Position numbers and translations under genes: made by a program | NCBI RefSeq assembly: GCF_008629675.1 | Contig: NZ_VWOX01000014.1 | Location: 62,001-126,000 of the forward strand | Direction: 5' to 3' | Length of the DNA stretch: 64,000 nt | From: Roseiconus nitratireducens | Lineage (GTDB): Bacteria > Planctomycetota > Planctomycetia > Pirellulales > Pirellulaceae | Part shown: positions 1-64,000 of the stretch, one piece after another | Layout of the letters: every line of letters starts with the position of its first letter | Numbering within the stretch: the stretch's first letter is position 1 | The notes under the pieces: generated by a model | Database searches by the model: none | The model's input: only the letters and a program-made list of their open reading frames with translations | What the model was told of the DNA's origin: nothing

Positions 1-1
1 G

Positions 2-934
2 ACCGACAAGAACACGCTGTGGCGTCACTCCGGGGCGCCCACGACGGGGCATTTGGTTGCCGACGCGGATCGTGTGGCGGTGGTTTCCAATCCGATCAAT
101 CAACCGGCGACCGTGACGACATTTGATCTGCTGGACGGACGCAAGCTGGACAGCCAGCCGTGGAAGTATGGGACGCTGTGGAGTTCGATCGGTTCCTGCG
201 TCTTGGCTTACGAAACCTCTTCAAAGTCGGCCACCGCGACGGTGCGGTTGGTCAATCCGTTGGCGGCTCCGGAGGAACGCGTGCTGCTGGAAACGGAAGC
301 TTTGGTCAAATCACCGCAGGTTGCGGGGACGGGACGTGGTTTCGGCCGGGTCCTGCAAGACCGATACTTGGTTCTGTTCGACACGACGGGGCGTCTGGTC
401 GTGTGGGATTTGTTGCGCGGCACCGAACTTTGTCGACATGAAGTCGGAGAGATGCCGGAATTGCAGTACATGCACGCGATGTGGATGGACGGCCAGTTGC
501 TGGTGATGCCGGCCAACGAAGTTCAGCGGCAAAACGCCTCGGACATGACAACGCAGCAAGGAGATGTTCACCGTACCGTCCACAAAATCATCGCTGTGTC
601 GACTGAATCGGGCGACATCAATTGGCAGCGAGATTTCGACGAACCATGGGGCTGCACGCTTTCGCAACCCCACGGATCGCCCGTGTTGGTGCTGGTGCGA
701 GCCAAGACGATTTTTTCCACCAATCGTTCCAGCCGCACGGAGATGGACGTGCAGATGCTGCGACTTACCGATGGTGAAACGATCTATGAAGAGCTGCAGA
801 AATCGCTCGCCGGCAGAGCGGCCGGCCTGACCACCGCATTGATCGTGCAGCCCAGGCAGAATCGAGTGTTGGTGCGAATTGAAGGCGAAGCGTTGAACTT
901 CGAATTCGGCTCGCCACCCAACCCCGACCAATAG
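2..934 (+). CDS. Beta-propeller (PQQ-like) protein, C-terminal part, 5'-truncated by window edge
   Basis: The reading frame is open from the first bases of the window, so the true start lies upstream; the first possible internal start (TTG at 53) is probably not used. The visible part resembles a PQQ-type/WD-like propeller: repeated blades with patterns such as VVWDLLRGTELCRHE and IIAVSTESGDINWQRDF, where a Trp or Trp-Asp closes a strand and a 'substance turned into value' loop follows. Such C-terminal propellers are common in large planctomycete outer-surface or periplasmic proteins. No catalytic motif is visible. The exact function cannot be given without the N-terminus. The gene ends with TAG just before a repeat array. 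Confidence 0.6.
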   Translation, partial: TDKNTLWRHSGAPTTGHLVADADRVAVVSNPINQPATVTTFDLLDGRKLDSQPWKYGTLWSSIGSCVLAYETSSKSATATVRLVNPLAAPEERVLLETEALVKSPQVAGTGRGFGRVLQDRYLVLFDTTGRLVVWDLLRGTELCRHEVGEMPELQYMHAMWMDGQLLVMPANEVQRQNASDMTTQQGDVHRTVHKIIAVSTESGDINWQRDFDEPWGCTLSQPHGSPVLVLVRAKTIFSTNRSSRTEMDVQMLRLTDGETIYEELQKSLAGRAAGLTTALIVQPRQNRVLVRIEGEALNFEFGSPPNPDQ

Positions 935-953
935 CCCACGCCCCATTCCACCC

Positions 954-1299
954 GGGGGACAGAGCACTTACCTCCGGGGCCACCCGGGGACAGCGGGGCC
1001 ACCCGGGGACAGAGCACTTGCTTCCGAGTACTCGCATTCCGCTCGGGGGACAGAGCATTCCGCTCGGAGCGGTCGGGGGACAGAGCACTCGAGTCGACTT
1101 GGGAAGTCCACTCGGGGTCCCTCGGGGGAAGTCCACTCTGGAACAGAAGTCCCTCGGAGCACTCGGGGGACAGAGCACTCGGGGGACAGAGCACCCGAGA
1201 GCAGTCGGGGGACAGAGCACTCGAGTGGACTTGGGAAGTCCACTCGGGGACAGAGCACAGAAGTCCCTGAGCACAGAAGTCCCTCGGGGGACAGAGCAC
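954..1299. repeat. Nine-copy GGGGACAGAGCA array
   Basis: The motif ggggacagagca(c/t) occurs nine times in direct orientation, starting near 954, 1005, 1045, 1075, 1165, 1181, 1207, 1246 and 1286. The spacers are irregular and contain a second recurring module, gaagtcc(a/c)ctc. The same motif occurs singly at 3825-3838 and, inverted, at 5409-5511, on the two sides of an IS200-like transposase gene. Open frames across the array are low-complexity by-products of the repeats. From 1300 to 1584 I see nothing recognisable. Confidence 0.85.
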
Positions 1300-1584
1300 A
1301 TGCAGCCGGATTGCTGGGGCTCGCGATGTAGCATTGGGAGCCAGTCTGTCAGACTGACGCGGCACCTTGTCCAGTGACCCGCGGAGCAGAAGACAACTTA
1401 TCTTTCAGATCGGATGGTGGGACCGTGGAGATCTCAATGTGGCGGCTTCATGGGGACAAAGGACCGCGAGAGCCTTCAACCGGATCAGTCGGCGGGGACA
1501 GGGGGACTGGGGCGGAACGCGTCGGCCCGTTGCGACGACTCGGTGGGCCATCGGCGGGCCAAACGCGTTTCGTTACCGATCCCG

Positions 1585-1785
1585 CTACTCACCCTCAACC
1601 GCGGAGTCGGCTTCGGCGAGCCGCGCTTCCTCTTCGAGATCAACGGCCATGTCGGGGTTTTCCGCGAGGAACTGTTCGATTTCGTCGCCTTCGGCAACCG
1701 ACGTGGGTTCTGATGAACCTCCGCAACCGAGAAGAAGCGGCGAAACAAGGAGACAAGAGAAGAGCGTGAGCTTACGTAACTGCAT
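1585..1785 (-). CDS. Small acidic lipoprotein
   Basis: This 66-residue protein begins with a lipoprotein signal peptide: MQLRK, a hydrophobic stretch, then the lipobox LLLGCGG with the modified Cys near residue 21. The mature part is short and rich in Glu, Ala and Asp. A GGAG ribosome binding site lies 8 bases before the ATG. Planctomycetes often encode such a small lipoprotein directly downstream of a DUF1559 gene, as here. However, a strong terminator (1848-1880) stands between the two genes, so this one should have its own promoter. It has no recognisable domain and its role is unknown; an envelope-anchored function is inferred from the signal alone. Confidence 0.75.
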   Translation of the reverse strand: MQLRKLTLFSCLLVSPLLLGCGGSSEPTSVAEGDEIEQFLAENPDMAVDLEEEARLAEADSAVEGE

Positions 1786-1847
1786 ATCAACTACTCCAGT
1801 AAAAAAACGAATGAGTGACGTGGTGAGTGGGAAAAGATCATCAAAAC

Positions 1848-1880
1848 GAAGCCCCGCAGCAGGACGAGCTGCGGGGCTTC
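1848..1880 (-). terminator. Rho-independent terminator of the DUF1559 gene
   Basis: A perfect 13-bp inverted repeat (gaagccccgcagc and its complement) encloses a 7-base loop. On the minus strand the stem is followed by a T-rich stretch. It lies about 30 bases past the stop codon of the DUF1559 gene. Confidence 0.85.
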
Positions 1881-1910
1881 GCTGACGCGATCAACAGAAG
1901 GATTCCAGAG

Positions 1911-3131
1911 TTACTGGTTCAGCTGTTCCTTGATCGTCTCTTTGCTGGCTCGGGTCCCGAGGGCGCCCCAGAGACCAAACGGGCTTGGCGAGCCGGCTGG
2001 AGTGCAGCAGTTTCCGATCCGTACTTGGGCAGCCTCCTGGTTCCCGGATTCAATCGAATCGGTGATGAACACCACGGCGCCGTCGCCCATCAGGATGTGG
2101 CACCCGCCTTGGTGCCGGCTGCTCGGCGGGAAGACCCCTTGGCCCATGATCCAGTTGGTCTGGTGCAAGCATTGAGCTTTGTTGGGCGGGGTGATGGTCG
2201 TGATTCCGGTGTAATAGGGAATCCCGAACGCCCAGCAATACCCGCGGCCACGTTGCCCACCGCTAGCGATGTTCGTCCCCGGGGCGTAGAACTGCGGACG
2301 ATTGGGGTCGGAAAAATCTTGACAGGCGTTGGAGTTGCCGGGCAACCAGATAGCGACTTCCGATCGAGCAGCCGTGGTGCGAATGTCACGGTCTCCCAAA
2401 TCGGTAGCGATTTCCCCGGCAGCGATCGTGTTGGAAAGCCCGTCCAGGACGTCGCGGAACCGAGTGTCCCTTCGAGGAATGAAAAATCCACGTTGGGCGG
2501 CCTGCACAGCACGTGATCGCCAGGTCCCGTAGGTCCCGTCGTCTCGCCGTTCGCCACGGTGACCGAGGTGACTGGCGTCACCGACGGAGAACGCGTAGTT
2601 GTTTCGGCCCTGGGCTGGCAAGCCGAACCCTGGATCGCTGGGACAGCGCAGCGTTGGAATCTCTGTCAGCCAGGGTTCGTAACGGGAACTCGAGTGGCCC
2701 AGGTTTCCACCGAGTGGTTTCTGCGGGGATGGGCCCATCGATTGGTAAATGTCGCCATTTTGGTCTCTCAGAGGGTTGGAAATCTGTTCCCAGAGACCTT
2801 GTTGTTCCATAAACGGCATCAAGCCGACAAACGCGCTCAGAAACAAGTGGTCGTTCGCCGCCGGCGGCATGAAGCGTTCAGCACCTCCATTTGGCAATCC
2901 CGGTCCTCGCGTCGTCCCTCCGTTCTGCGTTGGGAGCTGCTTGTAAGCGGAGTGGTAATTGTGAATGGCCAAGCCGATCTGCTTGAAGTTGTTACTGCAG
3001 CTCATCCTGCGAGCTGCCTCGCGAGCGGATTGGACGGCCGGCAACAACAGACCGACAAGAATTCCAATGATTGCAATGACAACAAGGAGCTCAACGAGCG
3101 TAAAGCCCCGCCTGGGGAATCGGTGCGACAT
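1911..3131 (-). CDS. DUF1559 domain protein with prepilin-type N-terminus
   Basis: The ATG at 3131 is chosen because it is preceded by GGAG 6 bases upstream and places the class III prepilin motif at the N-terminus: [19 protein letters not shown], with cleavage expected after Gly and a Glu at +5. This is followed by the family hallmark [17 protein letters not shown] near residues 30-46. The C-terminus has the H-X9-DG-like block ([19 protein letters not shown]) typical of DUF1559. About 406 residues is the normal length. These proteins are a greatly expanded planctomycete family, thought to be pseudopilin-like surface or periplasmic proteins; the molecular role is not established. It is a single gene, with its own terminator downstream. 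Confidence 0.93.
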
Positions 3132-4172
3132 GGGTGTCTCCCAGTCAAATAGAAAAGAAGCAGGTGGCGCTCGAATCCAACTCGGAGGACAGGACCCGTG
3201 CGTTCCGCTCCCCCCGAAAATCAACACCCAACCAATGCCTGGTTTTTGTCGCCGTCTTCCAGGCTTTCTCGAGCTTCGAGGTCACCGTGCCGACCCGAAA
3301 CGCGACGTAGTGTCGCGTCAGGTTTCAACACCGGCAAAATGTCGCTGTCGCCGAACCGACGGGGACCACAGAGCGACCAAAACGAACGAAGAAGGGCTGG
3401 ACATTAGCCGGTGCGAGTTGTCAAGAGGAGAAGAAAGTGAAACCCCCACCCTAAGGTTTCTGGTGAGCGATCGCAAATTTTTTGAGAAAAAAAGCGAAAC
3501 TTATTCTTTTCTGGGGGGTTGCGCTTGATCGCCCGTGCACCTATGGGCGGGCGACGGCTCGAACCGTCGGAGGCATTTTTTGCGGCGCAAGCACGGGAGT
3601 GCGCGGCGTTGCAAAAAACGATGTCGCGACAATGCCAACCACCACGGCACCGCGGCGCGAACAGGCCTTAGCGGAATGCGCCTGTATTTTGAAGGTTGCG
3701 ATATCCAAACAGCCGAATCCGAAAGTCTGACGACTTCCGCTATCGGTTTCCGACACCTGGAGAGTTATGTGCTCGCCTCGAATCAGTGTGTCCGGGATCT
3801 GTTTCAGGAAAGAGCGCGGTCATTGGGGACAGAGCACTGCCAACGCCTCAGCTGCATCGATGCGGACCGAGCATTGGCGTCGAAGTTCACCTTCGCATCG
3901 ATTGCCCAGCTCTTCACCTTCACCCCCTACGGAAAAATGTTGGTCCTGGAAACCACGACTGGCGTTTGATCTGGGGACAAACGCATCCCTTGTGACCATC
4001 GTTGTGGTTGCTGATCACTTTTTCACGGGCGTCTTCGAATCTTGAGACGGCCCCGCCACTGGCTCACAAGCGATTGCTCACACAATGTTCGACGAGTCGA
4101 CCGCAGCCGTCCAAGAGCTTATTGCGAGCGTGATGACGCATCGCTCGGCCAGAGGGAGCCGTATTGCGAGTT
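3132..4172. other. Gene-poor region upstream of the DUF1559 gene
   Basis: About 1 kb without a convincing gene. An AT-rich patch around 3470-3515, unusual for this GC-rich DNA, is the likely promoter area for the DUF1559 gene. A single ggggacagagcact motif sits at 3825-3838. Open frames here show no family resemblance and no good start sites. Confidence 0.6.
3825..3838 (+). repeat. GGGGACAGAGCA motif, transposase-distal copy
   Basis: A single ggggacagagcact sits past the 3' end of the IS200-like transposase gene, in the orientation opposite to the copies on its 5' side. It is identical to the unit of the array at 954-1299. Confidence 0.75.
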
Positions 4173-5249
4173 TCAGGCAGCTGCCGGAAGAAGACGTCGG
4201 GCCAGGGGGCGGACTCGGAATCGCCTGCCTGTGTGATGGCTACGTACCGACTGCACGCGATCGCAACGACCGGCCACCAGGTAAAAACAGCGATCGAAGT
4301 CGGCGACCAATTCGCACCAAGACGATTGCTCAAGTCCCAAACGCTTCAAGATCGATGGCAGCCGCATGGGTGTCGACCCTCGTTTCCCTGGAGCGATCTG
4401 GCGGGCGGTCCAATCCAACAGCTCCAGATAAGCGTCATCACTGAGCGAGAGAAATCCCTTGTCGCTGCATCGGCGTCCGTTTTCCGCGGGGACTGCACCC
4501 ACCGCATCACTCTTTTCGATCGTCAGCTTTGCCAGAAACGCATCCCGGCGGGTCGCTGACGAAGCTCGAGGGCCACGGCAACCCGCAACGCTCGTTGGGC
4601 GAACGTCAAAACGGGACTCAAGTCGACGTTGGACCGAAGTGTGGTCGCTGGCCTCAACGGTTTCGGCAAGCCCGGCACGGATCGGGTTGAGGTCCACGTA
4701 GGCGGCGCACGCCAACAAGGACTCTTCGTCGTCCAGCCGTGTTGCCCGATAGCGATCTTGCCAGAATCGTCCCGATTGCTCGTCTTCGCGATTGGCGCGT
4801 TGGGCGATGTTCTGGTTCAACAAACGCATCCACCAGGAAATACTTCTCAATCGGCGACGCACTTCGGCCAACCGTACGGGGCAACGGCGGATCGAATCGA
4901 GTTCCGCTTCGGTCGGCGCGGCTGATTGACCTTTCTTACGCGTCGGTGGGCAGATCATCAGCCACCGACGAGCCACTTCCGTGTCGTCCCACGTTGCGAC
5001 GACGTCTGGCCGAGAGCGGAGGATCAAATGGTAGTGATTCGACAGAATGGCGAAGCACAGCAAGTCGATCCCGAAGCACCCGGCGAACCGCTCCAATCGC
5101 TCTTCGATCCAGACCTTGCGGTGATCGAAGTTTTTACCGCTGACGGGATCGTCACCGAACAAGAAACACCGACGGACGGTGCGGTTGACGACGTGAACGA
5201 GTGTGATTTGATCGGGATCGATCAATTCGGCACGGCACAGGCGGGCCAT
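4173..5249 (-). CDS. IS200-like (Y1) REP-associated transposase
   Basis: This 358-residue protein carries the Y1 transposase fold of IS200/IS605 enzymes. The HUH metal-binding motif is in ILSNHYHLILR near residue 72, and the candidate nucleophilic Tyr is in ACAAYVDLNPIRAGL, preceded by QSGRFWQDRYRATRL. It is longer than E. coli RAYTs (about 165-220 residues) because of a C-terminal extension of about 150 residues seen in planctomycete members. HUH enzymes cut and rejoin single-stranded DNA at hairpins. The gene lies between ggggacagagcact (3825-3838) and inverted copies of the motif (from 5409). Those copies are candidate REP substrates. There is no second transposon gene, so it looks like a domesticated or single-gene element. 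Confidence 0.9.
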   Translation of the reverse strand: MARLCRAELIDPDQITLVHVVNRTVRRCFLFGDDPVSGKNFDHRKVWIEERLERFAGCFGIDLLCFAILSNHYHLILRSRPDVVATWDDTEVARRWLMICPPTRKKGQSAAPTEAELDSIRRCPVRLAEVRRRLRSISWWMRLLNQNIAQRANREDEQSGRFWQDRYRATRLDDEESLLACAAYVDLNPIRAGLAETVEASDHTSVQRRLESRFDVRPTSVAGCRGPRASSATRRDAFLAKLTIEKSDAVGAVPAENGRRCSDKGFLSLSDDAYLELLDWTARQIAPGKRGSTPMRLPSILKRLGLEQSSWCELVADFDRCFYLVAGRCDRVQSVRSHHTGRRFRVRPLARRLLPAAA

Positions 5250-5408
5250 GGCGGCACCTCCGGATGGGCGTAACTCGACTAACGATGCCAGCTACCAAAG
5301 GAGTCCGATCTCCCGAACGCAGCTGATCGAGTCGGCAACGTGCCGCCCATGTCCACTGCAAGAAAATAGACACGCCAAGCCGGTCCATGTCAACGTTTCG
5401 TCGGCGGT

Positions 5409-5511
5409 AGTGCTCTGTCCCTCTTTGGTTGCTCTGTCCCCGTTTGCGACTCTTTGCGAGTGCTGTGTCCCCGTTTGCGACTTTGGTTGCTTTTGCGAGT
5501 GCTGTGTCCCC
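5409..5511 (-). repeat. Inverted GGGGACAGAGCA motifs upstream of the transposase
   Basis: Four copies of the complement of the motif start near 5409, 5429, 5459 and 5498. The first two read gctctgtccc, the last two the variant gctgtgtcccc. The last two belong to a direct repeat of about 39 bp that includes gtttgcga. Together with the copy at 3825 they bracket the transposase gene in inverted orientation. Confidence 0.75.
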
Positions 5512-5521
5512 GTTTGCGAGG

Positions 5522-5914
5522 GTGGGCGGGGGCAACGTTCGTGGGTTTGACGTGCGATCCGATCAAGCACTGGCTCGCTGGTGTGGAGTCGACACCGTGC
5601 GTTCGGGAATGAACGAAAGCCTCCGAGCCGGCCAAGTGAGATTCGGCGTCCTGCGGGGAACAAATTGCATCGCCCGAGATTTTTTTGGTGGCAATTTTTG
5701 CCGTTCGACAAATCGCCCGAAGGCACAGCCCGGCGGTTATGGCTCCATCATGGGCGGATAAAGGACGCGACGGCAACGCTACCGCGCAGCGGTAATTGCT
5801 GCGTGGTGGGTGACAATCCGTCCGCCGTCGCCGCACCTGAATACCAACCGGCGGAGGTTTGATATTCTGGAGCGATCCGGGAAACCACTCAGCCTCATAA
5901 CCGCAACGAATCTT
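5522..5914. other. Intergenic region before the large unknown gene
   Basis: About 390 bp with no convincing gene. It must contain the promoter of the gene starting near 5915, but I cannot single out -35/-10 boxes with confidence. Confidence 0.5.
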
Positions 5915-8900
5915 ATGTCGCTACTCCGTGAAAATCTTTCCCTCTACCGGGATGCTGGCGAACTTCAACGGGCAGTCGGGTGGTACAGGTCGATCTCGAC
6001 CGATCCGGCCGAGCGAACGAATCTCCGCAACTACTTGGCGCTCCAGCTGGCTGCTGCCGGTTTGCTGCCGCCGGACGACTCGGTCGCCCACTCGATGACC
6101 AAGTTTTCCGCCGGCATTCTGGACAGCATGCGGGAAAAGACGCGGCTGCTGTCCTCGCACCGAGTCCCGGTGGATTCCCGAATCGAAACCTTCCTTTCGA
6201 AGTACTTCCGTGACGAACTGGACGGGGACGAATTGAGTCTGCCGTCGCACACGTTGACCCTTGACCGTCATGGGATGGCCCGTGAATTGAGTTTGCCGAT
6301 CGACGGAGACGAATTCCGCAACGATCTGGTCAGCTCGTATCGCTGCCGCAACGGCGTGCTGAACAACCCTCGAGCCGACCGCCGCACGACGGCGGGAACG
6401 TTCCACGTCGTCGAAGGCGGTTTGCCGATCCCCGGCGACAAGTTGGCCGTGCCCAAAGAGGTGTTCGTCAACATCTTTCGCGCCGCAATGAATCCGCCCG
6501 ATGACATCATGCTGTTGCCGTACACCAGTCATGCGGAGCGGCCGTCGCGGACTTGGGTGTCGTTGCTGCTGCGTCCGTTGGTGTGCCCTGCGATCCCGGG
6601 GTTTTGTGAAGCGAAGTCGATGGAAACACGATTCTTCGTTCCCGGATGCCTGGTCAGCAATCTGGACTTTGTCGAGTCGATCTTTGGCAACGCCGGCGAT
6701 CCGTTGGTTCCGGAGAACGATGCGGGTCTGGACACCCGCGGCTGGACCGGGCACACGGGGTGCGTGATTTTGGCTCCGCACCTGACCCGGCTGACGAAAA
6801 AGGAATTGGGGCTGCCGCACGAGAAAGATGCCACGGCCCGTCAACGGCGGGACGGAATGTGTTGGAGCGACGAAGCGGAGCGGTACAACGGTGGCGGTGC
6901 GTTCAAGCTGACCTGCCGCGATCGGTCCGGCGTCGTGGTCACGCTGATTGCGGACAACTACTACGGGTATTGCAAGAAAGAAGTCAAAACGCAGATCAGC
7001 TACGCCTGCAATCTGATGGGGCGGGCCGAAGAGGAACACGCCGGCGGCGCGTTGGCGTTCGCTTCGTACTCGTTGGGCGAAGAGTTTCAAGTCGACAGCC
7101 GGCGGTACAACGGTCGGACCTTCAAGGACGTCGCTCGCGACTATGGCGAGTTCATTGACGTCAAGCCCGAGGGTTACGGGATCGACATTTTTGATCGATC
7201 GATCGTCTACATCCCCGAGAATGCCAAAGCAACGATGGCGGAACGTTGCATCAAGTGGGAGCGGGATGGCGAAGAATACCGAATCGGGTTGTCGCCCGAC
7301 CAGGTTTACATCGCCCCCAGCGGCTACCAGATTCGACTGGAAAAACACCCGGCCGCTCCGTCGTGGCGGTTGGTCGGAACGGTCGGTGAAGGCATCTTTT
7401 GCCACAAGCCCTGCACGGTCAGCGGCGGCGGGAAAAGCGAAATCAGCAAGAGTCTGCGGGACTACATGCTGTACGGCCCGATCTTCATCAACGATCGCGA
7501 GACGGACTTTGCGATGTTGGATGAGATCTTCGAGAAAAATTATTCGCACCGTTGGTCGGAGTCCTACCAAGGCCGCACCGATTACACCGATGGGCCCAGC
7601 CGAGCGGTCTTGGATCCGGCGCGGAGTTTGGGCAGCGTGATCAAGTTGCTGACGCCGTCACCGGATTACAACGATGACTACAACCGCTGGCTGGAAAAGA
7701 TTCCGCCACACGTCTACTCGATGGCGCTGATCATCAAACGTTTCACCGGGGATGAAGGCACGACGAATTGGAAGGAACGTTTCGGCGTGGACATCGTCAA
7801 CGGGACGCCCGGCCATGAATTGAAGATTGGCGACCGGACGTTGGTTGGGACCTACCTCCGCGTCGGGCTGGACGAAAACCGGTGGCGCACGTTCAAGTTG
7901 CGACAGGACTTCATCGCCGCCGCCAAGGTGCAGCGCGAAGATGACATCAGCGCCAGTGCAGTCGCTCCGGCCGAAGCCATTTCGAATCTTGGCAAGGCGA
8001 TTCAGCCCGCCGGGAGTTACAAGTTCGTCGAGAACTGTGAGTACCGATTGTTCCAGCGACCCGACGACGCCGTTCACCGTGGTCTGGACAAGCAAACCGA
8101 ATGGGACCTTTCCCAACCAGCCAACTTCATCAGCAACTTCGAGCCGCTCTCGACCGAAGACGTGGCCGAAGTGGTCCAAGACGCGATCGAGTTCGACCGG
8201 TACACCACGCCGATGAAGGAGTTGCTGGCCGACGCGTTGGAACACGGAGACAGCTACGTGGTCAGCACCTCCCATCCGCGGATCGTCGACGGAAAGCCGA
8301 CCAAGAATCCGCGGTATCTGCAGGACCGCCCGGACATGGTCAATGCTCGAGATACTTATGTCGCCCGCCGCGGCATCCAGTTTCATCGCGGACTGAAAGC
8401 CGATGATCCGATCCACATCCCGGTCGGCGCGGTGTTGGGAGGACGACGAAACAATCCTCCGGATCCCGAAACCGGCATCCGATCCCTGGCCGTGTATTCG
8501 CCCCTGCACTACCAGGAGCTTCCAGAACTGGTCATGGATTACTTGTGTTCTTTGACCGGCAAGAGTCCCAGCACGACCGGTGCGGGCAGCGAGGGCGCTC
8601 TCACCAAAGGGCCCTTCAACGCGCTGATGCCCTCGACCGACATGAACAACATGATCGTGTCGATGATCCTGACGGAGTTGGGCGGGTTCAGCACGGCGGC
8701 CGGACATATCGGCCCGCGTTTCGAAGTCGGCCACGACATCTCCCTGCTGATCCCCGAAGTCTGGTGTCGGCTGGGACCGGAAGAACGCGACCCGGCTCAC
8801 ATGATTCGCGCGGGCATGCTGGAAAAGATCGAAGACTTTGAGCATGACGGCAACTCGATTCCCGCCAGCCGCCTGGGCTATCGAATCACCCGACGGTTCG

Positions 8901-9460
8901 TGCGAACCTACATGGCCCGCGTGTTCGACAATCCCGGCAAGGTCTTCAGCGATGAAATCCTGCAACCGGAAAAGCAGGATCTGGATTCATTCGCCGATGG
9001 GATTCTGCACATCGCCGAAGCCCAACAGAAAGTTGCCCGGCGATACATGGAGGACGGCGGCTACGACCTGGCTTGTCCTCCCCTGCGGGCCATCCTGGAC
9101 ATTTTGGACAAGGGCACCCACGAAGGCAAAACGATCGACGATCCCAGCATCCGCGAAATGTTTACCCGCGAACACTTGCTGGAAAGCGACTGGTACAAGC
9201 GTCGTCTGGTCGAACAGCAGGATCGCGACATCCAACACTGGCGCGACTGCATCGAGCGATTGAACGTCTACTTGGATCCCGACCATGTCGAAGTGGCGAC
9301 CGAGATGAACCTGCAAGAGCGGTTGGATTATGCGCGGGAGAAGCTGGCCGAGGCCGAGAAGCCGGACTACGTCAAAAGTCTGGTCGGGACGCTCGGCGCC
9401 GATCCGATGCGGGTTGCAGCGGACGATCCCGTCCTGGCCGATCGGTTGGCGAGCGTTTAG
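5915..9460 (+). CDS. Very large conserved-looking protein of unknown function (about 1181 aa)
   Basis: I do not recognise this protein's family. The ATG at 5915 is preferred; the frame extends upstream to a GTG at 5810, but that segment is basic and low in complexity. There is no signal peptide or membrane segment, so it is probably cytoplasmic. The composition is that of a well-folded enzyme, with many Trp, Tyr, His and Cys residues. Conspicuous blocks are DNYYGYCKKEVKTQISYACN (near 350), TVSGGGKSEISKSLRDYML (near 500; P-loop-like but lacking the first Gly of GxxxxGK[ST]) and SLTGKSPSTTGAGSEGALTK (near 885). The last 60 residues are helical and charged. It stands alone between repeat-rich regions, so context does not help. 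A multi-domain enzyme is a guess. Confidence 0.8.
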   Translation: MSLLRENLSLYRDAGELQRAVGWYRSISTDPAERTNLRNYLALQLAAAGLLPPDDSVAHSMTKFSAGILDSMREKTRLLSSHRVPVDSRIETFLSKYFRDELDGDELSLPSHTLTLDRHGMARELSLPIDGDEFRNDLVSSYRCRNGVLNNPRADRRTTAGTFHVVEGGLPIPGDKLAVPKEVFVNIFRAAMNPPDDIMLLPYTSHAERPSRTWVSLLLRPLVCPAIPGFCEAKSMETRFFVPGCLVSNLDFVESIFGNAGDPLVPENDAGLDTRGWTGHTGCVILAPHLTRLTKKELGLPHEKDATARQRRDGMCWSDEAERYNGGGAFKLTCRDRSGVVVTLIADNYYGYCKKEVKTQISYACNLMGRAEEEHAGGALAFASYSLGEEFQVDSRRYNGRTFKDVARDYGEFIDVKPEGYGIDIFDRSIVYIPENAKATMAERCIKWERDGEEYRIGLSPDQVYIAPSGYQIRLEKHPAAPSWRLVGTVGEGIFCHKPCTVSGGGKSEISKSLRDYMLYGPIFINDRETDFAMLDEIFEKNYSHRWSESYQGRTDYTDGPSRAVLDPARSLGSVIKLLTPSPDYNDDYNRWLEKIPPHVYSMALIIKRFTGDEGTTNWKERFGVDIVNGTPGHELKIGDRTLVGTYLRVGLDENRWRTFKLRQDFIAAAKVQREDDISASAVAPAEAISNLGKAIQPAGSYKFVENCEYRLFQRPDDAVHRGLDKQTEWDLSQPANFISNFEPLSTEDVAEVVQDAIEFDRYTTPMKELLADALEHGDSYVVSTSHPRIVDGKPTKNPRYLQDRPDMVNARDTYVARRGIQFHRGLKADDPIHIPVGAVLGGRRNNPPDPETGIRSLAVYSPLHYQELPELVMDYLCSLTGKSPSTTGAGSEGALTKGPFNALMPSTDMNNMIVSMILTELGGFSTAAGHIGPRFEVGHDISLLIPEVWCRLGPEERDPAHMIRAGMLEKIEDFEHDGNSIPASRLGYRITRRFVRTYMARVFDNPGKVFSDEILQPEKQDLDSFADGILHIAEAQQKVARRYMEDGGYDLACPPLRAILDILDKGTHEGKTIDDPSIREMFTREHLLESDWYKRRLVEQQDRDIQHWRDCIERLNVYLDPDHVEVATEMNLQERLDYAREKLAEAEKPDYVKSLVGTLGADPMRVAADDPVLADRLASV

Positions 9461-9571
9461 GGGAGATCGTTGGGCCGCCGTGGCAGGATGCTTCTGCGGG
9501 CGGCGATGAAGTTCGTGCCGCTTTCTTCGCCCTGCTTTTCAAGGAGGGGCGAGGGGAAGATTGCCGCTGTT

Positions 9572-9678
9572 CTCGCTGACGGTTTTGCTGTCGCCGCTTC
9601 GCGGCTGGGGTGTTCTGGGCAGCGGTTTCCGTCGGCTTACGCCGACGGCAGAAAGCTGTCGCCGCTTCGCGGCTGGGG
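9572..9678. repeat. Composite REP-like element, copy 1
   Basis: Two copies of ctgtcgccgcttcgcggctg (a short palindrome, gccgcttcgcggc) flank a second palindrome, gtcggcttacgccgac. The same three-hairpin arrangement recurs at 19053-19158. The remaining sequence between 9461 and 9791 has nothing else recognisable. Confidence 0.8.
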
Positions 9679-9791
9679 CCGTGCCGTCGTCCGTGGGACC
9701 TCGATGGACCGCAGGGAGACGTTGTGCCTCGCGTACCGACCGGCGGCTAGCGCCTAGCCGCTTATGTGGACCGCACCGGTTGTGGCAGGTT

Positions 9792-11132
9792 TTACAGTCC
9801 GTAACGTTGGCGGAAGCATTCGCGGTGGGTTGCCGCGACGGCGCCCATGGCGGGGCGTCCGGCGTCCTTGGCTGCCGCGGTGGTCCGGCTGAGCAGTTCC
9901 GCGAAGGCGGTCATCGGTTCGGCTCCCAGGTCCCAGCCGGCGCGGCACCAAAGTCGATGGGCGCGACCGGGGTCGCCCTGCCGCTCTGCCTCGGCTGCCA
10001 GGTCGGAAAAGAAACTCTGAACGGCTTCTCGGCGACGATCGGTGTCGTCAAACCCCAACCGTTGCAGGTACTCGCGCTCGAATTCCCCGGCGGGGCGATA
10101 GCCGATTGCTTGCAGTCGGGTGGCGGAGAACTTTTGTCCGCCGGCGTCGAATCCATGCGTCCGAACGCGGACGGTCTGGTCGGTGAAGACGGAACAATTC
10201 AGGCCCCTTCGGTAAAGCTCGATCGCCTGTTCGATTTCTCCTTCCCGTTCGTGGCTGTATCCCAACAGCTCATATCCCCAGGAAAGTTCCGGTGCGGACT
10301 GCACCACGTGCCGGCAGTGCATCGCGACGTCGGCCCAGGACTGATCGGCAAGCAATTGATCGACGGAGATTCCGTGCTGGGAAGCGATTTGTGACAGCCG
10401 CTCCGGGGCGATTCGCCGGTTGTCAAATAGCCATTGCTGCACCTGATCGGCGTCGTCCAGCTGCCAGCTTTGGATCTGTTCGGGGGTCAACCAGCGATTT
10501 GCCAACGCGTCGATGATCATTTGGCAGCGGACGGCGGGTTCACACCAGTGCTGTTCCAGCAATGCGTTGGCCAACTCATACCCGGAAAGTTCTTGCAGCG
10601 TTGCAACTGCCTTCGCCGCAGTTCGGGTCGTCGCCGACAAACGCCCGATCGCCCACTCGGCCAATCGTCGATCGCCGCCAGCAGGATCCGATGTTGATTC
10701 CGTCTTCAGCGGTGCGACGGCGTGTCCTCGGCTGCCGGGCAAACGTCCGCGGACCTGATCGAACAGGATGGCCTGGGACAGCGAATTGCCCCAGGGGATC
10801 CAGTCGCCGCCGCCGTGGTACCAATGGATGATCTGGTCGGTGGACCCGTCGTCGCCCACGCGGATGCACAGCCAGTCGCCCATGTCGTTGCCAAGGACCG
10901 GCAAAAAATCGCAGGGCATCAAGGCCGGCCAAATGGCGGGCGGAGCGTCACAGAGCAATTGTTCCGGCGGCACGGCGAAGCAAAACTCGCCCGACGATTG
11001 GCCGTCGGCCAGTTGCCACGCGGCATCGTCAAACCAGGCAATCAGGTCGTCGGAAAGCTGGCATTCGTATCGTGCCTGAATTTGCCGCGACCACGGGCGA
11101 GGCGTGCCGGATGGTTTTTGCGACTGGTGCAA
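9792..11132 (-). CDS. SUKH (SMI1/KNR4-like) domain protein with TPR-like C-terminal region
   Basis: The N-terminal 150 residues fit the SMI1/KNR4 (SUKH) pattern: PCDFLPVLGNDMGDWLCIRV followed by HWYHGGGDWIPWGNSLSQAI, matching the family's 'P-x-G-x-D-x-G-D ... W' layout. The C-terminal part has tetratricopeptide-like helices (SWGYELLGYSHEREGEIEQA). SUKH proteins include immunity proteins against polymorphic toxins and general protein-binding modules. No toxin gene is nearby, so a binding or scaffold role is more likely. The start is a TTG only 2 bases after the stop of the BamA-barrel gene, which makes it the third gene of that operon. Whether it acts in outer-membrane assembly is inference from this position only. 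Confidence 0.78.
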   Translation of the reverse strand: MHQSQKPSGTPRPWSRQIQARYECQLSDDLIAWFDDAAWQLADGQSSGEFCFAVPPEQLLCDAPPAIWPALMPCDFLPVLGNDMGDWLCIRVGDDGSTDQIIHWYHGGGDWIPWGNSLSQAILFDQVRGRLPGSRGHAVAPLKTESTSDPAGGDRRLAEWAIGRLSATTRTAAKAVATLQELSGYELANALLEQHWCEPAVRCQMIIDALANRWLTPEQIQSWQLDDADQVQQWLFDNRRIAPERLSQIASQHGISVDQLLADQSWADVAMHCRHVVQSAPELSWGYELLGYSHEREGEIEQAIELYRRGLNCSVFTDQTVRVRTHGFDAGGQKFSATRLQAIGYRPAGEFEREYLQRLGFDDTDRRREAVQSFFSDLAAEAERQGDPGRAHRLWCRAGWDLGAEPMTAFAELLSRTTAAAKDAGRPAMGAVAATHRECFRQRYGL

Positions 11133-11134
11133 GG

Positions 11135-12799
11135 CTAACGAATCAGGCTCATGTAAAAACTGAACATCCGCTCGTCATCATAGTCCGCTTTGGCCACGGG
11201 GAAGGCAAAATCGAACGCCAGGGGAGCCGGACCCAAGGCTGGAATGGCGACGCGCAACCCGACGCCGGGTGCCACACGAAAAGTATCGGCATCCAGTTTA
11301 ACGCTCTGTTCCACGGTCCCGAAGTCACAAAATGCGACGCCGCGAAAAGCGTCGTCCGCCGTGATCGGGAACATGTATTCGACGGAATTGAGCCACTGAA
11401 ACTGACCGCCAATTTCGATGTCATTGACGACGGGGCTGGCTCCGCGGAAATCGAATCCGCGAAGCGTGGCGTAACCGCCGGCGAAGAAGTGCTCGAACAC
11501 GGGCGTGTCGTTGCCGCTGAAACCCAATTGGGTGCTGTAGGACAACGTCTGCTTACCACTTCCGTCGGCTCGGGAAGCAAGCAGCCAGTATTTTCGATGT
11601 TCGACCTCGAGTCGGGAATACTCAAAATCGCCGAACGTTTCCTCGAATTTCAGCTCGAAGTAGTGCCCCTGGCTCGGTTGGATGGGACTGTCGCGCGTGT
11701 TATGTGTCAGGCTGATGGTGCCACTGTACAGTTCGTTGTTGCCTTCCAGTTCGTTCAGCTCCGGCACGCCGCCGTAGGGTTTTCGAATGTTGTCGACTTC
11801 GACGTTTTGACCGCCAATGCCGACGGCGATCGAAAGGTCGGGCGTGATCCGGTAGCCCAAGGAGAATCGAGCCCCCAGCCGGTTTTCGTCCCAATCGCGG
11901 AAGCGTCGGTCGTACAGGAATCCGCTGGACGAGAAGCTGATGGGAAGGTATCCGAACAGGTTCGGGTCGGCGAATTGGAGGGAGTAGCGATCGAATTGAC
12001 TGCCAGGTGCGGCTTCCAGCCGAAACGTTTGTCCGGCGCCGCGAAAGGCGGTCCCGCTGAAGAAGTCACGGAAGGACCGCGGCCACCGCATGATGTCGAA
12101 GTTGCGTTCATCGATCGTGACTTGTCCGGTCACGCCGGCGTCACTGTTGACGGCACCGCCGAACATGATGCGTCCGGTGCGTGCGGGAAAACCGTTGACG
12201 ACCAAGTCGGCCACACGAACGTTCGGGGTGTAGACCGGAGCGGTACCGACCGGCGGAAACACTTCGCCGGTCCCGGGCATCATCGCACCCGGAGGGGCCA
12301 TTGGAGGCGTGCGAGGTCCGAATTGCGTTGGCGGGAATGTTTGTGTGCTCGGTGGTGAAGCCGGGGGCGCCGTTTGCGGCGGAGGATACGCCGGCGGAGC
12401 CGACGGGACGTAGGGTTGCCCGGGCTGTGAGTAGCTTTGCGGGGGCGTGTAGGGCTGGGTGTAAGATTGACCGGAAGGGCTGTAGGGTTGGCCGGGTTGG
12501 CTGTAGGACGGTGCGGGTTGTCCGTAAGTTTGTTGGTTGGATGGTTGGCCGTAGGGCTGCGTGTAAGGTTGGCCGGTTTGGCCGCTTCCCACCGAGGAAG
12601 TAGCCAACACAGCACCGACCGCTAACAGGACCGAGGTCCACCGCGGGGTGCGGCGACGGTTGCGGTGCAACCGGTCGGCAGTCGGCAATCTGAGGTCAAA
12701 GGAGTCCATGCGGCTGTTGTCGCGTGCGTCGTTGCGAGAGGGCATTGCCGTGGCGGGTGCGGCGTCGCGGTTGTGGAAGACTTGGGGGCGTGGTGTCAT
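11135..12799 (-). CDS. BamA/Omp85-type outer-membrane beta-barrel without POTRA domains
   Basis: This is a 554-residue protein with a signal peptide (RRTPRW then a hydrophobic run, about 51-72), a Gln/Pro/Tyr-rich linker of about 115 residues with repeated QPY/QPG units (75-190), and then an Omp85 barrel. The barrel starts at ARTGRIMFGGAVNSDAGVTG (near 206), which corresponds to the 'tG-x-x-x-fG-G-y-ss' segment after POTRA5 of BamA. It includes the conserved GGYATLRGFDF (the RGF motif of the L6 loop). The last residue is Arg (FYMSLIR) rather than the usual aromatic. The ATG overlaps the TGA of the POTRA gene by one base. An ATG 30 codons in (12709) is an alternative start. Confidence 0.88.
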   Translation of the reverse strand: MTPRPQVFHNRDAAPATAMPSRNDARDNSRMDSFDLRLPTADRLHRNRRRTPRWTSVLLAVGAVLATSSVGSGQTGQPYTQPYGQPSNQQTYGQPAPSYSQPGQPYSPSGQSYTQPYTPPQSYSQPGQPYVPSAPPAYPPPQTAPPASPPSTQTFPPTQFGPRTPPMAPPGAMMPGTGEVFPPVGTAPVYTPNVRVADLVVNGFPARTGRIMFGGAVNSDAGVTGQVTIDERNFDIMRWPRSFRDFFSGTAFRGAGQTFRLEAAPGSQFDRYSLQFADPNLFGYLPISFSSSGFLYDRRFRDWDENRLGARFSLGYRITPDLSIAVGIGGQNVEVDNIRKPYGGVPELNELEGNNELYSGTISLTHNTRDSPIQPSQGHYFELKFEETFGDFEYSRLEVEHRKYWLLASRADGSGKQTLSYSTQLGFSGNDTPVFEHFFAGGYATLRGFDFRGASPVVNDIEIGGQFQWLNSVEYMFPITADDAFRGVAFCDFGTVEQSVKLDADTFRVAPGVGLRVAIPALGPAPLAFDFAFPVAKADYDDERMFSFYMSLIR

Positions 12800-14301
12800 C
12801 AGTACGCGTCCTCCACCGGTTCGACGATGATGTCCGGCGGATCAGCGATCTGCGGATTGGTTTCCAACAGCTGACTGTTCAACAAGCGTCGTTGTCCGAT
12901 CTCGAGCAGTCGCCGGTCGATGAAATCGCCTTCCCGCATATCAAGCATGTTCAGCATCACGGTCTCACGCATCAGGTGGGGTTCGCCTTCGATGTTGACG
13001 CGGATCTGTCCGATCTTCCATCGGTCGCCTTCGTTGATCTTGTAAACCAGGTCCACGGTGTTCTCTTCATCCAGCATCACCGTCTGCGGTTGGATGTCGG
13101 CGTAGATGAAGCCCAGCTCGCCGTAACCGTAGACCAGTTCGCCGACGTCACGTTTCATGATCGTGCCGTCGAACATGTCACCGGCTTGTAGCTCCAGGCG
13201 GGCTCGAAGCGATTCCTCCGTGATGAACTGATTGCCGACGATCTGCACGCTGTTGATTTTGAAACGCTGTCCTTCGTTGATCACGAAGGTGACGGTCAGC
13301 CACTTGCCCGTTTCGTCGTACGCCAGCCGTCGTCCCACCGTGGCGGTCAAATATCCCAGGTTGTGGTAGGTGGCGGCCAGGATGTCGACGTCTTGATCGA
13401 TCTTTTTGATGTCAGCGGTGTTGAACGCGTAGCCATACACGCCCAGCAGCGGACCGTTGCTTTTGATCAGCGATTTCAGGCGGGCCGCACTCAGCACGCT
13501 GTTGCCGACGATCTTGATGTCCGCAATGCGTTCCTTCGGTCCCTCGTTGATTCGAAAGACGACGAATCCGGGTTGGTCTTCGAATCCGATGGTTGAAGTG
13601 ATCGCGACCTGATTGAAGCCTTCTTCCTTGTAGTAGTCGATCAGGCGTCGACGCGCCGATTCCACCGAGAATTCGCTCAGCGGGTCCTTCACCGCCAGAC
13701 CCGACCGGCCCACCAATTCACGGTCGTTCAGACGTTGGTTGCCGTGGTATTCGATCCGCGTGATCAACGGCCGTTCGTGCACAATGAAGGTCACGGCGAT
13801 CCCGTCGGGGGTCTCGCGTGTCTTGAAGCTGACATGGTCGAACGAGTTCATCTTGTTCAACCGGTGGATGTCACCGAGCAGCACTTCGCGGCTGAAGAAC
13901 CGTCCTTTCTTGGTCTGCATCTCCTGCAGAATCGTATTCTCAGCCAAGGAGCGGTTGCCCGAGACGTCCACGCTGGCGATGACTTTGCCACCTGTTTCAC
14001 GCCCGATCGGCAACAGATCCTGGTTATGAATGTGGTCCCGAAATCGCGGCCGTTCAGCCGGTCCGGTGATTCCGCCGCTCTGCCCCGCAGGACCGCCCAT
14101 TCCCGGTCCGCCGAATTGGGCCCGGGTCGTCGCTGTATTCCCGAACAGGACCGCGAAGACGACCAGTGCGCCTCCGACGCGTGCCAGGACGCTGCGGACG
14201 TGGGGACCGAGGTGATCTCTGGGACCGCTGCAATCTCTTAGCCAGACGCAGTGTCCGGACCGCAAGGGCCGTTGATTGGGCTCGTGGTGCCGCTGATTCA
14301 T
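12799..14301 (-). CDS. POTRA-domain protein, periplasmic half of a split BamA
   Basis: It has a signal peptide (hydrophobic RVGGALVVFAVLFGNTATTR, cleavage after TRA) and then POTRA repeats in series, each beginning with a motif such as IASVDVSGNRSL, ITRIEYHGNQRLND, IADIKIVGNSVLS, INSVQIVGNQFIT and IGQIRVNIEGEP. Four repeats are complete and the fifth stops before its last beta strand, at DIIVEPVEDAY. No barrel follows; the stop codon overlaps the start of the barrel gene (TGATG). In BamA these domains recruit outer-membrane proteins in the periplasm. The ATG at 14301 is preferred; the frame continues upstream to a TTG at 14391. Together the two genes have every part of BamA. Confidence 0.9.
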   Translation of the reverse strand: MNQRHHEPNQRPLRSGHCVWLRDCSGPRDHLGPHVRSVLARVGGALVVFAVLFGNTATTRAQFGGPGMGGPAGQSGGITGPAERPRFRDHIHNQDLLPIGRETGGKVIASVDVSGNRSLAENTILQEMQTKKGRFFSREVLLGDIHRLNKMNSFDHVSFKTRETPDGIAVTFIVHERPLITRIEYHGNQRLNDRELVGRSGLAVKDPLSEFSVESARRRLIDYYKEEGFNQVAITSTIGFEDQPGFVVFRINEGPKERIADIKIVGNSVLSAARLKSLIKSNGPLLGVYGYAFNTADIKKIDQDVDILAATYHNLGYLTATVGRRLAYDETGKWLTVTFVINEGQRFKINSVQIVGNQFITEESLRARLELQAGDMFDGTIMKRDVGELVYGYGELGFIYADIQPQTVMLDEENTVDLVYKINEGDRWKIGQIRVNIEGEPHLMRETVMLNMLDMREGDFIDRRLLEIGQRRLLNSQLLETNPQIADPPDIIVEPVEDAY

Positions 14302-14587
14302 GAGGTGGCGCGATTCGGTTCGACGAAGGCGACGCGAAATCCGTTTCGCGTCTTGAGCCGTGCTCCGGGGGAGCTTTTGCGGTGTTACCAATGAGGGGAG
14401 GGCGAAGACAAGGCAGATTCATCGCCGACGCGAGGTCCGAATCTGGAAAACCGCGATAAATCATCCCTCGGTAGGCTCTGACCGCCTTAGCCCCGGGCAG
14501 CGGGACCGATTGACGGTTGGATTTCCGGCGGGTGTGGCCCCCCGGAATATCAGCAGATCGAAAACCGACGACATGCCGCGTGACCGG

Positions 14588-15044
14588 GGAGCTGGCGGAG
14601 CCAGCGGGCATTGCGTTCCCGGGCGGGAGCCCGGGAACGAGAGCACGAAACGGCCCCTGGTTCCAAGGCTCCCGCCCTGGAACCGGATGTGTTGCCGGCT
14701 CTGCCGGCCAACCTTCCCTGTGGAGCTGGCGGAGCCAGCGGGCATCGCGTTCCCGGGCGGGAGCCCGGGAACGAGAGCGCGAAACGGCGCCTGGTTCCAA
14801 GGCTCCCGCCCTGGAACCGGATGTGTTGCCGGCTCTGCCGGCCAACCTTCCCTGTGGAGCTGGCGGAGCCAGCGGGCATTGCGTTCCCGGGCGGGAGCCC
14901 GGGAACGAGAGCGCGAAACGGCGCCTGGTTCCAAGGCTCCCGCCTTGGAACCGGATGTGTTGCCGGCTCTGCCGGCCAACCTTCCCTGTGGAGCTGGCGG
15001 AGCCAGCGGGGCATTGCGTTCCCGGGCGGGAGCCCGGGAACGAG
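14588..15044. repeat. Tandem array of a 134-bp hairpin-rich unit
   Basis: Units start at 14588, 14722, 14856 and 14990; the first three are complete at 134 bp and the fourth stops after about 55 bp. Each unit holds several inverted repeats: gctggc-gga-gccagc, ttcccgggc-ggga-gcccgggaa, and ggttccaaggc paired with gccctggaacc. In the third unit the last pair is perfect (gccttggaacc). The array fills most of the space between the divergent bam operon and the lipid kinase gene. Confidence 0.95.
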
Positions 15045-15147
15045 TCGGGGCGGCCGATCATTTGGCGAAGGTACAATGCCGGCTTAAGCTTAAAATGCGG
15101 AAGGTTCGATTCGTCCACCCAGGCGTTGAGCTCAACCACCGGAATTG

Positions 15148-16131
15148 ATGTCAATGCAACGCGAAGTGATCGTTTTTACCAGCCCCAATGCCGGAAACGG
15201 TGCGGCCAGGGAGCAGATCCCCCGGTTGATCGAATTGATTGGGAATTCGGGACGGAACCTGCGATGCCAGGTCGTCGCCGACAGCCAGCAATTGGTCGAT
15301 TTGACCGCGGATCGACGCCGCAGCGGTTTGCCGCAGCCGGTGGTGGTGGCGGCCGGTGGCGACGGGACACTCAGTCTGGTGGCCTCATTGACTCGCAGTG
15401 ACACGCCGTTGATTCCAATGCCGATGGGCACGGAGAACCTGTTGGCCCGGTATTTCGGCCAGTCCAACGATGCGGAAGCGGTCCTGCGGACCCTGTTGGC
15501 CTCGCGATCGTTTCAGATGGATGCCGGGATGGCCAACGGTCGTCTGTTCTTGATCATGGCTTCGGCAGGCTTTGACGCGGAGGTGGTTCGGCGGCTGCAT
15601 CTGCGGCGTCGAGGCCATATTTCGAGGCTGAGTTACCTGGCGCCGATCTTGCGCACGATCGGCCGATATCGATTCCCGCCGGTTCGGGTTCGTTGCTGGG
15701 ATGAATCCGACGAATTGATCGATGACGTTTCGGTCGGGTGGGCGATGGCGTTCAACCTGCCCTGCTATGCGGCCAGTTTAAGAATTGAGCCTGACGCGCG
15801 CAGTGATGACGGCCAGATGGATCTGATCACGTTTGGCGGCCGTTCGGTCTTGAGCGGGCTGCGATACATTGCCGGGATCGCGGGTGGGCGGCACCGCGGC
15901 TTCGCGGATGTCAAACGCAGACGAGTCGCCCGCGTCCGTATCGAAGCGGAACGCCGCGTGGCGTTCCAGCTGGATGGCGATTACGCCGGCCGGCTGCCGT
16001 TAGAGATCAAGGTGTTGCCCAAACGCATTCGGTTGCTGTTACCGCCGGGCTACACCCGGGTGATCTCCGAACCGCAGACGAACGCCGTCTCCGCATTCGA
16101 GGGGCCGTTGGTCGCCCCGGTCCCGACCTGA
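15148..16131 (+). CDS. Diacylglycerol/lipid kinase family protein
   Basis: This 327-residue protein has the DAGK catalytic fold. SPNAGNG near residue 12 is the N-terminal nucleotide loop, AAGGDGTLS near 69-76 is the ATP-binding GGDGT motif, and [14 protein letters not shown] near 93 is the family's 'P-x-GT-x-N-x-A' block. The C-terminal half is the expected beta sandwich, with [11 protein letters not shown] and a final pseudo-repeat around FQLDGDYAG. Members phosphorylate diacylglycerol, sphingoid bases or related lipids at the inner membrane using ATP; the substrate cannot be read from sequence. Three starts are close together (TTG 15145, ATG 15148, ATG 15154); 15148 is taken. kdsA follows 77 bp downstream. 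Confidence 0.88.
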
Positions 16132-16208
16132 AGATCGGATTCGCGCGGCACGCGCCGCCGGCGGGACTGCGATTGCGATCGGGCCGCGAATCGTCGAAAC
16201 TTCACCGC

Positions 16209-17102
16209 ATGAACACCTCCTCAGAAAACGAAGGGATGGCTTCCGGAGCCGTCTCGCCCGTCGCCGTCGGCCCCTATTGGTGCGGGCCCGATCAACCGCT
16301 GCTGCTGATTGCCGGGCCCTGTGTCTTGCAAAACGAAGCGATTTCCGACCAGATCGCGGAGGTGTTGGTGCAGCTGAATCAGCGGCCCGACGTCAACGTG
16401 GTTTTCAAGGCGTCGTTCGACAAAGCAAATCGAACCAGTGTCGGAGCCGATCGCGGACCGGGACTGGACGAGGGATTGGCGATGTTGGATAAGATTGGCC
16501 GTTCCAGCGGGCTGCCAACGACCACGGATGTCCACTTGCCGCAGCAGGCGTCGACGGTCGCCGAGGTTTGCGACTTGTTGCAAATCCCCGCATTTCTGGC
16601 TCGGCAAACGGATCTGATCACGGCGTCGGCGGAGACTGGCAAGCCTTTGAATGTCAAGAAAGGCCAGTTCATGGCGCCCGAGGACATGCAGTATGTCGTG
16701 CAGAAGGCGCGCGCGGCCGGCGAGGGTGGCGTGCTGTTGTGCGAACGCGGGACTTTTTTCGGCTACGGGCGGTTGGTCAACGACATGCAGGCGTTGCCGA
16801 TCATGCGTTCCTTGGGGGTCCCCGTCGTGTTCGATGCGACCCATAGCGTGCAGCGTCCCGGATCCGGCCAAGGGTCGACCGGGGGAAACCGCCAAATGGT
16901 CGAACCATTGGCCCGAGCCGCCGTAGCAATCGGTATCGACGCGGTCTTCTTCGAGACACATCCCCGTCCGGAAACCTCCCCCAGCGACGGCGCGAACATG
17001 GTTCCGCTGGCGCAGTTCGCGGCCCTGGTTGACCGACTGCTGCAGATCCGACACACGATTCAATCGATTGGCCAATTGAATGGCGTTTCCCACGCATCTT
17101 GA
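16209..17102 (+). CDS. kdsA: 3-deoxy-8-phosphooctulonate synthase (Kdo-8-P synthase)
   Basis: KdsA condenses phosphoenolpyruvate with D-arabinose 5-phosphate to Kdo-8-phosphate in the cytoplasm, the first committed step to the Kdo of LPS. Signature segments are [11 protein letters not shown] near the N-terminus, [34 protein letters not shown]-like [11 protein letters not shown], and [13 protein letters not shown]. The ATG at 16209 starts MNTSSEN and gives about 297 residues, close to the usual 280-290. The next gene's ATG lies inside its 3' end, so the two may be translationally coupled. The presence of this gene is direct evidence that the organism makes Kdo and thus a Gram-negative-type outer membrane. 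Confidence 0.96.
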
Positions 17103-18996
17103 TCCCAGTTTGTCCCGGGCCGTCCCGATTCGCTCCGGCAAACGTGACACGTTAGCCCCCCCACACCGACGCGTTTCCGCCGCTCGACTGCCCGCCGTCA
17201 GCGCTGGTGCGGTCGCCGATCGTCATCGGATCCGGATTGAACATCGAGCGGGTCGTTGGTTGGCCTTGGGGGCCCTGTTCGCGATGGTCGCACTGGTCGG
17301 TTGCGGCGATGACACGGCGCTGGTCCGCAAGATCCAGAACCAGCGGCAGGCCAAGCAGCAAATGGTCACCCAGCAGGACCACCTTGCAGAAATCTTTGTG
17401 CTGCTGCGGCAGTACATCGACTTGGAGCCGGAAAAGGCGGAACGGCAGATCGCCTATCACTTGAACCGATGGAGCGAATCGAAGCCGGAGCCGGATGCCA
17501 AGGTCCCCGAGCTGTTGGACACGGTCAAGGGAGTGATGCCGCCGGACCAATTAACACGACGTTCGGGCAGCCTGACATTCCTGCCTGGAGACGCGGACCA
17601 CCTCCGCGACTGCTATCTGTTCAACACTCTGTACAACTGGGTGGATACGGATCAGCACGATGAGTCCTTGTTGACCGATTGGTTCAAGGCCCAAGAAAAG
17701 GAATTGGGCGGTGAAACGGTGGCTCAATTGAAGACCGCCACCCGGCTGTTCGATTGGACGGTCCGCAACATCGCTCTGGAAGCGGACTTCGACCAGACCC
17801 CCGCGCCGCCGGGCCCATCGTTTCCGTTGGGCATGGAGTTCCGCGGACCGGGATACCGCCAAACCGACTACCAAACATTGATCCGTGGCACCGGCGACGG
17901 CTTGCAGCGGGCCGGCGTATTCACACAGCTGTGCCGGCAAGCGGGAATTCCGGCCGCCGTGCTGGCGTCGATTGATGACAGCACCGGGGATCTGACGCCG
18001 TTTTGCGTTGGCGTCCTGCTGGGCGACCAAATCTACCTGTTCGAACCTCGGTTGGGCATTTTCGTCCCAGGACCGGGGCAAGAAGGGATCGCCACCTTGG
18101 CACAAGCTCGTCGCGACCCGCTGGTTCTGCGACGGTTGTCGATTGCGGGTTTTGACCAGTTCACCTATCCGATCGCAAAGGAAAATGCCCAACAGTGTGC
18201 GGCGCTGTTCAACGTGCTGCCCGAAGCCATCAGCCCGCGGATGCAGCAGTTGCAGTCCGGGCTGACCGGAAACCGACGCATGAACGTTTACGTGGACGTC
18301 GATCAGTTGGCGGCCGATTTCGATGCCGTCACCGGGATCAGCAGCGTTCGAATCTGGGATGTTCCCTATCTGGCGGAGGTCTATCGGGCCACGTGCGAAG
18401 CGTATGCCGAGCGGGATCCGCAGTTTGCGTTTTGGTACAAGGCGCGATGGGCGATGCTGGATGGCGATTTTGACATGGCGGACAAGTTGGCTCGAGGTCG
18501 CTGGCAGCACTTGACCGGGCAATTCAGCGACGATGAGCAGGAAAGCATCGAGGGCGCGCGGACCTTGTACATGCAGCAGCGTGCTCCCGAATTCGAAATC
18601 GACGACTTGCGGATCGATGTGGACTTGCAGCAGTCCTACGGTCTGCGGCGTGATTTGGGCACCGGTTCGGAACAGTGGGACCAACAGCTCACCCAGATCC
18701 AGTTCCTGATGCGGATGGGGAAACGCACCGCGACGTATTGGTTGAGTCTGCTGCAAGCGGACGACGGCCGCTTGGAGACGGCGGAAAACTGGTTCAGCAA
18801 ACGTGCCCTGGACGAAGAACAGCAGTCGTACTGGGAACCATCAGCCCGTTACAACTTGGCGCGGGTTGCCGAGGCGTTGGGGGAAACGGATCGGGCGATC
18901 GAGTTGTACAAACGCGTCGGTGAGCCGCAGGAACACGGCAATCGAGTCCGCGCGCGCTTGCTGGCGAAACAGGCTGGGCAAGCGGAAGAGTCCTGA
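17080..18996 (+). CDS. Lipoprotein with transglutaminase-like core and TPR-like C-terminus
   Basis: The ATG at 17080 overlaps the end of kdsA by 23 bases; there is no later ATG before the signal sequence. The hydrophobic segment [19 protein letters not shown] ends in a lipobox, so the mature protein is probably a lipoprotein starting at Cys near residue 75. The unusually long basic stretch before it (about 58 residues) suggests that the true start may be a later non-ATG codon. The middle part, [21 protein letters not shown], resembles the Cys-containing block of transglutaminase-like proteins, though I cannot confirm a Cys-His-Asp triad. TPR-like helices lie near the C-terminus ([20 protein letters not shown]). 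The function is unknown. Confidence 0.8.
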
Positions 18997-19052
18997 GTTC
19001 GAACCGCGTCGCATGCTTGCCAGCGTGGTGGTCCGCCGCGTCAGTGACGGTC

Positions 19053-19158
19053 CTCGCTGAAAGTCTTGCTGTCGCCGCTTCGCGGCTAGTGATTTTTTGG
19101 GGGCCGTTTCCGTCCGCTTGCGCCGACGGCAGGGGGCTGTCGTCGCTTCACGACTGGA
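19053..19158. repeat. Composite REP-like element, copy 2
   Basis: Same arrangement as at 9572-9678: ctgtcgccgcttcgcggct, then ccgtttccgtccgcttgcgc, then a degenerate second copy gctgtcgtcgcttcacgact, which keeps its palindrome through paired changes (gtcgcttcacgac). It sits between the 3' ends of convergent genes. Confidence 0.8.
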
Positions 19159-19186
19159 GCTGATGCGACTTTGCCCCGAATCGAAA

Positions 19187-20257
19187 TCACGGGCGATCGC
19201 GGAAGTTCCATTCCGGGCTGCCCTTGGGGTCTTCCCGCGAAGGTGACTTGCCGAGCGCGAAATCCGATGGCTGCAAATCCAAATCCTTGTAGTAACCGTC
19301 TTCTCGGATGAACCCGAAGAAGGTCGGGTAGAAAGGATCGACCACCCGCACGTCCGCCTTTTGCGGCACGTCGTGTCCGGTCAGGTAGTACGCCGCATTG
19401 ACGACCAGTCGTCGCAAGTCTTCGTTGACAAAGTCGACCGAAGCGCCGGCCGTGGTGCAGAACGCTTTGCCCTCGGTGCCGTCTGGCGAAACATACGTGT
19501 GGAGCCAGGCGAACGGTTGCATCGGGTCGTTCTTCGCACCTTCGACGTTCTTCGACTTGGGATCCAGGCTTTCGGTCACCGCGGCACGCAGCAGGATCGT
19601 GTCGTCGTCGCTCAAGTGCGTGACGCCGTAAACATCCGAGGGAACGAAGATGTCGGAGACCGAATTCAAGACGGGATGTTCCGATTGGCCTTCGGCAATC
19701 ACACCTCGGGCTCCCTGTCGCTTGTGTTGGCCATGATGGTTGACCCACTCTTCGCCCAAAATCATGCGGCCGAACTTGCCGTACGGCAGGTCGCTTCCGA
19801 ACTTTCCGCCGCCGGTAAAAGCGTGGGTTGCCGTGCGGACGCCGATCACCGGCTTGCCGGCGTTGATGAATTCGGTGATGTGTCCGGCCTGTTCGTCGTC
19901 GGGGGTGCGAAATCGGGTCCCGATGATCATCAGGTCGGCATCGTCCAGGGCTTCCCAGCCCAGCACTCCCGATGAGTTGTTCGGGTCGATGTAGCTTCCA
20001 TCGGCGGACATCGCAAACAGTACGGTGCAATCGAAGCCGTGACGCTGGCTGAGGATTTTGGCCAGCATCGGCATCACTTCTTCACTGCGATACTCTTCGT
20101 CGCCGGCGACCAGAACGATGTGACCGCGGGAAGCTTCCGGCGCTTTGAATTGGAGAGTGCCCCGAGCGTCGTCCGCGGAAGCGTCAACGGATTGGCCACC
20201 GATCAGAGCGATCAATACCAGGAAAGTCGAAAACAGGAAGGAGCGACGCATCGGCAT
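19187..20257 (-). CDS. Exported ThuA-like domain protein
   Basis: This protein of about 356 residues has a signal peptide (MRRSFLFSTFLVLIALIGG, then ASADDA). The mature domain has the ThuA / class I glutamine amidotransferase-like flavodoxin fold: HIVLVAGDEEYRSEE, then DADLMIIGTRFRTPDDEQA, KPVIGVRTATHAF and WLHTYVSPDGTEGKAF. ThuA-like proteins are very numerous in planctomycetes and are linked to carbohydrate use, but their enzymatic activity is not settled. Start: ATG at 20257, or ATG at 20251 two codons later. It lies 60 bases downstream of the last gene of the protease operon on the same strand and may be cotranscribed with it. Confidence 0.85.
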   Translation of the reverse strand: MPMRRSFLFSTFLVLIALIGGQSVDASADDARGTLQFKAPEASRGHIVLVAGDEEYRSEEVMPMLAKILSQRHGFDCTVLFAMSADGSYIDPNNSSGVLGWEALDDADLMIIGTRFRTPDDEQAGHITEFINAGKPVIGVRTATHAFTGGGKFGSDLPYGKFGRMILGEEWVNHHGQHKRQGARGVIAEGQSEHPVLNSVSDIFVPSDVYGVTHLSDDDTILLRAAVTESLDPKSKNVEGAKNDPMQPFAWLHTYVSPDGTEGKAFCTTAGASVDFVNEDLRRLVVNAAYYLTGHDVPQKADVRVVDPFYPTFFGFIREDGYYKDLDLQPSDFALGKSPSREDPKGSPEWNFRDRP

Positions 20258-20317
20258 TTCGCAGGACTCGTTCTTGGGGGAAGGCAAAGTGGAGGAGGTC
20301 TGGGCGAAAACTATATC

Positions 20318-22339
20318 TCAAATCGTTTGCAGCAACCGCGTCCAACGAAGCAGGTCGGACAATTCGTTGTCGCCTCCCAGTGCGACCGGATAGCCGGCGC
20401 CGACCAATGGGGCCAACCAGGTCGGTCCGTCGTCCAGTGATTTGATCGGCATCAGGATTTCCAGCGAGCGGTCGGGTTCGTTTTCACGGAGACGAACGGC
20501 GGGCGGTCGCGTCTCTGCCGAGACGGCGATCCCCGAAAAGTTTCCACGGTCCGAAAGTGCGATCGCGATCACCATGGAGTCGGCAGCCGAGGCATCAACG
20601 CCTTTGATGGCACCCGGTGCCGCGATCGCCGTCGCCGGTCCGCCGATCGGCAATCGCTGCGAAAGCATCGTCACCATTCGCGACACAATGTCGATCTCGG
20701 TCGGTTGCCAGCGTTTTTCATCTTCGCTGCAAATCGCACACACCACGACTCCGTGTCGACCAGCAACCGCCGTCCAAGACTTCAACGTTTCGGCGGGGTC
20801 CCGTTGATCCGGTGGCAGCAGCAAGACCAAAAGGCCGATTGCGTCGTTGTCGCTGACGTCCTCCGCGGACGGGGCCACATAGGATGCCAGGTTTGCGACA
20901 TCCGGCAATCGTAGCGACTGGACCTTCCACTCGGCTTCAGGATCTTCGGGTTCCCAGTCCGGGAGGGTTTCTTGCAGAGCGTCGCCGGCAATCGATTGCG
21001 GCGTGATCTGCACGTCTTGCGTTTTGCCTTGCCGAGACAGCTTGACCGTCAACGCCTGGTCCGGGACCGCCGTGATCATCAGGCGACGCAGGGTGGAGAC
21101 GTCTTCGATGGTGGTTTGACCGACTTGCAAGATGCGGTCGTCCGCTTGAAGGACACCGTCGGCCGCGGTGGCGGGCACCACGCCGCGGACCATCACACCG
21201 CCGGGACCGTCTTGATCGTCCGATTCACCGTCCGCCACCCAAACACCCAGACGTTGCGGTTGCAGCGGCGGAATCGAATCGGCCAGTGTGACCTGAACGT
21301 CCTGTGAGGCTCCGTCCCTGGCCAGCCGAATCTGAATGGTTTCTCCGGCATCAAAGGGTCCCAAAGCTTGCTTGATTTCTTGGAACATTCGCACCGGCTT
21401 TCCCGCGATCGCTTCGATCGTGTCCCCGGGCTTGATCCCCGCCTGTTCCGCGGGGGACCGAGATCGCACGGCTGCCAATTCGGTACCTTCGGCAAGCGGA
21501 TCCTGTGACTTGGGGACAATGCCGATCAGCCCTTTTTTGATGTCGTTACCTTCTTTCAGTCGAGCAAGTTTTGCGGCCAGGACTGGAGTCGGCACCGCGA
21601 AGGCGATTCCGGAGTCGTACCAACTGGTCTCATCCGGCGCTCCGCCGGGGGCGACCGCGGGGACGGAGATGCCGATCACGTTCCCATGAAGGTCCACCAA
21701 AGGACCGCCGTAAAAGGACGGCGAAACACGGGCATCGGTTTGCAGCATCGTTCCTTCCAAGCGATCGACGGCGCTCAAGATTCCGGTGCTGACGATCGGT
21801 GACAGATCACCCCCCAAACGCCCCACGGTAACGACCGTCGACCCGACGGGAGTCTGAATCTGGTCGGGAAGTTCGACCGGTTGAAGCGGCGAATCGGGGT
21901 CGACCTTCAGCATCACCAAACCGCGGTGATGGTCGCGTGCGACGACCCGTGCCGCCAGCCGCGTTTCATCGGGCAGAACGACCAGGATGCTCGCCGAAGG
22001 TCTGCGAACAATGATGTCCGCGGCGATGATGTAGCCTTGGGCATCCAGGACGACGCCGCAGGTCGGCGCATCCTGTGCGACTTCGCTCTGATTGTTGCCA
22101 CCGCCGCTTTCCGACACGCCGATCACTTCGATCGACACGGTCGAGGGCAACACCGCCTGCGCCGCCTGACGCACCGCTGCGGCCAGCGCGGCGCGATATT
22201 TGGCGCGATTCTCCCTGGGCTCTCCGCCGGCTTCCTGTGCGTGGGACGCGGACAGTGTTACCGAAAGCAGGAGCAGCAACGAAGCGGCCACGCGACCGGG
22301 ACGGAGATCCGAAAGGAAACTGAACTCAACAAATTTCAC
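20318..22339 (-). CDS. Exported HtrA-like protein with two PDZ domains, catalytic residues lost
   Basis: This 673-residue protein starts at a GTG with a Shine-Dalgarno AGGAG that overlaps the stop codon of the gene before it. A signal peptide ends near AHAQ (residue 35). The trypsin-like fold is recognisable but no triad residue is in place: the His position is Ile109 (GYIIAADII), the Asp position Gly140 (HHRGLVMLKV) and the Ser position Tyr210 (SPSFYGGPL instead of NPGNSGGP). Two PDZ domains follow (about 265-345, SPAEQAGIKPGD; and 355-450, TAADGVLQADDRIL). A C-terminal region of about 200 residues is unassigned. It is probably a binding or regulatory pseudoprotease in the periplasm, working with the intact protease of the same operon. 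Confidence 0.88.
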   Translation of the reverse strand: MKFVEFSFLSDLRPGRVAASLLLLLSVTLSASHAQEAGGEPRENRAKYRAALAAAVRQAAQAVLPSTVSIEVIGVSESGGGNNQSEVAQDAPTCGVVLDAQGYIIAADIIVRRPSASILVVLPDETRLAARVVARDHHRGLVMLKVDPDSPLQPVELPDQIQTPVGSTVVTVGRLGGDLSPIVSTGILSAVDRLEGTMLQTDARVSPSFYGGPLVDLHGNVIGISVPAVAPGGAPDETSWYDSGIAFAVPTPVLAAKLARLKEGNDIKKGLIGIVPKSQDPLAEGTELAAVRSRSPAEQAGIKPGDTIEAIAGKPVRMFQEIKQALGPFDAGETIQIRLARDGASQDVQVTLADSIPPLQPQRLGVWVADGESDDQDGPGGVMVRGVVPATAADGVLQADDRILQVGQTTIEDVSTLRRLMITAVPDQALTVKLSRQGKTQDVQITPQSIAGDALQETLPDWEPEDPEAEWKVQSLRLPDVANLASYVAPSAEDVSDNDAIGLLVLLLPPDQRDPAETLKSWTAVAGRHGVVVCAICSEDEKRWQPTEIDIVSRMVTMLSQRLPIGGPATAIAAPGAIKGVDASAADSMVIAIALSDRGNFSGIAVSAETRPPAVRLRENEPDRSLEILMPIKSLDDGPTWLAPLVGAGYPVALGGDNELSDLLRWTRLLQTI

Positions 22340-22351
22340 GGGGAGACTCTC

Positions 22352-23476
22352 CTAAGGCTGCAACCGGATCGGCAGCACTTCGGTGTCGCGCTGGATCGTC
22401 ATGGACACGGCGTCACGACGGTCGATCCGCCGAAGCAGATCGACCAGCGAGCGCTGATCGGCGACACGTTGACCGTTGAGCAGAATGATCAAATCGTCGG
22501 GCCGCAAATCCGCTTTGTCGGCCGGACTGCCCGATGTCACCGCATCGACGTAGGTGGGAGTGGATTCAAGCACGTCGGGAACCAAGACCAAGCCGAGCGT
22601 CTCCAGATTGTGCGACTGTTCACGGCTCAGCATCGGCGTTTCCTCCTTCGGGGCGGTGGTCGCCCGTCCGGCCAGGATGTCGCCGATGGCTGTTCGCAAG
22701 GCCGTGATCGGCAATGCATAGTTGAGCCAGACTCCGGTTCTCGCGTCGCGGAGTTCCTTGCCGATCATGCCGACCAGTTGGCCGTTCTGGTCCACCACGG
22801 CACCGCCGGCCGCACCGGGATTGTTGGCGATCAGATCCAGAATCAACACCTTGCCTCGATACGGTGTTTTGAACGTACCCCGGCGTGCGTCCAGATTCGT
22901 GACCGCCGCGATGGTTCCCTGCATCACACTGGCAGGTTCATCTCCCGCCGCGATGCCGAACAGATTGCTGACCGCCAGCACCGGATCACCCCACTGGGCT
23001 TCCAGCTCTTTGCCGACCTCGAAGTAAGGCGTGTCGGTCGCGTCGATCTTCAGCACCGCCAATTCAAGCGCCGGTTGGATGCCGACAATTGTTGACTCAA
23101 ACCGTCGACCGTCGTCCAGAACCACGATCGGTTCCACGTCCAGGACGTAGCTCCAGGTCGTCGCGATATGACCTTCGGGAGAAACCAGGAAGCCGCTTTG
23201 GTAGGCTTCCAGTCCCTGCATGCCTCCAGCGCCGTAAATCTTGACGACACGCTGCTGGATGTCGCGGGCGTCGGTGGCGACCGGTGGTTGTGCGTAAACC
23301 GATTGTCCGCAGATCCACAACAGCGCCGCGGCAATCAGCGAAAAGCGGCGTGTTGCCGTCCGGTGGGTCGAGGAACGCCGATGGAGATGGATTCGTCCGA
23401 ACCGGACAGAGGTGTCCTGCCGGCGATCGGGCCGCAGGCCGGAGGCGCGAACCGGGTTTGGGTTTGACGGGGTCAT
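22352..23476 (-). CDS. Exported HtrA-like protein with one PDZ domain, catalytic residues lost
   Basis: This protein of about 374 residues begins with an ATG that overlaps the upstream gene's stop (ATGA). A membrane-directing segment (FSLIAAALLWICGQSVYAQ, near 45-63) precedes a trypsin-like domain. Again all three catalytic positions are replaced: Ser109 for His (GHIATTWSYV), Glu138 for Asp (PALELAVLKI) and Ala223 for Ser (NPGAAGGAV). The fold itself is well kept, so loss of activity looks selected rather than decay. One PDZ domain is at the C-terminus (SPADKADLRPDDLIILLNGQ). The N-terminus before the signal segment is long and basic, so the start could be internal. Known paralogues include inactive HtrA relatives acting as adaptors; that role here is inference. 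Confidence 0.88.
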   Translation of the reverse strand: MTPSNPNPVRASGLRPDRRQDTSVRFGRIHLHRRSSTHRTATRRFSLIAAALLWICGQSVYAQPPVATDARDIQQRVVKIYGAGGMQGLEAYQSGFLVSPEGHIATTWSYVLDVEPIVVLDDGRRFESTIVGIQPALELAVLKIDATDTPYFEVGKELEAQWGDPVLAVSNLFGIAAGDEPASVMQGTIAAVTNLDARRGTFKTPYRGKVLILDLIANNPGAAGGAVVDQNGQLVGMIGKELRDARTGVWLNYALPITALRTAIGDILAGRATTAPKEETPMLSREQSHNLETLGLVLVPDVLESTPTYVDAVTSGSPADKADLRPDDLIILLNGQRVADQRSLVDLLRRIDRRDAVSMTIQRDTEVLPIRLQP

Positions 23477-25419
23477 GGTTGACTCGGCTCCACTTGCTTC
23501 CATTCCGAAACATCGATGTTCAACACCGGTTCGGTGCCGTATCGCAACTCCATCCGATTGACATTGTCGCCGTCACGGTAGAGCCACAATTCTGCCGGGT
23601 CGGAATCCTGGTCGGCAAAGACTTCGATGCATTCGACGTTGCCGGTTTCGGGATGCAACAGCCAGCGGATCTCCATTCCGCCGTACAGTCCGACGGTGCA
23701 GTCACGCAACGGTCGTTGGCCGCCAAGCGGCATCGTGCCCAGATAGTAGGTCTCGCCAAACTTCTTCGGTCCGGTTTGCAACATCATCCGCCAGGCATCC
23801 AGGGCGGGCAGGATTCCACCAATGGTTTGTGCCTCCACGGCGTCAAACAGTTCACTTTGGGAACCGGCCTGGAGGGCGTTGTCGCCGACGACCATCGCAT
23901 ACAGGTCCTGCGCCACGTTCAGCTTCACCTCGGCGCCCTCGGAGGTTTTCCCGTTGATCACCCAGGACACGCGTTCGTCGGCCTTCCCGCCGGGAAACTG
24001 TGCACGCAGCGATTCAATGAACCGATCTTGTTCCAACTGGTTGAAGTAGTAGTTGGCGTATCCGCGACGATCGATAATCCGCTGGGCAACCTGTGGGGGA
24101 ATGGATTTCTTCCCGCCGGTGTGCGGATTGTCGGGCGATTCTTCCTGCGGCTTCGGTTCGCCTTCCGAGGGCGGTTGATCTTGGGGCTGCTGCGAGTCAT
24201 CGCCTTCCCCGTCCTCGCCTTCATTGGGCGAATCCTCCGGTGATGGGGAGCCGTCGGGAGTTTCTTCCGGAGCGTCCGGGACCGGCGGCGGAGGAGGCAA
24301 CGCGGCAGACATCTTCGCCAACAGTTCGTCCTTCTGGTGCACGCTCATCAAACGGATCGGAGCCCGCTTGGTTTCCCCGTCGACGCGGAACACGACTTCG
24401 ATACGCCACGCGTTGGGAAACGTCCCCAGGACGTTCTGGACGTCGTTTGCCGTGCTGACCGGACGGCCGTCGATTTCCAGAATTTCCGCGTTGTAGCGCA
24501 GGCCCCGACGGTAGGCATCGCTTGATTCCAGGATGTTGCTGACAACCACACCGCCGTCGGGATCGGTCGTCACGGTGGCTCCCAGCGTGGCGTGGTCGAC
24601 GATCCTGCCGCTGTGCAGGTAGCCCAGGAAGTTCTTTGCCTGGTTGATTGAGATTGCGTAGCCGACGCCGACGTTGACCCGTCCACGCTTTTCGAACGAA
24701 CACCGGCCGACGATCCCGAGCAGTTCCCCATCGGCATTGTAAATCGGACCGCCGGAGTTGCCCGGATTGATTGAAGCGTCCGTCTGCAAGCAATCGGCGT
24801 ACTCCAAAAGGGTTCCCGACGGATACTGGTAGCGCCCCACACCACTAAGAATTCCCCACGTGACGGTCGGCTGCAGGTTGCTTGCCAGCAGAAACGGATT
24901 GCCGATGACCATGCACCAGTCGCCCGGTTGGGCGGCGAGGCTGTTTGCCATGGTCGCGGCGGGGAAGTCATCGCGGCCAAGCAGCCGGATCATCGCCAGG
25001 TCGCCGACCGGGTCCAAGCCGACCAGGACGGCATCGTAGACCCTTCCGTCGCTCAGGCTGCATCGCATGAAGCTGCCCGCCGGGCTGGTGACGTGAAAGT
25101 TGGTCAGCGCGTAGCCTTCTTTGGAGATCAGGACTCCGCTGCCGCCGCCTCCACCGCCGGGAACGTAGACGCTGACGGCGCTCGGTCGGGCGCGGTCGAT
25201 CGCGTCGATCCTGGCCTGCTCGACTTGCTGGATGATCGGATCCAGTTGAATCGGCTCGGCGGCCCGAACGTCTCCGGATGCGCCGGGACGTGTCGGCAGC
25301 GTGAGTGCCGCGACGGTCACCAGCAGCCAACCGACCGCGGACCTTCCCGTCTTGAGGCACGCGTGCACAGCAGGGTGTCGACCTGCCGCGATGCCCCAGG
25401 AAACAGTGTTCCGTCTCAC
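23473..25419 (-). CDS. HtrA-like trypsin-fold serine protease with PDZ domain (intact triad)
   Basis: This is a 648-residue exported protein. The GTG start overlaps the stop of the NPCBM gene by four bases (GTGA). Its triad is complete: His109 in GYALTNFHV, Asp140 in PVGDLAMI and Ser222 in INPGNSGGP. One PDZ domain follows (about 268-345; ESSDAYRRGLRYNAEILEI), then a Pro/Glu/Ser-rich acidic linker (about 355-425) and an unassigned C-terminal domain of about 200 residues with several Trp and Tyr. HtrA/Deg enzymes degrade or survey misfolded proteins in the periplasm. It is the only member of the three-paralogue operon that can be catalytic. Confidence 0.93.
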   Translation of the reverse strand: MRRNTVSWGIAAGRHPAVHACLKTGRSAVGWLLVTVAALTLPTRPGASGDVRAAEPIQLDPIIQQVEQARIDAIDRARPSAVSVYVPGGGGGGSGVLISKEGYALTNFHVTSPAGSFMRCSLSDGRVYDAVLVGLDPVGDLAMIRLLGRDDFPAATMANSLAAQPGDWCMVIGNPFLLASNLQPTVTWGILSGVGRYQYPSGTLLEYADCLQTDASINPGNSGGPIYNADGELLGIVGRCSFEKRGRVNVGVGYAISINQAKNFLGYLHSGRIVDHATLGATVTTDPDGGVVVSNILESSDAYRRGLRYNAEILEIDGRPVSTANDVQNVLGTFPNAWRIEVVFRVDGETKRAPIRLMSVHQKDELLAKMSAALPPPPPVPDAPEETPDGSPSPEDSPNEGEDGEGDDSQQPQDQPPSEGEPKPQEESPDNPHTGGKKSIPPQVAQRIIDRRGYANYYFNQLEQDRFIESLRAQFPGGKADERVSWVINGKTSEGAEVKLNVAQDLYAMVVGDNALQAGSQSELFDAVEAQTIGGILPALDAWRMMLQTGPKKFGETYYLGTMPLGGQRPLRDCTVGLYGGMEIRWLLHPETGNVECIEVFADQDSDPAELWLYRDGDNVNRMELRYGTEPVLNIDVSEWKQVEPSQP

Positions 25420-26597
25420 TTCAAAAACCTTGGTTTCAAGAATCGGATCTGATCTCCCACGTCTCCGTCGCCGGCGGGCAGCACTTTCAGGCCCACGCGG
25501 CGGGCTCCGGCGATGTCGACACGAAAGCCCATCGGGGCATCGTCCTTGATCGTTTGTTCCCAGCGGACATCCCCGTCAACCAGAATTCGAACCGCGACCG
25601 AGCCGCCACGCGCCACCGCGGAATCCCGCTGAACGCTTCCCGCGAACGTTTCAAACCCGCTTTCAACACGAAACTCGATCGATCCTCCGGCCGATCCGAT
25701 CAGGTCCTGGCCTTCAGCGTGCGGTCCGAACCATTCGGAAACCAGGTTGGCCGGGATGCTTGTCCGGATGAACAATTCGATGCCGCGCTGCGCGGGCGGC
25801 TGATCTGCAAGCAAAATCCGACCACTGGTCCACGCGATTGACCGGATCTGCTGCAGCGGGATGGAATGTTTCACATTGCCGGGCAGACGCACCAACACAG
25901 AATCTTCGTCGCCGGACGGTTCCAATTGGCTGGCCATCCACGTCGAGCCAAAAATGTCTGATACCTTCACCGGCGTCGCATTCGGTTCACGCGGTGCGGT
26001 GCGAAAGACGACGCCCTCGAGACGTTCCAGCGGTGCCTCGAGTTCATCCCCGTCCAATTCAAATTGCAGGGTTTTGGAATTCAGTCCCAGCACCACACCT
26101 TGGATCGGGTCCAGTTGGTCGCCCCCACGCCGAATCACCATCAAATCCTGACGGTTCTCTCCCTCGGTCAGACCCAACCACTGCGGGTCGGTGGCTGGTG
26201 ATGCGGCCCGAAACCGAATCGAACCGGCCTGGTCCAGCGGCACTTCCAATGCGGCTTGGTCCCGGGGTTCGATTTGCAACTTGGTGTCGGTCAGTGAAAC
26301 ATCATCGGCGGCAATGGTGGTGCCGGTCACCAAGTCGACGTGGATGGTCGGACCGATGCGACCATCCGGCGCCGACTTCGGTCGCATGGCAACCATCTGA
26401 TCGAAGGGGATTTCCCGTGTTTCCGAACCGCTTTGGATTCGCACGGCGGACTCCGTCGTTCCGGCCCAATCGCCTTCGACTTGTTCGCCGGAAGCGGTTT
26501 CCAGCTGGACGGGAATTGCCAGGGCCAACGTTCCGACCGACACACCGGCCAGCCAACCGGGCGCCAGGGTGGAAAGCCACAAAGTGATCAACAGCAT
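25416..26597 (-). CDS. Exported NPCBM-like carbohydrate-binding domain protein
   Basis: The start is taken at the ATG at 26597, which begins MLLITLWLSTLAPGWLAG, a signal peptide; the frame stays open for another 48 codons upstream. The central part consists of repeated small beta modules with the pattern 'G-x-x-L-x-F-x-L-D-G-D-x-x-x-x-P-L' (for example LQFELDGDELEAPLERL), typical of planctomycete envelope proteins. The last 100 residues match the NPCBM/NEW2 jelly roll: GSIEFRVESGFETFAGSVQR, SVAVRILVDGDVRWEQ and RVGLKVLPAGDGDVGDQIRF. It is the first gene of the protease operon and is translationally coupled to the active protease. It may present substrate or anchor the complex to glycans; this is inference. 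Confidence 0.8.
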   Translation of the reverse strand: MLLITLWLSTLAPGWLAGVSVGTLALAIPVQLETASGEQVEGDWAGTTESAVRIQSGSETREIPFDQMVAMRPKSAPDGRIGPTIHVDLVTGTTIAADDVSLTDTKLQIEPRDQAALEVPLDQAGSIRFRAASPATDPQWLGLTEGENRQDLMVIRRGGDQLDPIQGVVLGLNSKTLQFELDGDELEAPLERLEGVVFRTAPREPNATPVKVSDIFGSTWMASQLEPSGDEDSVLVRLPGNVKHSIPLQQIRSIAWTSGRILLADQPPAQRGIELFIRTSIPANLVSEWFGPHAEGQDLIGSAGGSIEFRVESGFETFAGSVQRDSAVARGGSVAVRILVDGDVRWEQTIKDDAPMGFRVDIAGARRVGLKVLPAGDGDVGDQIRFLKPRFLK

Positions 26598-26745
26598 CGA
26601 AGGTCCAATCGACGGGGGAAGGGGCCGCAAGATGCACAGTTTATCACAACGTCCTGCCGGTCGAATCACCTCCGCTTGGCAGAGAAATAAAACGCCAGGC
26701 AGGGTCGCTGGCGGTTCGGCGTCAATCCAGCCGAGCTGCAAAAAA

Positions 26746-26775
26746 AATTGCCGTCGAGAAGCCCCGACGGCAATT
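26746..26775 (-). terminator. Rho-independent terminator of the small lipoprotein gene
   Basis: A perfect 11-bp stem (aattgccgtcg with its complement) has an 8-base loop and, on the minus strand, is followed by a run of seven or more T. It lies about 65 bases past the stop codon of the lipoprotein gene. Confidence 0.9.
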
Positions 26776-26840
26776 CAGTGTTTTTATCTGGCGAGGGGGA
26801 GACATCGGTGGCGTCGCCCCCTCCGCCGGTCCGATTTGGA

Positions 26841-27071
26841 TCACTCGGCTGTTTCTTCGGCCGGGGCTTCTTCGGCCGGAGCTTCTTCTTCGGCCGGAGT
26901 TTCGGCAACGGGGGTTTCCGTGCCGGCGGTGGTGTTTGCGGTCGTGTTGTCGCTCACTTCGGCGGTGGGTTCTTCGACCGGTGCCGGCGGTTTCGGCGGC
27001 TCACATCCCAGCGAGAAGCTCAACAATCCGGCAGCCATCGTGCCGAGCAAGAATCGAGAAACTGATTTCAT
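26841..27071 (-). CDS. Small Glu/Ala/Pro-rich lipoprotein
   Basis: This protein of about 76 residues has a lipoprotein signal (MKSVSRFLLGTMAAGLLSFS then LGCEPP, Cys near residue 23). The mature part is disordered-looking: Pro/Glu-rich, with Thr/Asn stretches and a C-terminal EEAPAEE repeat. The ATG at 27071 has GGAG about 8 bases upstream. Like the lipoprotein at 1585-1785, it has no domain and its function is unknown. A strong terminator follows, so it forms a single-gene unit that is probably well expressed. Confidence 0.75.
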   Translation of the reverse strand: MKSVSRFLLGTMAAGLLSFSLGCEPPKPPAPVEEPTAEVSDNTTANTTAGTETPVAETPAEEEAPAEEAPAEETAE

Positions 27072-27475
27072 CGTGCTTTTCTCCAAAGTCAGGTTAGGAA
27101 AAACGCTCTGCTGACGGAGCTTTCATTCCGAACGAGCAAGTCGCGCGAACGAGTGGGGCTGTCGGCCGGGAAAAACCCAAACAGCTTTGGCCCGGGAGCG
27201 TCGGCCGGCAACGCTGCGAAGTCGGCCCGCAGTCCCATTCGTGGGTAAGCCAGCATTCTTTGCTCTGCCAGGCGAGAAGGCTATCCCCGTGTGGTCACTT
27301 TTGCCGTTCATCACCCCAATGGCAACAATACAACCATCGACAGCCAGATAATCGGCATGAACCGACCGTTTCGACTGTTATTCGACCGTTCCGATTCGGG
27401 TGAGTTGAGGCACCCCGGCAAATCTTGCCGAATCCCGTTGCTGGACGACGCGTCATTCTAGAAGCGGGAATTCCC
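27072..27475. other. Intergenic region between divergent genes
   Basis: About 400 bp separating the minus-strand lipoprotein gene from the plus-strand secreted protein. It must hold both promoters. GC-rich inverted segments around 27160-27240 (cggccggg, cccgggag, cggccggc) could form structure, but I recognise no riboswitch. Confidence 0.5.
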
Positions 27476-28036
27476 ATGCAAGCCAAGTTGAAATCACTCC
27501 TGATCGGTCTCTCCATGACCACCGCCTGCCTCGCTCCGGGGGCCAACACGGCGTTGGCGGACGAACCCTGGGAATACGAGGTCGCTAGCGCGAAGGACCC
27601 GTTCTCGGAAGCGGCCGGTGCATTCAAGCAGTCGGCCGATGTGAGTGATCCGTTCCAGGCGGACGACCCGTTCGCACCGCAAGAGGATCCGTTTGGCGAT
27701 CAGGACGGCCTGTTTCCCGGGACGTTGGTGCAAGCCCCGGCGAACCGCACGCCCGTCGACCAGATGCCGGTCGAGCGAACCCTCGATCCGGCCGCTCCGC
27801 GGCTGGTCGATGCGGTCCCCAGCGATGCGGATTATCGCGACCAAAAGGCCAATGCGCGACGACTGCGAACCGCTCGGGCGCAATACCACGCACGCCAGAG
27901 AATGGAACGCTTGGAACGCAATCGTTGGGCTGGTTATGAACCGCTGCGCCCCAATTGGAACAGCATTCCGATGATGAGCAGTCGCTATCCCGCTCAGCGT
28001 ACCGTCTGGGTTCCAGTGTACGTTTATCCGTACTGA
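27476..28036 (+). CDS. Small exported protein of unknown function
   Basis: The ATG at 27476 gives MQAKLKSLLIGLSMTTACLA, a typical signal peptide with cleavage near ALA-DEP. The mature region of about 160 residues begins with repeated DPF units (KDPFSEA, SDPFQADDPFAPQEDPFGD), a short acidic low-complexity segment. Next comes a basic helical stretch (ARRLRTARAQYHARQRMERL), and the tail is Trp/Tyr-rich, ending VYVYPY. I recognise no family. The DPF repeats and the aromatic tail suggest a surface or binding role, which is speculative. Confidence 0.7.
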   Translation: MQAKLKSLLIGLSMTTACLAPGANTALADEPWEYEVASAKDPFSEAAGAFKQSADVSDPFQADDPFAPQEDPFGDQDGLFPGTLVQAPANRTPVDQMPVERTLDPAAPRLVDAVPSDADYRDQKANARRLRTARAQYHARQRMERLERNRWAGYEPLRPNWNSIPMMSSRYPAQRTVWVPVYVYPY

Positions 28037-28526
28037 TGCGATCCCCGCGCTGATCCGGTGTTCGCCTGGGATGCCCGGCTGAAACGCATCCGTTGGTGCC
28101 GAACGGAGCGAAGCCGGTTGACGGGCATCGCGTTGAATTCAGCCACCGTCTGGCGACGGTGGCTCCATTCATTTGGCGTCAATTCGGACGCCGGCTTGCG
28201 TCGGCTTTCTATCACGTTGAAAGCAGCCACCTTCTGGCGACGGTAGCTACATCAATTTGGCGTCAATTGGGACGCCCTCTAGCGACGATCTTGCTGGGGA
28301 CCTGAACGATTGTGACAGCTGTCCGAGTCCGGGAACGGTTGGCACTGGTAGCGACCGAATGGAGAACCATCGCCGTCGCTGCTGGATCCCTTGCAACGGT
28401 TCTCATCGATTCCTTTCCCAACAGCCGATAGCTGCTTACAGGATCGAATCAAAGTGGACCACCACGTTTGATTGGAACGATCCGTCTCGCACAGGTATTT
28501 CGCGGAAGCGCAGGCAGTCAACCAAA
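28037..28526. repeat. Intergenic region with two copies of an AGCCAC hairpin repeat
   Basis: About 490 bp without a gene. agccaccgtctggcgacggt (28141) and agccaccttctggcgacggt (28224) are near-identical hairpins about 84 bp apart, each followed by a near-copy of catttggcgtcaattcggac. They belong to the same general type as the hairpins at 39778, 51936 and 59063. Confidence 0.7.
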
Positions 28527-28772
28527 ATGGACAAAGAGATTAACGTGTTGGCGTTGGTCAAGGGCGAGGAAAAATTCATCTTCCTGTTTGACGATGCCAA
28601 TCGCGATCAAACGCTCCGGCAATTGGCCCGTTACGCGGCCGACCCTGAGCTGGATTTCTCTTGGTATGACGCTGCCATGCTCAGCCGCAAGATTCGGGAT
28701 GCGGTTCCCGTTGAGGATGATCTGTTGATCGACAGCGAGATGGACAGTCTTTCGGCGGAAGACTTTCGGTAG
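28527..28772 (+). CDS. Small conserved-looking cytoplasmic protein upstream of xer recombinase
   Basis: This 81-residue acidic protein (MDKEINVLALVKGEEKFIFL at the N-terminus) has no signal and no membrane segment. The ATG at 28527 is chosen because coding character begins there; upstream sequence in frame is repeat-rich. The pattern of alternating hydrophobics and charged helices (TLRQLARYAADPELDFSWYD) indicates a small folded domain. The next gene's GTG follows its TAG stop at once, so the two are probably cotranscribed. I do not recognise the family, and a link to the recombinase's function cannot be shown. Confidence 0.75.
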   Translation: MDKEINVLALVKGEEKFIFLFDDANRDQTLRQLARYAADPELDFSWYDAAMLSRKIRDAVPVEDDLLIDSEMDSLSAEDFR

Positions 28773-29681
28773 GTGAGCATGCACTCGGCGATCGCGCAAT
28801 TCCTTCGGTACCTGGTCAATGAGCGGAACGCGTCCGAGCTGACGATCAAATCGTATCGCGAGGACCTGTTCAGCTTCGTTGATTGGTTGCAAAGCACGCG
28901 GGGCAAGGTTCCCGAGCCCGATCGGCTGACGCCGCAAGACCTGCGCGCGTTCCAGGCGGCGCTTCAGAAGGCGGACTATGCCCGCACCAGCATCGCCCGC
29001 AAGCTTGCCGCGCTGCGAAGTTTTTACAAGTTTGCGATGCGGGCCGGACTGGCTGACAGCAATCCGGCCAAACCGCTTCGGAACCCGCGCCGAGAGCGAA
29101 AGCTTCCTCACGTCTTGTCGGACAAAGAGATCGGACGTTTGCTGCTGGCCCCTCCGGCCGACAAGGTAGACGGTCTGCGGGATCGCGCCATCCTGGAAAC
29201 GATCTATTCCGGCGGCCTGCGCGTCAGCGAACTCGTGGGGCTGCGCGACGAGGATCTGGACGCCGACGAGCAGATCATGCGAATTCGCGGAAAGGGACGT
29301 AAAGAACGCATTTGTCCGCTCGGATCTTTCGCCCTGAAAGCAATCGATCGCTATGCGGCCCGCCGACAGCGGAGCGAGAAAACGGCGGCGCTGGGCCGCA
29401 AGGCTCCCGTCTTTGTGAACCGATTCGGCAACGGTCTGACCACCCGCAGCGTGGGACGGTTGCTGGAAAAACATCTGGCTTCCGCCGGCCTGGATACTCG
29501 CACCAGTCCCCACACGTTGCGTCACTCCTTTGCCACGCACCTGTTGGATCGCGGGGCAGACATTCGCAGCGTGCAAGAGTTGTTGGGGCACAAGAGCCTG
29601 GCGACCACGCAGATCTACACGCACGTCAGCGCCGCAAGCTTGCGCCAGGTGTATGAACGGGCGCACCCGCGGGCCAAATGA
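28773..29681 (+). CDS. Tyrosine recombinase of the XerC/XerD family
   Basis: This 302-residue protein has the full domain set: an N-terminal SAM-like core-binding domain (about 5-95) and a C-terminal catalytic domain. The catalytic residues are Arg150 (GGLRVSEL), Lys174 (RGKGRKER), His247 and Arg250 (HTLRHSFATHLL), His273 (LGHKSL) and Tyr282 (TQIYTHVS). The length matches cellular XerC/XerD (about 300) rather than phage or integron integrases, and no attachment site or mobile cargo is nearby. Its likely role is resolving chromosome dimers at a dif site near replication termination. Sequence alone does not decide between XerC and XerD. The start is GTG 28773 or ATG 28779. Confidence 0.93.
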   Translation: MSMHSAIAQFLRYLVNERNASELTIKSYREDLFSFVDWLQSTRGKVPEPDRLTPQDLRAFQAALQKADYARTSIARKLAALRSFYKFAMRAGLADSNPAKPLRNPRRERKLPHVLSDKEIGRLLLAPPADKVDGLRDRAILETIYSGGLRVSELVGLRDEDLDADEQIMRIRGKGRKERICPLGSFALKAIDRYAARRQRSEKTAALGRKAPVFVNRFGNGLTTRSVGRLLEKHLASAGLDTRTSPHTLRHSFATHLLDRGADIRSVQELLGHKSLATTQIYTHVSAASLRQVYERAHPRAK

Positions 29682-29711
29682 TTGCGCCTGCGGGCGGCAT
29701 CCGTGCGGCTG

Positions 29712-32700
29712 CTACTCGCGCGAGCTTGGCGTGATCTTCAGCTCCACCGTTTTCTCGCCCCGACGGACCGAGATATCCGTGGGCTCGCCGACCTTCAATG
29801 CTTCGATCGCGTAGGTGTAGTCGTAGATATCCTCGATGTCACGGCCGGCCAGTTTCACGATCACGTCGCCCCCGCGGACTCCGGCTTTGGCAGCGGGACC
29901 GTCGGCGGCAACGCCACTGAGCTTCAGTCCTTTGATGTCGCCGGCGGCGTAATCGGGCACGGTCCCGAGGTAGGCGGTCAGGCGAGCGCGGGGCACTTCC
30001 TGGTCCTTCTTTTCCCCTTCGTCTAATTCGAACACCGGCGGTTCGGCGTCGGTCAGCAGGCCGCGTGCGAGCAGTGCAAACAACTTGGCGGTGTCCGACG
30101 CCCCTTCGTAGTTCAGTTTTTCCTTCGTGTCGCGTGGCGTGTGATAGTCTTCGTGCGCTCCGGTGAATCCCGACAGGATCGGGACATCGCGGGCGACGAA
30201 CGCCGAGGCATCGGTTGGCAGCCGTGTGCTGGTTTTGTCCAGAGTCAGCGGCAATCCGACGGGCACATTGCGGCGTCGAACCAGAGATCCAAACTGCGGC
30301 GAAGATCCAACCCCCTGAACGACCAGCTTGTCGCGCAATCGTCCCACCATGTCCAGGTTCAGGTACGCGGCGATGGCCGGCGAAAGCGGGGCCGCACCGG
30401 GGCTCATCCCATGGGCGCGGGCGACCCTTTGGGCCTGCTCATCAACCTCCGCCCGGGGCGCCTCGGGATACAGCTGGTAGAAGGATTCGATGAAGGCCTG
30501 AGATCCGAATAACCCCAGCTCTTCTCCGCTCCACGCAGCAACCACAAAATCACGACGGGCGTCCAAGCGTCCGGCGGCTTTCTCGTTGGCCAGATACTGG
30601 GCAATCTCCAGCATGGCGGCGACACCGGAGGCGTTGTCGTCGGCGCCCTGGTGGATCATGTCCTGTTCATCGCCGGTTGCCAAGCTGTTGCTGCCGCCGC
30701 CTCGTCCCAGGTGATCGATGTGGGCGCCCACCATCACCATGGGGTACTCGGTAGTGTCCGACTCCGCGGCCGGCAGTCGTGCGATCACGTTGCGTCCGGT
30801 ACCGGTCTTGCGTTCGATCTCGACCTCGGTTCCGACCTTTTTTCCCTCCAGCACGTATCCCATTGCCAATGACCCGTCATCCAATTCTTTCTGGATTTCG
30901 ACCAGCTTGGCATCAGCGGAGAACAACTCGGACGCCAATTTGTTCGTGACGGAGATCGCCGGGATGCTGATTCCGGCTGACGAGGCGTTTGAATCGAAGC
31001 GGATCAGTTCGTCACGCACTTTGCTGGTCGGGCCGGCGACAAAGATGATTCCTTTCGCGCCCAGATCGCGAGCAACGGTGGCCTTGCGACGTGGCGAGCT
31101 GAAACGTGCCAGTTGCTGTCGCCGCTCCGGTGAAATGTCTTGCGGCAGATCGCGAAACACCAGGACCCAGCGGTCGGCAACGTTCAAGTGCACATAGCTG
31201 TCGTACTCTTCGACTTCGTCATTGCCGGGAACCTGCATTCCGTAGCCGGCAAAGACGACCTCGGTCGGTTTGGTGGTTCCGTCGGCTGAAAAAGCGAGCG
31301 GCCGCCAGTCGACATCCAACGTCGCCCGCTTGTCGCCCACGGTCAGAACGTTGTTGTCGGTCAGCGACGATCCGGCGGGAAACTCAAAGGTTTGAAAAAA
31401 GCTGTCTGATTCCCCCGCTGGGACAAAACCCAGACTTTCCAGATACGCGGCGACGTACGCCGTTGCCCGCCGTTCCCCTTCGGTCCCGGTCAAGCGACCT
31501 TCCAGTTCCGGTCGGGTCAGAAAATCAACGTGCCGGGCGATGTCCGCCGGGATGAACTCGGGCGCCGATTCCTCGGCCGCCTGTCGCGCTGCTTGTAGAT
31601 CGGAATCGTCTTCCTGATTCAGTTGCAACAATTCACGGATCTTGGCGTCATCCCATTCGGCCAGGAAGATTTGGGATCGTTTCTCGGGCGTGCGGGTGCT
31701 GGTCCAGGCCAGGCGGTCGCCTCCGGGCAGGAACACCGGCAGGCCGTCAAAGCCGTCGGTGTAGGTGACGCGAACCGGGGAACCTTTGCCGTCGGCGCGG
31801 ACACAATACAGTTCAAAGTTGGAAAACCCGTGACGGTTGGTGGTGAAGATCAGGTAGTCGCCGCTGGGATGAAAAAAGGGAGCCCAACTCATCGCATGGA
31901 TGTCGGTCAGACGCCGCACATCGGTGCCGTCGGTCTTCATCGTGTAGATCTCGGCGGTGGTCGCATCCTCCGAAAACCGACGCCAACAAATGCGGGATCC
32001 GTCGGGGGAAAAGAACGGGCCACCGTCGTAGCCGCGGACGTCGGTCAATCGGCGGACGTTGGTGCCGTCGGCGTCCATGATGTACAAGTCGATGAAGTAA
32101 GACTTGTCCGTCTTCAGCAACTCCGCCTCTTTCTCCGAGAGGTCACGCGAGTACGCGGCGCGATTGGAAGCGAAGACGATTTGCTTGCCGTCGGGGCTGT
32201 AGCTCGCTTCGGCATCGTAGCCACGGGCATCGGTCAGCCGGTGATACGCCCCGTCTTCGGTTCGTTCGTAGATCTCGAATTCCGGATCGTAGTCCCAGGC
32301 GTAGCGGGGTTGCTTTCCTTCACGCCGCAGCTGTAACAATTCTTCCTGCTTTTGGACCGACTGGGGATCGTGGTGCGTGCTGGAAAACAGGATCCGGTCG
32401 CCCGACGGGTGAATCCAGGCGCACGTGGTTTTGCCGGTCCCCGGTGAAACCTTTTCGATGTCGCCGGTTTGTAGGTCCATCAAATAGATTTGATAGAACG
32501 GGTTGGCCGGATCCCGTTCGCTTTGAAACACCATCTGCGTGGCGTCCTGGTTGAAATACCCCTCACCGGCGCGCAGGCCTTCGAATGTGATTTGCCGGGG
32601 ATTCGAAATCAGTTCCTGTTCTTTTTCGGCGGAATCCTTTTCGGCAGAATCATCGGTGTCGCTCGGGGATTGCTCGGCGGGTGGCTCTTCGGCACGCAAG

Positions 32701-32768
32701 GCATGACCGAACGGGGGCGACAAGGACCAGGTGGCAACAAGGCAAAGGGAAGCAAGAAAATATCGCAT
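29712..32768 (-). CDS. Exported M28-family zinc peptidase with TolB-like propeller and PDZ domain
   Basis: This protein of about 1018 residues has a signal peptide (MRYFLASLCLVATWSLSPPF). Domains in order: a TolB/PD40 beta-propeller (about 60-410, blades such as YSPDGKQIVFASNRAAYSRD and FSPDGSRICWRRF), a PA-like insertion, the M28 di-zinc aminopeptidase core, and a C-terminal PDZ domain (GPAAKAGVRGGDVIVKL). Metal and catalytic residues are seen in MVGAHIDHLG, QGADDNASGVAAMLE, WSGEELGLFGS and the final His in GAHEDYHTPRDT. It should cleave N-terminal residues from peptides in the periplasm or outside the cell. M28 with a propeller plus PDZ is an uncommon layout. Confidence 0.92.
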   Translation of the reverse strand: MRYFLASLCLVATWSLSPPFGHALRAEEPPAEQSPSDTDDSAEKDSAEKEQELISNPRQITFEGLRAGEGYFNQDATQMVFQSERDPANPFYQIYLMDLQTGDIEKVSPGTGKTTCAWIHPSGDRILFSSTHHDPQSVQKQEELLQLRREGKQPRYAWDYDPEFEIYERTEDGAYHRLTDARGYDAEASYSPDGKQIVFASNRAAYSRDLSEKEAELLKTDKSYFIDLYIMDADGTNVRRLTDVRGYDGGPFFSPDGSRICWRRFSEDATTAEIYTMKTDGTDVRRLTDIHAMSWAPFFHPSGDYLIFTTNRHGFSNFELYCVRADGKGSPVRVTYTDGFDGLPVFLPGGDRLAWTSTRTPEKRSQIFLAEWDDAKIRELLQLNQEDDSDLQAARQAAEESAPEFIPADIARHVDFLTRPELEGRLTGTEGERRATAYVAAYLESLGFVPAGESDSFFQTFEFPAGSSLTDNNVLTVGDKRATLDVDWRPLAFSADGTTKPTEVVFAGYGMQVPGNDEVEEYDSYVHLNVADRWVLVFRDLPQDISPERRQQLARFSSPRRKATVARDLGAKGIIFVAGPTSKVRDELIRFDSNASSAGISIPAISVTNKLASELFSADAKLVEIQKELDDGSLAMGYVLEGKKVGTEVEIERKTGTGRNVIARLPAAESDTTEYPMVMVGAHIDHLGRGGGSNSLATGDEQDMIHQGADDNASGVAAMLEIAQYLANEKAAGRLDARRDFVVAAWSGEELGLFGSQAFIESFYQLYPEAPRAEVDEQAQRVARAHGMSPGAAPLSPAIAAYLNLDMVGRLRDKLVVQGVGSSPQFGSLVRRRNVPVGLPLTLDKTSTRLPTDASAFVARDVPILSGFTGAHEDYHTPRDTKEKLNYEGASDTAKLFALLARGLLTDAEPPVFELDEGEKKDQEVPRARLTAYLGTVPDYAAGDIKGLKLSGVAADGPAAKAGVRGGDVIVKLAGRDIEDIYDYTYAIEALKVGEPTDISVRRGEKTVELKITPSSRE

Positions 32769-32859
32769 GGGCGCACAAAGCAAGGTGGGAAACAGCGAAT
32801 CGGATTCGTGTCGTTGGTCTGGCGAGACGGTGGTCTGGCGAGGCGGTGGCGGCGGCTGA

Positions 32860-33246
32860 TTATACCAGTCCGTGACTGCCTCTCAGTTGGATCAGGTCTT
32901 CGCTCCAACGCAGGAACAATTCGCGTCGTTCGGCGGGATCGTGGAAGACGCGGACACGCGTCAGTTTGTGGCGGATGTCGTCGCGGACCAACCCGTAAAG
33001 CTGGTCGTACTGCGGTTCCGGGTCGGGACCATCGGATTCTTCCACTTTCAGGCGGGCGACGGCTTCAAAGCGATAGATCTGCAACCAACCTGGGCGCTGG
33101 ACCGCGACCAGTCGCACGTTTTGCAACTTGACGGTGCCGCCGTAGTACCCGTTGCGGGTCAGGTGTTTGCGGATCTCCAGTTCCATTTCGTGGTCACCGC
33201 ACCAATTGTTCCATTTTTCTCGAAGTGATTTAAGAAAGGCAATCAT
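32860..33246 (-). CDS. Conserved-looking protein of unknown function (128 aa)
   Basis: The ATG at 33246 gives MIAFLKSLREKWNNWCGDHE; the frame is open for 32 more codons upstream. The protein is soluble and alternates strands and helices (YYGGTVKLQNVRLVAVQRPG, then LYGLVRDDIRHKLTRVRVF). There is no signal peptide. It sits between the M28 peptidase and the octaheme cytochrome on the same strand, with gaps of about 100 and 90 bases, so cotranscription is possible but not certain. The antisense frame is also open, but its composition looks less protein-like. I do not recognise a family. Confidence 0.65.
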   Translation of the reverse strand: MIAFLKSLREKWNNWCGDHEMELEIRKHLTRNGYYGGTVKLQNVRLVAVQRPGWLQIYRFEAVARLKVEESDGPDPEPQYDQLYGLVRDDIRHKLTRVRVFHDPAERRELFLRWSEDLIQLRGSHGLV

Positions 33247-33347
33247 GCGGCGGCGGGGGGTGAGCTTGAATCCCGATGTCGGTGAGAACGAAACGATGGA
33301 GTCCGGGGAAGCGATCGGCGGCGCGGTCGCACGCGGGACCATCGGAA

Positions 33348-35693
33348 TTATGGCGCTTCGTCCATCTTTTCCCGCAGCAACTTCACCGCGGTGGCGAATT
33401 GCGGGTTCTCCGGTTCCAACTCCTGGGCCTTCTCAAGCTGGGCAAGGGCCTCGTCATTTTGGCCGTCCAAGTAAAGCGCTAGCCCGTAACGGTACTGGAT
33501 TTCCGCCAGATTGGGCGCCAGTTTCGCGTCACGCGCCATCAGCGGAAGCTCTTGTTGGCGGAGTTTGCTGGCGCGATTCTGCAGGGCCTCGCGTTCCTGC
33601 GGCGAGACCCGCGGTGCCAACTGTTCCAACAGGTTTGCCAAATTGGAACGGGGACCGGTCGTTTTCGGTTCGACGCGGATGGCGGTCTGGTAGCTTTCGA
33701 TCGCTTCACCAAAACGCCCGAGCTGCTCCAACATCATCGCCCAACTCATGTGAGCCCCGCTGCGGTCCGAGGCTTGCATCAGTTCTTCATGGACTTCGCG
33801 CAGCGCACCCTCCAGACGTGTCCGTTCGGAGGACGAGAGCTCATTGAAGGCCCCTGAGGACAGCAGCGCGCGAGCCGCTGAGGTGCGCACCAGACGCGAT
33901 TCATCCTGCAGCATCGGCAACAGCTTTGATTTCGCGGTGCCCGGAGTCGCGGTGGCCAGTGCGCCGGCGGCGGCAGCCCGCACCAGCGGTTCTTCCAACG
34001 GATCTTTAGCAAGCTGCGCGGCCACGGTGGTCAACCCCGGAACGGGCCGGCGGGCCAGTTCTTCCAGCGTGGTTGCTCGGGCGATCGCGGGAAATCGCTC
34101 GTCCTGGATGGACAGTTTTTCCAACGCGTCGGTGGCCGCGCCCGGTTCGCCGCGTCGGAGCGGAACCAGGATTTCGGCAAAATGCTCCGGGCGTTGCCGG
34201 TCGGCTCCGTACCAACGGTCGCAGGCTTCGTCGCACCAACGGTCCGTCTGTTCGATCAACTCGTCGAGTGTTTGTCCGTCCTGGCCCAATTCCTCTGACC
34301 CGTCCTGATCGGCTGCTTGCAACCATTGGGAGTATTCCATGGCCGCAAAGTCGTCGCGCCGTTCCGGTTGGATCTTGGCCAGCTGGTCTTTGACATGGCA
34401 ATGGCTGCAGGCGTTGGGAGTGCCCAGCTGAACAGACAGGTCCGGACGCGGGATACGCAGGCTGTGGTCGCGACGGGGGTCGATCTCCATGTACGTGGTG
34501 TGCGGCATGTGGCAATTCACGCACTTGGCCCCCTCGCTGCCCGGCGCGTGGTGGTGGTGCGAGGGCACGTCGTACTTGCCGGCGGCGTGTTGATGGCAGG
34601 AGGTGCAGGTCTCGTTTCCGGGGTGTTTCAGTTTTAACGAGTGCGGGTCGTGACAATCCGTGCAGCGAATCCCCTTGTGATACATCTTGCTCTGGATGAA
34701 CGAGCCGTAGACGTAGACTTCGTCCTTGATTTGTCCGTCGGGGAAATACGTCGATTCGCCCAGCGTCTCCAACCGGTAGTGGTCGCAATAGTTCGGCCCG
34801 GGCTGAAAATCGCCTTCGATGACACTTCGTCGGCTATGGCAGGGGGCGCAGGTCTGCAATTGGGGTTCGGCATCGTCGCCTTTCAACTTTGCCAGCCCAT
34901 ACCCGTAGCGGCGATCCCAGAACAGTGAGGACTCGTTGGCCAGTTCGACGTGCAACGACCCCGGGCCGTGGCAGGCTTCGCAGCTGACGTCGATCTCCGA
35001 GAACGTTGTATGGTACGTGGCCGTGACCGGGTCAAAATTCCGTTTCAGATTGGTGGAGTGGCAGTCGGCGCACATCGTCTGCCAACGCTGAGCGATCCCG
35101 GTCCAGTGCAGCGGGTCGTCGGCGGCCAATTTGTCATCGACATCCGGGGGCCGCAGATAGAACCAGCGGTTGTCGCGGCTGTCCCAGGAGATTCGCAAGA
35201 CCTGCAGCCGGGCGATCTCGCAGTCATCCGTGTCCTGGTCCCGGTCAAATTCCACCATGAATTGTTGCAGCGGATAAACGCCGAACACGTACTTGACCTC
35301 GAATTCCTGCATGGTGCCGTCTTCGCCTTCGGTGTGCACCATGAAGCGGTCGCCGTCACGGTACAGGCGGTTCGTCAAACCGTCGTGCTCGAACGTCACG
35401 TCGTTGAAATCGCCCAGGACGGTCGTCTCGGTTGCAACGTCCATCGCCTTGTCATGGTCGGAACCGGTGAAGGCGGCCAATTCCTGCTGGTGGCATTGGG
35501 CACAGGTGTCGCGTCCGACAAACTCGGGCGTGATCCCGGCCGGGTGGGCGCTCCAGTAATCGGCAAGCACCCCGCCGGCGGCGACGACGGCGACCAGGCC
35601 GACAAACATCATCAAGCGCCTCCTCGGCCGAGGCGAATGATCGGCCGAAGCGTTCGATGGTGAAGACGGGGAAAGCGATTCGGCGGATGGCAA
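33348..35693 (-). CDS. Octaheme c-type cytochrome fused to HEAT-like and TPR repeats
   Basis: This protein of up to 781 residues is anchored by one N-terminal membrane segment (LMMFVGLVAVVAAGGVLADY). Eight CXXCH haem-c motifs are visible: CAQCH, CADCH, CEACH, CAPCH, CTDCH, CTSCH, CVNCH and CSHCH, all within the first 400 residues, together with a His-rich SHHHHAPG. The remainder has HEAT-like helices (about 520-610) and TPRs (about 640-770). The spacing resembles paired-CXXCH cytochromes of the NapC/NrfA/HAO type, but I cannot assign a substrate. It acts in the periplasm. The start is a TTG at 35693; an ATG at 35612 just before the membrane segment is equally possible. Confidence 0.92.
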   Translation of the reverse strand: MPSAESLSPSSPSNASADHSPRPRRRLMMFVGLVAVVAAGGVLADYWSAHPAGITPEFVGRDTCAQCHQQELAAFTGSDHDKAMDVATETTVLGDFNDVTFEHDGLTNRLYRDGDRFMVHTEGEDGTMQEFEVKYVFGVYPLQQFMVEFDRDQDTDDCEIARLQVLRISWDSRDNRWFYLRPPDVDDKLAADDPLHWTGIAQRWQTMCADCHSTNLKRNFDPVTATYHTTFSEIDVSCEACHGPGSLHVELANESSLFWDRRYGYGLAKLKGDDAEPQLQTCAPCHSRRSVIEGDFQPGPNYCDHYRLETLGESTYFPDGQIKDEVYVYGSFIQSKMYHKGIRCTDCHDPHSLKLKHPGNETCTSCHQHAAGKYDVPSHHHHAPGSEGAKCVNCHMPHTTYMEIDPRRDHSLRIPRPDLSVQLGTPNACSHCHVKDQLAKIQPERRDDFAAMEYSQWLQAADQDGSEELGQDGQTLDELIEQTDRWCDEACDRWYGADRQRPEHFAEILVPLRRGEPGAATDALEKLSIQDERFPAIARATTLEELARRPVPGLTTVAAQLAKDPLEEPLVRAAAAGALATATPGTAKSKLLPMLQDESRLVRTSAARALLSSGAFNELSSSERTRLEGALREVHEELMQASDRSGAHMSWAMMLEQLGRFGEAIESYQTAIRVEPKTTGPRSNLANLLEQLAPRVSPQEREALQNRASKLRQQELPLMARDAKLAPNLAEIQYRYGLALYLDGQNDEALAQLEKAQELEPENPQFATAVKLLREKMDEAP

Positions 35694-35725
35694 GACGTTG
35701 GAAGGCGGGATCCGCCTGGAGGATG

Positions 35726-36379
35726 TTAGGGGGACTGGGGCGATAACGGTTCGCCGCCCTGCGGCGTGGTGGAATGCGGATCCAGGGGGAGATCCGGGTG
35801 GGGCCGGCGTCGGGGTGGTCGAGTCTGGGAAGGCTGTTTGTGGGACGGTTCAGGTGACGCCAGAAGAACCGCTTGCCGGCACATCTCGTTCACCAGTTGC
35901 TCCCTTTTTTCGTCGACCGGCCTCTGTTTGGCAAGCAACCGTGCTGTACGCAGCAAAAGCTCGGCCGTTCGCAGTTCTTTCACGCGGTTTTTCCAGGGGG
36001 CAGCCTCGGGAATCAGCCTGGGGTAGCGATGAGTGGAGTCGGGATTGTCGTGTTCGGCGAGCGATTTCGCTCGGTCGCCGGGCTGTTTGGGTGGGGGAAT
36101 CACATCTTCGGCGTCGGGGAAACCTTCCAGCAAGCGGCTGCCGCGAATGTGATCGAGCACATCCTGCAGCATCGGATCCGCAGTGGCCGGCACCGGTTTT
36201 CCTTCGATCGCCTGGCGGATCAGCTCCTGGGTCCGCGGCGATACCGCCTGGGGGGGCGTCTGGGGCAGGTCGACGTCGGGCAAGGTGATCGACTGACCGG
36301 CGGAAATCTCCTGGGACGGACTCGACTTTGCGATCGAGCATGCGATGATGAAGGAGGTCAGGGTCACGACGAATCGCAT
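35726..36379 (-). CDS. Exported protein of unknown function upstream of the cytochrome gene
   Basis: The ATG at 36379 begins MRFVVTLTSFIIACSIAKSS, a signal peptide, and is preceded by a G-rich ribosome binding site. The mature part (about 190 residues) is Pro-rich and charged: a segment with LPDVDLPQTPPQAVSPRTQE, a helical region rich in Arg, Leu and Glu (ELRTAELLLRTARLLAKQRP), and a Pro/His/Arg tail. I recognise no domain. The gene ends 32 bases before the octaheme cytochrome start and probably shares its mRNA. A part in the export or assembly of the cytochrome is only a possibility. Confidence 0.7.
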   Translation of the reverse strand: MRFVVTLTSFIIACSIAKSSPSQEISAGQSITLPDVDLPQTPPQAVSPRTQELIRQAIEGKPVPATADPMLQDVLDHIRGSRLLEGFPDAEDVIPPPKQPGDRAKSLAEHDNPDSTHRYPRLIPEAAPWKNRVKELRTAELLLRTARLLAKQRPVDEKREQLVNEMCRQAVLLASPEPSHKQPSQTRPPRRRPHPDLPLDPHSTTPQGGEPLSPQSP

Positions 36380-36900
36380 CCCCCGGTGGGCTGCCATTTG
36401 CCGGTCTGGCGTTTGCGGAAGCACGCAATTCGTTGCATGTTTCCCGCTGGGTTTGCCACGGTCGCCGGAAGGGGTCGAAAGCGTGTGTGAACGGGGCACC
36501 GGCGAGGGACGCGGCTGCGAGAACGGAATCCGGGCGACCGCCGGAATTCGGGTGACCCTGGGCCTGAACGATCGGGACATGAACGGGCTGTGCGCTTGTG
36601 GAGAGGAACCGTTGAACGGAAACGGTCACGAAGTCGAACACGTTGCTTGCGGCGGGGCCATGCCGGTGCCGTCTCGGTGCGGCGACAGATGTTGGGGCGC
36701 TTCGCGAGCAGGCTGGAACGTTTTTCCGAAAATCATTCGCGCCGCGGCGCGAGTGCTGGTGACGGTCCTGGGACGGAATTCTAGACTGTGCCGACCGCGG
36801 TGCCGTCGGGTCAAGACCGAATCGACCGACCGATCGACCCGCCACGCGATCACCTCCGCTTGCCCCCCCGCATTCACGCATGTGACTGGTTTCGGCTGAC
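36380..36900. other. Divergent promoter region before sucA
   Basis: About 520 bp between the start of the minus-strand exported protein and sucA. Both promoters must lie here. The frames crossing it show no family signature, and I cannot place -10/-35 boxes reliably. Confidence 0.5.
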
Positions 36901-39771
36901 ATGAATAGTTTCAGCTTGGACTACATCGATGATTTGTATGTCCAGTATGTTCGCGACCCCGAAAGTGTGCCCGACACGTGGCGACAGTATTTTGAGCAGT
37001 TCATGCTCGGTTCGCGAACCGCACCGGCGCGTCGGGAGGAGGCCGCGGTTGAGCGTGACGGACGTCGCCGGGGAGGCGCATCCGCACAGGCTGCTGGAGG
37101 CGCGGTGGCGTCCGGTGGCGCAGTGTCCGTGGCCGCCCCGCCGCTGACCCGCAAGGGATCGACCGGAGATGAATCGACCGATCAGGCGTTGTGGATGTCG
37201 CGGATGCAGGACCGCGTCAATCAGCTGGTGCGTGAGTATCGGGTCCGGGGGCACCTGCGTGCCCAGTTGGACCCGCTGGGGTTTGACCGTGGGGACGCGC
37301 CCGAGCTGAGTCCCCAACGGTACGGCGTCAGCGACCAGGATCTTCAGCGGCGGCTGGATTCCGCGGCGTTGGAACACGTCGAGGGCGACACGTTGGACGT
37401 GATTTTGCAGAAGCTGCAAAACACGTACTGCCGTTCGATCGGCGCGCAGTTCATGCACATCGACAATCGCAATATCCGCGATTGGCTCCAGCAACGGATG
37501 GAAAGCACCGAGAATCGGCTGGAGCTTTCCCACGAAAAGCAACGGCGGATTTACGCACGGTTGGCCGACGCCTCGATTTTCGAAGAGTTCGTGCGGCGGA
37601 AATTTGTGGGCGCCAAAACGTTTTCGCTCGAAGGCGCCGAAACCTTGATCCCGATGTTGGACCTGGCTCTGGAAAAAGCCGGCGAACACGGGGTGAAGGA
37701 AGTTGTCATGGGGATGGCCCACCGCGGCCGTCTGAACGTGATGGCGAACATCTTGAAGAAGCGGGCCATGAACATTTTCTGGTCCTTTGACGACCCCAAT
37801 CCCGAGATGAATCGCGGCGGCGGCGACGTCCGCTACCACCTGGGCTACAGCAGCGATTGGAAGACGGCCCGCGGCGACAAACTGCACATTTCCCTGTGCT
37901 TCAATCCCAGCCACCTGGAATACGTCAACACGGTGGCGCTGGGACGGACGCGTTGCAAACAGGACCGGCGTGGCGATTCGAAACGCCGCGAAGTCATGAC
38001 CATCCTGATCCATGGCGACGCCGCTTTCGCCGGTGAGGGCGTTGTGCAGGAAACGCTGAACCTGAGCCAGTTGCCGGGTTATCGCGTCGGCGGCACGTTG
38101 CATGTGATCATCAACAACCAGGTGGGGTTCACCACCGAGCCGTCCCAGGGACGCAGCACCACCTACGCGACCGACGTCGCAAAAATGTTGCAGGTGCCCA
38201 TTTTTCACGTCAACGGGGAAGACCCGGAGGCCGTTGCGCAAGTGGTTTCGCTGGCGATGGATTTCCGCAACGAATTCCAACGCGACGTCGTGATCGACAT
38301 GTATGCCTATCGCCGTTGGGGGCACAACGAGGGCGACGAGCCGCGATTCACACAGCCGCGGATGTACGTCGAGATCGACAGCCGCGCCAGTGTCCGCGAG
38401 CAGTACCTCAATCGGCTGAAGACCCTCGGGAAGATCACCGACGCCGAAGCGGAAAAGATTCAGCAGAAACGAACGGAAAAGCTGGAATCGGAATTCGCCG
38501 CCAGTCAGGCGGAAAAATTCGTCCCCGACACTCAGACCCTGGCTGCCGGATGGGCGGCTTACTTCGGCGGACGCGAGCCCGTTGATCCGACCGACACGAC
38601 GTTCGATGAAACGCGGCTGGGCGAGCTGGTCGACGCGGCGACGCGGTTGCCCGGCGAGTTTTCCCAGCACAAGAAGCTCAAGCGTTTGTTGGCCAATCGT
38701 CGCAAAATGGCCAGCGGTGAAAAACCGTTCGATTGGGCCACCGCCGAACTGGCCGCGTTTGCCACGCTGCTGGCCGACGGCACCTCCATCCGATTGACGG
38801 GACAGGATTGTCAGCGGGGCACGTTTAGTCAGCGGCATGCCGTCCAGCATGACGTCAAAACCGGCGCGACCTACATGCCCTTGGAACACATCGGCGAGCA
38901 TTTGGGGTTCAAGCAGGGCCGGGTGGAAATGCACAACAGCCCGCTGAGCGAAGCCGGCGTGCTGGGTTTCGAATACGGATATTCGCTGGACGCCCCCGAT
39001 GATCTGGTCATGTGGGAGGCCCAGTTCGGCGATTTCTGGAACTGTGCCCAAGTGATTGTCGATCAGTTCATCGCCAGCGCCGAGGACAAGTGGAATCGGT
39101 TGAGCGGCTTGGTGATGTTGTTGCCACACGGTTTCGAAGGCCAGGGACCGGAACACTGTAGCGCTCGCGTGGAACGTTTTCTGGCAATGTCAGCCGAACA
39201 CAACATCCAGGTTTGCCAGCCGACGACTCCGGCGCAATATTTCCACCTGCTGCGGCGCCAAGTGCTCCGCAATTGGCGCAAGCCGCTGGTCGTCCTGACG
39301 CCCAAGAGCTTGCTGCGGCACCCCGAGGTGATTAGCGATCGAAGTGAATTGTCCGACGGCGGCTTCCATCGCATCCTGGGTGATCCCGAGGTCGATCTGG
39401 CCACCGCCCGCCGCGTGATGTTGTGCACCGGCAAGATTTATTACGACTTGAAAAAGTCGCGTCGTGAACGGGAGCTGGAAGACGTCGCATTGATCCGGGT
39501 CGAGCAGCTGTATCCGCTGGAGGCCGAACAGTTGATTTCGGCGCTCTCCGGTTTGCCACGCGGCCGCGACGTGTACTTCGTCCAGGACGAACCGCTGAAC
39601 ATGGGCGCCTGGCCGTACATCAAACTGAAGTTTGGTGACGAAATCGCATCGACCGGTTGGGAACTGGTTCCGGTCACGCGAGCGGAATCGGCCAGTCCCA
39701 GCACGGGCAGCATGGCGGCCCACTTGCTAGAGCAAAAAGAGCTGATCGAAGCGGCCTTCGAAGGCCTGTGA
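36901..39771 (+). CDS. sucA: 2-oxoglutarate dehydrogenase E1 component
   Basis: This 956-residue protein is the thiamine-diphosphate-dependent decarboxylating subunit of the oxoglutarate dehydrogenase complex of the TCA cycle. It starts MNSFSLDYIDDLYVQYVRDP, matching the N-terminal E2/E3-binding helix of E1o. Further signatures are VREYRVRGHLRAQLDPLG, GMAHRGRLNVMANIL, FNPSHLEYVNTVALG, the ThDP region IIHGDAAFAGEG-like LIHGDAAFAGEG, NNQVGFTTEP and the E1o C-terminal block VYFVQDEPLNMGAW. The length is normal. No E2 (sucB) or E3 gene follows; the next gene is an unrelated isomerase 420 bp away, so the complex is encoded in scattered loci. Confidence 0.97.
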   Translation: MNSFSLDYIDDLYVQYVRDPESVPDTWRQYFEQFMLGSRTAPARREEAAVERDGRRRGGASAQAAGGAVASGGAVSVAAPPLTRKGSTGDESTDQALWMSRMQDRVNQLVREYRVRGHLRAQLDPLGFDRGDAPELSPQRYGVSDQDLQRRLDSAALEHVEGDTLDVILQKLQNTYCRSIGAQFMHIDNRNIRDWLQQRMESTENRLELSHEKQRRIYARLADASIFEEFVRRKFVGAKTFSLEGAETLIPMLDLALEKAGEHGVKEVVMGMAHRGRLNVMANILKKRAMNIFWSFDDPNPEMNRGGGDVRYHLGYSSDWKTARGDKLHISLCFNPSHLEYVNTVALGRTRCKQDRRGDSKRREVMTILIHGDAAFAGEGVVQETLNLSQLPGYRVGGTLHVIINNQVGFTTEPSQGRSTTYATDVAKMLQVPIFHVNGEDPEAVAQVVSLAMDFRNEFQRDVVIDMYAYRRWGHNEGDEPRFTQPRMYVEIDSRASVREQYLNRLKTLGKITDAEAEKIQQKRTEKLESEFAASQAEKFVPDTQTLAAGWAAYFGGREPVDPTDTTFDETRLGELVDAATRLPGEFSQHKKLKRLLANRRKMASGEKPFDWATAELAAFATLLADGTSIRLTGQDCQRGTFSQRHAVQHDVKTGATYMPLEHIGEHLGFKQGRVEMHNSPLSEAGVLGFEYGYSLDAPDDLVMWEAQFGDFWNCAQVIVDQFIASAEDKWNRLSGLVMLLPHGFEGQGPEHCSARVERFLAMSAEHNIQVCQPTTPAQYFHLLRRQVLRNWRKPLVVLTPKSLLRHPEVISDRSELSDGGFHRILGDPEVDLATARRVMLCTGKIYYDLKKSRRERELEDVALIRVEQLYPLEAEQLISALSGLPRGRDVYFVQDEPLNMGAWPYIKLKFGDEIASTGWELVPVTRAESASPSTGSMAAHLLEQKELIEAAFEGL

Positions 39772-39777
39772 GATCCG

Positions 39778-39803
39778 TAGCCACGCTCGCCAGAGCGTGA
39801 AGT
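39778..39803. repeat. AGCCACGCTC hairpin repeat
   Basis: The sequence gtagccacgctcgccagagc followed by gtgaag forms a hairpin (cacgctc-gcca-gagcgtg) just past the sucA stop. It is one of several dispersed copies (51936-51961, 59063-59097, 59116-59150) and might act in 3'-end formation. From here to 40194 I see no gene, only AT-rich stretches. Confidence 0.7.
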
Positions 39804-40194
39804 TTCCAGCGTTGCCACCGCCTGGGGAAGGTCCCTAGATCGAATTCGTGATCGACGCGTATTCGGCGAGACAGTAGTGCGGTCCGGCTCGCCACAAAGT
39901 CTGGCGAAAAGAGTTTTCAAAATCTCTTTTGCCATCAAACGCTTCGCCGATGATTCCTTCGTTCGATTGGTTACAATCGCCGGCGACCGGCCAGGACGGT
40001 TGCCGGCCCGCCACAAGGTAAGCGATTCAATCGCAGGCGGGTCCGGGTTGTTCGGCCGGCGCGGGCACCACCTCGCGGACCGCTAAACGCGGAACCGCGA
40101 TCCGCAACCAACGGAATCGAGGGCGGTCGTCACTGCCGATGACTGCGCTCGTGCGGACCCTTTTCCCCTCCCATTACCATCAGCCGACGCACGG

Positions 40195-41007
40195 ATGACA
40201 ACGCTTTCTGTAAGCCAGCTTTCGACGCTCCGTTGGGACCTGGAGTCGGAGGTGATCGCCTACGCCAAACACGGTTTCAGCGGGATCGGTCTGTACCGTC
40301 CCAAGCTGGAGGACTACGGCGTCGATCGGGCCATCGAACTGTTGGCCGAACATTCCATGGCGGTCACATCGCTTTCCTGGGTCGGCGGCTTCACCGGAAG
40401 CGACGGACGAACGTATGAGGATGCGGTGCAAGATGCGATCAAGGCTGTCATCCAAGCGGCGGAATTGAACGCCGACACGTTGATCGTCCTGGCCGGCGGA
40501 AAAAACAATCACATCCAAACGCATCTGCGACGGACGCTTTGCCAGGCCCTCTGCCGCCTGGCGGCCGTCGCCTGCGAACACGGAATCCAATTGGCTCTGG
40601 AACCGTACCATCCTGGCTGCGGCGACGAATGGTCTTTTGTCAACGACCTGCAATCGACGCTGGACATCATCGAGCGGGTCGGCAATCCGGCACTCGGCCT
40701 GGTCTTGGACACCTATCATGTCGGGATGGACGAGGGAGCAATGCATTGGCTGCCTGATGTGGCACCACACATTCACCTGGTCCAATTAGGCGATGGACGC
40801 CATTGTCCGCATGGCGAGATGAACCGCTGTTTGCTCGGTGACGGTTGCGTTCCGTTGGGCCGATTGATGGAAATGCTGCACGAGCAAGGGTATCGTGGGG
40901 CCTGGGAAGTCGAGCTGATCGGTGAGGATGTGGAAACGATCGGTTACGAGCAACTGCTCGATCACACCAAACGCTACCTGGATCGCACGTTCGCCGGGCT
41001 GTGCTGA
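40195..41007 (+). CDS. Sugar phosphate isomerase/epimerase family (TIM barrel)
   Basis: This 270-residue cytoplasmic protein belongs to the AP-endonuclease-2/xylose-isomerase-like TIM-barrel superfamily. Metal-ligand segments expected for the family are LALEPYHPGCGDEWSF (Glu), LGLVLDTYHVGMDEG (Asp and His), HIHLVQLGDGRHCPHGE (His and Asp) and WEVELIGED (Glu). Members isomerise or epimerise sugars, or cleave them, with a divalent metal; which sugar cannot be read here. It starts with ATG MTTLSVSQLS and lies between sucA and a lactate permease, but with large gaps, so no operon is implied. Confidence 0.88.
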   Translation: MTTLSVSQLSTLRWDLESEVIAYAKHGFSGIGLYRPKLEDYGVDRAIELLAEHSMAVTSLSWVGGFTGSDGRTYEDAVQDAIKAVIQAAELNADTLIVLAGGKNNHIQTHLRRTLCQALCRLAAVACEHGIQLALEPYHPGCGDEWSFVNDLQSTLDIIERVGNPALGLVLDTYHVGMDEGAMHWLPDVAPHIHLVQLGDGRHCPHGEMNRCLLGDGCVPLGRLMEMLHEQGYRGAWEVELIGEDVETIGYEQLLDHTKRYLDRTFAGLC

Positions 41008-41055
41008 GCGACGCGGTTGCGGTCCCCGGCGAATCCCTGTCAGAACCCCATCTGG

Positions 41056-41111
41056 CAGTCCCGATCAGTCAGTCCCGATCAGTCAGTCCCGATCAGTCAG
41101 TCCCGATCAGT
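41056..41111 (+). repeat. Four perfect tandem copies of a 14-bp unit
   Basis: The unit cagtcccgatcagt is repeated four times without interruption and ends about 43 bases before the start of the lactate permease. The unit has partial dyad symmetry (actg/cagt ends). Confidence 0.95.
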
Positions 41112-41154
41112 CAGTGCCCACCTGTCTCTCCCCGATTGAGGTGATTTGCCGGCG

Positions 41155-42837
41155 ATGAACCAATGGCTGCCGCCCGTGATGTCTCTGCTGCCGATCGTGG
41201 TGGTGGCTGTCTTCCTTGTGGGACGTCGCTGGCCGGCATCCAGGGCGATGCCGTTGGCGTACTTGGGGGCGATCTCGGTTGCGTGGCTGTACTGGGGAAT
41301 CGCACCCGTGCAAATTGCCGCCGCGTCGTTGAACGGTGTGGTGGTCGCGATCACGCTGCTGTACATCGTGTTTGGCGCGATTCTGCTGCTCAACACCTTG
41401 AGTGAAAGTGGTGCTCTGGCCGTGATCCGTCGCGGCTTCACTCAAATCAGCGACGATCGCCGCGTTCAAGTGATCATCGTCGCATGGTTGTTCGGATCCT
41501 TCATCGAAGGCTCAGCCGGATTCGGAACGCCCGCGGCGGTGTGTGTCCCGTTGCTGGTGGGGCTGGGGTTTCCGGCGAAGTCAGCGGTGATTTCCGGGAT
41601 GCTGATCCAATGCACCCCGGTGTCTTTCGGGGCGGTCGGGACACCGATCTTGGTGGGTGTAAAGAACGGATTGGACAACAGTCCGGGCGTGAGCGATTAC
41701 GCAGCCCAACAGGGAATGCTGTCGTGGACGGAATTGCTTCCGATCGTCGGCGCCCGCGTGGCGCTGATTCACGCCGTTTGCGGAACGGTGATTCCGCTGG
41801 TGGTCGTGTGCGTGATGACTCGTTTGTTTGGTGCGAAACGCAGCGTCGCCGAAGGGCTGCAAGTGTGGAAGTTTGCGTTGCTGGCGTCACTGTGCATGAC
41901 AGTCCCGTACGCAATCATCGCCCGCCTGCTGGGGCCCGAGTTTCCGTCGCTGTTGGGCGCTTTGGTGGGGCTAGCGATCATTATCCCCGCGGCGAAGGTA
42001 GGGTTTCTGTTGCCCGAGGACACGGGGTGGGATTTTCCGCCGCGAACCGATTGGCCCTCCAACTGGAACGGATCCGTCGCCATCGACTTGGACGACGCAC
42101 CTCGACGGATTCCACTGTGGGAAGCCTGGTTGCCTTACCTGGTGATCGCCATTCTGTTGGTCATCACTCGACTGCCCCAACTGGGCATTGGCGATTCGTT
42201 GAAGGCCTGGACGATCCCGAGCGACAGCCCGATGCTGCATTCGGTGTTTGGCTCAGGAATCGAAATCAAACCGATCCAATGGTTGTATGTCCCGGGCAGC
42301 GTGTTCGTGTTGGTGTCCCTGGGGACCGCCGCGTTGCATCGGATGAGCCGGCCCGCGATCGGACGCGCTTGGGCGCGGTCGGGACGAATGATCTTTTCCG
42401 CCTCGGCGGCCTTGTTGTTTGCCGTCCCCATGGTCCAGGTTTTCATTCATTCCGGCGGCGGGAGTTCGGGGTTGGAGGCGATGCCGATTGTTCTGGCCGA
42501 AGGAGTGGCTTCGGTTGCCGGTGGGGCGTGGCCGTTGTTTTCGCCGTTGGTCGGCGGTCTGGGAGCATTCGTCGCCGGCAGCAACACGATCAGCAACATG
42601 ATGTTCTCGCTGTTTCAGTTCCAGGCTGCCCAGCAAATCGGCGCGGATCCCCTGTGGGGTGTTTCGTTGCAGGCAGTGGGCGGTGCGGCCGGGAACGTGA
42701 TCTGCGTTCACAATGTGGTCGCCGCCTGCGCGGTCGTGGGGCTGGTCGGACGCGAAGGCGACGTGATTCGCGTGACCGCGCTGGTGTTCTTCTACTACAT
42801 CCTGGTAGCCGGATTGATCGGGCTGACGGTCGCGTGA
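41155..42837 (+). CDS. L-lactate permease family transporter
   Basis: This is an integral membrane protein of about 560 residues with 12 or more hydrophobic segments. It fits the LctP/LldP family in length and signature: [15 protein letters not shown] (the family-specific GSAGFGTP block), [29 protein letters not shown] and [20 protein letters not shown]. These transporters take up L-lactate, D-lactate or glycolate together with protons through the inner membrane. ATG at 41155 is the most probable start. No lactate dehydrogenase gene is nearby. The 14-bp tandem repeat directly upstream may affect expression. Confidence 0.93.
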
Positions 42838-43027
42838 GATCTCGTCCGCCTGAGGTCTCGGTGGCGTTGCCGGCCGTTTTGGGGCAAGACGTGCAGGCGG
42901 CTTGGCGTTGGCCGTCAGGGCTGGGGAGGCCGGATGTCACGAAAAAGACTGCGCCGCACTGCCGATGCGGTTAGGATAGAGGGACTGGCACGACGGAAAA
43001 TGTCGTCGCTCGGACGCCAGTGGTTGA

Positions 43028-45250
43028 ATGCGGAGTGATCCCGTGGATGCGAATACCACCCAATTTTTGCGTGGGGGCTACGCCGTTCTGGCAGCGATCC
43101 TGGCGAGCTTGGTCGCGATCGCTGACTGGTATTGGCAAGGTGCAGGTGCCATCGCGGTCTTGTACGTGGGAGTGGTGATCGTCGCTTCGCAGTCGAGGAA
43201 CGCTGCGGTCGTCCTCGTCTCCGCCGCTGCGTGTGTGGTCCTGCTTCTGCTGGTCGGTGCTCTCAATCCGGTCGCCGAGCAGTTCGTTGCCCGTCTGTTG
43301 ATTGCTTTGACGATCGGTGCGGTCACGCTGCTGAGTCTTCAGTGGTTGCGTTTAAGGTCCAGCCAACTGAGACGCGTCGCGATTGATCAACGCTGGGCAA
43401 GCGATATCGAGGAGACTCATCGAGAGCGGGATTCCAAGAGCCGTGAATTGACTTCGCTTGTCGAACAGTTGAATGCCGAACGACAAAAATTGGCGCTCAG
43501 CGAAGAGCGCACGCGACTGCTGTTGAATTCGGCGGCCGAGGGCATCTACGGGCTGGACAACGAAGGCAATTGCACGTTCGCCAACACGGCCTGTGCCGAG
43601 ATGTTGGGGTATCAATCGGCCGATCTGTTGCTGGGGAAAAACATGCATGCGTTGACGCATCACACCCGAGACGGAGGGGAGGTGTACCCGATCGGTGAAT
43701 GTCAAATTTCGCATGCATTCCTACGGGGGACGTCGGCGCATTTGGAGGAGGAAACTTTCTGGCGCCGCGACGGGTCGTCATTTCCGGCGGAATGTTGGTC
43801 GCATCCCATTTACGAAAATGACCAGCTGATCGGGGCGGTGGTCACCTTCACCGATGTCACCGAGCGGAAGCGATTGCAAGAAGCGCTCAAACGCGACAAC
43901 GAAGAATTGGAGCGTGTCGTTTCGGTTCGCAACAGCGATCTGGCGATGGCACGCGACCGCTTGGAGCTGGCGCTCACGGCGGGGAACGTGGGCCTTTGGG
44001 ACTGGAACGCGCGCACCAACAAAGTCTACTACTCGGCCACCTACAAGAAGCAGCTGGGGTATCCGCACGATGTCCAGTGGAACCACTTCAGCCACTGGGA
44101 ATCTCAGCTTCATCCCGACGATTTCGATGTCGCCCACGAGCGAGTGAATGAATACTTCGAGCATCGAACCAACGAATACAAGTCGATCTTTCGGCTACGC
44201 TGCAAAGACGGCTCCTACCGCTGGATTCTCGCTCAGGGCGACGCCACGTTTGACGAACAGGGACTGCCGATGCGAATGATCGGCGTGCACGTTGACATTA
44301 CCGAGAGAATTGAAAATGAGCGAGAACTGAAACGATTGAACCATGAATTGGAGCGGGCCAACGAAGCGTTGCAGGAGAGCAACGTTCAATTGCAGCAGTT
44401 CGCCTACGTCGCCTCCCACGACTTGCAAACGCCGCTCCGCGGCATCACCGGATTCGCGCAATTCCTGAGGACGGACTATGAGGGCCAGTTCGATGAAAAG
44501 GCGGATGACTACATGCGTCGGATCGTCGAAGCTGCCAAGCGGATGCAACGGATGATCGACGATTTGTTGATCTATTGTCGCGTCGAATCTCGTGCGGCAC
44601 CATTCGAGCGAACCGACTTGAACGACATTGTCAACGACGCGCTCGCTTTGCTGGACGCATCGATTGAAGAGCGTGGGGCCGAGATCCAGTGCGCGACTTT
44701 GCCGTCGATCGATTGCGACCGCTCCCAGATCCTGCAGTTGCTGCTGAACCTGATTGGAAACGCGATCAAGTACTGCCGCGACAAACCGAGGGTGCAGATC
44801 GATGCGGATGTCGGGCCGGAGCGGTGCCTGATCTCGATTCGCGACAACGGGATCGGCATCGGCGAAGAGCATTTGGAGAGGATCTTCGAAATCTTTCGTC
44901 GGCTGCACACGCGCGAAGCTTACCCGGGAACGGGGATCGGGCTGGCCGTTTGCCGTCGGATCGTCCGCCGTCATGGAGGCAAGATTTGGGCCGAATCCGT
45001 GGACGGGCAAGGCAGCACCTTTTTCGTGGAGTTGCCGATCAATCCGTTGCACGCACCGGCCGTCGAAGCGTCATTTGGGGACCAAAACCCGGAAACCACG
45101 GAGCCGGCGGGGCGGGCCTCGAGAAACGCATCGGACGGCGGAACGACGGGCCAGGCGATCAGCCCGCCGGCCCGCCCGCCTGAGGTGCCGCAGCATTCCG
45201 GGCGGCATTCTGGGGCACCGCTCGATGGGGAGCGGCTCCAAAACGGCTGA
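43028..45250 (+). CDS. Membrane sensor histidine kinase with two PAS domains
   Basis: This 740-residue protein has a membrane domain of about four helices (1-107, MASE-like in length), a coiled coil (115-165), PAS1 (about 165-285), PAS2 with PAC (about 310-435, ending GVHVDITER), a HisKA dimerisation helix with the phospho-acceptor His464 in VASHDLQTPL, and an HATPase domain with Asn578 (N box, NLIGNAIKYC), RDNGIGIG (G1) and GTGIGLAVCRRIV (G2). It lacks a receiver of its own. Kinases of this subclass usually pair with Rcp-type receivers; one lies two genes downstream. A disordered tail (about 675-740) ends the protein. Signal unknown. Confidence 0.95.
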   Translation: MRSDPVDANTTQFLRGGYAVLAAILASLVAIADWYWQGAGAIAVLYVGVVIVASQSRNAAVVLVSAAACVVLLLLVGALNPVAEQFVARLLIALTIGAVTLLSLQWLRLRSSQLRRVAIDQRWASDIEETHRERDSKSRELTSLVEQLNAERQKLALSEERTRLLLNSAAEGIYGLDNEGNCTFANTACAEMLGYQSADLLLGKNMHALTHHTRDGGEVYPIGECQISHAFLRGTSAHLEEETFWRRDGSSFPAECWSHPIYENDQLIGAVVTFTDVTERKRLQEALKRDNEELERVVSVRNSDLAMARDRLELALTAGNVGLWDWNARTNKVYYSATYKKQLGYPHDVQWNHFSHWESQLHPDDFDVAHERVNEYFEHRTNEYKSIFRLRCKDGSYRWILAQGDATFDEQGLPMRMIGVHVDITERIENERELKRLNHELERANEALQESNVQLQQFAYVASHDLQTPLRGITGFAQFLRTDYEGQFDEKADDYMRRIVEAAKRMQRMIDDLLIYCRVESRAAPFERTDLNDIVNDALALLDASIEERGAEIQCATLPSIDCDRSQILQLLLNLIGNAIKYCRDKPRVQIDADVGPERCLISIRDNGIGIGEEHLERIFEIFRRLHTREAYPGTGIGLAVCRRIVRRHGGKIWAESVDGQGSTFFVELPINPLHAPAVEASFGDQNPETTEPAGRASRNASDGGTTGQAISPPARPPEVPQHSGRHSGAPLDGERLQNG

Positions 45251-45377
45251 GGAAAAACATTGCCAGACGCGAGAAAAAGCCGCCCGAAGCCCCCCTGTGG
45301 TGCGTTAGAATTCCGTACAGACTAGGGGCAAGCCAGTTCGCGTCACATGATTCGCGTCGCTTTGGGTTGCAAACGTC

Positions 45378-46811
45378 ATGAGTAGTTTCAATACGTCGGT
45401 TCTGTGCCGTGTGCCGCAAGGACCAGCGACGCAGTTCGTCGCGGAATCGATGATCGAACGATTGAACGCGAGTGGGCAATTTTCGAGCGAACAGTTGGGA
45501 TTGGTCCGGGAGGAACTGAGGCGGTGGCTGAATCACCAGTCGTCTCTCTCGTTCGAAGAGTCCTTAGAGCGCAAGAAGATTGGTCGTTACGTGATCCAGG
45601 AGCTGTTGGGCTGCGGTGGATCCGGCCAGGTCTTCAGCGCGTTGACGGAGGACGGCAGTGAGCGGGTGGCCCTGAAGGTGTTGCGGTCGATCCACTCAAC
45701 CGACCGGTTCAAGCGTGAAATGGACTTGGTGCAGCGGCTCGCGCACCCCAACGTCGTGATCTCCTACGAAGTCGGCCAGCAGGATCAGATTTTGTACATC
45801 GCGATGGAGCAATTGCTGGGGCCGGACCTTCAAAAGTACGTGCTGCATCACGGCCCCTTGGATTGGAAACGCTCCTTGGATGTGATGATTGATGCGGCGC
45901 GCGGATTGGAACACGCCCACCGCCGCGGACTGATCCACCGGGATGTGAAGCCAGGCAATCTGATGTTTGACGGCGACGAAATCGTCAAGGTCACGGATTT
46001 GGGGTTGGCGGCGTTGTCGGATCAGGAGGAACAGGCGTCGCTGGCAGTTTTCAATACGCTGGATGGTGTTTCGGCGGGGACTCCCGATTTCATGGCTCCC
46101 GAGCAGGCGATTTCACTTTCCTCGGCGACCGCGCTGTCCGATGTTTACTCGCTTGGAGCAACCTGGTTCTACTTGTTGACGGGCCGCTCTCGGATTCCCG
46201 GCGACTCGCTGTGCGACAAGCTGCGAGCACTGCGGCACAATCGGTCGTTGGGGCGACTCTGTCATGACGTCGCGCCCAGTCACGTCCGAGCGGTCTGGGA
46301 GAAGATGGTCGCCCACCAACCGGAGAACCGCTACCAATCGATGACGGAAGTTCTGGAAACACTTGAATCCATCCGCCCCGTCAACATCGAGCCTTGCGGG
46401 AAGCGGAGTGTGGAAGTGTTGATCGTCGAAGACAATCAGGACGACTTGGTGTTGACCGTGGAAATGCTGCGCCGGGCGAACAGTTCGATCACCACCCACG
46501 CGGCGCACTCCGTCGCCGAAGCGGTTGAGCAACTGCGTGCACATCCGACAATCGATGTCGTCCTGTTGGATCTGCAATTGCCGGACAGTTTTGGCTGCGG
46601 GACCGTGCAGAAGATGCGAGGCCTGTTCGAAGACTTGCCGATTCTGGTGCTGACCGGTCAACAAGACGTCTCGGTGGGTGAAGCCTGTATCGCGGGTGGC
46701 GCGGATGATTTTGCAAGTAAGAACGATCTGAATGCGAACGTTTTGGAAAGAATGATCTTTATCACCCTGAGCCGCCGGAGTCATTCGGCCGAATCCTTGG
46801 CGACCCCATGA
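45378..46811 (+). CDS. Ser/Thr protein kinase fused to a C-terminal receiver domain
   Basis: This 477-residue soluble protein starts with about 65 residues of unknown role, followed by a eukaryote-like kinase (about 68-335): Gly-rich loop LLGCGGSGQVFSA, Lys100 (VALKVL), HRDVKPGNLM with Asp189, DLG (Asp207) in place of DFG, and the activation segment ending MAPEQ. The C-terminus (about 343-465) is a receiver with acidic residues EDNQDD, phospho-acceptor Asp398 (DVVLLDLQLPD), Thr at VLTG and Lys448 (FASKND). The order kinase then receiver suggests control of Ser/Thr kinase activity by a histidine kinase. It lies between a histidine kinase and a receiver gene on the same strand (127 and 24 bp gaps). 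Confidence 0.93.
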   Translation: MSSFNTSVLCRVPQGPATQFVAESMIERLNASGQFSSEQLGLVREELRRWLNHQSSLSFEESLERKKIGRYVIQELLGCGGSGQVFSALTEDGSERVALKVLRSIHSTDRFKREMDLVQRLAHPNVVISYEVGQQDQILYIAMEQLLGPDLQKYVLHHGPLDWKRSLDVMIDAARGLEHAHRRGLIHRDVKPGNLMFDGDEIVKVTDLGLAALSDQEEQASLAVFNTLDGVSAGTPDFMAPEQAISLSSATALSDVYSLGATWFYLLTGRSRIPGDSLCDKLRALRHNRSLGRLCHDVAPSHVRAVWEKMVAHQPENRYQSMTEVLETLESIRPVNIEPCGKRSVEVLIVEDNQDDLVLTVEMLRRANSSITTHAAHSVAEAVEQLRAHPTIDVVLLDLQLPDSFGCGTVQKMRGLFEDLPILVLTGQQDVSVGEACIAGGADDFASKNDLNANVLERMIFITLSRRSHSAESLATP

Positions 46812-46835
46812 TCTGCAGCAGAGGAAATCACTACC

Positions 46836-47267
46836 ATGGAGCGCACGAACCTTGTCTTACTGGTTGAGGACGATGCCGACGATGTGCAGCTGACTCGTGA
46901 AGGATTTCGACGCAGCCGTGATTCGGTTGATCTTTACCACGTTCCCGACGGCAGGATGTGCCTGAGATACCTGCGAAAAGAGAACGAGTTTGCGGAAGCT
47001 CGCACGCCCGATTTGGTGCTGCTGGACTTGAACATGCCGGTCATGGATGGTCGTGACGTGTTGGCGGAACTGCGGGAGGATCCCTGTCTGGACCAATTGG
47101 CCGTGGTCGTGTTGACGACCTCGCGCGCCGAAACCGACCTTCGCATTTGTTATCAACTGGGCTGTCGCTCCTACATCGTCAAGCCCATGGACGTCTTCGA
47201 ATTTCAATCGGTGGTGGACCGTCTGTGCACGTACTGGTTTGATACGGTAACGCTACCCTCTGGATGA
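46836..47267 (+). CDS. Stand-alone receiver (Rcp-like response regulator)
   Basis: This 143-residue protein is a single receiver domain with no output domain. Key residues: acidic pair in EDDADD, phospho-acceptor Asp64 (VLLDLNMPVMDG), Thr94/Ser in VVLTTS and Lys116 in YIVKPMD. The insertion YLRKENEFAEARTPDLVLLD between alpha2 and beta3 is typical of the Rcp1 type that partners with phytochrome-like histidine kinases. It starts 24 bases after the kinase-receiver stop and should be cotranscribed. It could receive the phosphate from the upstream histidine kinase, or compete with the receiver of the Ser/Thr kinase as a phosphate sink; the choice is inference. Confidence 0.95.
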   Translation: MERTNLVLLVEDDADDVQLTREGFRRSRDSVDLYHVPDGRMCLRYLRKENEFAEARTPDLVLLDLNMPVMDGRDVLAELREDPCLDQLAVVVLTTSRAETDLRICYQLGCRSYIVKPMDVFEFQSVVDRLCTYWFDTVTLPSG

Positions 47268-47282
47268 CTGCCGGCCAGCATT

Positions 47283-47304
47283 GTCGCCTTTCGCTCCGCG
47301 AAAG
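47283..47304 (+). repeat. REP sequence next to the second transposase
   Basis: The palindrome-centred motif cctttcgctccgcgaaag (preceded by gtcg) lies 43 bases past the 3' end of the transposase gene. Identical copies flank the other side (48080-48134). Confidence 0.9.
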
Positions 47305-47346
47305 CGGCGGGAAGGCGCCGGTTGGACCGAACAAATCTTGGTCAGC

Positions 47347-48015
47347 TTAATCGCGTTGTTTTCCGTAACGCCGATAGAGATACTCGCCTCTCTTTAACCC
47401 GGCTTTTTTACCGTTGTCCCGAATGTATTTCCGCAGATACTCATATTGTTCGGGGCTGCGAACCAAGTGGTCGAAAGGTTCTTGTTGCCAGAATTTCCCG
47501 GTTTGGTTCAGGGCACGATTGATTTGCCGTGCCGTAAAGTGCAACCAGGAATCAAGCTGCGCCACCAGCGAATCTTCCGACGCGAAGCTCGCCAGCAAGT
47601 GGACGTGATTGGGCATCACGATAAAGTCGCCCATGCAATAGCGATCGCCGTCAAAGTGAAGCAGCGAATTCGCCACGATCTTCGCCAATTCCGGTTGCCG
47701 CAGAACGCACCGTCCGTGACAGCAGTCCAGGTAGGTTTCGCGGCACCGATTAAACTCTCGATGGAATCGGTTAAGATCTGAACGACCAAGCTTCTGCAAA
47801 GCGTCTCGCCAGGGCAGTTCGATTCCCGTGTGTCGGTGAATCCAATGATTCTTCTGGCGGTCCCATCGCTGCAAGACGTCTCTGGGAACCGAGTCTGCCG
47901 TACGGAATGTGATGAAGACGATCGCGCCGGCTTGCGACCAGTGGGGGCGATTGTGCCGACTGATCGCAAGGGAAGCCTGTGGGTCATACAATTCCCCCAG
48001 CGGTTTGTCATCCAT
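47347..48015 (-). CDS. REP-associated IS200-like transposase (RAYT)
   Basis: The ATG at 48015 gives MDDKPLGELYDPQASLAI; the frame remains open far upstream but those codons are antisense to real genes. The 222-residue product is a Y1/HUH nuclease of the RAYT type: HUH motif in VMPNHVHLLASF, the nucleophile Tyr probably in EYLRKYIRDNGKKAGL, and the RAYT-typical start with TFRTADSVP and FWQQEPFDH. The length is that of classical RAYTs. It is only distantly related to the transposase at 4173-5249. REP palindromes on both sides (47283-47304; 48080-48134) are its presumed substrates. Confidence 0.93.
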   Translation of the reverse strand: MDDKPLGELYDPQASLAISRHNRPHWSQAGAIVFITFRTADSVPRDVLQRWDRQKNHWIHRHTGIELPWRDALQKLGRSDLNRFHREFNRCRETYLDCCHGRCVLRQPELAKIVANSLLHFDGDRYCMGDFIVMPNHVHLLASFASEDSLVAQLDSWLHFTARQINRALNQTGKFWQQEPFDHLVRSPEQYEYLRKYIRDNGKKAGLKRGEYLYRRYGKQRD

Positions 48016-48079
48016 TGGATAGCATTGCCTCCTTTCGAGCGTCGCGTTTGTGTTGGAGGACTCGGGTAGTCGAACGCTA

Positions 48080-48134
48080 CTTTCGCGGAGCGAAAGGCGA
48101 CGGAGTGTCATTGTCGCCTTTCGCTCCGCGAAAG
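48080..48134. repeat. REPIN: two REP sequences in inverted orientation
   Basis: ctttcgcggagcgaaagg at 48080 and its exact complement cctttcgctccgcgaaag ending at 48134 are separated by 11 bases. This inverted pair, about 65 bases upstream of the RAYT start, is the classical REPIN arrangement. Confidence 0.92.
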
Positions 48135-48225
48135 TGGTGTGGCGGCACTGACGGATCGCACTCTGGGCGGAGCAGAAGTGTGTCAAGCAGGTTCGTCCTG
48201 CGTTTTGATCGGAGAGATGATGTCG

Positions 48226-48729
48226 ATGAGTCCAACGGTCCGATTGGCGGATTATTCGTGCGAACGTCACGCGCAGTCGATCGTGCGATTGCTTGACGGC
48301 TACGCCCGGGATCCGGCCGGGGGTGGCCAGCCGATCCCGGCCGACCGGTTGAGCCGGCTGGTCGGCGAGCTGGCGCGTCGCCCTTACGCCTTCAGCTTGC
48401 TTGCTTTCGTCGACGATCGGGCCGTGGGATTGATCAATTGTTTCGAATCCTTTTCCACGTTTGCCTGCCAGGGGATTGTCAACATTCACGACGTAGTGGT
48501 GGAACGTGAGTTTCGCGGACGGGGGATTGCGGGGGAGTTGCTGCAGGCCGTTGAGGAGGTTGCCGCCGAACGAGGTTGCTGCAAAATGACGATGGAGGTT
48601 TTGGAGGGCAATGAACCGGCCCAACGCGCCTACCGCAGATTCGGGTTTGTCCCCTACCAGCTTCGGGAGGAAGACGGCCGGGCGATGTTCTGGGAGAAAA
48701 AGATTGACGTCGGTGGGTCGCCGCTCTGA
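48226..48729 (+). CDS. GNAT-family N-acetyltransferase
   Basis: This cytoplasmic protein of about 167 residues has the GNAT fold. Acetyl-CoA binding motif A is VVVEREFRGRGIAGELLQAV (R/Q-x-x-G-x-G/A within RGRGIA) and motif B EGNEPAQRAYRRFGFVPYQL. Three in-frame ATGs are near (48217, 48220, 48226). GGAGAG at 48211 favours 48226, 9 bases on, but the earlier two are not excluded. The substrate, a protein N-terminus, amine or small molecule, cannot be inferred. It stands next to the REPIN and before an enolase-superfamily gene, with no obvious functional link. Confidence 0.9.
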   Translation: MSPTVRLADYSCERHAQSIVRLLDGYARDPAGGGQPIPADRLSRLVGELARRPYAFSLLAFVDDRAVGLINCFESFSTFACQGIVNIHDVVVEREFRGRGIAGELLQAVEEVAAERGCCKMTMEVLEGNEPAQRAYRRFGFVPYQLREEDGRAMFWEKKIDVGGSPL

Positions 48730-48840
48730 CGCGTTCAATTCCGTTATGATTTGGCCCGTCGCCCTGCCCTGGTCGCCCTGCCCCGGTCGACCTGCTGACT
48801 GATTGCCGCCGTTCCCCTTGCCGTTTCGCTGGTGCTCGTG

Positions 48841-49944
48841 ATGAAAATCGCTCGTCTCTTTGCTCATCGCGTCGAACTGCCGCTGATCGAAGGGTCCTAC
48901 AAGTGGTCCGGCGGCAAATCCGTTTCGGTGTTCGACAGCACCCTTGTGGGAGTCGAGACCGAATGCGGGCTGACCGGATACGGCGAGGTTTGTCCTCTGG
49001 GACCGTTTTACTTGCCGGCTTACGCGGAGGGTGTCCGGGCGGGGCTGCGGGAGTTGGGGCCGCACCTGTTGGGCATGGATCCGAGAGAACTTGGCAAGTT
49101 GAATGTGCGGATGGACGCGGCGCTGAAGGGACACCCGTATGTCAAATCCGGCATCGACATCGCTTGCTGGGACCTTCTGGGCAAAGCGGCGGAGCTTCCG
49201 GTCTGCGTGTTGATGGGCGGACGGTTTGGGGAGAGCGTCCGGCTGTATCGGGCCATCTCCCAGATCGAACCGGATCGGATGGCCGAAAACGTCGCCGGCT
49301 ATCGCGATCAAGGCTACACGCGTTTTCAACTGAAAGTTGGCGGCGATCCGGATACGGACATCCAGCGGATTCGGGCCGCCCGTGCCGTCCTGCAACCGAC
49401 CGACCGCCTGGTCGCCGATGCCAACACGGGCTGGACACAGCACGAAGCGATGCGCGTCGTCCGCGCGGTGCACGATTTGGATGTCTACATCGAGCAACCG
49501 TGTTTGAGCTATCAGGAATGCCTTGCCGTGCGTCGAAACACCAGCCATCCATTCGTGCTGGACGAAAACATCGATTCACTGGACATGCTGTTACAGGCCA
49601 AGTCCGATTTGGCGATGGATGTCGTCAACTTGAAAATCAGCAAGTTGGGTGGATTGACCAAAGCCAAGCAAGCACGTGACCTGTGCGTCTCGATGGGAAT
49701 CGCGATGACGCTGGAAGACAGCTGGGGTGGTGATGTCACCACCGCTGCAATCGCTCACTTGGCCCACAGCACCCCCGAACCGTTTCGGTTCACGAGCACG
49801 GATTTCAACAGCTACGTTACCGTCAGCACTGCCGAGGGGGCGCCGAAACGGCAGGACGGGATGATGGCCGCGAGCTCGGAACCGGGGCTGGGAGTTACCC
49901 CGAAATGGGAGGTTCTGGGGCCACGGGTCGTGGAAATTGCGTGA
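48841..49944 (+). CDS. Mandelate racemase / muconate lactonizing enzyme family protein
   Basis: This 367-residue enzyme of the enolase superfamily has an N-terminal capping domain (about 1-125) and a (beta/alpha)7-beta barrel. Metal ligands are Asp in VADANTGW, Glu in [10 protein letters not shown] and Asp/Glu in FVLDENIDS. The acid-base Lys lie in RFQLKVGGD (K of the KxK motif; the first position is Gln) and LKISKLGGL. This is the MLE-like subgroup, which includes dipeptide epimerases and hydroxyproline-type dehydratases or epimerases. The Gln for the first Lys argues against a standard epimerase. The reaction is abstraction of an alpha proton next to a carboxylate; the substrate is not assigned. 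The ATG at 48841 is used. Confidence 0.9.
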
Positions 49945-50099
49945 CACGCCGACCGCGAGTCTTCGTTCGGTTGGGGGCGCGGCACGACCGTGGGCCCTGC
50001 GGACGGCTGGCGGCGGTGTGGACGGCTTAACGTACCGGGCTGTGGTTGGTAGCTTTGGGACGTCTCACAATACGTCTGCCTCGAGAGCAAATCTGGTCG

Positions 50100-50717
50100 A
50101 TGACTGTTTCCGAAGAACATGTACTGGTCATTCCCGCAAGCGTGATCGATTCGATCGGCGCGATTGAAGGATTTGAGTCCGGAGTCGAACGGTTTTTGGG
50201 CCCGATCCTTGCCAGTGATCAGTTGGCCTACCGGCCGCGGAGTCAGATGGAAGTTGATCCCAGCTTCAAACAGCTGATTCCCTACGTCGTGCTGCAATGG
50301 ACCGATGCGGAGGGGCAGGTGCATGTGTTTGCCTACACACGCGGCGGCGGAGGCGGCGAGGCTCGGTTGCATGCCAAGCGAAGCATCGGAATCGGCGGGC
50401 ACATCAGTCGCGAAGACGCCGGCGACGGTGCGGACGCGTACTCCACCGGCATGCAGCGGGAACTGGAGGAAGAGATTCGTTTGGGTTCGGAGTACACCGA
50501 ATCACGCGAGGGGTTGATTTACGATCCGTCCAATGAAGTGGGCCAGGTTCACCTGGGCGTCGTTCACCGATTTGTGCTCGATTCACCCGATGTCTCCAGC
50601 AACGAAGCGGACCTCGCCGATGGCGGCTTCGTGCCCGTCAGCGACCTGTTCGAGCAGCGTGAGGGGTTGGAGACCTGGAGCCAGATCACGTTGAACGCCC
50701 TTTACGGGTCACCTTGA
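50100..50717 (+). CDS. Nudix-type hydrolase (MutT-like, COG4112 type)
   Basis: This 205-residue protein carries a Nudix box with an insertion: GIGGHIS...GADAYSTGMQRELEEEIRL, that is a Gly cluster followed by REXXEE, which binds Mg2+ and cleaves nucleoside diphosphates linked to other moieties. The N-terminal segment has no known signature. The ATG at 50100 was chosen over an ATG 54 bases upstream because GAGAG lies at a suitable distance. Cysteine desulfurase starts 18 bases after its stop, so the two are probably in one operon. Its substrate is unknown. Confidence 0.85.
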   Translation: MTVSEEHVLVIPASVIDSIGAIEGFESGVERFLGPILASDQLAYRPRSQMEVDPSFKQLIPYVVLQWTDAEGQVHVFAYTRGGGGGEARLHAKRSIGIGGHISREDAGDGADAYSTGMQRELEEEIRLGSEYTESREGLIYDPSNEVGQVHLGVVHRFVLDSPDVSSNEADLADGGFVPVSDLFEQREGLETWSQITLNALYGSP

Positions 50718-50735
50718 GGTGGGTGGGGATCGAAC

Positions 50736-51914
50736 GTGATCTATCTGGACAACCACGCAACCACCCCTTGTGACCGCCGCGTGCTGGATCGCATGCTGCC
50801 GTGGTTGACCGAGAAGTTTGGAAACCCCCACAGCACCTCGCACGAAATCGGACGTGAAGCTGCACAGGCCATTGATTCGTCGTTAAACGTCATGGGGGCG
50901 ATTCTGGGGGTCGCCGCCGACTCGATCTTGATGACCAGCGGTGCGACCGAGAGCAATAATCTGGCAATCGACGGCGTTTGTCGGCATCCGCGACAGAAAC
51001 GGCGGAATGTGATCACCACGACCATCGAGCATCCGGCGGTATTGGACGTGGTGGATCGATTGGAAAAGGATGGCTTTCGCGTGACCCGCGTCCCGGTTCA
51101 TCAGCAGGGGCATGAATCGGCTGGACAAGTTGACCTGGCCGCGCTGCGCGATGCATTGAATGAGGACACGGCACTTGTCTCGGTGCATTGGGCCAATAAC
51201 GAAATCGGCGTGATCCAGCCGCTTGACCAGATTGCGGCGATGGTCCACGAAGCCGGAGCCCTGCTGCATAGCGATGCGACACAGGCGGTGGGAAGAATCC
51301 CGGTGTCGTTGGCTGAGGTCGATGTGGACCTGCTGAGTGCTTCGGCGCACAAGTTTTATGGGCCCAAGGGCGTCGGGTTTTTAACGATCGCCAGCGGCTG
51401 TCATCCCCGTCGCGTCCGTTTGAAACCTCTGATCGTCGGAGGCGGCCAGCAACGCAATCTTCGAAGCGGGACGATGGCTCCGGCCAACGTGGTCGGCTGC
51501 GCCGCCGCCATGGAACTGGCCTGTGCCGAAATCGAGTCGACCGCCCGGGAAGCTCTGTCATTGCGAGATCGGTTGTGGAGCGGCCTGAACCGGTCCATCG
51601 ACGAATTGCGGTTGAACGGATCATCGCTGGAGCCGTCGGGCCGCCTGGTCGGCAACTTGAACGTGATGCTTCCCGGAATTGAAGGTGAAGCGTGGATGTC
51701 GGCGACCCCGGGCGTGGCGTTCAGCAGCGGCTCGGCTTGCAGCAGCGTAGACGCGAAACCCAGTCATGTTTTGACGGGCATTGGGTTGAGCGAAAGTGAA
51801 GCGCGGCGGAGTGTCCGATTCGGCGTCGGCAAGTTCAACACACGCGACGAGATCGAACTGGCAATCGCAGCGTTGGTCGAGGGATTCCAGCGCGTAGCAG
51901 GGTCGCTGCAGTAG
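50736..51914 (+). CDS. Cysteine desulfurase (NifS/IscS family)
   Basis: This 392-residue PLP enzyme removes sulfur from L-cysteine as persulfide for Fe-S clusters or thio-tRNA modification. The start is a GTG (MIYLDNHATTPCD, the family's N-terminus). PLP binding is through Lys206 (SASAHKFYGPKG), with TSGATESNNLAI and HSDATQAVGRIP. The active-site Cys335 is in SSGSACSSVDAKPSHVL, giving a group I (IscS/NifS-like) enzyme. No IscU or other Fe-S gene is adjacent. The Nudix gene sits 18 bases upstream. A thiouridine-related methyltransferase (MnmD-like) lies 10 kb away in the same window; desulfurases supply the sulfur of that modification. Confidence 0.95.
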   Translation: MIYLDNHATTPCDRRVLDRMLPWLTEKFGNPHSTSHEIGREAAQAIDSSLNVMGAILGVAADSILMTSGATESNNLAIDGVCRHPRQKRRNVITTTIEHPAVLDVVDRLEKDGFRVTRVPVHQQGHESAGQVDLAALRDALNEDTALVSVHWANNEIGVIQPLDQIAAMVHEAGALLHSDATQAVGRIPVSLAEVDVDLLSASAHKFYGPKGVGFLTIASGCHPRRVRLKPLIVGGGQQRNLRSGTMAPANVVGCAAAMELACAEIESTAREALSLRDRLWSGLNRSIDELRLNGSSLEPSGRLVGNLNVMLPGIEGEAWMSATPGVAFSSGSACSSVDAKPSHVLTGIGLSESEARRSVRFGVGKFNTRDEIELAIAALVEGFQRVAGSLQ

Positions 51915-51935
51915 TTGGCCAGAGGCAGTTCCAGA

Positions 51936-51961
51936 TAGCCACACTCTGGCGAGCGTGGCTA
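51936..51961. repeat. AGCCAC-type hairpin between convergent genes
   Basis: tagccacactctggcgagcg followed by tggcta is a near-perfect hairpin, one of the dispersed family found at 39778 and 59063. It sits between the convergent cysteine desulfurase and aminotransferase genes, where it could mark both 3' ends. Confidence 0.7.
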
Positions 51962-51977
51962 CGTGGGCTTTTTCACG

Positions 51978-53084
51978 TCACCCGGCCAGCTCATTCAGCA
52001 GGGCCACACCTTTGCGAATGGTTTCGTCGGAGGCCGCAAAGCTGATGCGAAAATGGGTGTCTCGGTCGCTGAAGATGTTTCCCGGGATGATCAGCAGGCC
52101 TCGGTCGATGGCGGTCCGCACGAACGCTTCACCGCCCGCGTCGCCGGGGGCCTTGGGGAACAAGTAGAAGGCGCCCCCGGGGCGTGTGAATTCAAAGCGG
52201 TCCGCCAAGCCGTCGCAGATCAAATCTCGTTTACGACGGTAGGCTTCGATCTGGTCTTGGAGGTCGACCTGCATCGCCTGCACCGCGCCCCATTGAAAAG
52301 GTTGTGGCGCGCAAACAAAGGAGTACTGTTGGATCTTGAGCATCGTCGCGATGATCTCCGGCGGCCCGTGCACGTAGCCGACACGCCAGCCGGTCATCGC
52401 GTGGCTCTTGCTGAATCCGTCGATCACGATCGTGTCGGGATTGAACTCGGCGGGCGACACGAAGGATTTATCGTAGTAGAAGCGGCTGTAAATCTCGTCG
52501 GAGACCAACGCGATGTTCTTGCTCGCCGCCAACTGGGCGACGGCCTCCAATTGCTCCCGGCTGGCCGTGACGCCGGTCGGGTTTGCCGGACTGTTCAACA
52601 GGATCATCTTGGTGCGTGGAGTCACGGCGGCGGCGATTTTGTCCGGATCCAATTCAAAATCCGGATAAGAATCCACCGGAACCGCGACGCCACCCGACAT
52701 TTTCAACAGCGCCGGGTACATCACAAAGTACGGATCCAGGTAGATCACTTCGTCGCCCGGATTGACCATCGACATCATCGCCAACATCAACCCACCGCTG
52801 GTGCCGCTGCTGATGAACACGTCGCGATCCTGGCTCGGATAGCGGGCGTTGATCGATTGCATCAACGACTCCCGCAACGGAGCGATGCCCTGCGTTGGTG
52901 AGTAGGCGTTCTTTCCACTTCGGATCGCATCGATCGCGGCATCCTGAATCGACTCGGGGACGTCAAAATCGGGCTGCCCGATCGACAAGTTGATGGGATC
53001 CTTAAGCTTTGCGGCCAGGTCGAAAACCTTTCGAATCCCGCTGGCGTCAAAGGTGGTGGTTCGATCGGCGATCCAGGGGTGCAT
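51978..53084 (-). CDS. Class I/II aminotransferase (aspartate aminotransferase-like)
   Basis: This 368-residue PLP enzyme has the fold-type I aminotransferase signature. Motifs: INLSIGQPDFDVPE near the N-terminus, NSPANPTGV, SDEIYSRFYYD, the PLP-Lys226 block DGFSKSHAMTGWRVGY, and RISFAAS near the end. Members of this subgroup include aspartate, LL-diaminopimelate and aromatic/alanine aminotransferases; the exact amino acid cannot be fixed. The ATG at 53084 (MHPWIADRTT) is preferred over an ATG 16 codons upstream, because the conserved first strand begins soon after. It is divergent from the DUF4416 gene, 75 bases apart. Confidence 0.92.
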   Translation of the reverse strand: MHPWIADRTTTFDASGIRKVFDLAAKLKDPINLSIGQPDFDVPESIQDAAIDAIRSGKNAYSPTQGIAPLRESLMQSINARYPSQDRDVFISSGTSGGLMLAMMSMVNPGDEVIYLDPYFVMYPALLKMSGGVAVPVDSYPDFELDPDKIAAAVTPRTKMILLNSPANPTGVTASREQLEAVAQLAASKNIALVSDEIYSRFYYDKSFVSPAEFNPDTIVIDGFSKSHAMTGWRVGYVHGPPEIIATMLKIQQYSFVCAPQPFQWGAVQAMQVDLQDQIEAYRRKRDLICDGLADRFEFTRPGGAFYLFPKAPGDAGGEAFVRTAIDRGLLIIPGNIFSDRDTHFRISFAASDETIRKGVALLNELAG

Positions 53085-53159
53085 AATAGATCGATGAATG
53101 CGTGGGGAGGATGCGGTCGTTTTCGGTGACACCGCGAGATTCTAGACGAGAGGTGGCTG

Positions 53160-53723
53160 ATGGCCGAGGTGTTCAACGTCGAACCGGTGGTGCGAATCTG
53201 TGCCGTGATTTCAGCGGATGATCGCATCCGCAACCAGGCAATCAACAGGTTGTCCGAGAATTGGGGTGAAATCATGGTGCAGTCGCCCTGTTTGCCATTT
53301 GAAGCGGGAGGCTATTACGCCGAGTCGATGGGGCACCCGTTGAAAAAGCAACTGGTCGCTTTTGGCGACCCGATTGACGGCGGGACGCTGGCCGACTGGA
53401 AGTTGTGGACCAACGCCGTCGAACGTGATTTTGCCGGCCCCGATTACCCGTCGATTCGACCGCTGAATCTGGATCCGGGTTACGTGACGCAGGCCAAACT
53501 GGTTCTGGCGACAACGAAGAACCGCGACCACCGTGTCTATCTGCGCGACGGGATTTTCGGAGAGATCACGTTGACCTACACGGCGAAACGCTGGGTGCAT
53601 CACCGCTGGACCTATCCGGATTACCGGACGGAGGCTGTGGCCGCATTTGCCACGCAATGCCGTGATCATCTGCGTGACCACTTGCTGTCTCGGGGCATGC
53701 TGCGGCGACGTCCGACCGATTGA
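53160..53723 (+). CDS. DUF4416 family protein
   Basis: This 187-residue protein matches DUF4416 in length and pattern: a segment YYAESMGHPLKKQLVAFGDP, then WKLWTNAVERDF, RPLNLDPGYVTQAKLVLATT and VYLRDGIFGEITLTYTAKRW. The family is widespread in deep-branching bacteria and has no known function. There is no signal peptide. Its stop lies 43 bases from the convergent stop of the kinase-Hsp70 gene. It shares a short divergent region with the aminotransferase gene. Confidence 0.9.
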   Translation: MAEVFNVEPVVRICAVISADDRIRNQAINRLSENWGEIMVQSPCLPFEAGGYYAESMGHPLKKQLVAFGDPIDGGTLADWKLWTNAVERDFAGPDYPSIRPLNLDPGYVTQAKLVLATTKNRDHRVYLRDGIFGEITLTYTAKRWVHHRWTYPDYRTEAVAAFATQCRDHLRDHLLSRGMLRRRPTD

Positions 53724-53766
53724 AGCCATCGTCCACGCGGCTTGGGAAAAACTCGCGGCGGATCGT

Positions 53767-56460
53767 TCAGAAAGTGAGATTGGACATCCAGCGGATCCAT
53801 TCCGCTTCGCCTTCGGCCTGCAACAGCGAGGCCGGGATGATCGGCAAGCGTTTGCTTTCGGGAGTGCCAGGGGTCTGCGCCCGAACGCTAAGCAGGCCGT
53901 CGACGTTCAATTCGAATCCGATCAATCGGGTTCGCTTCAGTTGATTGCTGGAACCCTTGTCGACTTCGAATTCGTAGCGTCCCAGCGAGTGCCAATTGTC
54001 ACCACGAACGCCCGACGATTCGACGACCGACAACGTCATGGAGTCGCGATTTCGGGCGATCGTCAGTTTTCGGTTGGTGCGGGCCGGCAAGATCGTGCCC
54101 CGCGGAATGATGGGCAGAATCTTTCGGCGTCCGCCGGTGCCTTCGACCACAATGCCGATCGTCTGGCTGGAGACGCACCGGGGCGGGGTCAGCATGTCGC
54201 TTCGCTGTGGCAGTTCGGCGGTCAGGCAAGCGGCGGCCCCGCGGGCGACTTCACTGCGGTCGACCTGCCGGACATGCAGGTTTCGGCGCAGGTGTTTGAG
54301 CAGTTTGTGTCGCACCGCCGGGATCCCCAGCAGCGGACCCAGTGTCACGCATTCGTCAATTTGCGTCGGCCGAACGTTCGCGAGCTTGCAGACCAGTTGC
54401 ATCGATCGCTGCAACCCTTGGATCAAGTCATGGCAACGTTCCAGCCACTCTTCACGACAGACGACGATGGACAGCGGTTGTCCGTCGCGGTCGATGGTGA
54501 TGGTGACTTGGGGCAGCAGCAACAGCGACTTCAAGGCCCGTTCGCAAGAGACCTGTAAACGGGACGCGACCAGCGACGACTTTGACGGGTCAAACCGATA
54601 AGCGCTTCGGAAACCGCTGGCGGCCAGTTCGACCAACCGTTGCTGCCAAGCCAACATCCCCGTATGCCAGTGGCCGTCGGTCGCAAGTTGCGTCAATTGC
54701 ATCGACTCGCGGCGGATCAGCGCCACCTCGGACGCCTGTCCGGTCAGCCCCAAAAAAAGCACGGTATCGGAATCCGCCAGATCGACGGCGTCGTGGTCGT
54801 CCAGAGACGCGCTGTCGTTTTCCAACAGCAGCGATTGAACCGCAGCCACGCTGCGATCGACCAAACGCATCGAGTCGATCCCGGCGATCCGGGCGGCCTG
54901 CTTGATGCTTCGGCGATGGAACTGGTCGTAGCTGGAGGGGACCGCGATGGCGGCCAGTTTGGGGATCGGGCGGTCCGGCCATGCGTTGGCCACGACCTTG
55001 CGGATCGCAATCGCCAGCAGGACTTCCGGCGGGCATTTCCGCCCGCCGACTTCCCGCTGCACGAAATCCTTGCCGATGTACATGGGCAGGCAGTGGGCGA
55101 CCTGGCGGGGGCGCGTCAACCGCATCTGGTTGGCCGCGGTGTCAAACTGCAGGTGTCCTTCATCAGTGGCGATCGCCATTCGGAACAGCGGCTGGCCGTC
55201 TTCTCCGGCGGGCATGTTGCGGATGCCGACCCCGGAGATGGATTCCGCCACCGCCGCGTAGGTCATGCCCAGATCGATCCCCACCAGCGGCAGGTTGGTG
55301 ATGGCGGTGGACCCGCCGGACATCGTGGAGACATCCACCGGGGCCTGGCGAGAAACGTACTCGGAAAGCCACGTCGGCGCCTGGGCGTCTTCGACGTACG
55401 GCCGCAAGTCGTCGATCACCTCGTCCAGCGACGCATAACGCTCACTGAGTCGCTTGGCCATCATCCGTCGCAGGATGTTGGCCATTCCCCAATCGACGTC
55501 GCCGCGGAACTGCATCAGGTCGGGGATTTCGCCGTGGCGGTGGCCGTACACCTGGTCCAGGTATTCGCCTTGGAACGGCGGGCGCCCGGTCAGCAGGAAA
55601 AACAGGACCGCACCCAACGCATAGATGTCGCTGCGGGGGTCCGCGTCGTCGGGAGATTCCAACTGTTCGGGCGACATGTAAGACAGCGTGCCGATCAATT
55701 TGCCCTTCCGCTTGTGCCGCGAATCCGGGTCTTGAATTCGGCCCAATTCGCGACCATCGTCCGACCACAGCACGTTGCTGATCTGTGCCAGACCCAGGTC
55801 CAGGACTTTGATCGTTCCGTCTTTGGCCTGAATGATGTTGCCGGGTTTGACGTCCCGGTGCACGATTCCGGCACGGTGGGCATGCAGCAGCCCCAGAGCG
55901 GCCTGGCGAATGATCGAGGCAGCCATTCCGGGTGACAGCGGGCCGTTCTTGGCGACCAGCCGAGTTAACGTCACGCCGTCGACATACTCCATCACCAGGA
56001 AATGAATTCCTTCGAATTCCCCCGCGTCGAAGGCGGTCACGACGTTGGGATGCAACACTCGCGACGCGGCTCGGACTTCGTCGTAAAACCGCTCCACCGA
56101 GGCGTCGTCCGACATGCGGTCGCTGCGCAGCACCTTCAACGCGACCTGCCGTTGCATCCGAATGTGTTCGGCCAAATAAACCTGACCCATCCCGCCGCTG
56201 CCGATCAGGTTTTTGACGCGGTACTCCCCAATTCGCGTGGGAATTCCGGATCCCGGTCCGTCACCGGGTTCCTGCAACGAAGGACTGTTCAGGTCGAGGG
56301 AGTCGACTTGGGAGTCGCTGGATCCCACTTCGCAGGTGGGCGGATCCGGCGGCAAGTCGGGAACGCAGGAGTCCGACGAGCTTAGACCGAGATCGCTGAC
56401 CAGCGATTCGCTGCTCGATTCGTCGTGCGGCAATCTTGGACGTGGTGCGGACTCGGACAA
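53767..56460 (-). CDS. Ser/Thr protein kinase fused to an Hsp70-like ATPase domain
   Basis: This 897-residue protein begins with a Ser/Asp/Pro-rich segment (1-75), followed by a kinase (about 80-355): IGSGGMGQVYLA, Lys109 (VALKVL), HRDVKPGNII with Asp203, DLG (Asp221) and YMSPEQ. An Hsp70/DnaK-like region starts at VGIDLGMTYAAVAES (393), the phosphate-1 motif, with AIAVPSSYDQFHRRSIKQAA (505-524) as in DnaK. The phosphate-2 motif (DLGGGT) is degenerate (FLGLTGQ, about 569-575), and VTLGPLLGIPAVR replaces the adenosine motif. A substrate-binding-like beta domain is recognisable (LPIIPRGTILPARTNRKL). There is no membrane segment. The kinase looks active and the Hsp70 part possibly ATP-deficient. 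Confidence 0.92.
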   Translation of the reverse strand: MSESAPRPRLPHDESSSESLVSDLGLSSSDSCVPDLPPDPPTCEVGSSDSQVDSLDLNSPSLQEPGDGPGSGIPTRIGEYRVKNLIGSGGMGQVYLAEHIRMQRQVALKVLRSDRMSDDASVERFYDEVRAASRVLHPNVVTAFDAGEFEGIHFLVMEYVDGVTLTRLVAKNGPLSPGMAASIIRQAALGLLHAHRAGIVHRDVKPGNIIQAKDGTIKVLDLGLAQISNVLWSDDGRELGRIQDPDSRHKRKGKLIGTLSYMSPEQLESPDDADPRSDIYALGAVLFFLLTGRPPFQGEYLDQVYGHRHGEIPDLMQFRGDVDWGMANILRRMMAKRLSERYASLDEVIDDLRPYVEDAQAPTWLSEYVSRQAPVDVSTMSGGSTAITNLPLVGIDLGMTYAAVAESISGVGIRNMPAGEDGQPLFRMAIATDEGHLQFDTAANQMRLTRPRQVAHCLPMYIGKDFVQREVGGRKCPPEVLLAIAIRKVVANAWPDRPIPKLAAIAVPSSYDQFHRRSIKQAARIAGIDSMRLVDRSVAAVQSLLLENDSASLDDHDAVDLADSDTVLFLGLTGQASEVALIRRESMQLTQLATDGHWHTGMLAWQQRLVELAASGFRSAYRFDPSKSSLVASRLQVSCERALKSLLLLPQVTITIDRDGQPLSIVVCREEWLERCHDLIQGLQRSMQLVCKLANVRPTQIDECVTLGPLLGIPAVRHKLLKHLRRNLHVRQVDRSEVARGAAACLTAELPQRSDMLTPPRCVSSQTIGIVVEGTGGRRKILPIIPRGTILPARTNRKLTIARNRDSMTLSVVESSGVRGDNWHSLGRYEFEVDKGSSNQLKRTRLIGFELNVDGLLSVRAQTPGTPESKRLPIIPASLLQAEGEAEWIRWMSNLTF

Positions 56461-56772
56461 GGCGTTACCAGGGGCAAAAATTCGAGACGTTTGACAAATC
56501 GGCGCGCAGCAGTGGTTCGCTGTGGCTTGGCAGCACGTTCTCTTGGTCTTTGATTCACTTTTGGGGCGGGTTGCGGAGGACAGACCGGCAGGATGCCCTG
56601 GATGCTAGGACGTCAGTAAGCGGCACCGCCGGTTCACCAACGCCCCAGGCGTAAGTATAGCGGCGGAGGTGTCCGATGTCGTTTTGTCACGCTAATCTAG
56701 GACTCGATCGGCGGCATCAAATCACGATCACCGCTGTCGGCTGAACTCCTTGCCCCAAACCCCACCGTCAAG
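56461..56772. other. Divergent region between kinase-Hsp70 gene and hemC
   Basis: About 310 bp holding both promoters. I see no repeat, hairpin or small gene that I can support. Confidence 0.5.
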
Positions 56773-57771
56773 TTGCCAACACCCGACCAATCGTCACGAT
56801 CCGATTCAGAATCCGGCGCAGCGGCGGGCCATCCCGGGACGGGCGTCCTGCGGATCGCGACCCGCGAGAGCCCGCTGGCCATGTGGCAGGCGCTTCATGT
56901 GGCCGATTTGCTGCGGCAAAAGGGCGCAGAAACCGAAATCGTGCCGATGGTCAGCAGCGGCGATGTGGACCTGCGTCCGATCGACGGCAAGCGTTCGGTG
57001 GGCGTGTTCACCAAGCGGATTCAGCAAGCCCTGCTCGATGGCGAGGGCGATCTGGCCGTGCATTCGATGAAGGACCTGCCGACCGAGCGGCATCCCAGCC
57101 TGCGGATGATCGCAACGCCCGACCGGGAAACCGTCCATGATTGTCTGGTGACGTCCGAGGGAATCGATTTGGACAGTTTGTCGGACGGGGCGCGGATCGG
57201 AACGGGCAGCCGCCGCCGTGGGGCCCAGTTGCTGCGAGTCCGGCCCGATTTGCAAATTTTGCCGATCCGGGGAAACGTACAAACGCGTCTTCAGAAACTG
57301 GAAGCGGGCGAATACGATGCCATCGTCTTGGCCGCCGCGGGGCTGGAAAGGCTGGAAATGCACGCACTGCCCCGCGTGACGTTGTCCCTGGACATCATGC
57401 TTCCGGCGCCGGGGCAGGGAGCGTTGGCGCTGGAGGTTCGCTCGGGAGACGACTCGGCGATCGATCGAGTTCGATCTGTCAACGTGCCCGCCACCGCCGC
57501 CTGCACGGTTGCCGAGCGGACGCTATTGGCGGCGCTGCACGGCGGCTGCCTGGCGCCCATCGCCGCGTTAGGAACCATCGATCAGGCACAACTCCAGCTC
57601 CAGGCCCGAGTGTTGTCGCTCGATGGGCAGGAGTGCCTGCAGGCGGCGGATCAGTTGCCGGTGGATCTACAAGGTGATCAATGCGAGCAGGCCGCCGCGG
57701 AACTCGGACGCCGGGTCGCCGCGGACCTGATCTCCCAGGGCGCCAGAACGTTGATCGAAGCCGGACGCTAA
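56773..57771 (+). CDS. hemC: Hydroxymethylbilane synthase (porphobilinogen deaminase)
   Basis: HemC joins four porphobilinogen molecules to hydroxymethylbilane in tetrapyrrole (haem) synthesis. This 332-residue protein carries IATRESPLAMWQA, the substrate-binding Arg-rich block GTGSRRRGAQL, VHSMKDLPTERH, and Cys259 in LHGGCLAPIAALG, the attachment site of the dipyrromethane cofactor. The apparent start is TTG (MPTPDQSS); there is no good ATG closer to the conserved region. It is not beside other hem genes. Haem supply is consistent with the octaheme cytochrome elsewhere in the window. Confidence 0.96.
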   Translation: MPTPDQSSRSDSESGAAAGHPGTGVLRIATRESPLAMWQALHVADLLRQKGAETEIVPMVSSGDVDLRPIDGKRSVGVFTKRIQQALLDGEGDLAVHSMKDLPTERHPSLRMIATPDRETVHDCLVTSEGIDLDSLSDGARIGTGSRRRGAQLLRVRPDLQILPIRGNVQTRLQKLEAGEYDAIVLAAAGLERLEMHALPRVTLSLDIMLPAPGQGALALEVRSGDDSAIDRVRSVNVPATAACTVAERTLLAALHGGCLAPIAALGTIDQAQLQLQARVLSLDGQECLQAADQLPVDLQGDQCEQAAAELGRRVAADLISQGARTLIEAGR

Positions 57772-58021
57772 ACTGTGCGGATCGGCACCACCACGAATTC
57801 GGTGCAAATCACCTCCCGGTCGAACGCTGGCCGGTGGCTTCCAGAGTGTGAGAAACGTTGCGTAGCCACCGTCGGGTGAGCCGCCATCTGCCGAGGCAGC
57901 TACATTGATGGGCGTTTTCACCGGCTGTCCGCTTCACCGCGACGTTTCCCTTTGGGCTCGAGCCCCACGTGTCTGATTCGGCCCCGGCAAATTCCTCCAC
58001 TTCGATTCCACCCTCCCGAGG

Positions 58022-59014
58022 TTGACTCCTTTGTCTCACTTGCAGAACTCCAAACGGACCGAGAACTCCCGACGGACCCCGAATGGCGGTCCCAGTCGTC
58101 GCCAATTCATCGCCGTCGCCGGTGCCGCAACCGTCGCTGGAGGCACGCTTGGCCGCGGTCCTGCCGTGATTGCCGCGGAACCCTTTGCTCGCACCGGCCC
58201 ACCGCGTTTCCGAATCGGGTTGGCCGCGTACTCGCTTCGCAATTACTTTTCGTTCATGAAGGGCAAGGCCAAGAAGCCGGCCGACCCCGCCAAAGCCATC
58301 GACATGTCCGGGTTCCTGGACTACTGCGGATTGAAGGGCTTCGAAGCGGCCGAGCTGACCAGCTACTTCTTTCCGCCGGATGCGGACCGGGATTACTTCC
58401 TGGACATCAAACGTCAGGCTTTCCTGAAGGGAATGACGATTTCTGGGACAGCCATCGGCAACAACTTCACGCAGGGTGCTGGCGAGAAGATGGATCGGCA
58501 GATCGAGTCGGCTCTGCAGTGGATCGACAACGCTGCCACGCTGGGAGCTCCCCACATTCGTTTTTTCGCCGGGACCGGGAAGGAGTTGGACGAACATCCC
58601 GAACGCATGCAGGAAGCGGTCGACGTGATGAAACGCTGCGCCGACCATGCGGCGGAGAAAGGTATTTTTCTGGGCGTGGAGAATCACGGGAACCTGCGTG
58701 CCGATCAGCTGCTGGAGATCATCCATGCGATCGATCATCCCTGGGTGGGGATCAACCTGGATACGGGCAATTTCTTCAGCGACGATCCCTATGCGGATTT
58801 GGAGAAATGTGTCCCCTACGCGGTCAACGTGCAGCTGAAAGTCAACATGAAGGGACCGGATCGGGGAGCCTACCCGGCCGACTTTGACCGGATCGCTAAG
58901 ATCCTCCGCGACGGCGGCTATCAGGGATTCGTGATCTTGGAATACGAGGACGAAGACCCGTACGAGAACATTCCGAAGGTCGCCGATCGTCTGCGGGATG
59001 CGCTGCAAGTCTGA
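58022..59014 (+). CDS. Tat-exported sugar phosphate isomerase/epimerase-like protein
   Basis: This protein of about 330 residues has a twin-arginine signal (SRRQFIAVAGAATVAGGTL, near 26-44) and so is exported folded. The mature TIM barrel shows the xylose-isomerase/AP-endonuclease-2 pattern: GVENHGNLRADQL (Glu and His), WVGINLDTGNFFSDD (Asp and neighbours), NVQLKVNM and FVILEYEDEDPY (Glu). Exported members are common in planctomycetes with large carbohydrate-degrading repertoires. No ATG is available upstream of the Tat motif in frame; TTG 58022 or TTG 58031 must serve. It differs in sequence from the cytoplasmic relative at 40195-41007. Confidence 0.9.
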   Translation: MTPLSHLQNSKRTENSRRTPNGGPSRRQFIAVAGAATVAGGTLGRGPAVIAAEPFARTGPPRFRIGLAAYSLRNYFSFMKGKAKKPADPAKAIDMSGFLDYCGLKGFEAAELTSYFFPPDADRDYFLDIKRQAFLKGMTISGTAIGNNFTQGAGEKMDRQIESALQWIDNAATLGAPHIRFFAGTGKELDEHPERMQEAVDVMKRCADHAAEKGIFLGVENHGNLRADQLLEIIHAIDHPWVGINLDTGNFFSDDPYADLEKCVPYAVNVQLKVNMKGPDRGAYPADFDRIAKILRDGGYQGFVILEYEDEDPYENIPKVADRLRDALQV

Positions 59015-59062
59015 TGTTCTGCCGCTGGGGTTCGGCGTTCCGGTCGGAACCGCTCGGCCAGC

Positions 59063-59150
59063 GCGTCGAGGTAGCCACGCTCGCCAGAGCGTGGAAGATG
59101 CGGAACTCGGCCAGTGCGTCGAGGTAGCCACGCTCGCCAGAGCGTGGAAG
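59063..59150. repeat. Two direct copies of the AGCCACGCTC hairpin repeat
   Basis: A 35-bp unit beginning gcgtcgaggtagccacgctc occurs at 59063-59097 and again at 59116-59150 (period 53 bp). The hairpin core is cacgctc-gcca-gagcgtg, as at 39778. The neighbouring cggaac is repeated as well. Confidence 0.9.
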
Positions 59151-59605
59151 GTGCGGAACGTAAAAGCTGCCAAGGGTCGGCTTGCCGTACGACCAACGTC
59201 CGCGGCGGTGGCTCGATTGATCCGCGAGGTGCCACGTCGACGCGTCATTGACCGGCCGTCAGGGCGCCTAATCGCCAATGGCGTTTCAATCGTTGCAAGC
59301 GGCGTTCTTTCCCCACCCCGAAACGGCTATTCGCAACTTTTCCTCACGTCCACTCGGCGTCGAGGCAGGAATCGGACTAGTGTCTTGGTATCAGGCGGGA
59401 CGCGAGCTGCATGATGACTTCACCAAGATTTAAAGCGTCCCCCCGTGCGAGGCGTGGTCGGTTCTTCGGAATCGGCCTCGCCTTTTTTTATGTCTGGGCG
59501 AAAGGCCTCTGCGGGGCGGCCGCCGCTTGAGGAGAGCCATTCTCCCCCGCGGCGGCGCATTTCGAATACACTCTGGGCACCTCTTCGCAGTCGAGAGAGT
59601 CCGGG
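59151..59605. other. Intergenic region with a hairpin and T-run
   Basis: About 450 bp before the M48 gene without a supportable gene, but with a strong terminator-like structure at 59447-59489. Confidence 0.55.
59447..59489 (+). terminator. Terminator-like hairpin with UUCG loop
   Basis: Outer stem gcgaggc/gcctcgc and inner stem cggttc/gaatcg closed by a ttcg tetraloop are followed at once by c then seven T. It lies about 430 bases past the nearest plus-strand gene, so it may end an unannotated short transcript. Confidence 0.75.
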
Positions 59606-61426
59606 ATGCCGATTCAATTTCTTTGCCCGCATTGTGGCGTGTCGCTGAAGGCCCCTTCTTCAAAATCCGGGGCACGGGCCCGCTGCAAGCAATGTCGTCA
59701 TGCGGTGACGATTCCCACCGCCGCCGCGGTGGCCTCGCCTCCGAAACCGGTTGATCGAACGCAAATCGACGATCCGCTGCGGAGCGATCACAGGGCGGCA
59801 ACGCAAACGGCCAATGCCGATGCCTTCGCATCCCGCGACGACGATTCGCATGCGGCGAGTCCGCCAGAGGCAAATCCGCCGGAGGCGGTTTCCGACGATC
59901 CGTTTGCCGACCTGCCTGAGTTTCAGGGCGTGGAGGCTCCGGTCCCCGGACGTGCCGGCAGCGGAGCCGACTTTCACCGGATGATGATGGCCGATACCGA
60001 TCCGGATTCGTTTTCCGTTGCCAGTCCATCGCCATCGCCGCCGCTATCGCCACCGGCCGATCGACCGGTTTCGTCGACGACACCGGCCGCGACTTCGCCC
60101 GATGATGTCGATTTGGTCGGTGTGCTGGGGAGTCTGGATCAATCCATTCAGCAGGCGGTCGAAACGCAGCGTCGAAAGTCCGATGCGGCGGTCCGAGCGA
60201 AGTTCACTCCCGAACAGATTCGCGACGCCTTCAACAAGCCGATCGGTGAAGTTCCCCGGTTGTCTGGATTGCGAAGCAAGCAGCTGAGATCGGCGTTGGC
60301 CGTGTTCCTGGTGCCCATCGGTTTCATGCTGTTCGTCCCGATCGCCACGTTGGCTCTGATTCTGATTTACCGTGCCTGGATCTTCGGGGATTCGGAAGGG
60401 CTGCCGAATCCGGTCATCGGGTTTTCGTTCCTGCTTGCCTGTTTGGTGGTCGCGCTCTGTTGGTTGCCGGCGCTGCACCTGATGTTTGCCATCTATCACT
60501 TGTTCATTGGCCGGCCGGAAGACGACGAAGGGGCATCTCACCTGACCCGTCAATCGCAGCCTGCGCTGTATGAATTCGTGGACCAGGTGTGCGCCAAGTT
60601 GGGCGCGCCAACGCCTTGCAGGATCGATTTGAATTGCGACTTCAATGCCACCGCGTCCTTGCGACGTGGTTGGCTGGGCAGCGGCCGAGATGATCTGGTG
60701 CTGACGATCGGTGTCCCCCTGATCGCGATTCACAACACCGAACAATTCGCTTCGGTGATCGCTCACGAGTTCGGACATTTTCGTCAGGGCAGCGCGATGA
60801 AAACGTACTACGTGATCGCGACGTTGACCAATTGGTTCATGCAGGTGGCAGCATCGGGAGCCCGCTATTTTTCTCTGTTCGGGTACCTGACCCATTTGCT
60901 CTCCGGATCCCTGTCACGCGACATGGAATGGGACGCCGATCGTCACGCCGTGTATGTGGCCGGATCGCAGGCCTTCTGTGAGTCCAGTGCGCTGGTCCAG
61001 CGATACGGCGTGGCCTACGCGGTGACCCTGGACAATCTGGCGAAGTTGCTGCAGGTGGGCGTGTTGGTCGACAACATTCCACGGCTGATGAGACACATCG
61101 GCAAAACCATGCCCGCATCGGTCATTCGACGAGTCGCCGAAGAGACGGAACGAGAGCGTCTGGATCTGTTGGATTCGCACCCGCCGACACGTGACCGCGT
61201 GCAGGCGGCACGAGATTTGAACCAGGTCGGTGTGATTTCCATTCAGCGCCCCGCCATCGACCTGGTGGACCACTGGGATCCGCTGTGTCGAAAGATCACA
61301 CGCGACTTCTATCGCGAGCACCTGGGGTTAACGCAGCGTGAAGTGGACGAGGCCCACTTCACGCCGCTGGAGGAATTGTTGCGGGACGAGCACAAGTTGT
61401 TGCTGGATCGCGCCCCGACCTCCTGA
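59606..61426 (+). CDS. M48-family zinc metalloprotease with N-terminal zinc ribbon
   Basis: This 606-residue protein starts with a zinc-ribbon (CPHC at 7-10, CKQC at 27-30), followed by about 180 residues rich in Ser, Pro and Asp that are likely disordered, two adjacent membrane segments (about 228-257 and 269-300), and an M48 peptidase domain. The catalytic motif is HEFGH (His387, Glu388, His391) and the third zinc ligand is Glu441 in EWDADRHAVYVAG. M48 enzymes such as HtpX degrade damaged membrane proteins. The zinc ribbon resembles planctomycete regulatory modules ('CPxC...CxxC'). It is probably a quality-control protease of the inner membrane facing the cytoplasm. Confidence 0.93.
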   Translation: MPIQFLCPHCGVSLKAPSSKSGARARCKQCRHAVTIPTAAAVASPPKPVDRTQIDDPLRSDHRAATQTANADAFASRDDDSHAASPPEANPPEAVSDDPFADLPEFQGVEAPVPGRAGSGADFHRMMMADTDPDSFSVASPSPSPPLSPPADRPVSSTTPAATSPDDVDLVGVLGSLDQSIQQAVETQRRKSDAAVRAKFTPEQIRDAFNKPIGEVPRLSGLRSKQLRSALAVFLVPIGFMLFVPIATLALILIYRAWIFGDSEGLPNPVIGFSFLLACLVVALCWLPALHLMFAIYHLFIGRPEDDEGASHLTRQSQPALYEFVDQVCAKLGAPTPCRIDLNCDFNATASLRRGWLGSGRDDLVLTIGVPLIAIHNTEQFASVIAHEFGHFRQGSAMKTYYVIATLTNWFMQVAASGARYFSLFGYLTHLLSGSLSRDMEWDADRHAVYVAGSQAFCESSALVQRYGVAYAVTLDNLAKLLQVGVLVDNIPRLMRHIGKTMPASVIRRVAEETERERLDLLDSHPPTRDRVQAARDLNQVGVISIQRPAIDLVDHWDPLCRKITRDFYREHLGLTQREVDEAHFTPLEELLRDEHKLLLDRAPTS

Positions 61427-61668
61427 GCTAAGGCCCTTCGGGTTGCCGCTTGGGGGATCTGGGGAGGGGGTGTCGTTTCGATTCATTCCTCGTGCGACGG
61501 CGACTTGTCTGCGAGGCAAGAGCAGTTTCTGCGTGGTTTGGCCCTTGTTCGCAATACGTGACCTGATGTGTCCGGGGCCACGGAATACTTGTCAATGAAA
61601 TGCTTGCAGGGCCCCAGTCGGCCTTGGCAACCAAACAAGACAAGAACTCCTGTCACGGGGATTGAGTG

Positions 61669-62013
61669 ATGAAAGCGATGCTTCGACGCGCCATGATCGA
61701 TACGGAAACATTTGTTGTCGAAATGGTCTATGTGGATTCCCAGGGGAACCGTACCCGTCGCGTGGTCAGTCCGATCCGGTTTGTCGGGCAGGACCGATTC
61801 CTGGGATTGTGTCTGTGCCGTGAGGAACCGCGTCAGTTTCACCTGTCACGCTGCCAGGACGTGCGGCTGATCCCTGCCGCCGAGGTCATGATGCCCGTGC
61901 CGATGCAGGTCTTGGGGCCCGCCGAGGCCGTTGAAGGGCAAGAAGACAATCGTGCGGCGATCCCCGCGTTGGGCGGATTGGCGGGCGACGTGGCGGGCGC
62001 CTGCCTGGTGTGA
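61669..62013 (+). CDS. Small WYL-like domain protein
   Basis: This 114-residue protein begins with MKAMLRRAMIDTETFVVEMV (ATG 61669; a GTG at 61666 is an alternative). The central part reads VVEMVYVDSQGNRTRRVVSP followed by FLGLCLCREEPRQFHLSRC, which fits the WYL domain pattern 'Y-x-d-x-x-G-x-x-x-R-x-x-x-P ... y-L-x-a-x-c ... R-x-F-x-l-x-R'. WYL domains bind ligands or nucleic acids and usually sit behind a helix-turn-helix; none is present here. A stand-alone WYL protein would be a ligand sensor or regulator partner. The assignment is from pattern only. Confidence 0.65.
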   Translation: MKAMLRRAMIDTETFVVEMVYVDSQGNRTRRVVSPIRFVGQDRFLGLCLCREEPRQFHLSRCQDVRLIPAAEVMMPVPMQVLGPAEAVEGQEDNRAAIPALGGLAGDVAGACLV

Positions 62014-62172
62014 GCGGCTTGTTGATGAGGGATTGGAATAGCGGATAAGTGGGCGAAGGGTGGGATTCCGGCGACTTGATCGAATGCGACGTGCCCGCCG
62101 ATAATCGGCTCGCCGCAGGACAAAAAGCGGCTCGCCGCCCCGTAGCGTTCCCACAGGACTTGACGGACACGA

Positions 62173-62925
62173 ATGACCATGCCGATCCCGATTCGAACGA
62201 CGCTTGCGACGGATCGAGACGACTTGTTGGTTCAGATCACCGATGATGGGAGCCGTACCTTGATCCGGGCCGGGACCGAGGACTCCTACCACAGCGGGTG
62301 CGGGGCGGTCGCGGAATCGCGGCATGTTTACTTACAAAACAGCGGTGTCGCCGATCGGTTGGCCGCAGCGGAGTCCATCCGGGTGCTGGAAGTCGGCCTC
62401 GGGACCGCAATGGCCATGCTGATGACACTGGACCGGGCCCTGGTTCACCAAGCCTCACTGCACTACGTCGCCGTTGAAACCGATTGGATTTCGGCCACCA
62501 CGATGACGGCTTTGAATCCCCAAGGGTGGGTCGAAACGCCGGGGCTGCTGCAACGCTACCTGGATTTCCGCAACGGCTTTCCCGAGCGACCCACCGATGG
62601 TTTGTACCGGTGGAATGTCGATCCCGAGCGAAGCGTGACCGTTTCCGTTGGCGACTTTCGGCGGTGGCAGCCGGAGACTCGAGATGAAAAGTTCGACGCC
62701 GTCTACTTCGATCCGTTCTGTCCGGACAGCGCGCCCCAACTTTGGACGCCCGAATGCTTTTCCGGGCTCCTTCCCCGCGTCGCGCCGAACGGTCGGCTGG
62801 CAACGTACAGTTGCAGCCGACGCGTGCGCGACGCACTGACGCAGGCCGGTTGGCGTGTCCAGCGTGTGGCCGGACCGCCCGACGGTAAACGCGAGGTCCT
62901 GATCGCTGTTCCCGCTGCGTCCTGA
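62173..62925 (+). CDS. MnmD-like tRNA 5-methylaminomethyl-2-thiouridine methyltransferase
   Basis: This 250-residue SAM-dependent methyltransferase matches the MnmD half of MnmC: DSYHSGCGAVAESRHVYLQ corresponds to the family's 'E-x-Y-H-s-x-x-G-A-x-x-E-s' block, IRVLEVGLGTAMAML is the SAM-binding motif and DAVYFDPFCPDSAPQLWTPE matches 'D-x-x-x-x-D-x-F-x-P-x-x-x-p-x-x-W-t'. It completes the mnm5s2U34 wobble modification in tRNA. No FAD-dependent MnmC domain is attached. DPF replaces the usual DGF. Its stop lies 3 bases from that of the convergent kinase gene. The ATG is at 62173, with another at 62179. Confidence 0.88.
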   Translation: MTMPIPIRTTLATDRDDLLVQITDDGSRTLIRAGTEDSYHSGCGAVAESRHVYLQNSGVADRLAAAESIRVLEVGLGTAMAMLMTLDRALVHQASLHYVAVETDWISATTMTALNPQGWVETPGLLQRYLDFRNGFPERPTDGLYRWNVDPERSVTVSVGDFRRWQPETRDEKFDAVYFDPFCPDSAPQLWTPECFSGLLPRVAPNGRLATYSCSRRVRDALTQAGWRVQRVAGPPDGKREVLIAVPAAS

Positions 62926-62928
62926 GAC

Positions 62929-63801
62929 TCAGGCGGCGCGACGAACTGGTTGGGGGCCGATGTGCTCGCCAAGACTGTCAATTTCCATCCGCAGCAGTCT
63001 TTGCGAAACATCGAATGCACTGGGACGGCGGCCGGGGGAATCGTCGACCATTCGCTCGACCAACTCGCAGACCGGACGGAGCAACAGATCGTTGGCGGTT
63101 TCCACTCGCGACAGCCATTCCCAGAGTATTCGGCCGGCCGAAAAGATGTCACAGGCGGCTGTTTTGACCGCGTCCTCGCGGAGCAGTTCCGGAGCCGCGT
63201 AGGTCGGGGTGCCACGAAATGCCGAGCCCCGTGGTTCCAGGCCTTCGTGGGCGAATGCGAAGTCCACCAGGGTGACGTGCCCGTTGCTGCCCACGATCAG
63301 GTTGTCGGGTTTGACGTCCCCATGGGTCCAGCCGGCCGAGTGCATCGAGTTGAGGGCCTGGCAGAGCTGGCGGATCAGCCAGAGCGCCACCGGAAGTGGT
63401 TTCCCAGGCCCGTGTGTCAAATGCCAACCCATGGTCTGGCCTTCCAGCAGCGGCATCACCAGGAAAGGCGTTTCTGCCAGGGCGTCACCATCGAGCACCG
63501 GGACCAGGTTCGGATGGGAAAGCGAGGCTCCGGCTGCAATCGACTGCGCGATCCCCAACCGGGCGTTTTCGGAAGAACCGAATTTCAGCACGTAATCCCA
63601 GCGGGGACTTCGGCTGGCATCGATCGGCTGGGCACGGGCGACCGAGTAGTCGCGTCCGCGGTGAATCCGTGTTCCGAGTCGCCAAATGCCAAGCCGTACC
63701 GGCAGCTTCGATTCCATGGTGCAGCGTTCAACCTTGCCGAGGAGATGCGGTGAAGAGGGCTCCATCAGGTCCATCGGCGATTCTGGCCGTGGCATGGGCA
63801 T
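62929..63801 (-). CDS. Atypical Ser/Thr protein kinase
   Basis: This 290-residue protein has a minimal kinase fold with unusual motifs: the Gly-rich loop is degenerate (RIHRGRDYSVARA), the ATP Lys is in DYVLKFG, the catalytic HRD is HGD (THGDVKPDNLIV, keeping the Asp and the Lys/Asn), and the metal-binding DFG is DFA (LVDFAFAHEG). APE is kept (YAAPELL). The HGD/DFA variants occur in some active bacterial kinases, so activity is possible. No membrane segment and no sensor domain are present; the N-terminus (about 30 residues) is Pro/Met-rich. The convergent neighbour is the tRNA methyltransferase gene. Confidence 0.9.
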   Translation of the reverse strand: MPMPRPESPMDLMEPSSPHLLGKVERCTMESKLPVRLGIWRLGTRIHRGRDYSVARAQPIDASRSPRWDYVLKFGSSENARLGIAQSIAAGASLSHPNLVPVLDGDALAETPFLVMPLLEGQTMGWHLTHGPGKPLPVALWLIRQLCQALNSMHSAGWTHGDVKPDNLIVGSNGHVTLVDFAFAHEGLEPRGSAFRGTPTYAAPELLREDAVKTAACDIFSAGRILWEWLSRVETANDLLLRPVCELVERMVDDSPGRRPSAFDVSQRLLRMEIDSLGEHIGPQPVRRAA

Positions 63802-64000
63802 CTGTTCAGCAAAGTCGGCAAAGTTTTTCCAGGTTTTCCAGACTGCCCGTGCGATTGCGAACGACCTTTCGTTTCACGCAAGGAGGTCGTGCCGTTTGAT
63901 TTCACGCTCCCGGAAAGAGGGTGAATGTCAGAAAACCACGTTTCTTGACTCGGACAGCTGTCAGGACGGCCGAAGCGCATGAAAAAGCCGCCGTGATGCG

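Follow-up and report, generated by a model that had tools for sequence, protein, structure and literature searches.

The window, the whole stretch of 64,000 nucleotides that was analysed, carries on its minus strand two adjacent, overlapping genes that correspond to the two halves of bamA, the gene for the insertase of outer-membrane proteins. The upstream gene (12799..14301), supported as an open reading frame and by Pfam and NCBIfam matches, encodes the N-terminal half, a POTRA chain of 500 aa when read from the ATG at 14301; its frame stays open further upstream, to a TTG at 14391. The downstream gene (11135..12799), with the same kinds of support, encodes the C-terminal half, a barrel chain of 554 aa. 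An earlier reading of this DNA from its letters only (the sequence-only reading) had placed a POTRA protein and a barrel protein in overlapping genes here, and both open reading frames were found at these positions.

The N-terminal region of the POTRA chain (14119..14301) contains a hydrophobic segment followed by TTRA/Q, has no lipobox, and includes a predicted signal peptide that runs to about residue 61. POTRA1-5 occupy residues 107-495 (12817..13983); according to Pfam and the predicted model, the first four are full strand-helix-helix-strand-strand units, and the fifth lacks its last strand. This incomplete POTRA5 (12817..13017) consists of strand 1, two helices and strand 2 (PPDIIVEP), and the chain terminates 5 residues past strand 2, with the C-terminal residues DIIVEPVEDAY. 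That the upstream protein has a signal peptide and POTRA repeats and stops inside POTRA5, as had been claimed, is borne out by the Pfam POTRA match, the model and the mapping onto E. coli BamA.

The TGATG overlap of the POTRA stop and the barrel start that had been reported is present at 12801-12797. A GGAGG (12814-12810) lies within the 3' end of the POTRA gene, 10 nt upstream of the barrel ATG, and together the two elements span 12797..12814. The start codon of the barrel gene is uncertain, with more in-frame ATGs at residues 19 and 31, closer to the hydrophobic segment; by eye, GGAGG precedes only the first of the three candidates. The GGAGG and the overlap favour coupling, and both chains are probably produced by coupled translation; the 1:1 translation that the sequence-only reading took from the overlap is likewise an inference.

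The barrel chain opens with an N-terminal region and signal peptide of its own (residues about 1-73, hydrophobic at about 55-69, without a lipobox; 12581..12799; sequence and model). It is followed by a disordered linker (12221..12580; pLDDT below 50) that is rich in Pro, Gln and Tyr (30%, 14% and 9% of the 111 residues counted). The pre-barrel strand, VRVADLVVNGFPA, at residues 194-206 (12182..12220), corresponds by homology and structure mapping to about 409-421 of E. coli BamA, the last strand of POTRA5. A 16-stranded Omp85 barrel, delimited by Pfam, alignment and model, fills residues 208-554 (11138..12178), with the RGF of loop 6 at R447-F449. Sequence, composition and the TIGR03303 match agree with the earlier description of a downstream protein with its own signal peptide and a Gln/Pro/Tyr-rich linker, in which BamA resumes after the break.

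In Pfam searches the POTRA chain matched POTRA in 4 stretches (E = 1.3e-48) and the barrel chain matched Omp85 (E = 3.6e-48); no POTRA match was obtained on the barrel chain even at E up to 1. The NCBIfam model for BamA, TIGR03303, was matched at positions 1-371 by the POTRA chain (200.6 bits) and at 395-738 by the barrel chain (150 bits), each chain alone falling below the curated cut-off of 297.15. The RGF motif of loop 6 is a hallmark of BamA, and its three residues (R447, G448, F449) did not vary in any of the 15 barrels aligned. No second Omp85 place or POTRA-bearing frame was detected in the genome (assembly 93% complete, E <= 0.001). Homology, fold and its being the one such locus detected identify it as BamA, with a 16-strand Omp85 barrel and five POTRA domains, the fifth complete only with the strand of the second chain, but it departs from BamA in not having POTRA domains and barrel on a single polypeptide. 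A search for the partner BamD gave no clear candidate; PF13525 produced three weak stretches, all in one 1128-aa frame. Planctopirus limnophila, another planctomycete, belongs to an order other than Pirellulales. In that species bamA has been described as essential (PMC10632474).

The break point in POTRA5

POTRA5 is broken in its beta2-beta3 hairpin, after strand 2 and before strand 3. In the structure mapping, residues 106-500 of the POTRA chain corresponded to 24-409 of E. coli BamA and residues 207-553 of the barrel chain to 422-808; the E. coli segment between the mapped parts, the last POTRA5 strand, sits on the second chain. The 16 strands of the barrel model start at residue 209, and the pre-barrel strand falls outside them. 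The models were built from 14-15 sequences, and pLDDT in the barrel model was low before residue 225, a region that takes in the key strand as well as barrel strand 1; the whole-POTRA structural alignment had an rmsd of 9-10 A, which is expected for flexible domains, yet is not tight. Homology, both predicted models and the structural alignment to E. coli BamA support the idea of the sequence-only reading that the last strand of POTRA5 is carried by the second chain.

Profiles placed the break consistently. In all 71 POTRA chains of split loci the POTRA profile ran to position 380-386 of 386. The barrel profile began at position 1-3, covering the pre-barrel strand, in every one of 76 barrel chains, a number that counts second copies and cut ones. 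Among the 63 split pairs of the window's family, two hydrophobic positions of strand 2, after an invariant Pro, and two alternating hydrophobic positions of strand 3, the pre-barrel strand, were kept without exception. Conservation of a strand that the 16-strand barrel model does not include provides the best argument for its continued role in POTRA5, which must now be played across chains.

Purifying selection acts on both chains: dN was far below dS in comparisons with L031 and L033 (against L031, 0.134 and 1.348 for POTRA1-5, and 0.078 and 1.456 for the strand together with the barrel). Change is faster in the linker and the N-terminal parts. For 16 codons around the pre-barrel strand the same comparisons gave dN 0.028 and dS 1.093; this low value is not universal, the same segment giving 0.466 and 0.523 against L037.

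A regular-expression search found a strand-like motif after strand 2 in 13 of the 63 POTRA tails of the family, of which the one in L086 is probably due to chance. The chains with such a tail could close POTRA5 in cis, and completion in trans therefore need not be general. No such motif was found in the window's own POTRA tail, and in its clade the POTRA chain terminates few residues past strand 2.

Conservation and origin of the split

For comparison, 100 loci, mostly one per genus code, were fetched and classed with profiles seeded with the domains of the window's two chains. The sample was chosen by us, and many matches near contig ends were left out. Since the best named-record match of the window was Stieleria tagensis (Pirellulaceae, Pirellulales), its family code, f1, was taken as Pirellulaceae. 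With the window included, 71 of the 101 loci were split, 27 were fused and 3 were cut by contig ends (L075, L098 and L114 were left unclassed for this reason, likewise L145, L146, L148 and L149). All 27 fused loci lay outside Pirellulaceae, in which 63 of 65 loci, spanning 57 genus codes, were split and the other 2 were cut by contig ends; the Pirellulaceae matches left out as partial or at contig ends include G018, G028, G035, G351, G372 and G409. Loci from named records were also split in 12 of 12 cases (L031-L042), and two more distant planctomycete records (L043 and L044, 33 and 30% identity) were fused. The comparison with other Planctomycetota that had been suggested thus found the split conserved in Pirellulaceae, and the single-chain BamA in close relatives that would have spoken against it was looked for and not found in this sample. 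A match was obtained in 143 of 149 Pirellulaceae genomes; among the matches listed, all those with E < 1e-40 lay in frames of 432-718 aa.

The POTRA and barrel genes were adjacent in all 71 split, uncut loci. A possible barrel start upstream of the hydrophobic segment was present in 70 of them, all but the frameshifted L115, and in 38 of the 71 it lay no more than 15 nt from the stop of the POTRA gene. Exact overlap is not shared across the family, the nearest possible start (ATG, GTG or TTG) being at -1 or -4 in 17 of 71.

Single-chain BamA of other Pirellulales (24 loci, L118-L141) is homologous to the split form and differs in having a single frame of 937-1429 aa with one N-terminal signal. 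In all 24, the same hairpin holds an insertion of 152-441 residues, counted between the end of one profile and the start of the next. The three fused loci outside Pirellulales had 13 (L142), 107 (L143) and 138 residues (L144) here, so that insertions of a shorter kind also occur beyond this order. In Pirellulaceae the stop and start lie within the insertion region, where an RGQ motif occurs in 29 of 63 POTRA tails and in 23 of 27 fused chains. On the simplest reading, the insertion arose first and fission would have followed.

In one tree, the 63 Pirellulaceae rows formed a single clade (SH-aLRT 99), and 30 of them did so (100/99) in a careful tree of 78 rows, from which L142, L158 and 33 of the 63 were left out; the trees do not include the second barrel of L106 or of L108. 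Other split lineages are found in families f3 (6 loci), f4 (1), f5 (2, in one genome) and f9 (2), and in one f17 genome that sits within the fused f17 rows. An AU test rejected one common origin for all splits (p = 0.0001) but not one for f1, f3, f4 and f9 (p = 0.194), the groups having been defined after inspection of the tree. The rejection suggests that fission probably recurred. The careful tree implies six state changes (5-6 in bootstrap), three of them forced by well-supported branches, each of which may be a fission or a re-fusion, as the tree alone cannot separate the two. We conclude that there were probably at least two fissions, unless the fused rows came from re-fusion.

In a phylum sample of 195 genomes, non-Pirellulales frames among the matches listed had at least 690 aa, except in G563 (566) and G701 (618). 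In a class sample the short frames among the matches listed were those of G183 (546, a frameshift), G199 (622) and G297 (355). The short frames outside Pirellulaceae left out of the closer look were those of G199, G297, G444, G446, G456, G563 and G701.

A lipobox on the barrel chain

Reading of the N-termini revealed lipoboxes (LSGC, LTGC, LAGC and others) on most barrel chains. Scored by rule, a lipobox was present on 50 of 63 Pirellulaceae barrel chains and 5 of 8 other split barrel chains, as against 3 of 27 fused BamA, 13 of 63 Pirellulaceae POTRA chains and 0 of 7 other split POTRA chains. For Pirellulaceae barrel chains, Fisher tests that ignore relatedness gave p = 1.3e-9 versus fused BamA and 3.9e-11 versus the POTRA chains of the family; by eye the rule misses likely cases in L063, L067, L069 and L096. 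The split f17 locus (L147), nested among fused relatives, has IAVAGC on its barrel chain when translated by eye; no lipobox was found on the f5 barrel chains.

In E. coli, Asp after the lipobox Cys is an inner-membrane retention signal. Among the 55 hits, this residue was Ala in 22 and Asp in none. Given the lipobox, the free N-terminus of the barrel chain is probably lipid-anchored to a membrane in most of the sampled Pirellulaceae. By rule, no lipobox was found on the barrel chain of the window or of the three other loci of its genus, and in this species (Stieleria or near) the barrel-chain signal resembles one for signal peptidase I.

A probable two-chain BamA and its alternatives

There is next to no chance that the locus is an ordinary single-chain bamA disrupted by a recent frameshift or by an error of sequencing. 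A real case of this kind is known from a family of another order: L115 (G183) is one base short in the linker region compared with its fused congener G207 (L144; 89% identity), and since it lacks both a start codon and a signal peptide, it has the appearance of an error or a fresh frameshift. The second ORF of the window differs from this true one-base break in having a possible start codon and a signal peptide of its own, as the sequence-only reading had argued from the signal peptide and linker. Moreover, the split recurs in relatives, across independent assemblies, and in the one-contig genomes G001, G002, G011 and G092 (L045, L046, L047 and L063), which refutes an error as its source; a single-base error joining the two frames was looked for and not found for the window. 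It is very improbable that programmed frameshifting or stop readthrough makes some fused BamA as well. The TGATG overlap in the window would suit it, as would the one frame relation common to all 8 split loci outside Pirellulaceae in the first set, but within Pirellulaceae all three relations occur (2 in 20 of 63, 0 in 17, 1 in 26). This mixture indicates that there is no conserved frameshift signal, and frameshifting as a family rule was rejected; a fusion product would also hold an internal signal peptide, with a lipobox in most of the sampled genera.

Taken as a whole, the data are best explained, with a probability of about 0.8, by a working two-chain BamA that arose by fission in a long disordered insertion of the POTRA5 beta2-beta3 hairpin. 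The first chain would be a periplasmic module of POTRA1-5 whose fifth domain lacks the last strand, and the second would bring its own export signal, the disordered linker, the missing strand and a complete 16-strand barrel. Made from neighbouring genes, the two chains would each be exported by their own signal; the barrel would be placed in the outer membrane by existing BAM, the linker remaining periplasmic. The pre-barrel strand, next to barrel strand 1, could then pair with POTRA5 strand 2 of the other chain, much as in donor-strand complementation, and would thereby dock the POTRA module non-covalently on the barrel. From sequence and models we infer that the two chains assemble in trans. 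It is unlikely, if less far-fetched than frameshifting, that the chains act apart, the barrel alone as an insertase and the POTRA protein as a periplasmic chaperone that share no POTRA5. Omp85 proteins without an N-terminal extension are known, and Sam50 has been reported to function without its POTRA (PMC4104836); the tails that might complete POTRA5 in cis would also fit. Such independence is at odds with the profile coverage and alternating hydrophobic positions of a strand that the barrel model leaves out, with the early stop of the POTRA chain in the window's clade, and with the adjacency of the two genes in every uncut split locus.

To our knowledge, BamA is generally regarded as conserved among bacteria that have an outer membrane, and as made of a single chain. 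Compared with E. coli BamA and Omp85 (TIGR03303; PF07244 and PF01103), the protein here consists of two polypeptides with POTRA5 divided between them, and a second export signal and about 120 disordered residues stand ahead of the last POTRA5 strand. TamL, the lipoprotein TamA of Bacteroidota, is part of the TAM system and is one chain carrying its own POTRAs. The published account describes it as an Omp85 barrel with an N-terminal lipid, whose lipidation-site mutant was unobtainable in Flavobacterium johnsoniae, and as a lipidated Omp85 it is the closest precedent (PMC12045153). Unlike in TamL, the lipobox of split BamA sits on the half without POTRAs, and the barrel chain of the window's species has neither. 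Barrel-only 'noNterm' Omp85 chains and the two operon genes of type Vb (two-partner) secretion are also known (PMC4104836, PMC6604945); neither is presented in the accounts consulted as halves of BamA, and the other gene of type Vb encodes the passenger. One BamA accession each is given for Pirellula staleyi, Blastopirellula marina and two Rhodopirellula baltica strains by Speth 2012 (PMC3422733), in which the term POTRA does not occur. No description of a split BamA was found in the literature searched, in which coverage of subscription papers is limited.

For annotation, the consequence is that in the window neither half alone passes the BamA cut-off. If BamA is truly split inside a folded domain, the covalent connection of POTRA5 to the barrel, the usual presumed route by which the POTRAs act on the barrel, would be dispensable. 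The family would then be a natural setting for producing, labelling or withholding POTRA module and barrel independently, and it raises the question of why a lipoprotein signal is so frequent on the barrel half. One genus has a single POTRA gene followed by two barrel genes, which may share the one POTRA protein. As a tentative extension, to which we give rather less than even odds, Pirellulaceae BamA may be a modular two-part machine, in which a barrel that is lipid-tethered in most genera receives the POTRA module by strand donation across proteins; the modules might then be exchanged, regulated or shared, and the POTRA5 hairpin would be a place of repeated fission, with at least two and up to six events in the order.

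Surroundings of the split bamA and search for BamD

Upstream of the POTRA gene of Roseiconus nitratireducens, a tandem array (window positions 14588-15044) was detected, with a unit of 134 bases repeated in 3.4 copies at 98% matches. A clear BamD was not found when the genome was searched with the PF13525 (BamD/YfiO) profile; the only matches were three weak stretches, all of them inside a single frame of 1128 aa (contig 53:193097-195370).

Variant bamA loci and predicted lipidation

At two loci of genus code g210, L106 (about 1546-6409) and L108, a single POTRA gene is followed by two tandem barrel genes. According to the sequence rule for lipoboxes that was applied to all groups, the first barrel carries a lipobox and the second, which has a Pro/Gln-rich linker, does not. 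By the same rule, a lipobox is also present on the POTRA chain of L106 and L108, as well as on those of L076, L080, L082 and L105, so that both halves of BamA may be lipoproteins at these six loci. In genome G183 (L115), bamA is disrupted in the linker region by a one-base difference from G207 (L144), which is due to an error in sequencing or else to a recent frameshift.

Motifs of the disordered insertion and the POTRA tails

Fused (single-chain) and split loci of the Pirellulales, e.g. L121, L124, L125 and L128, share a recurrent short motif, RGQSP(D/E), within BamA's disordered insertion; it may serve for docking. RGQ was found downstream of POTRA5 strand 2 in 23 of the 27 fused chains and 29 of 63 Pirellulaceae POTRA chains, and in the linkers of 32 of 67 barrel chains from that family.

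The POTRA tails of L048, L050, L053, L060, L061, L084, L107 and others contain a strand-like motif, such as LDLDIYV, located mostly downstream of RGQSP. This motif is similar to the pre-barrel strand of the barrel chain, giving the impression of a duplicated last strand of POTRA5, with one copy on each side of the break.
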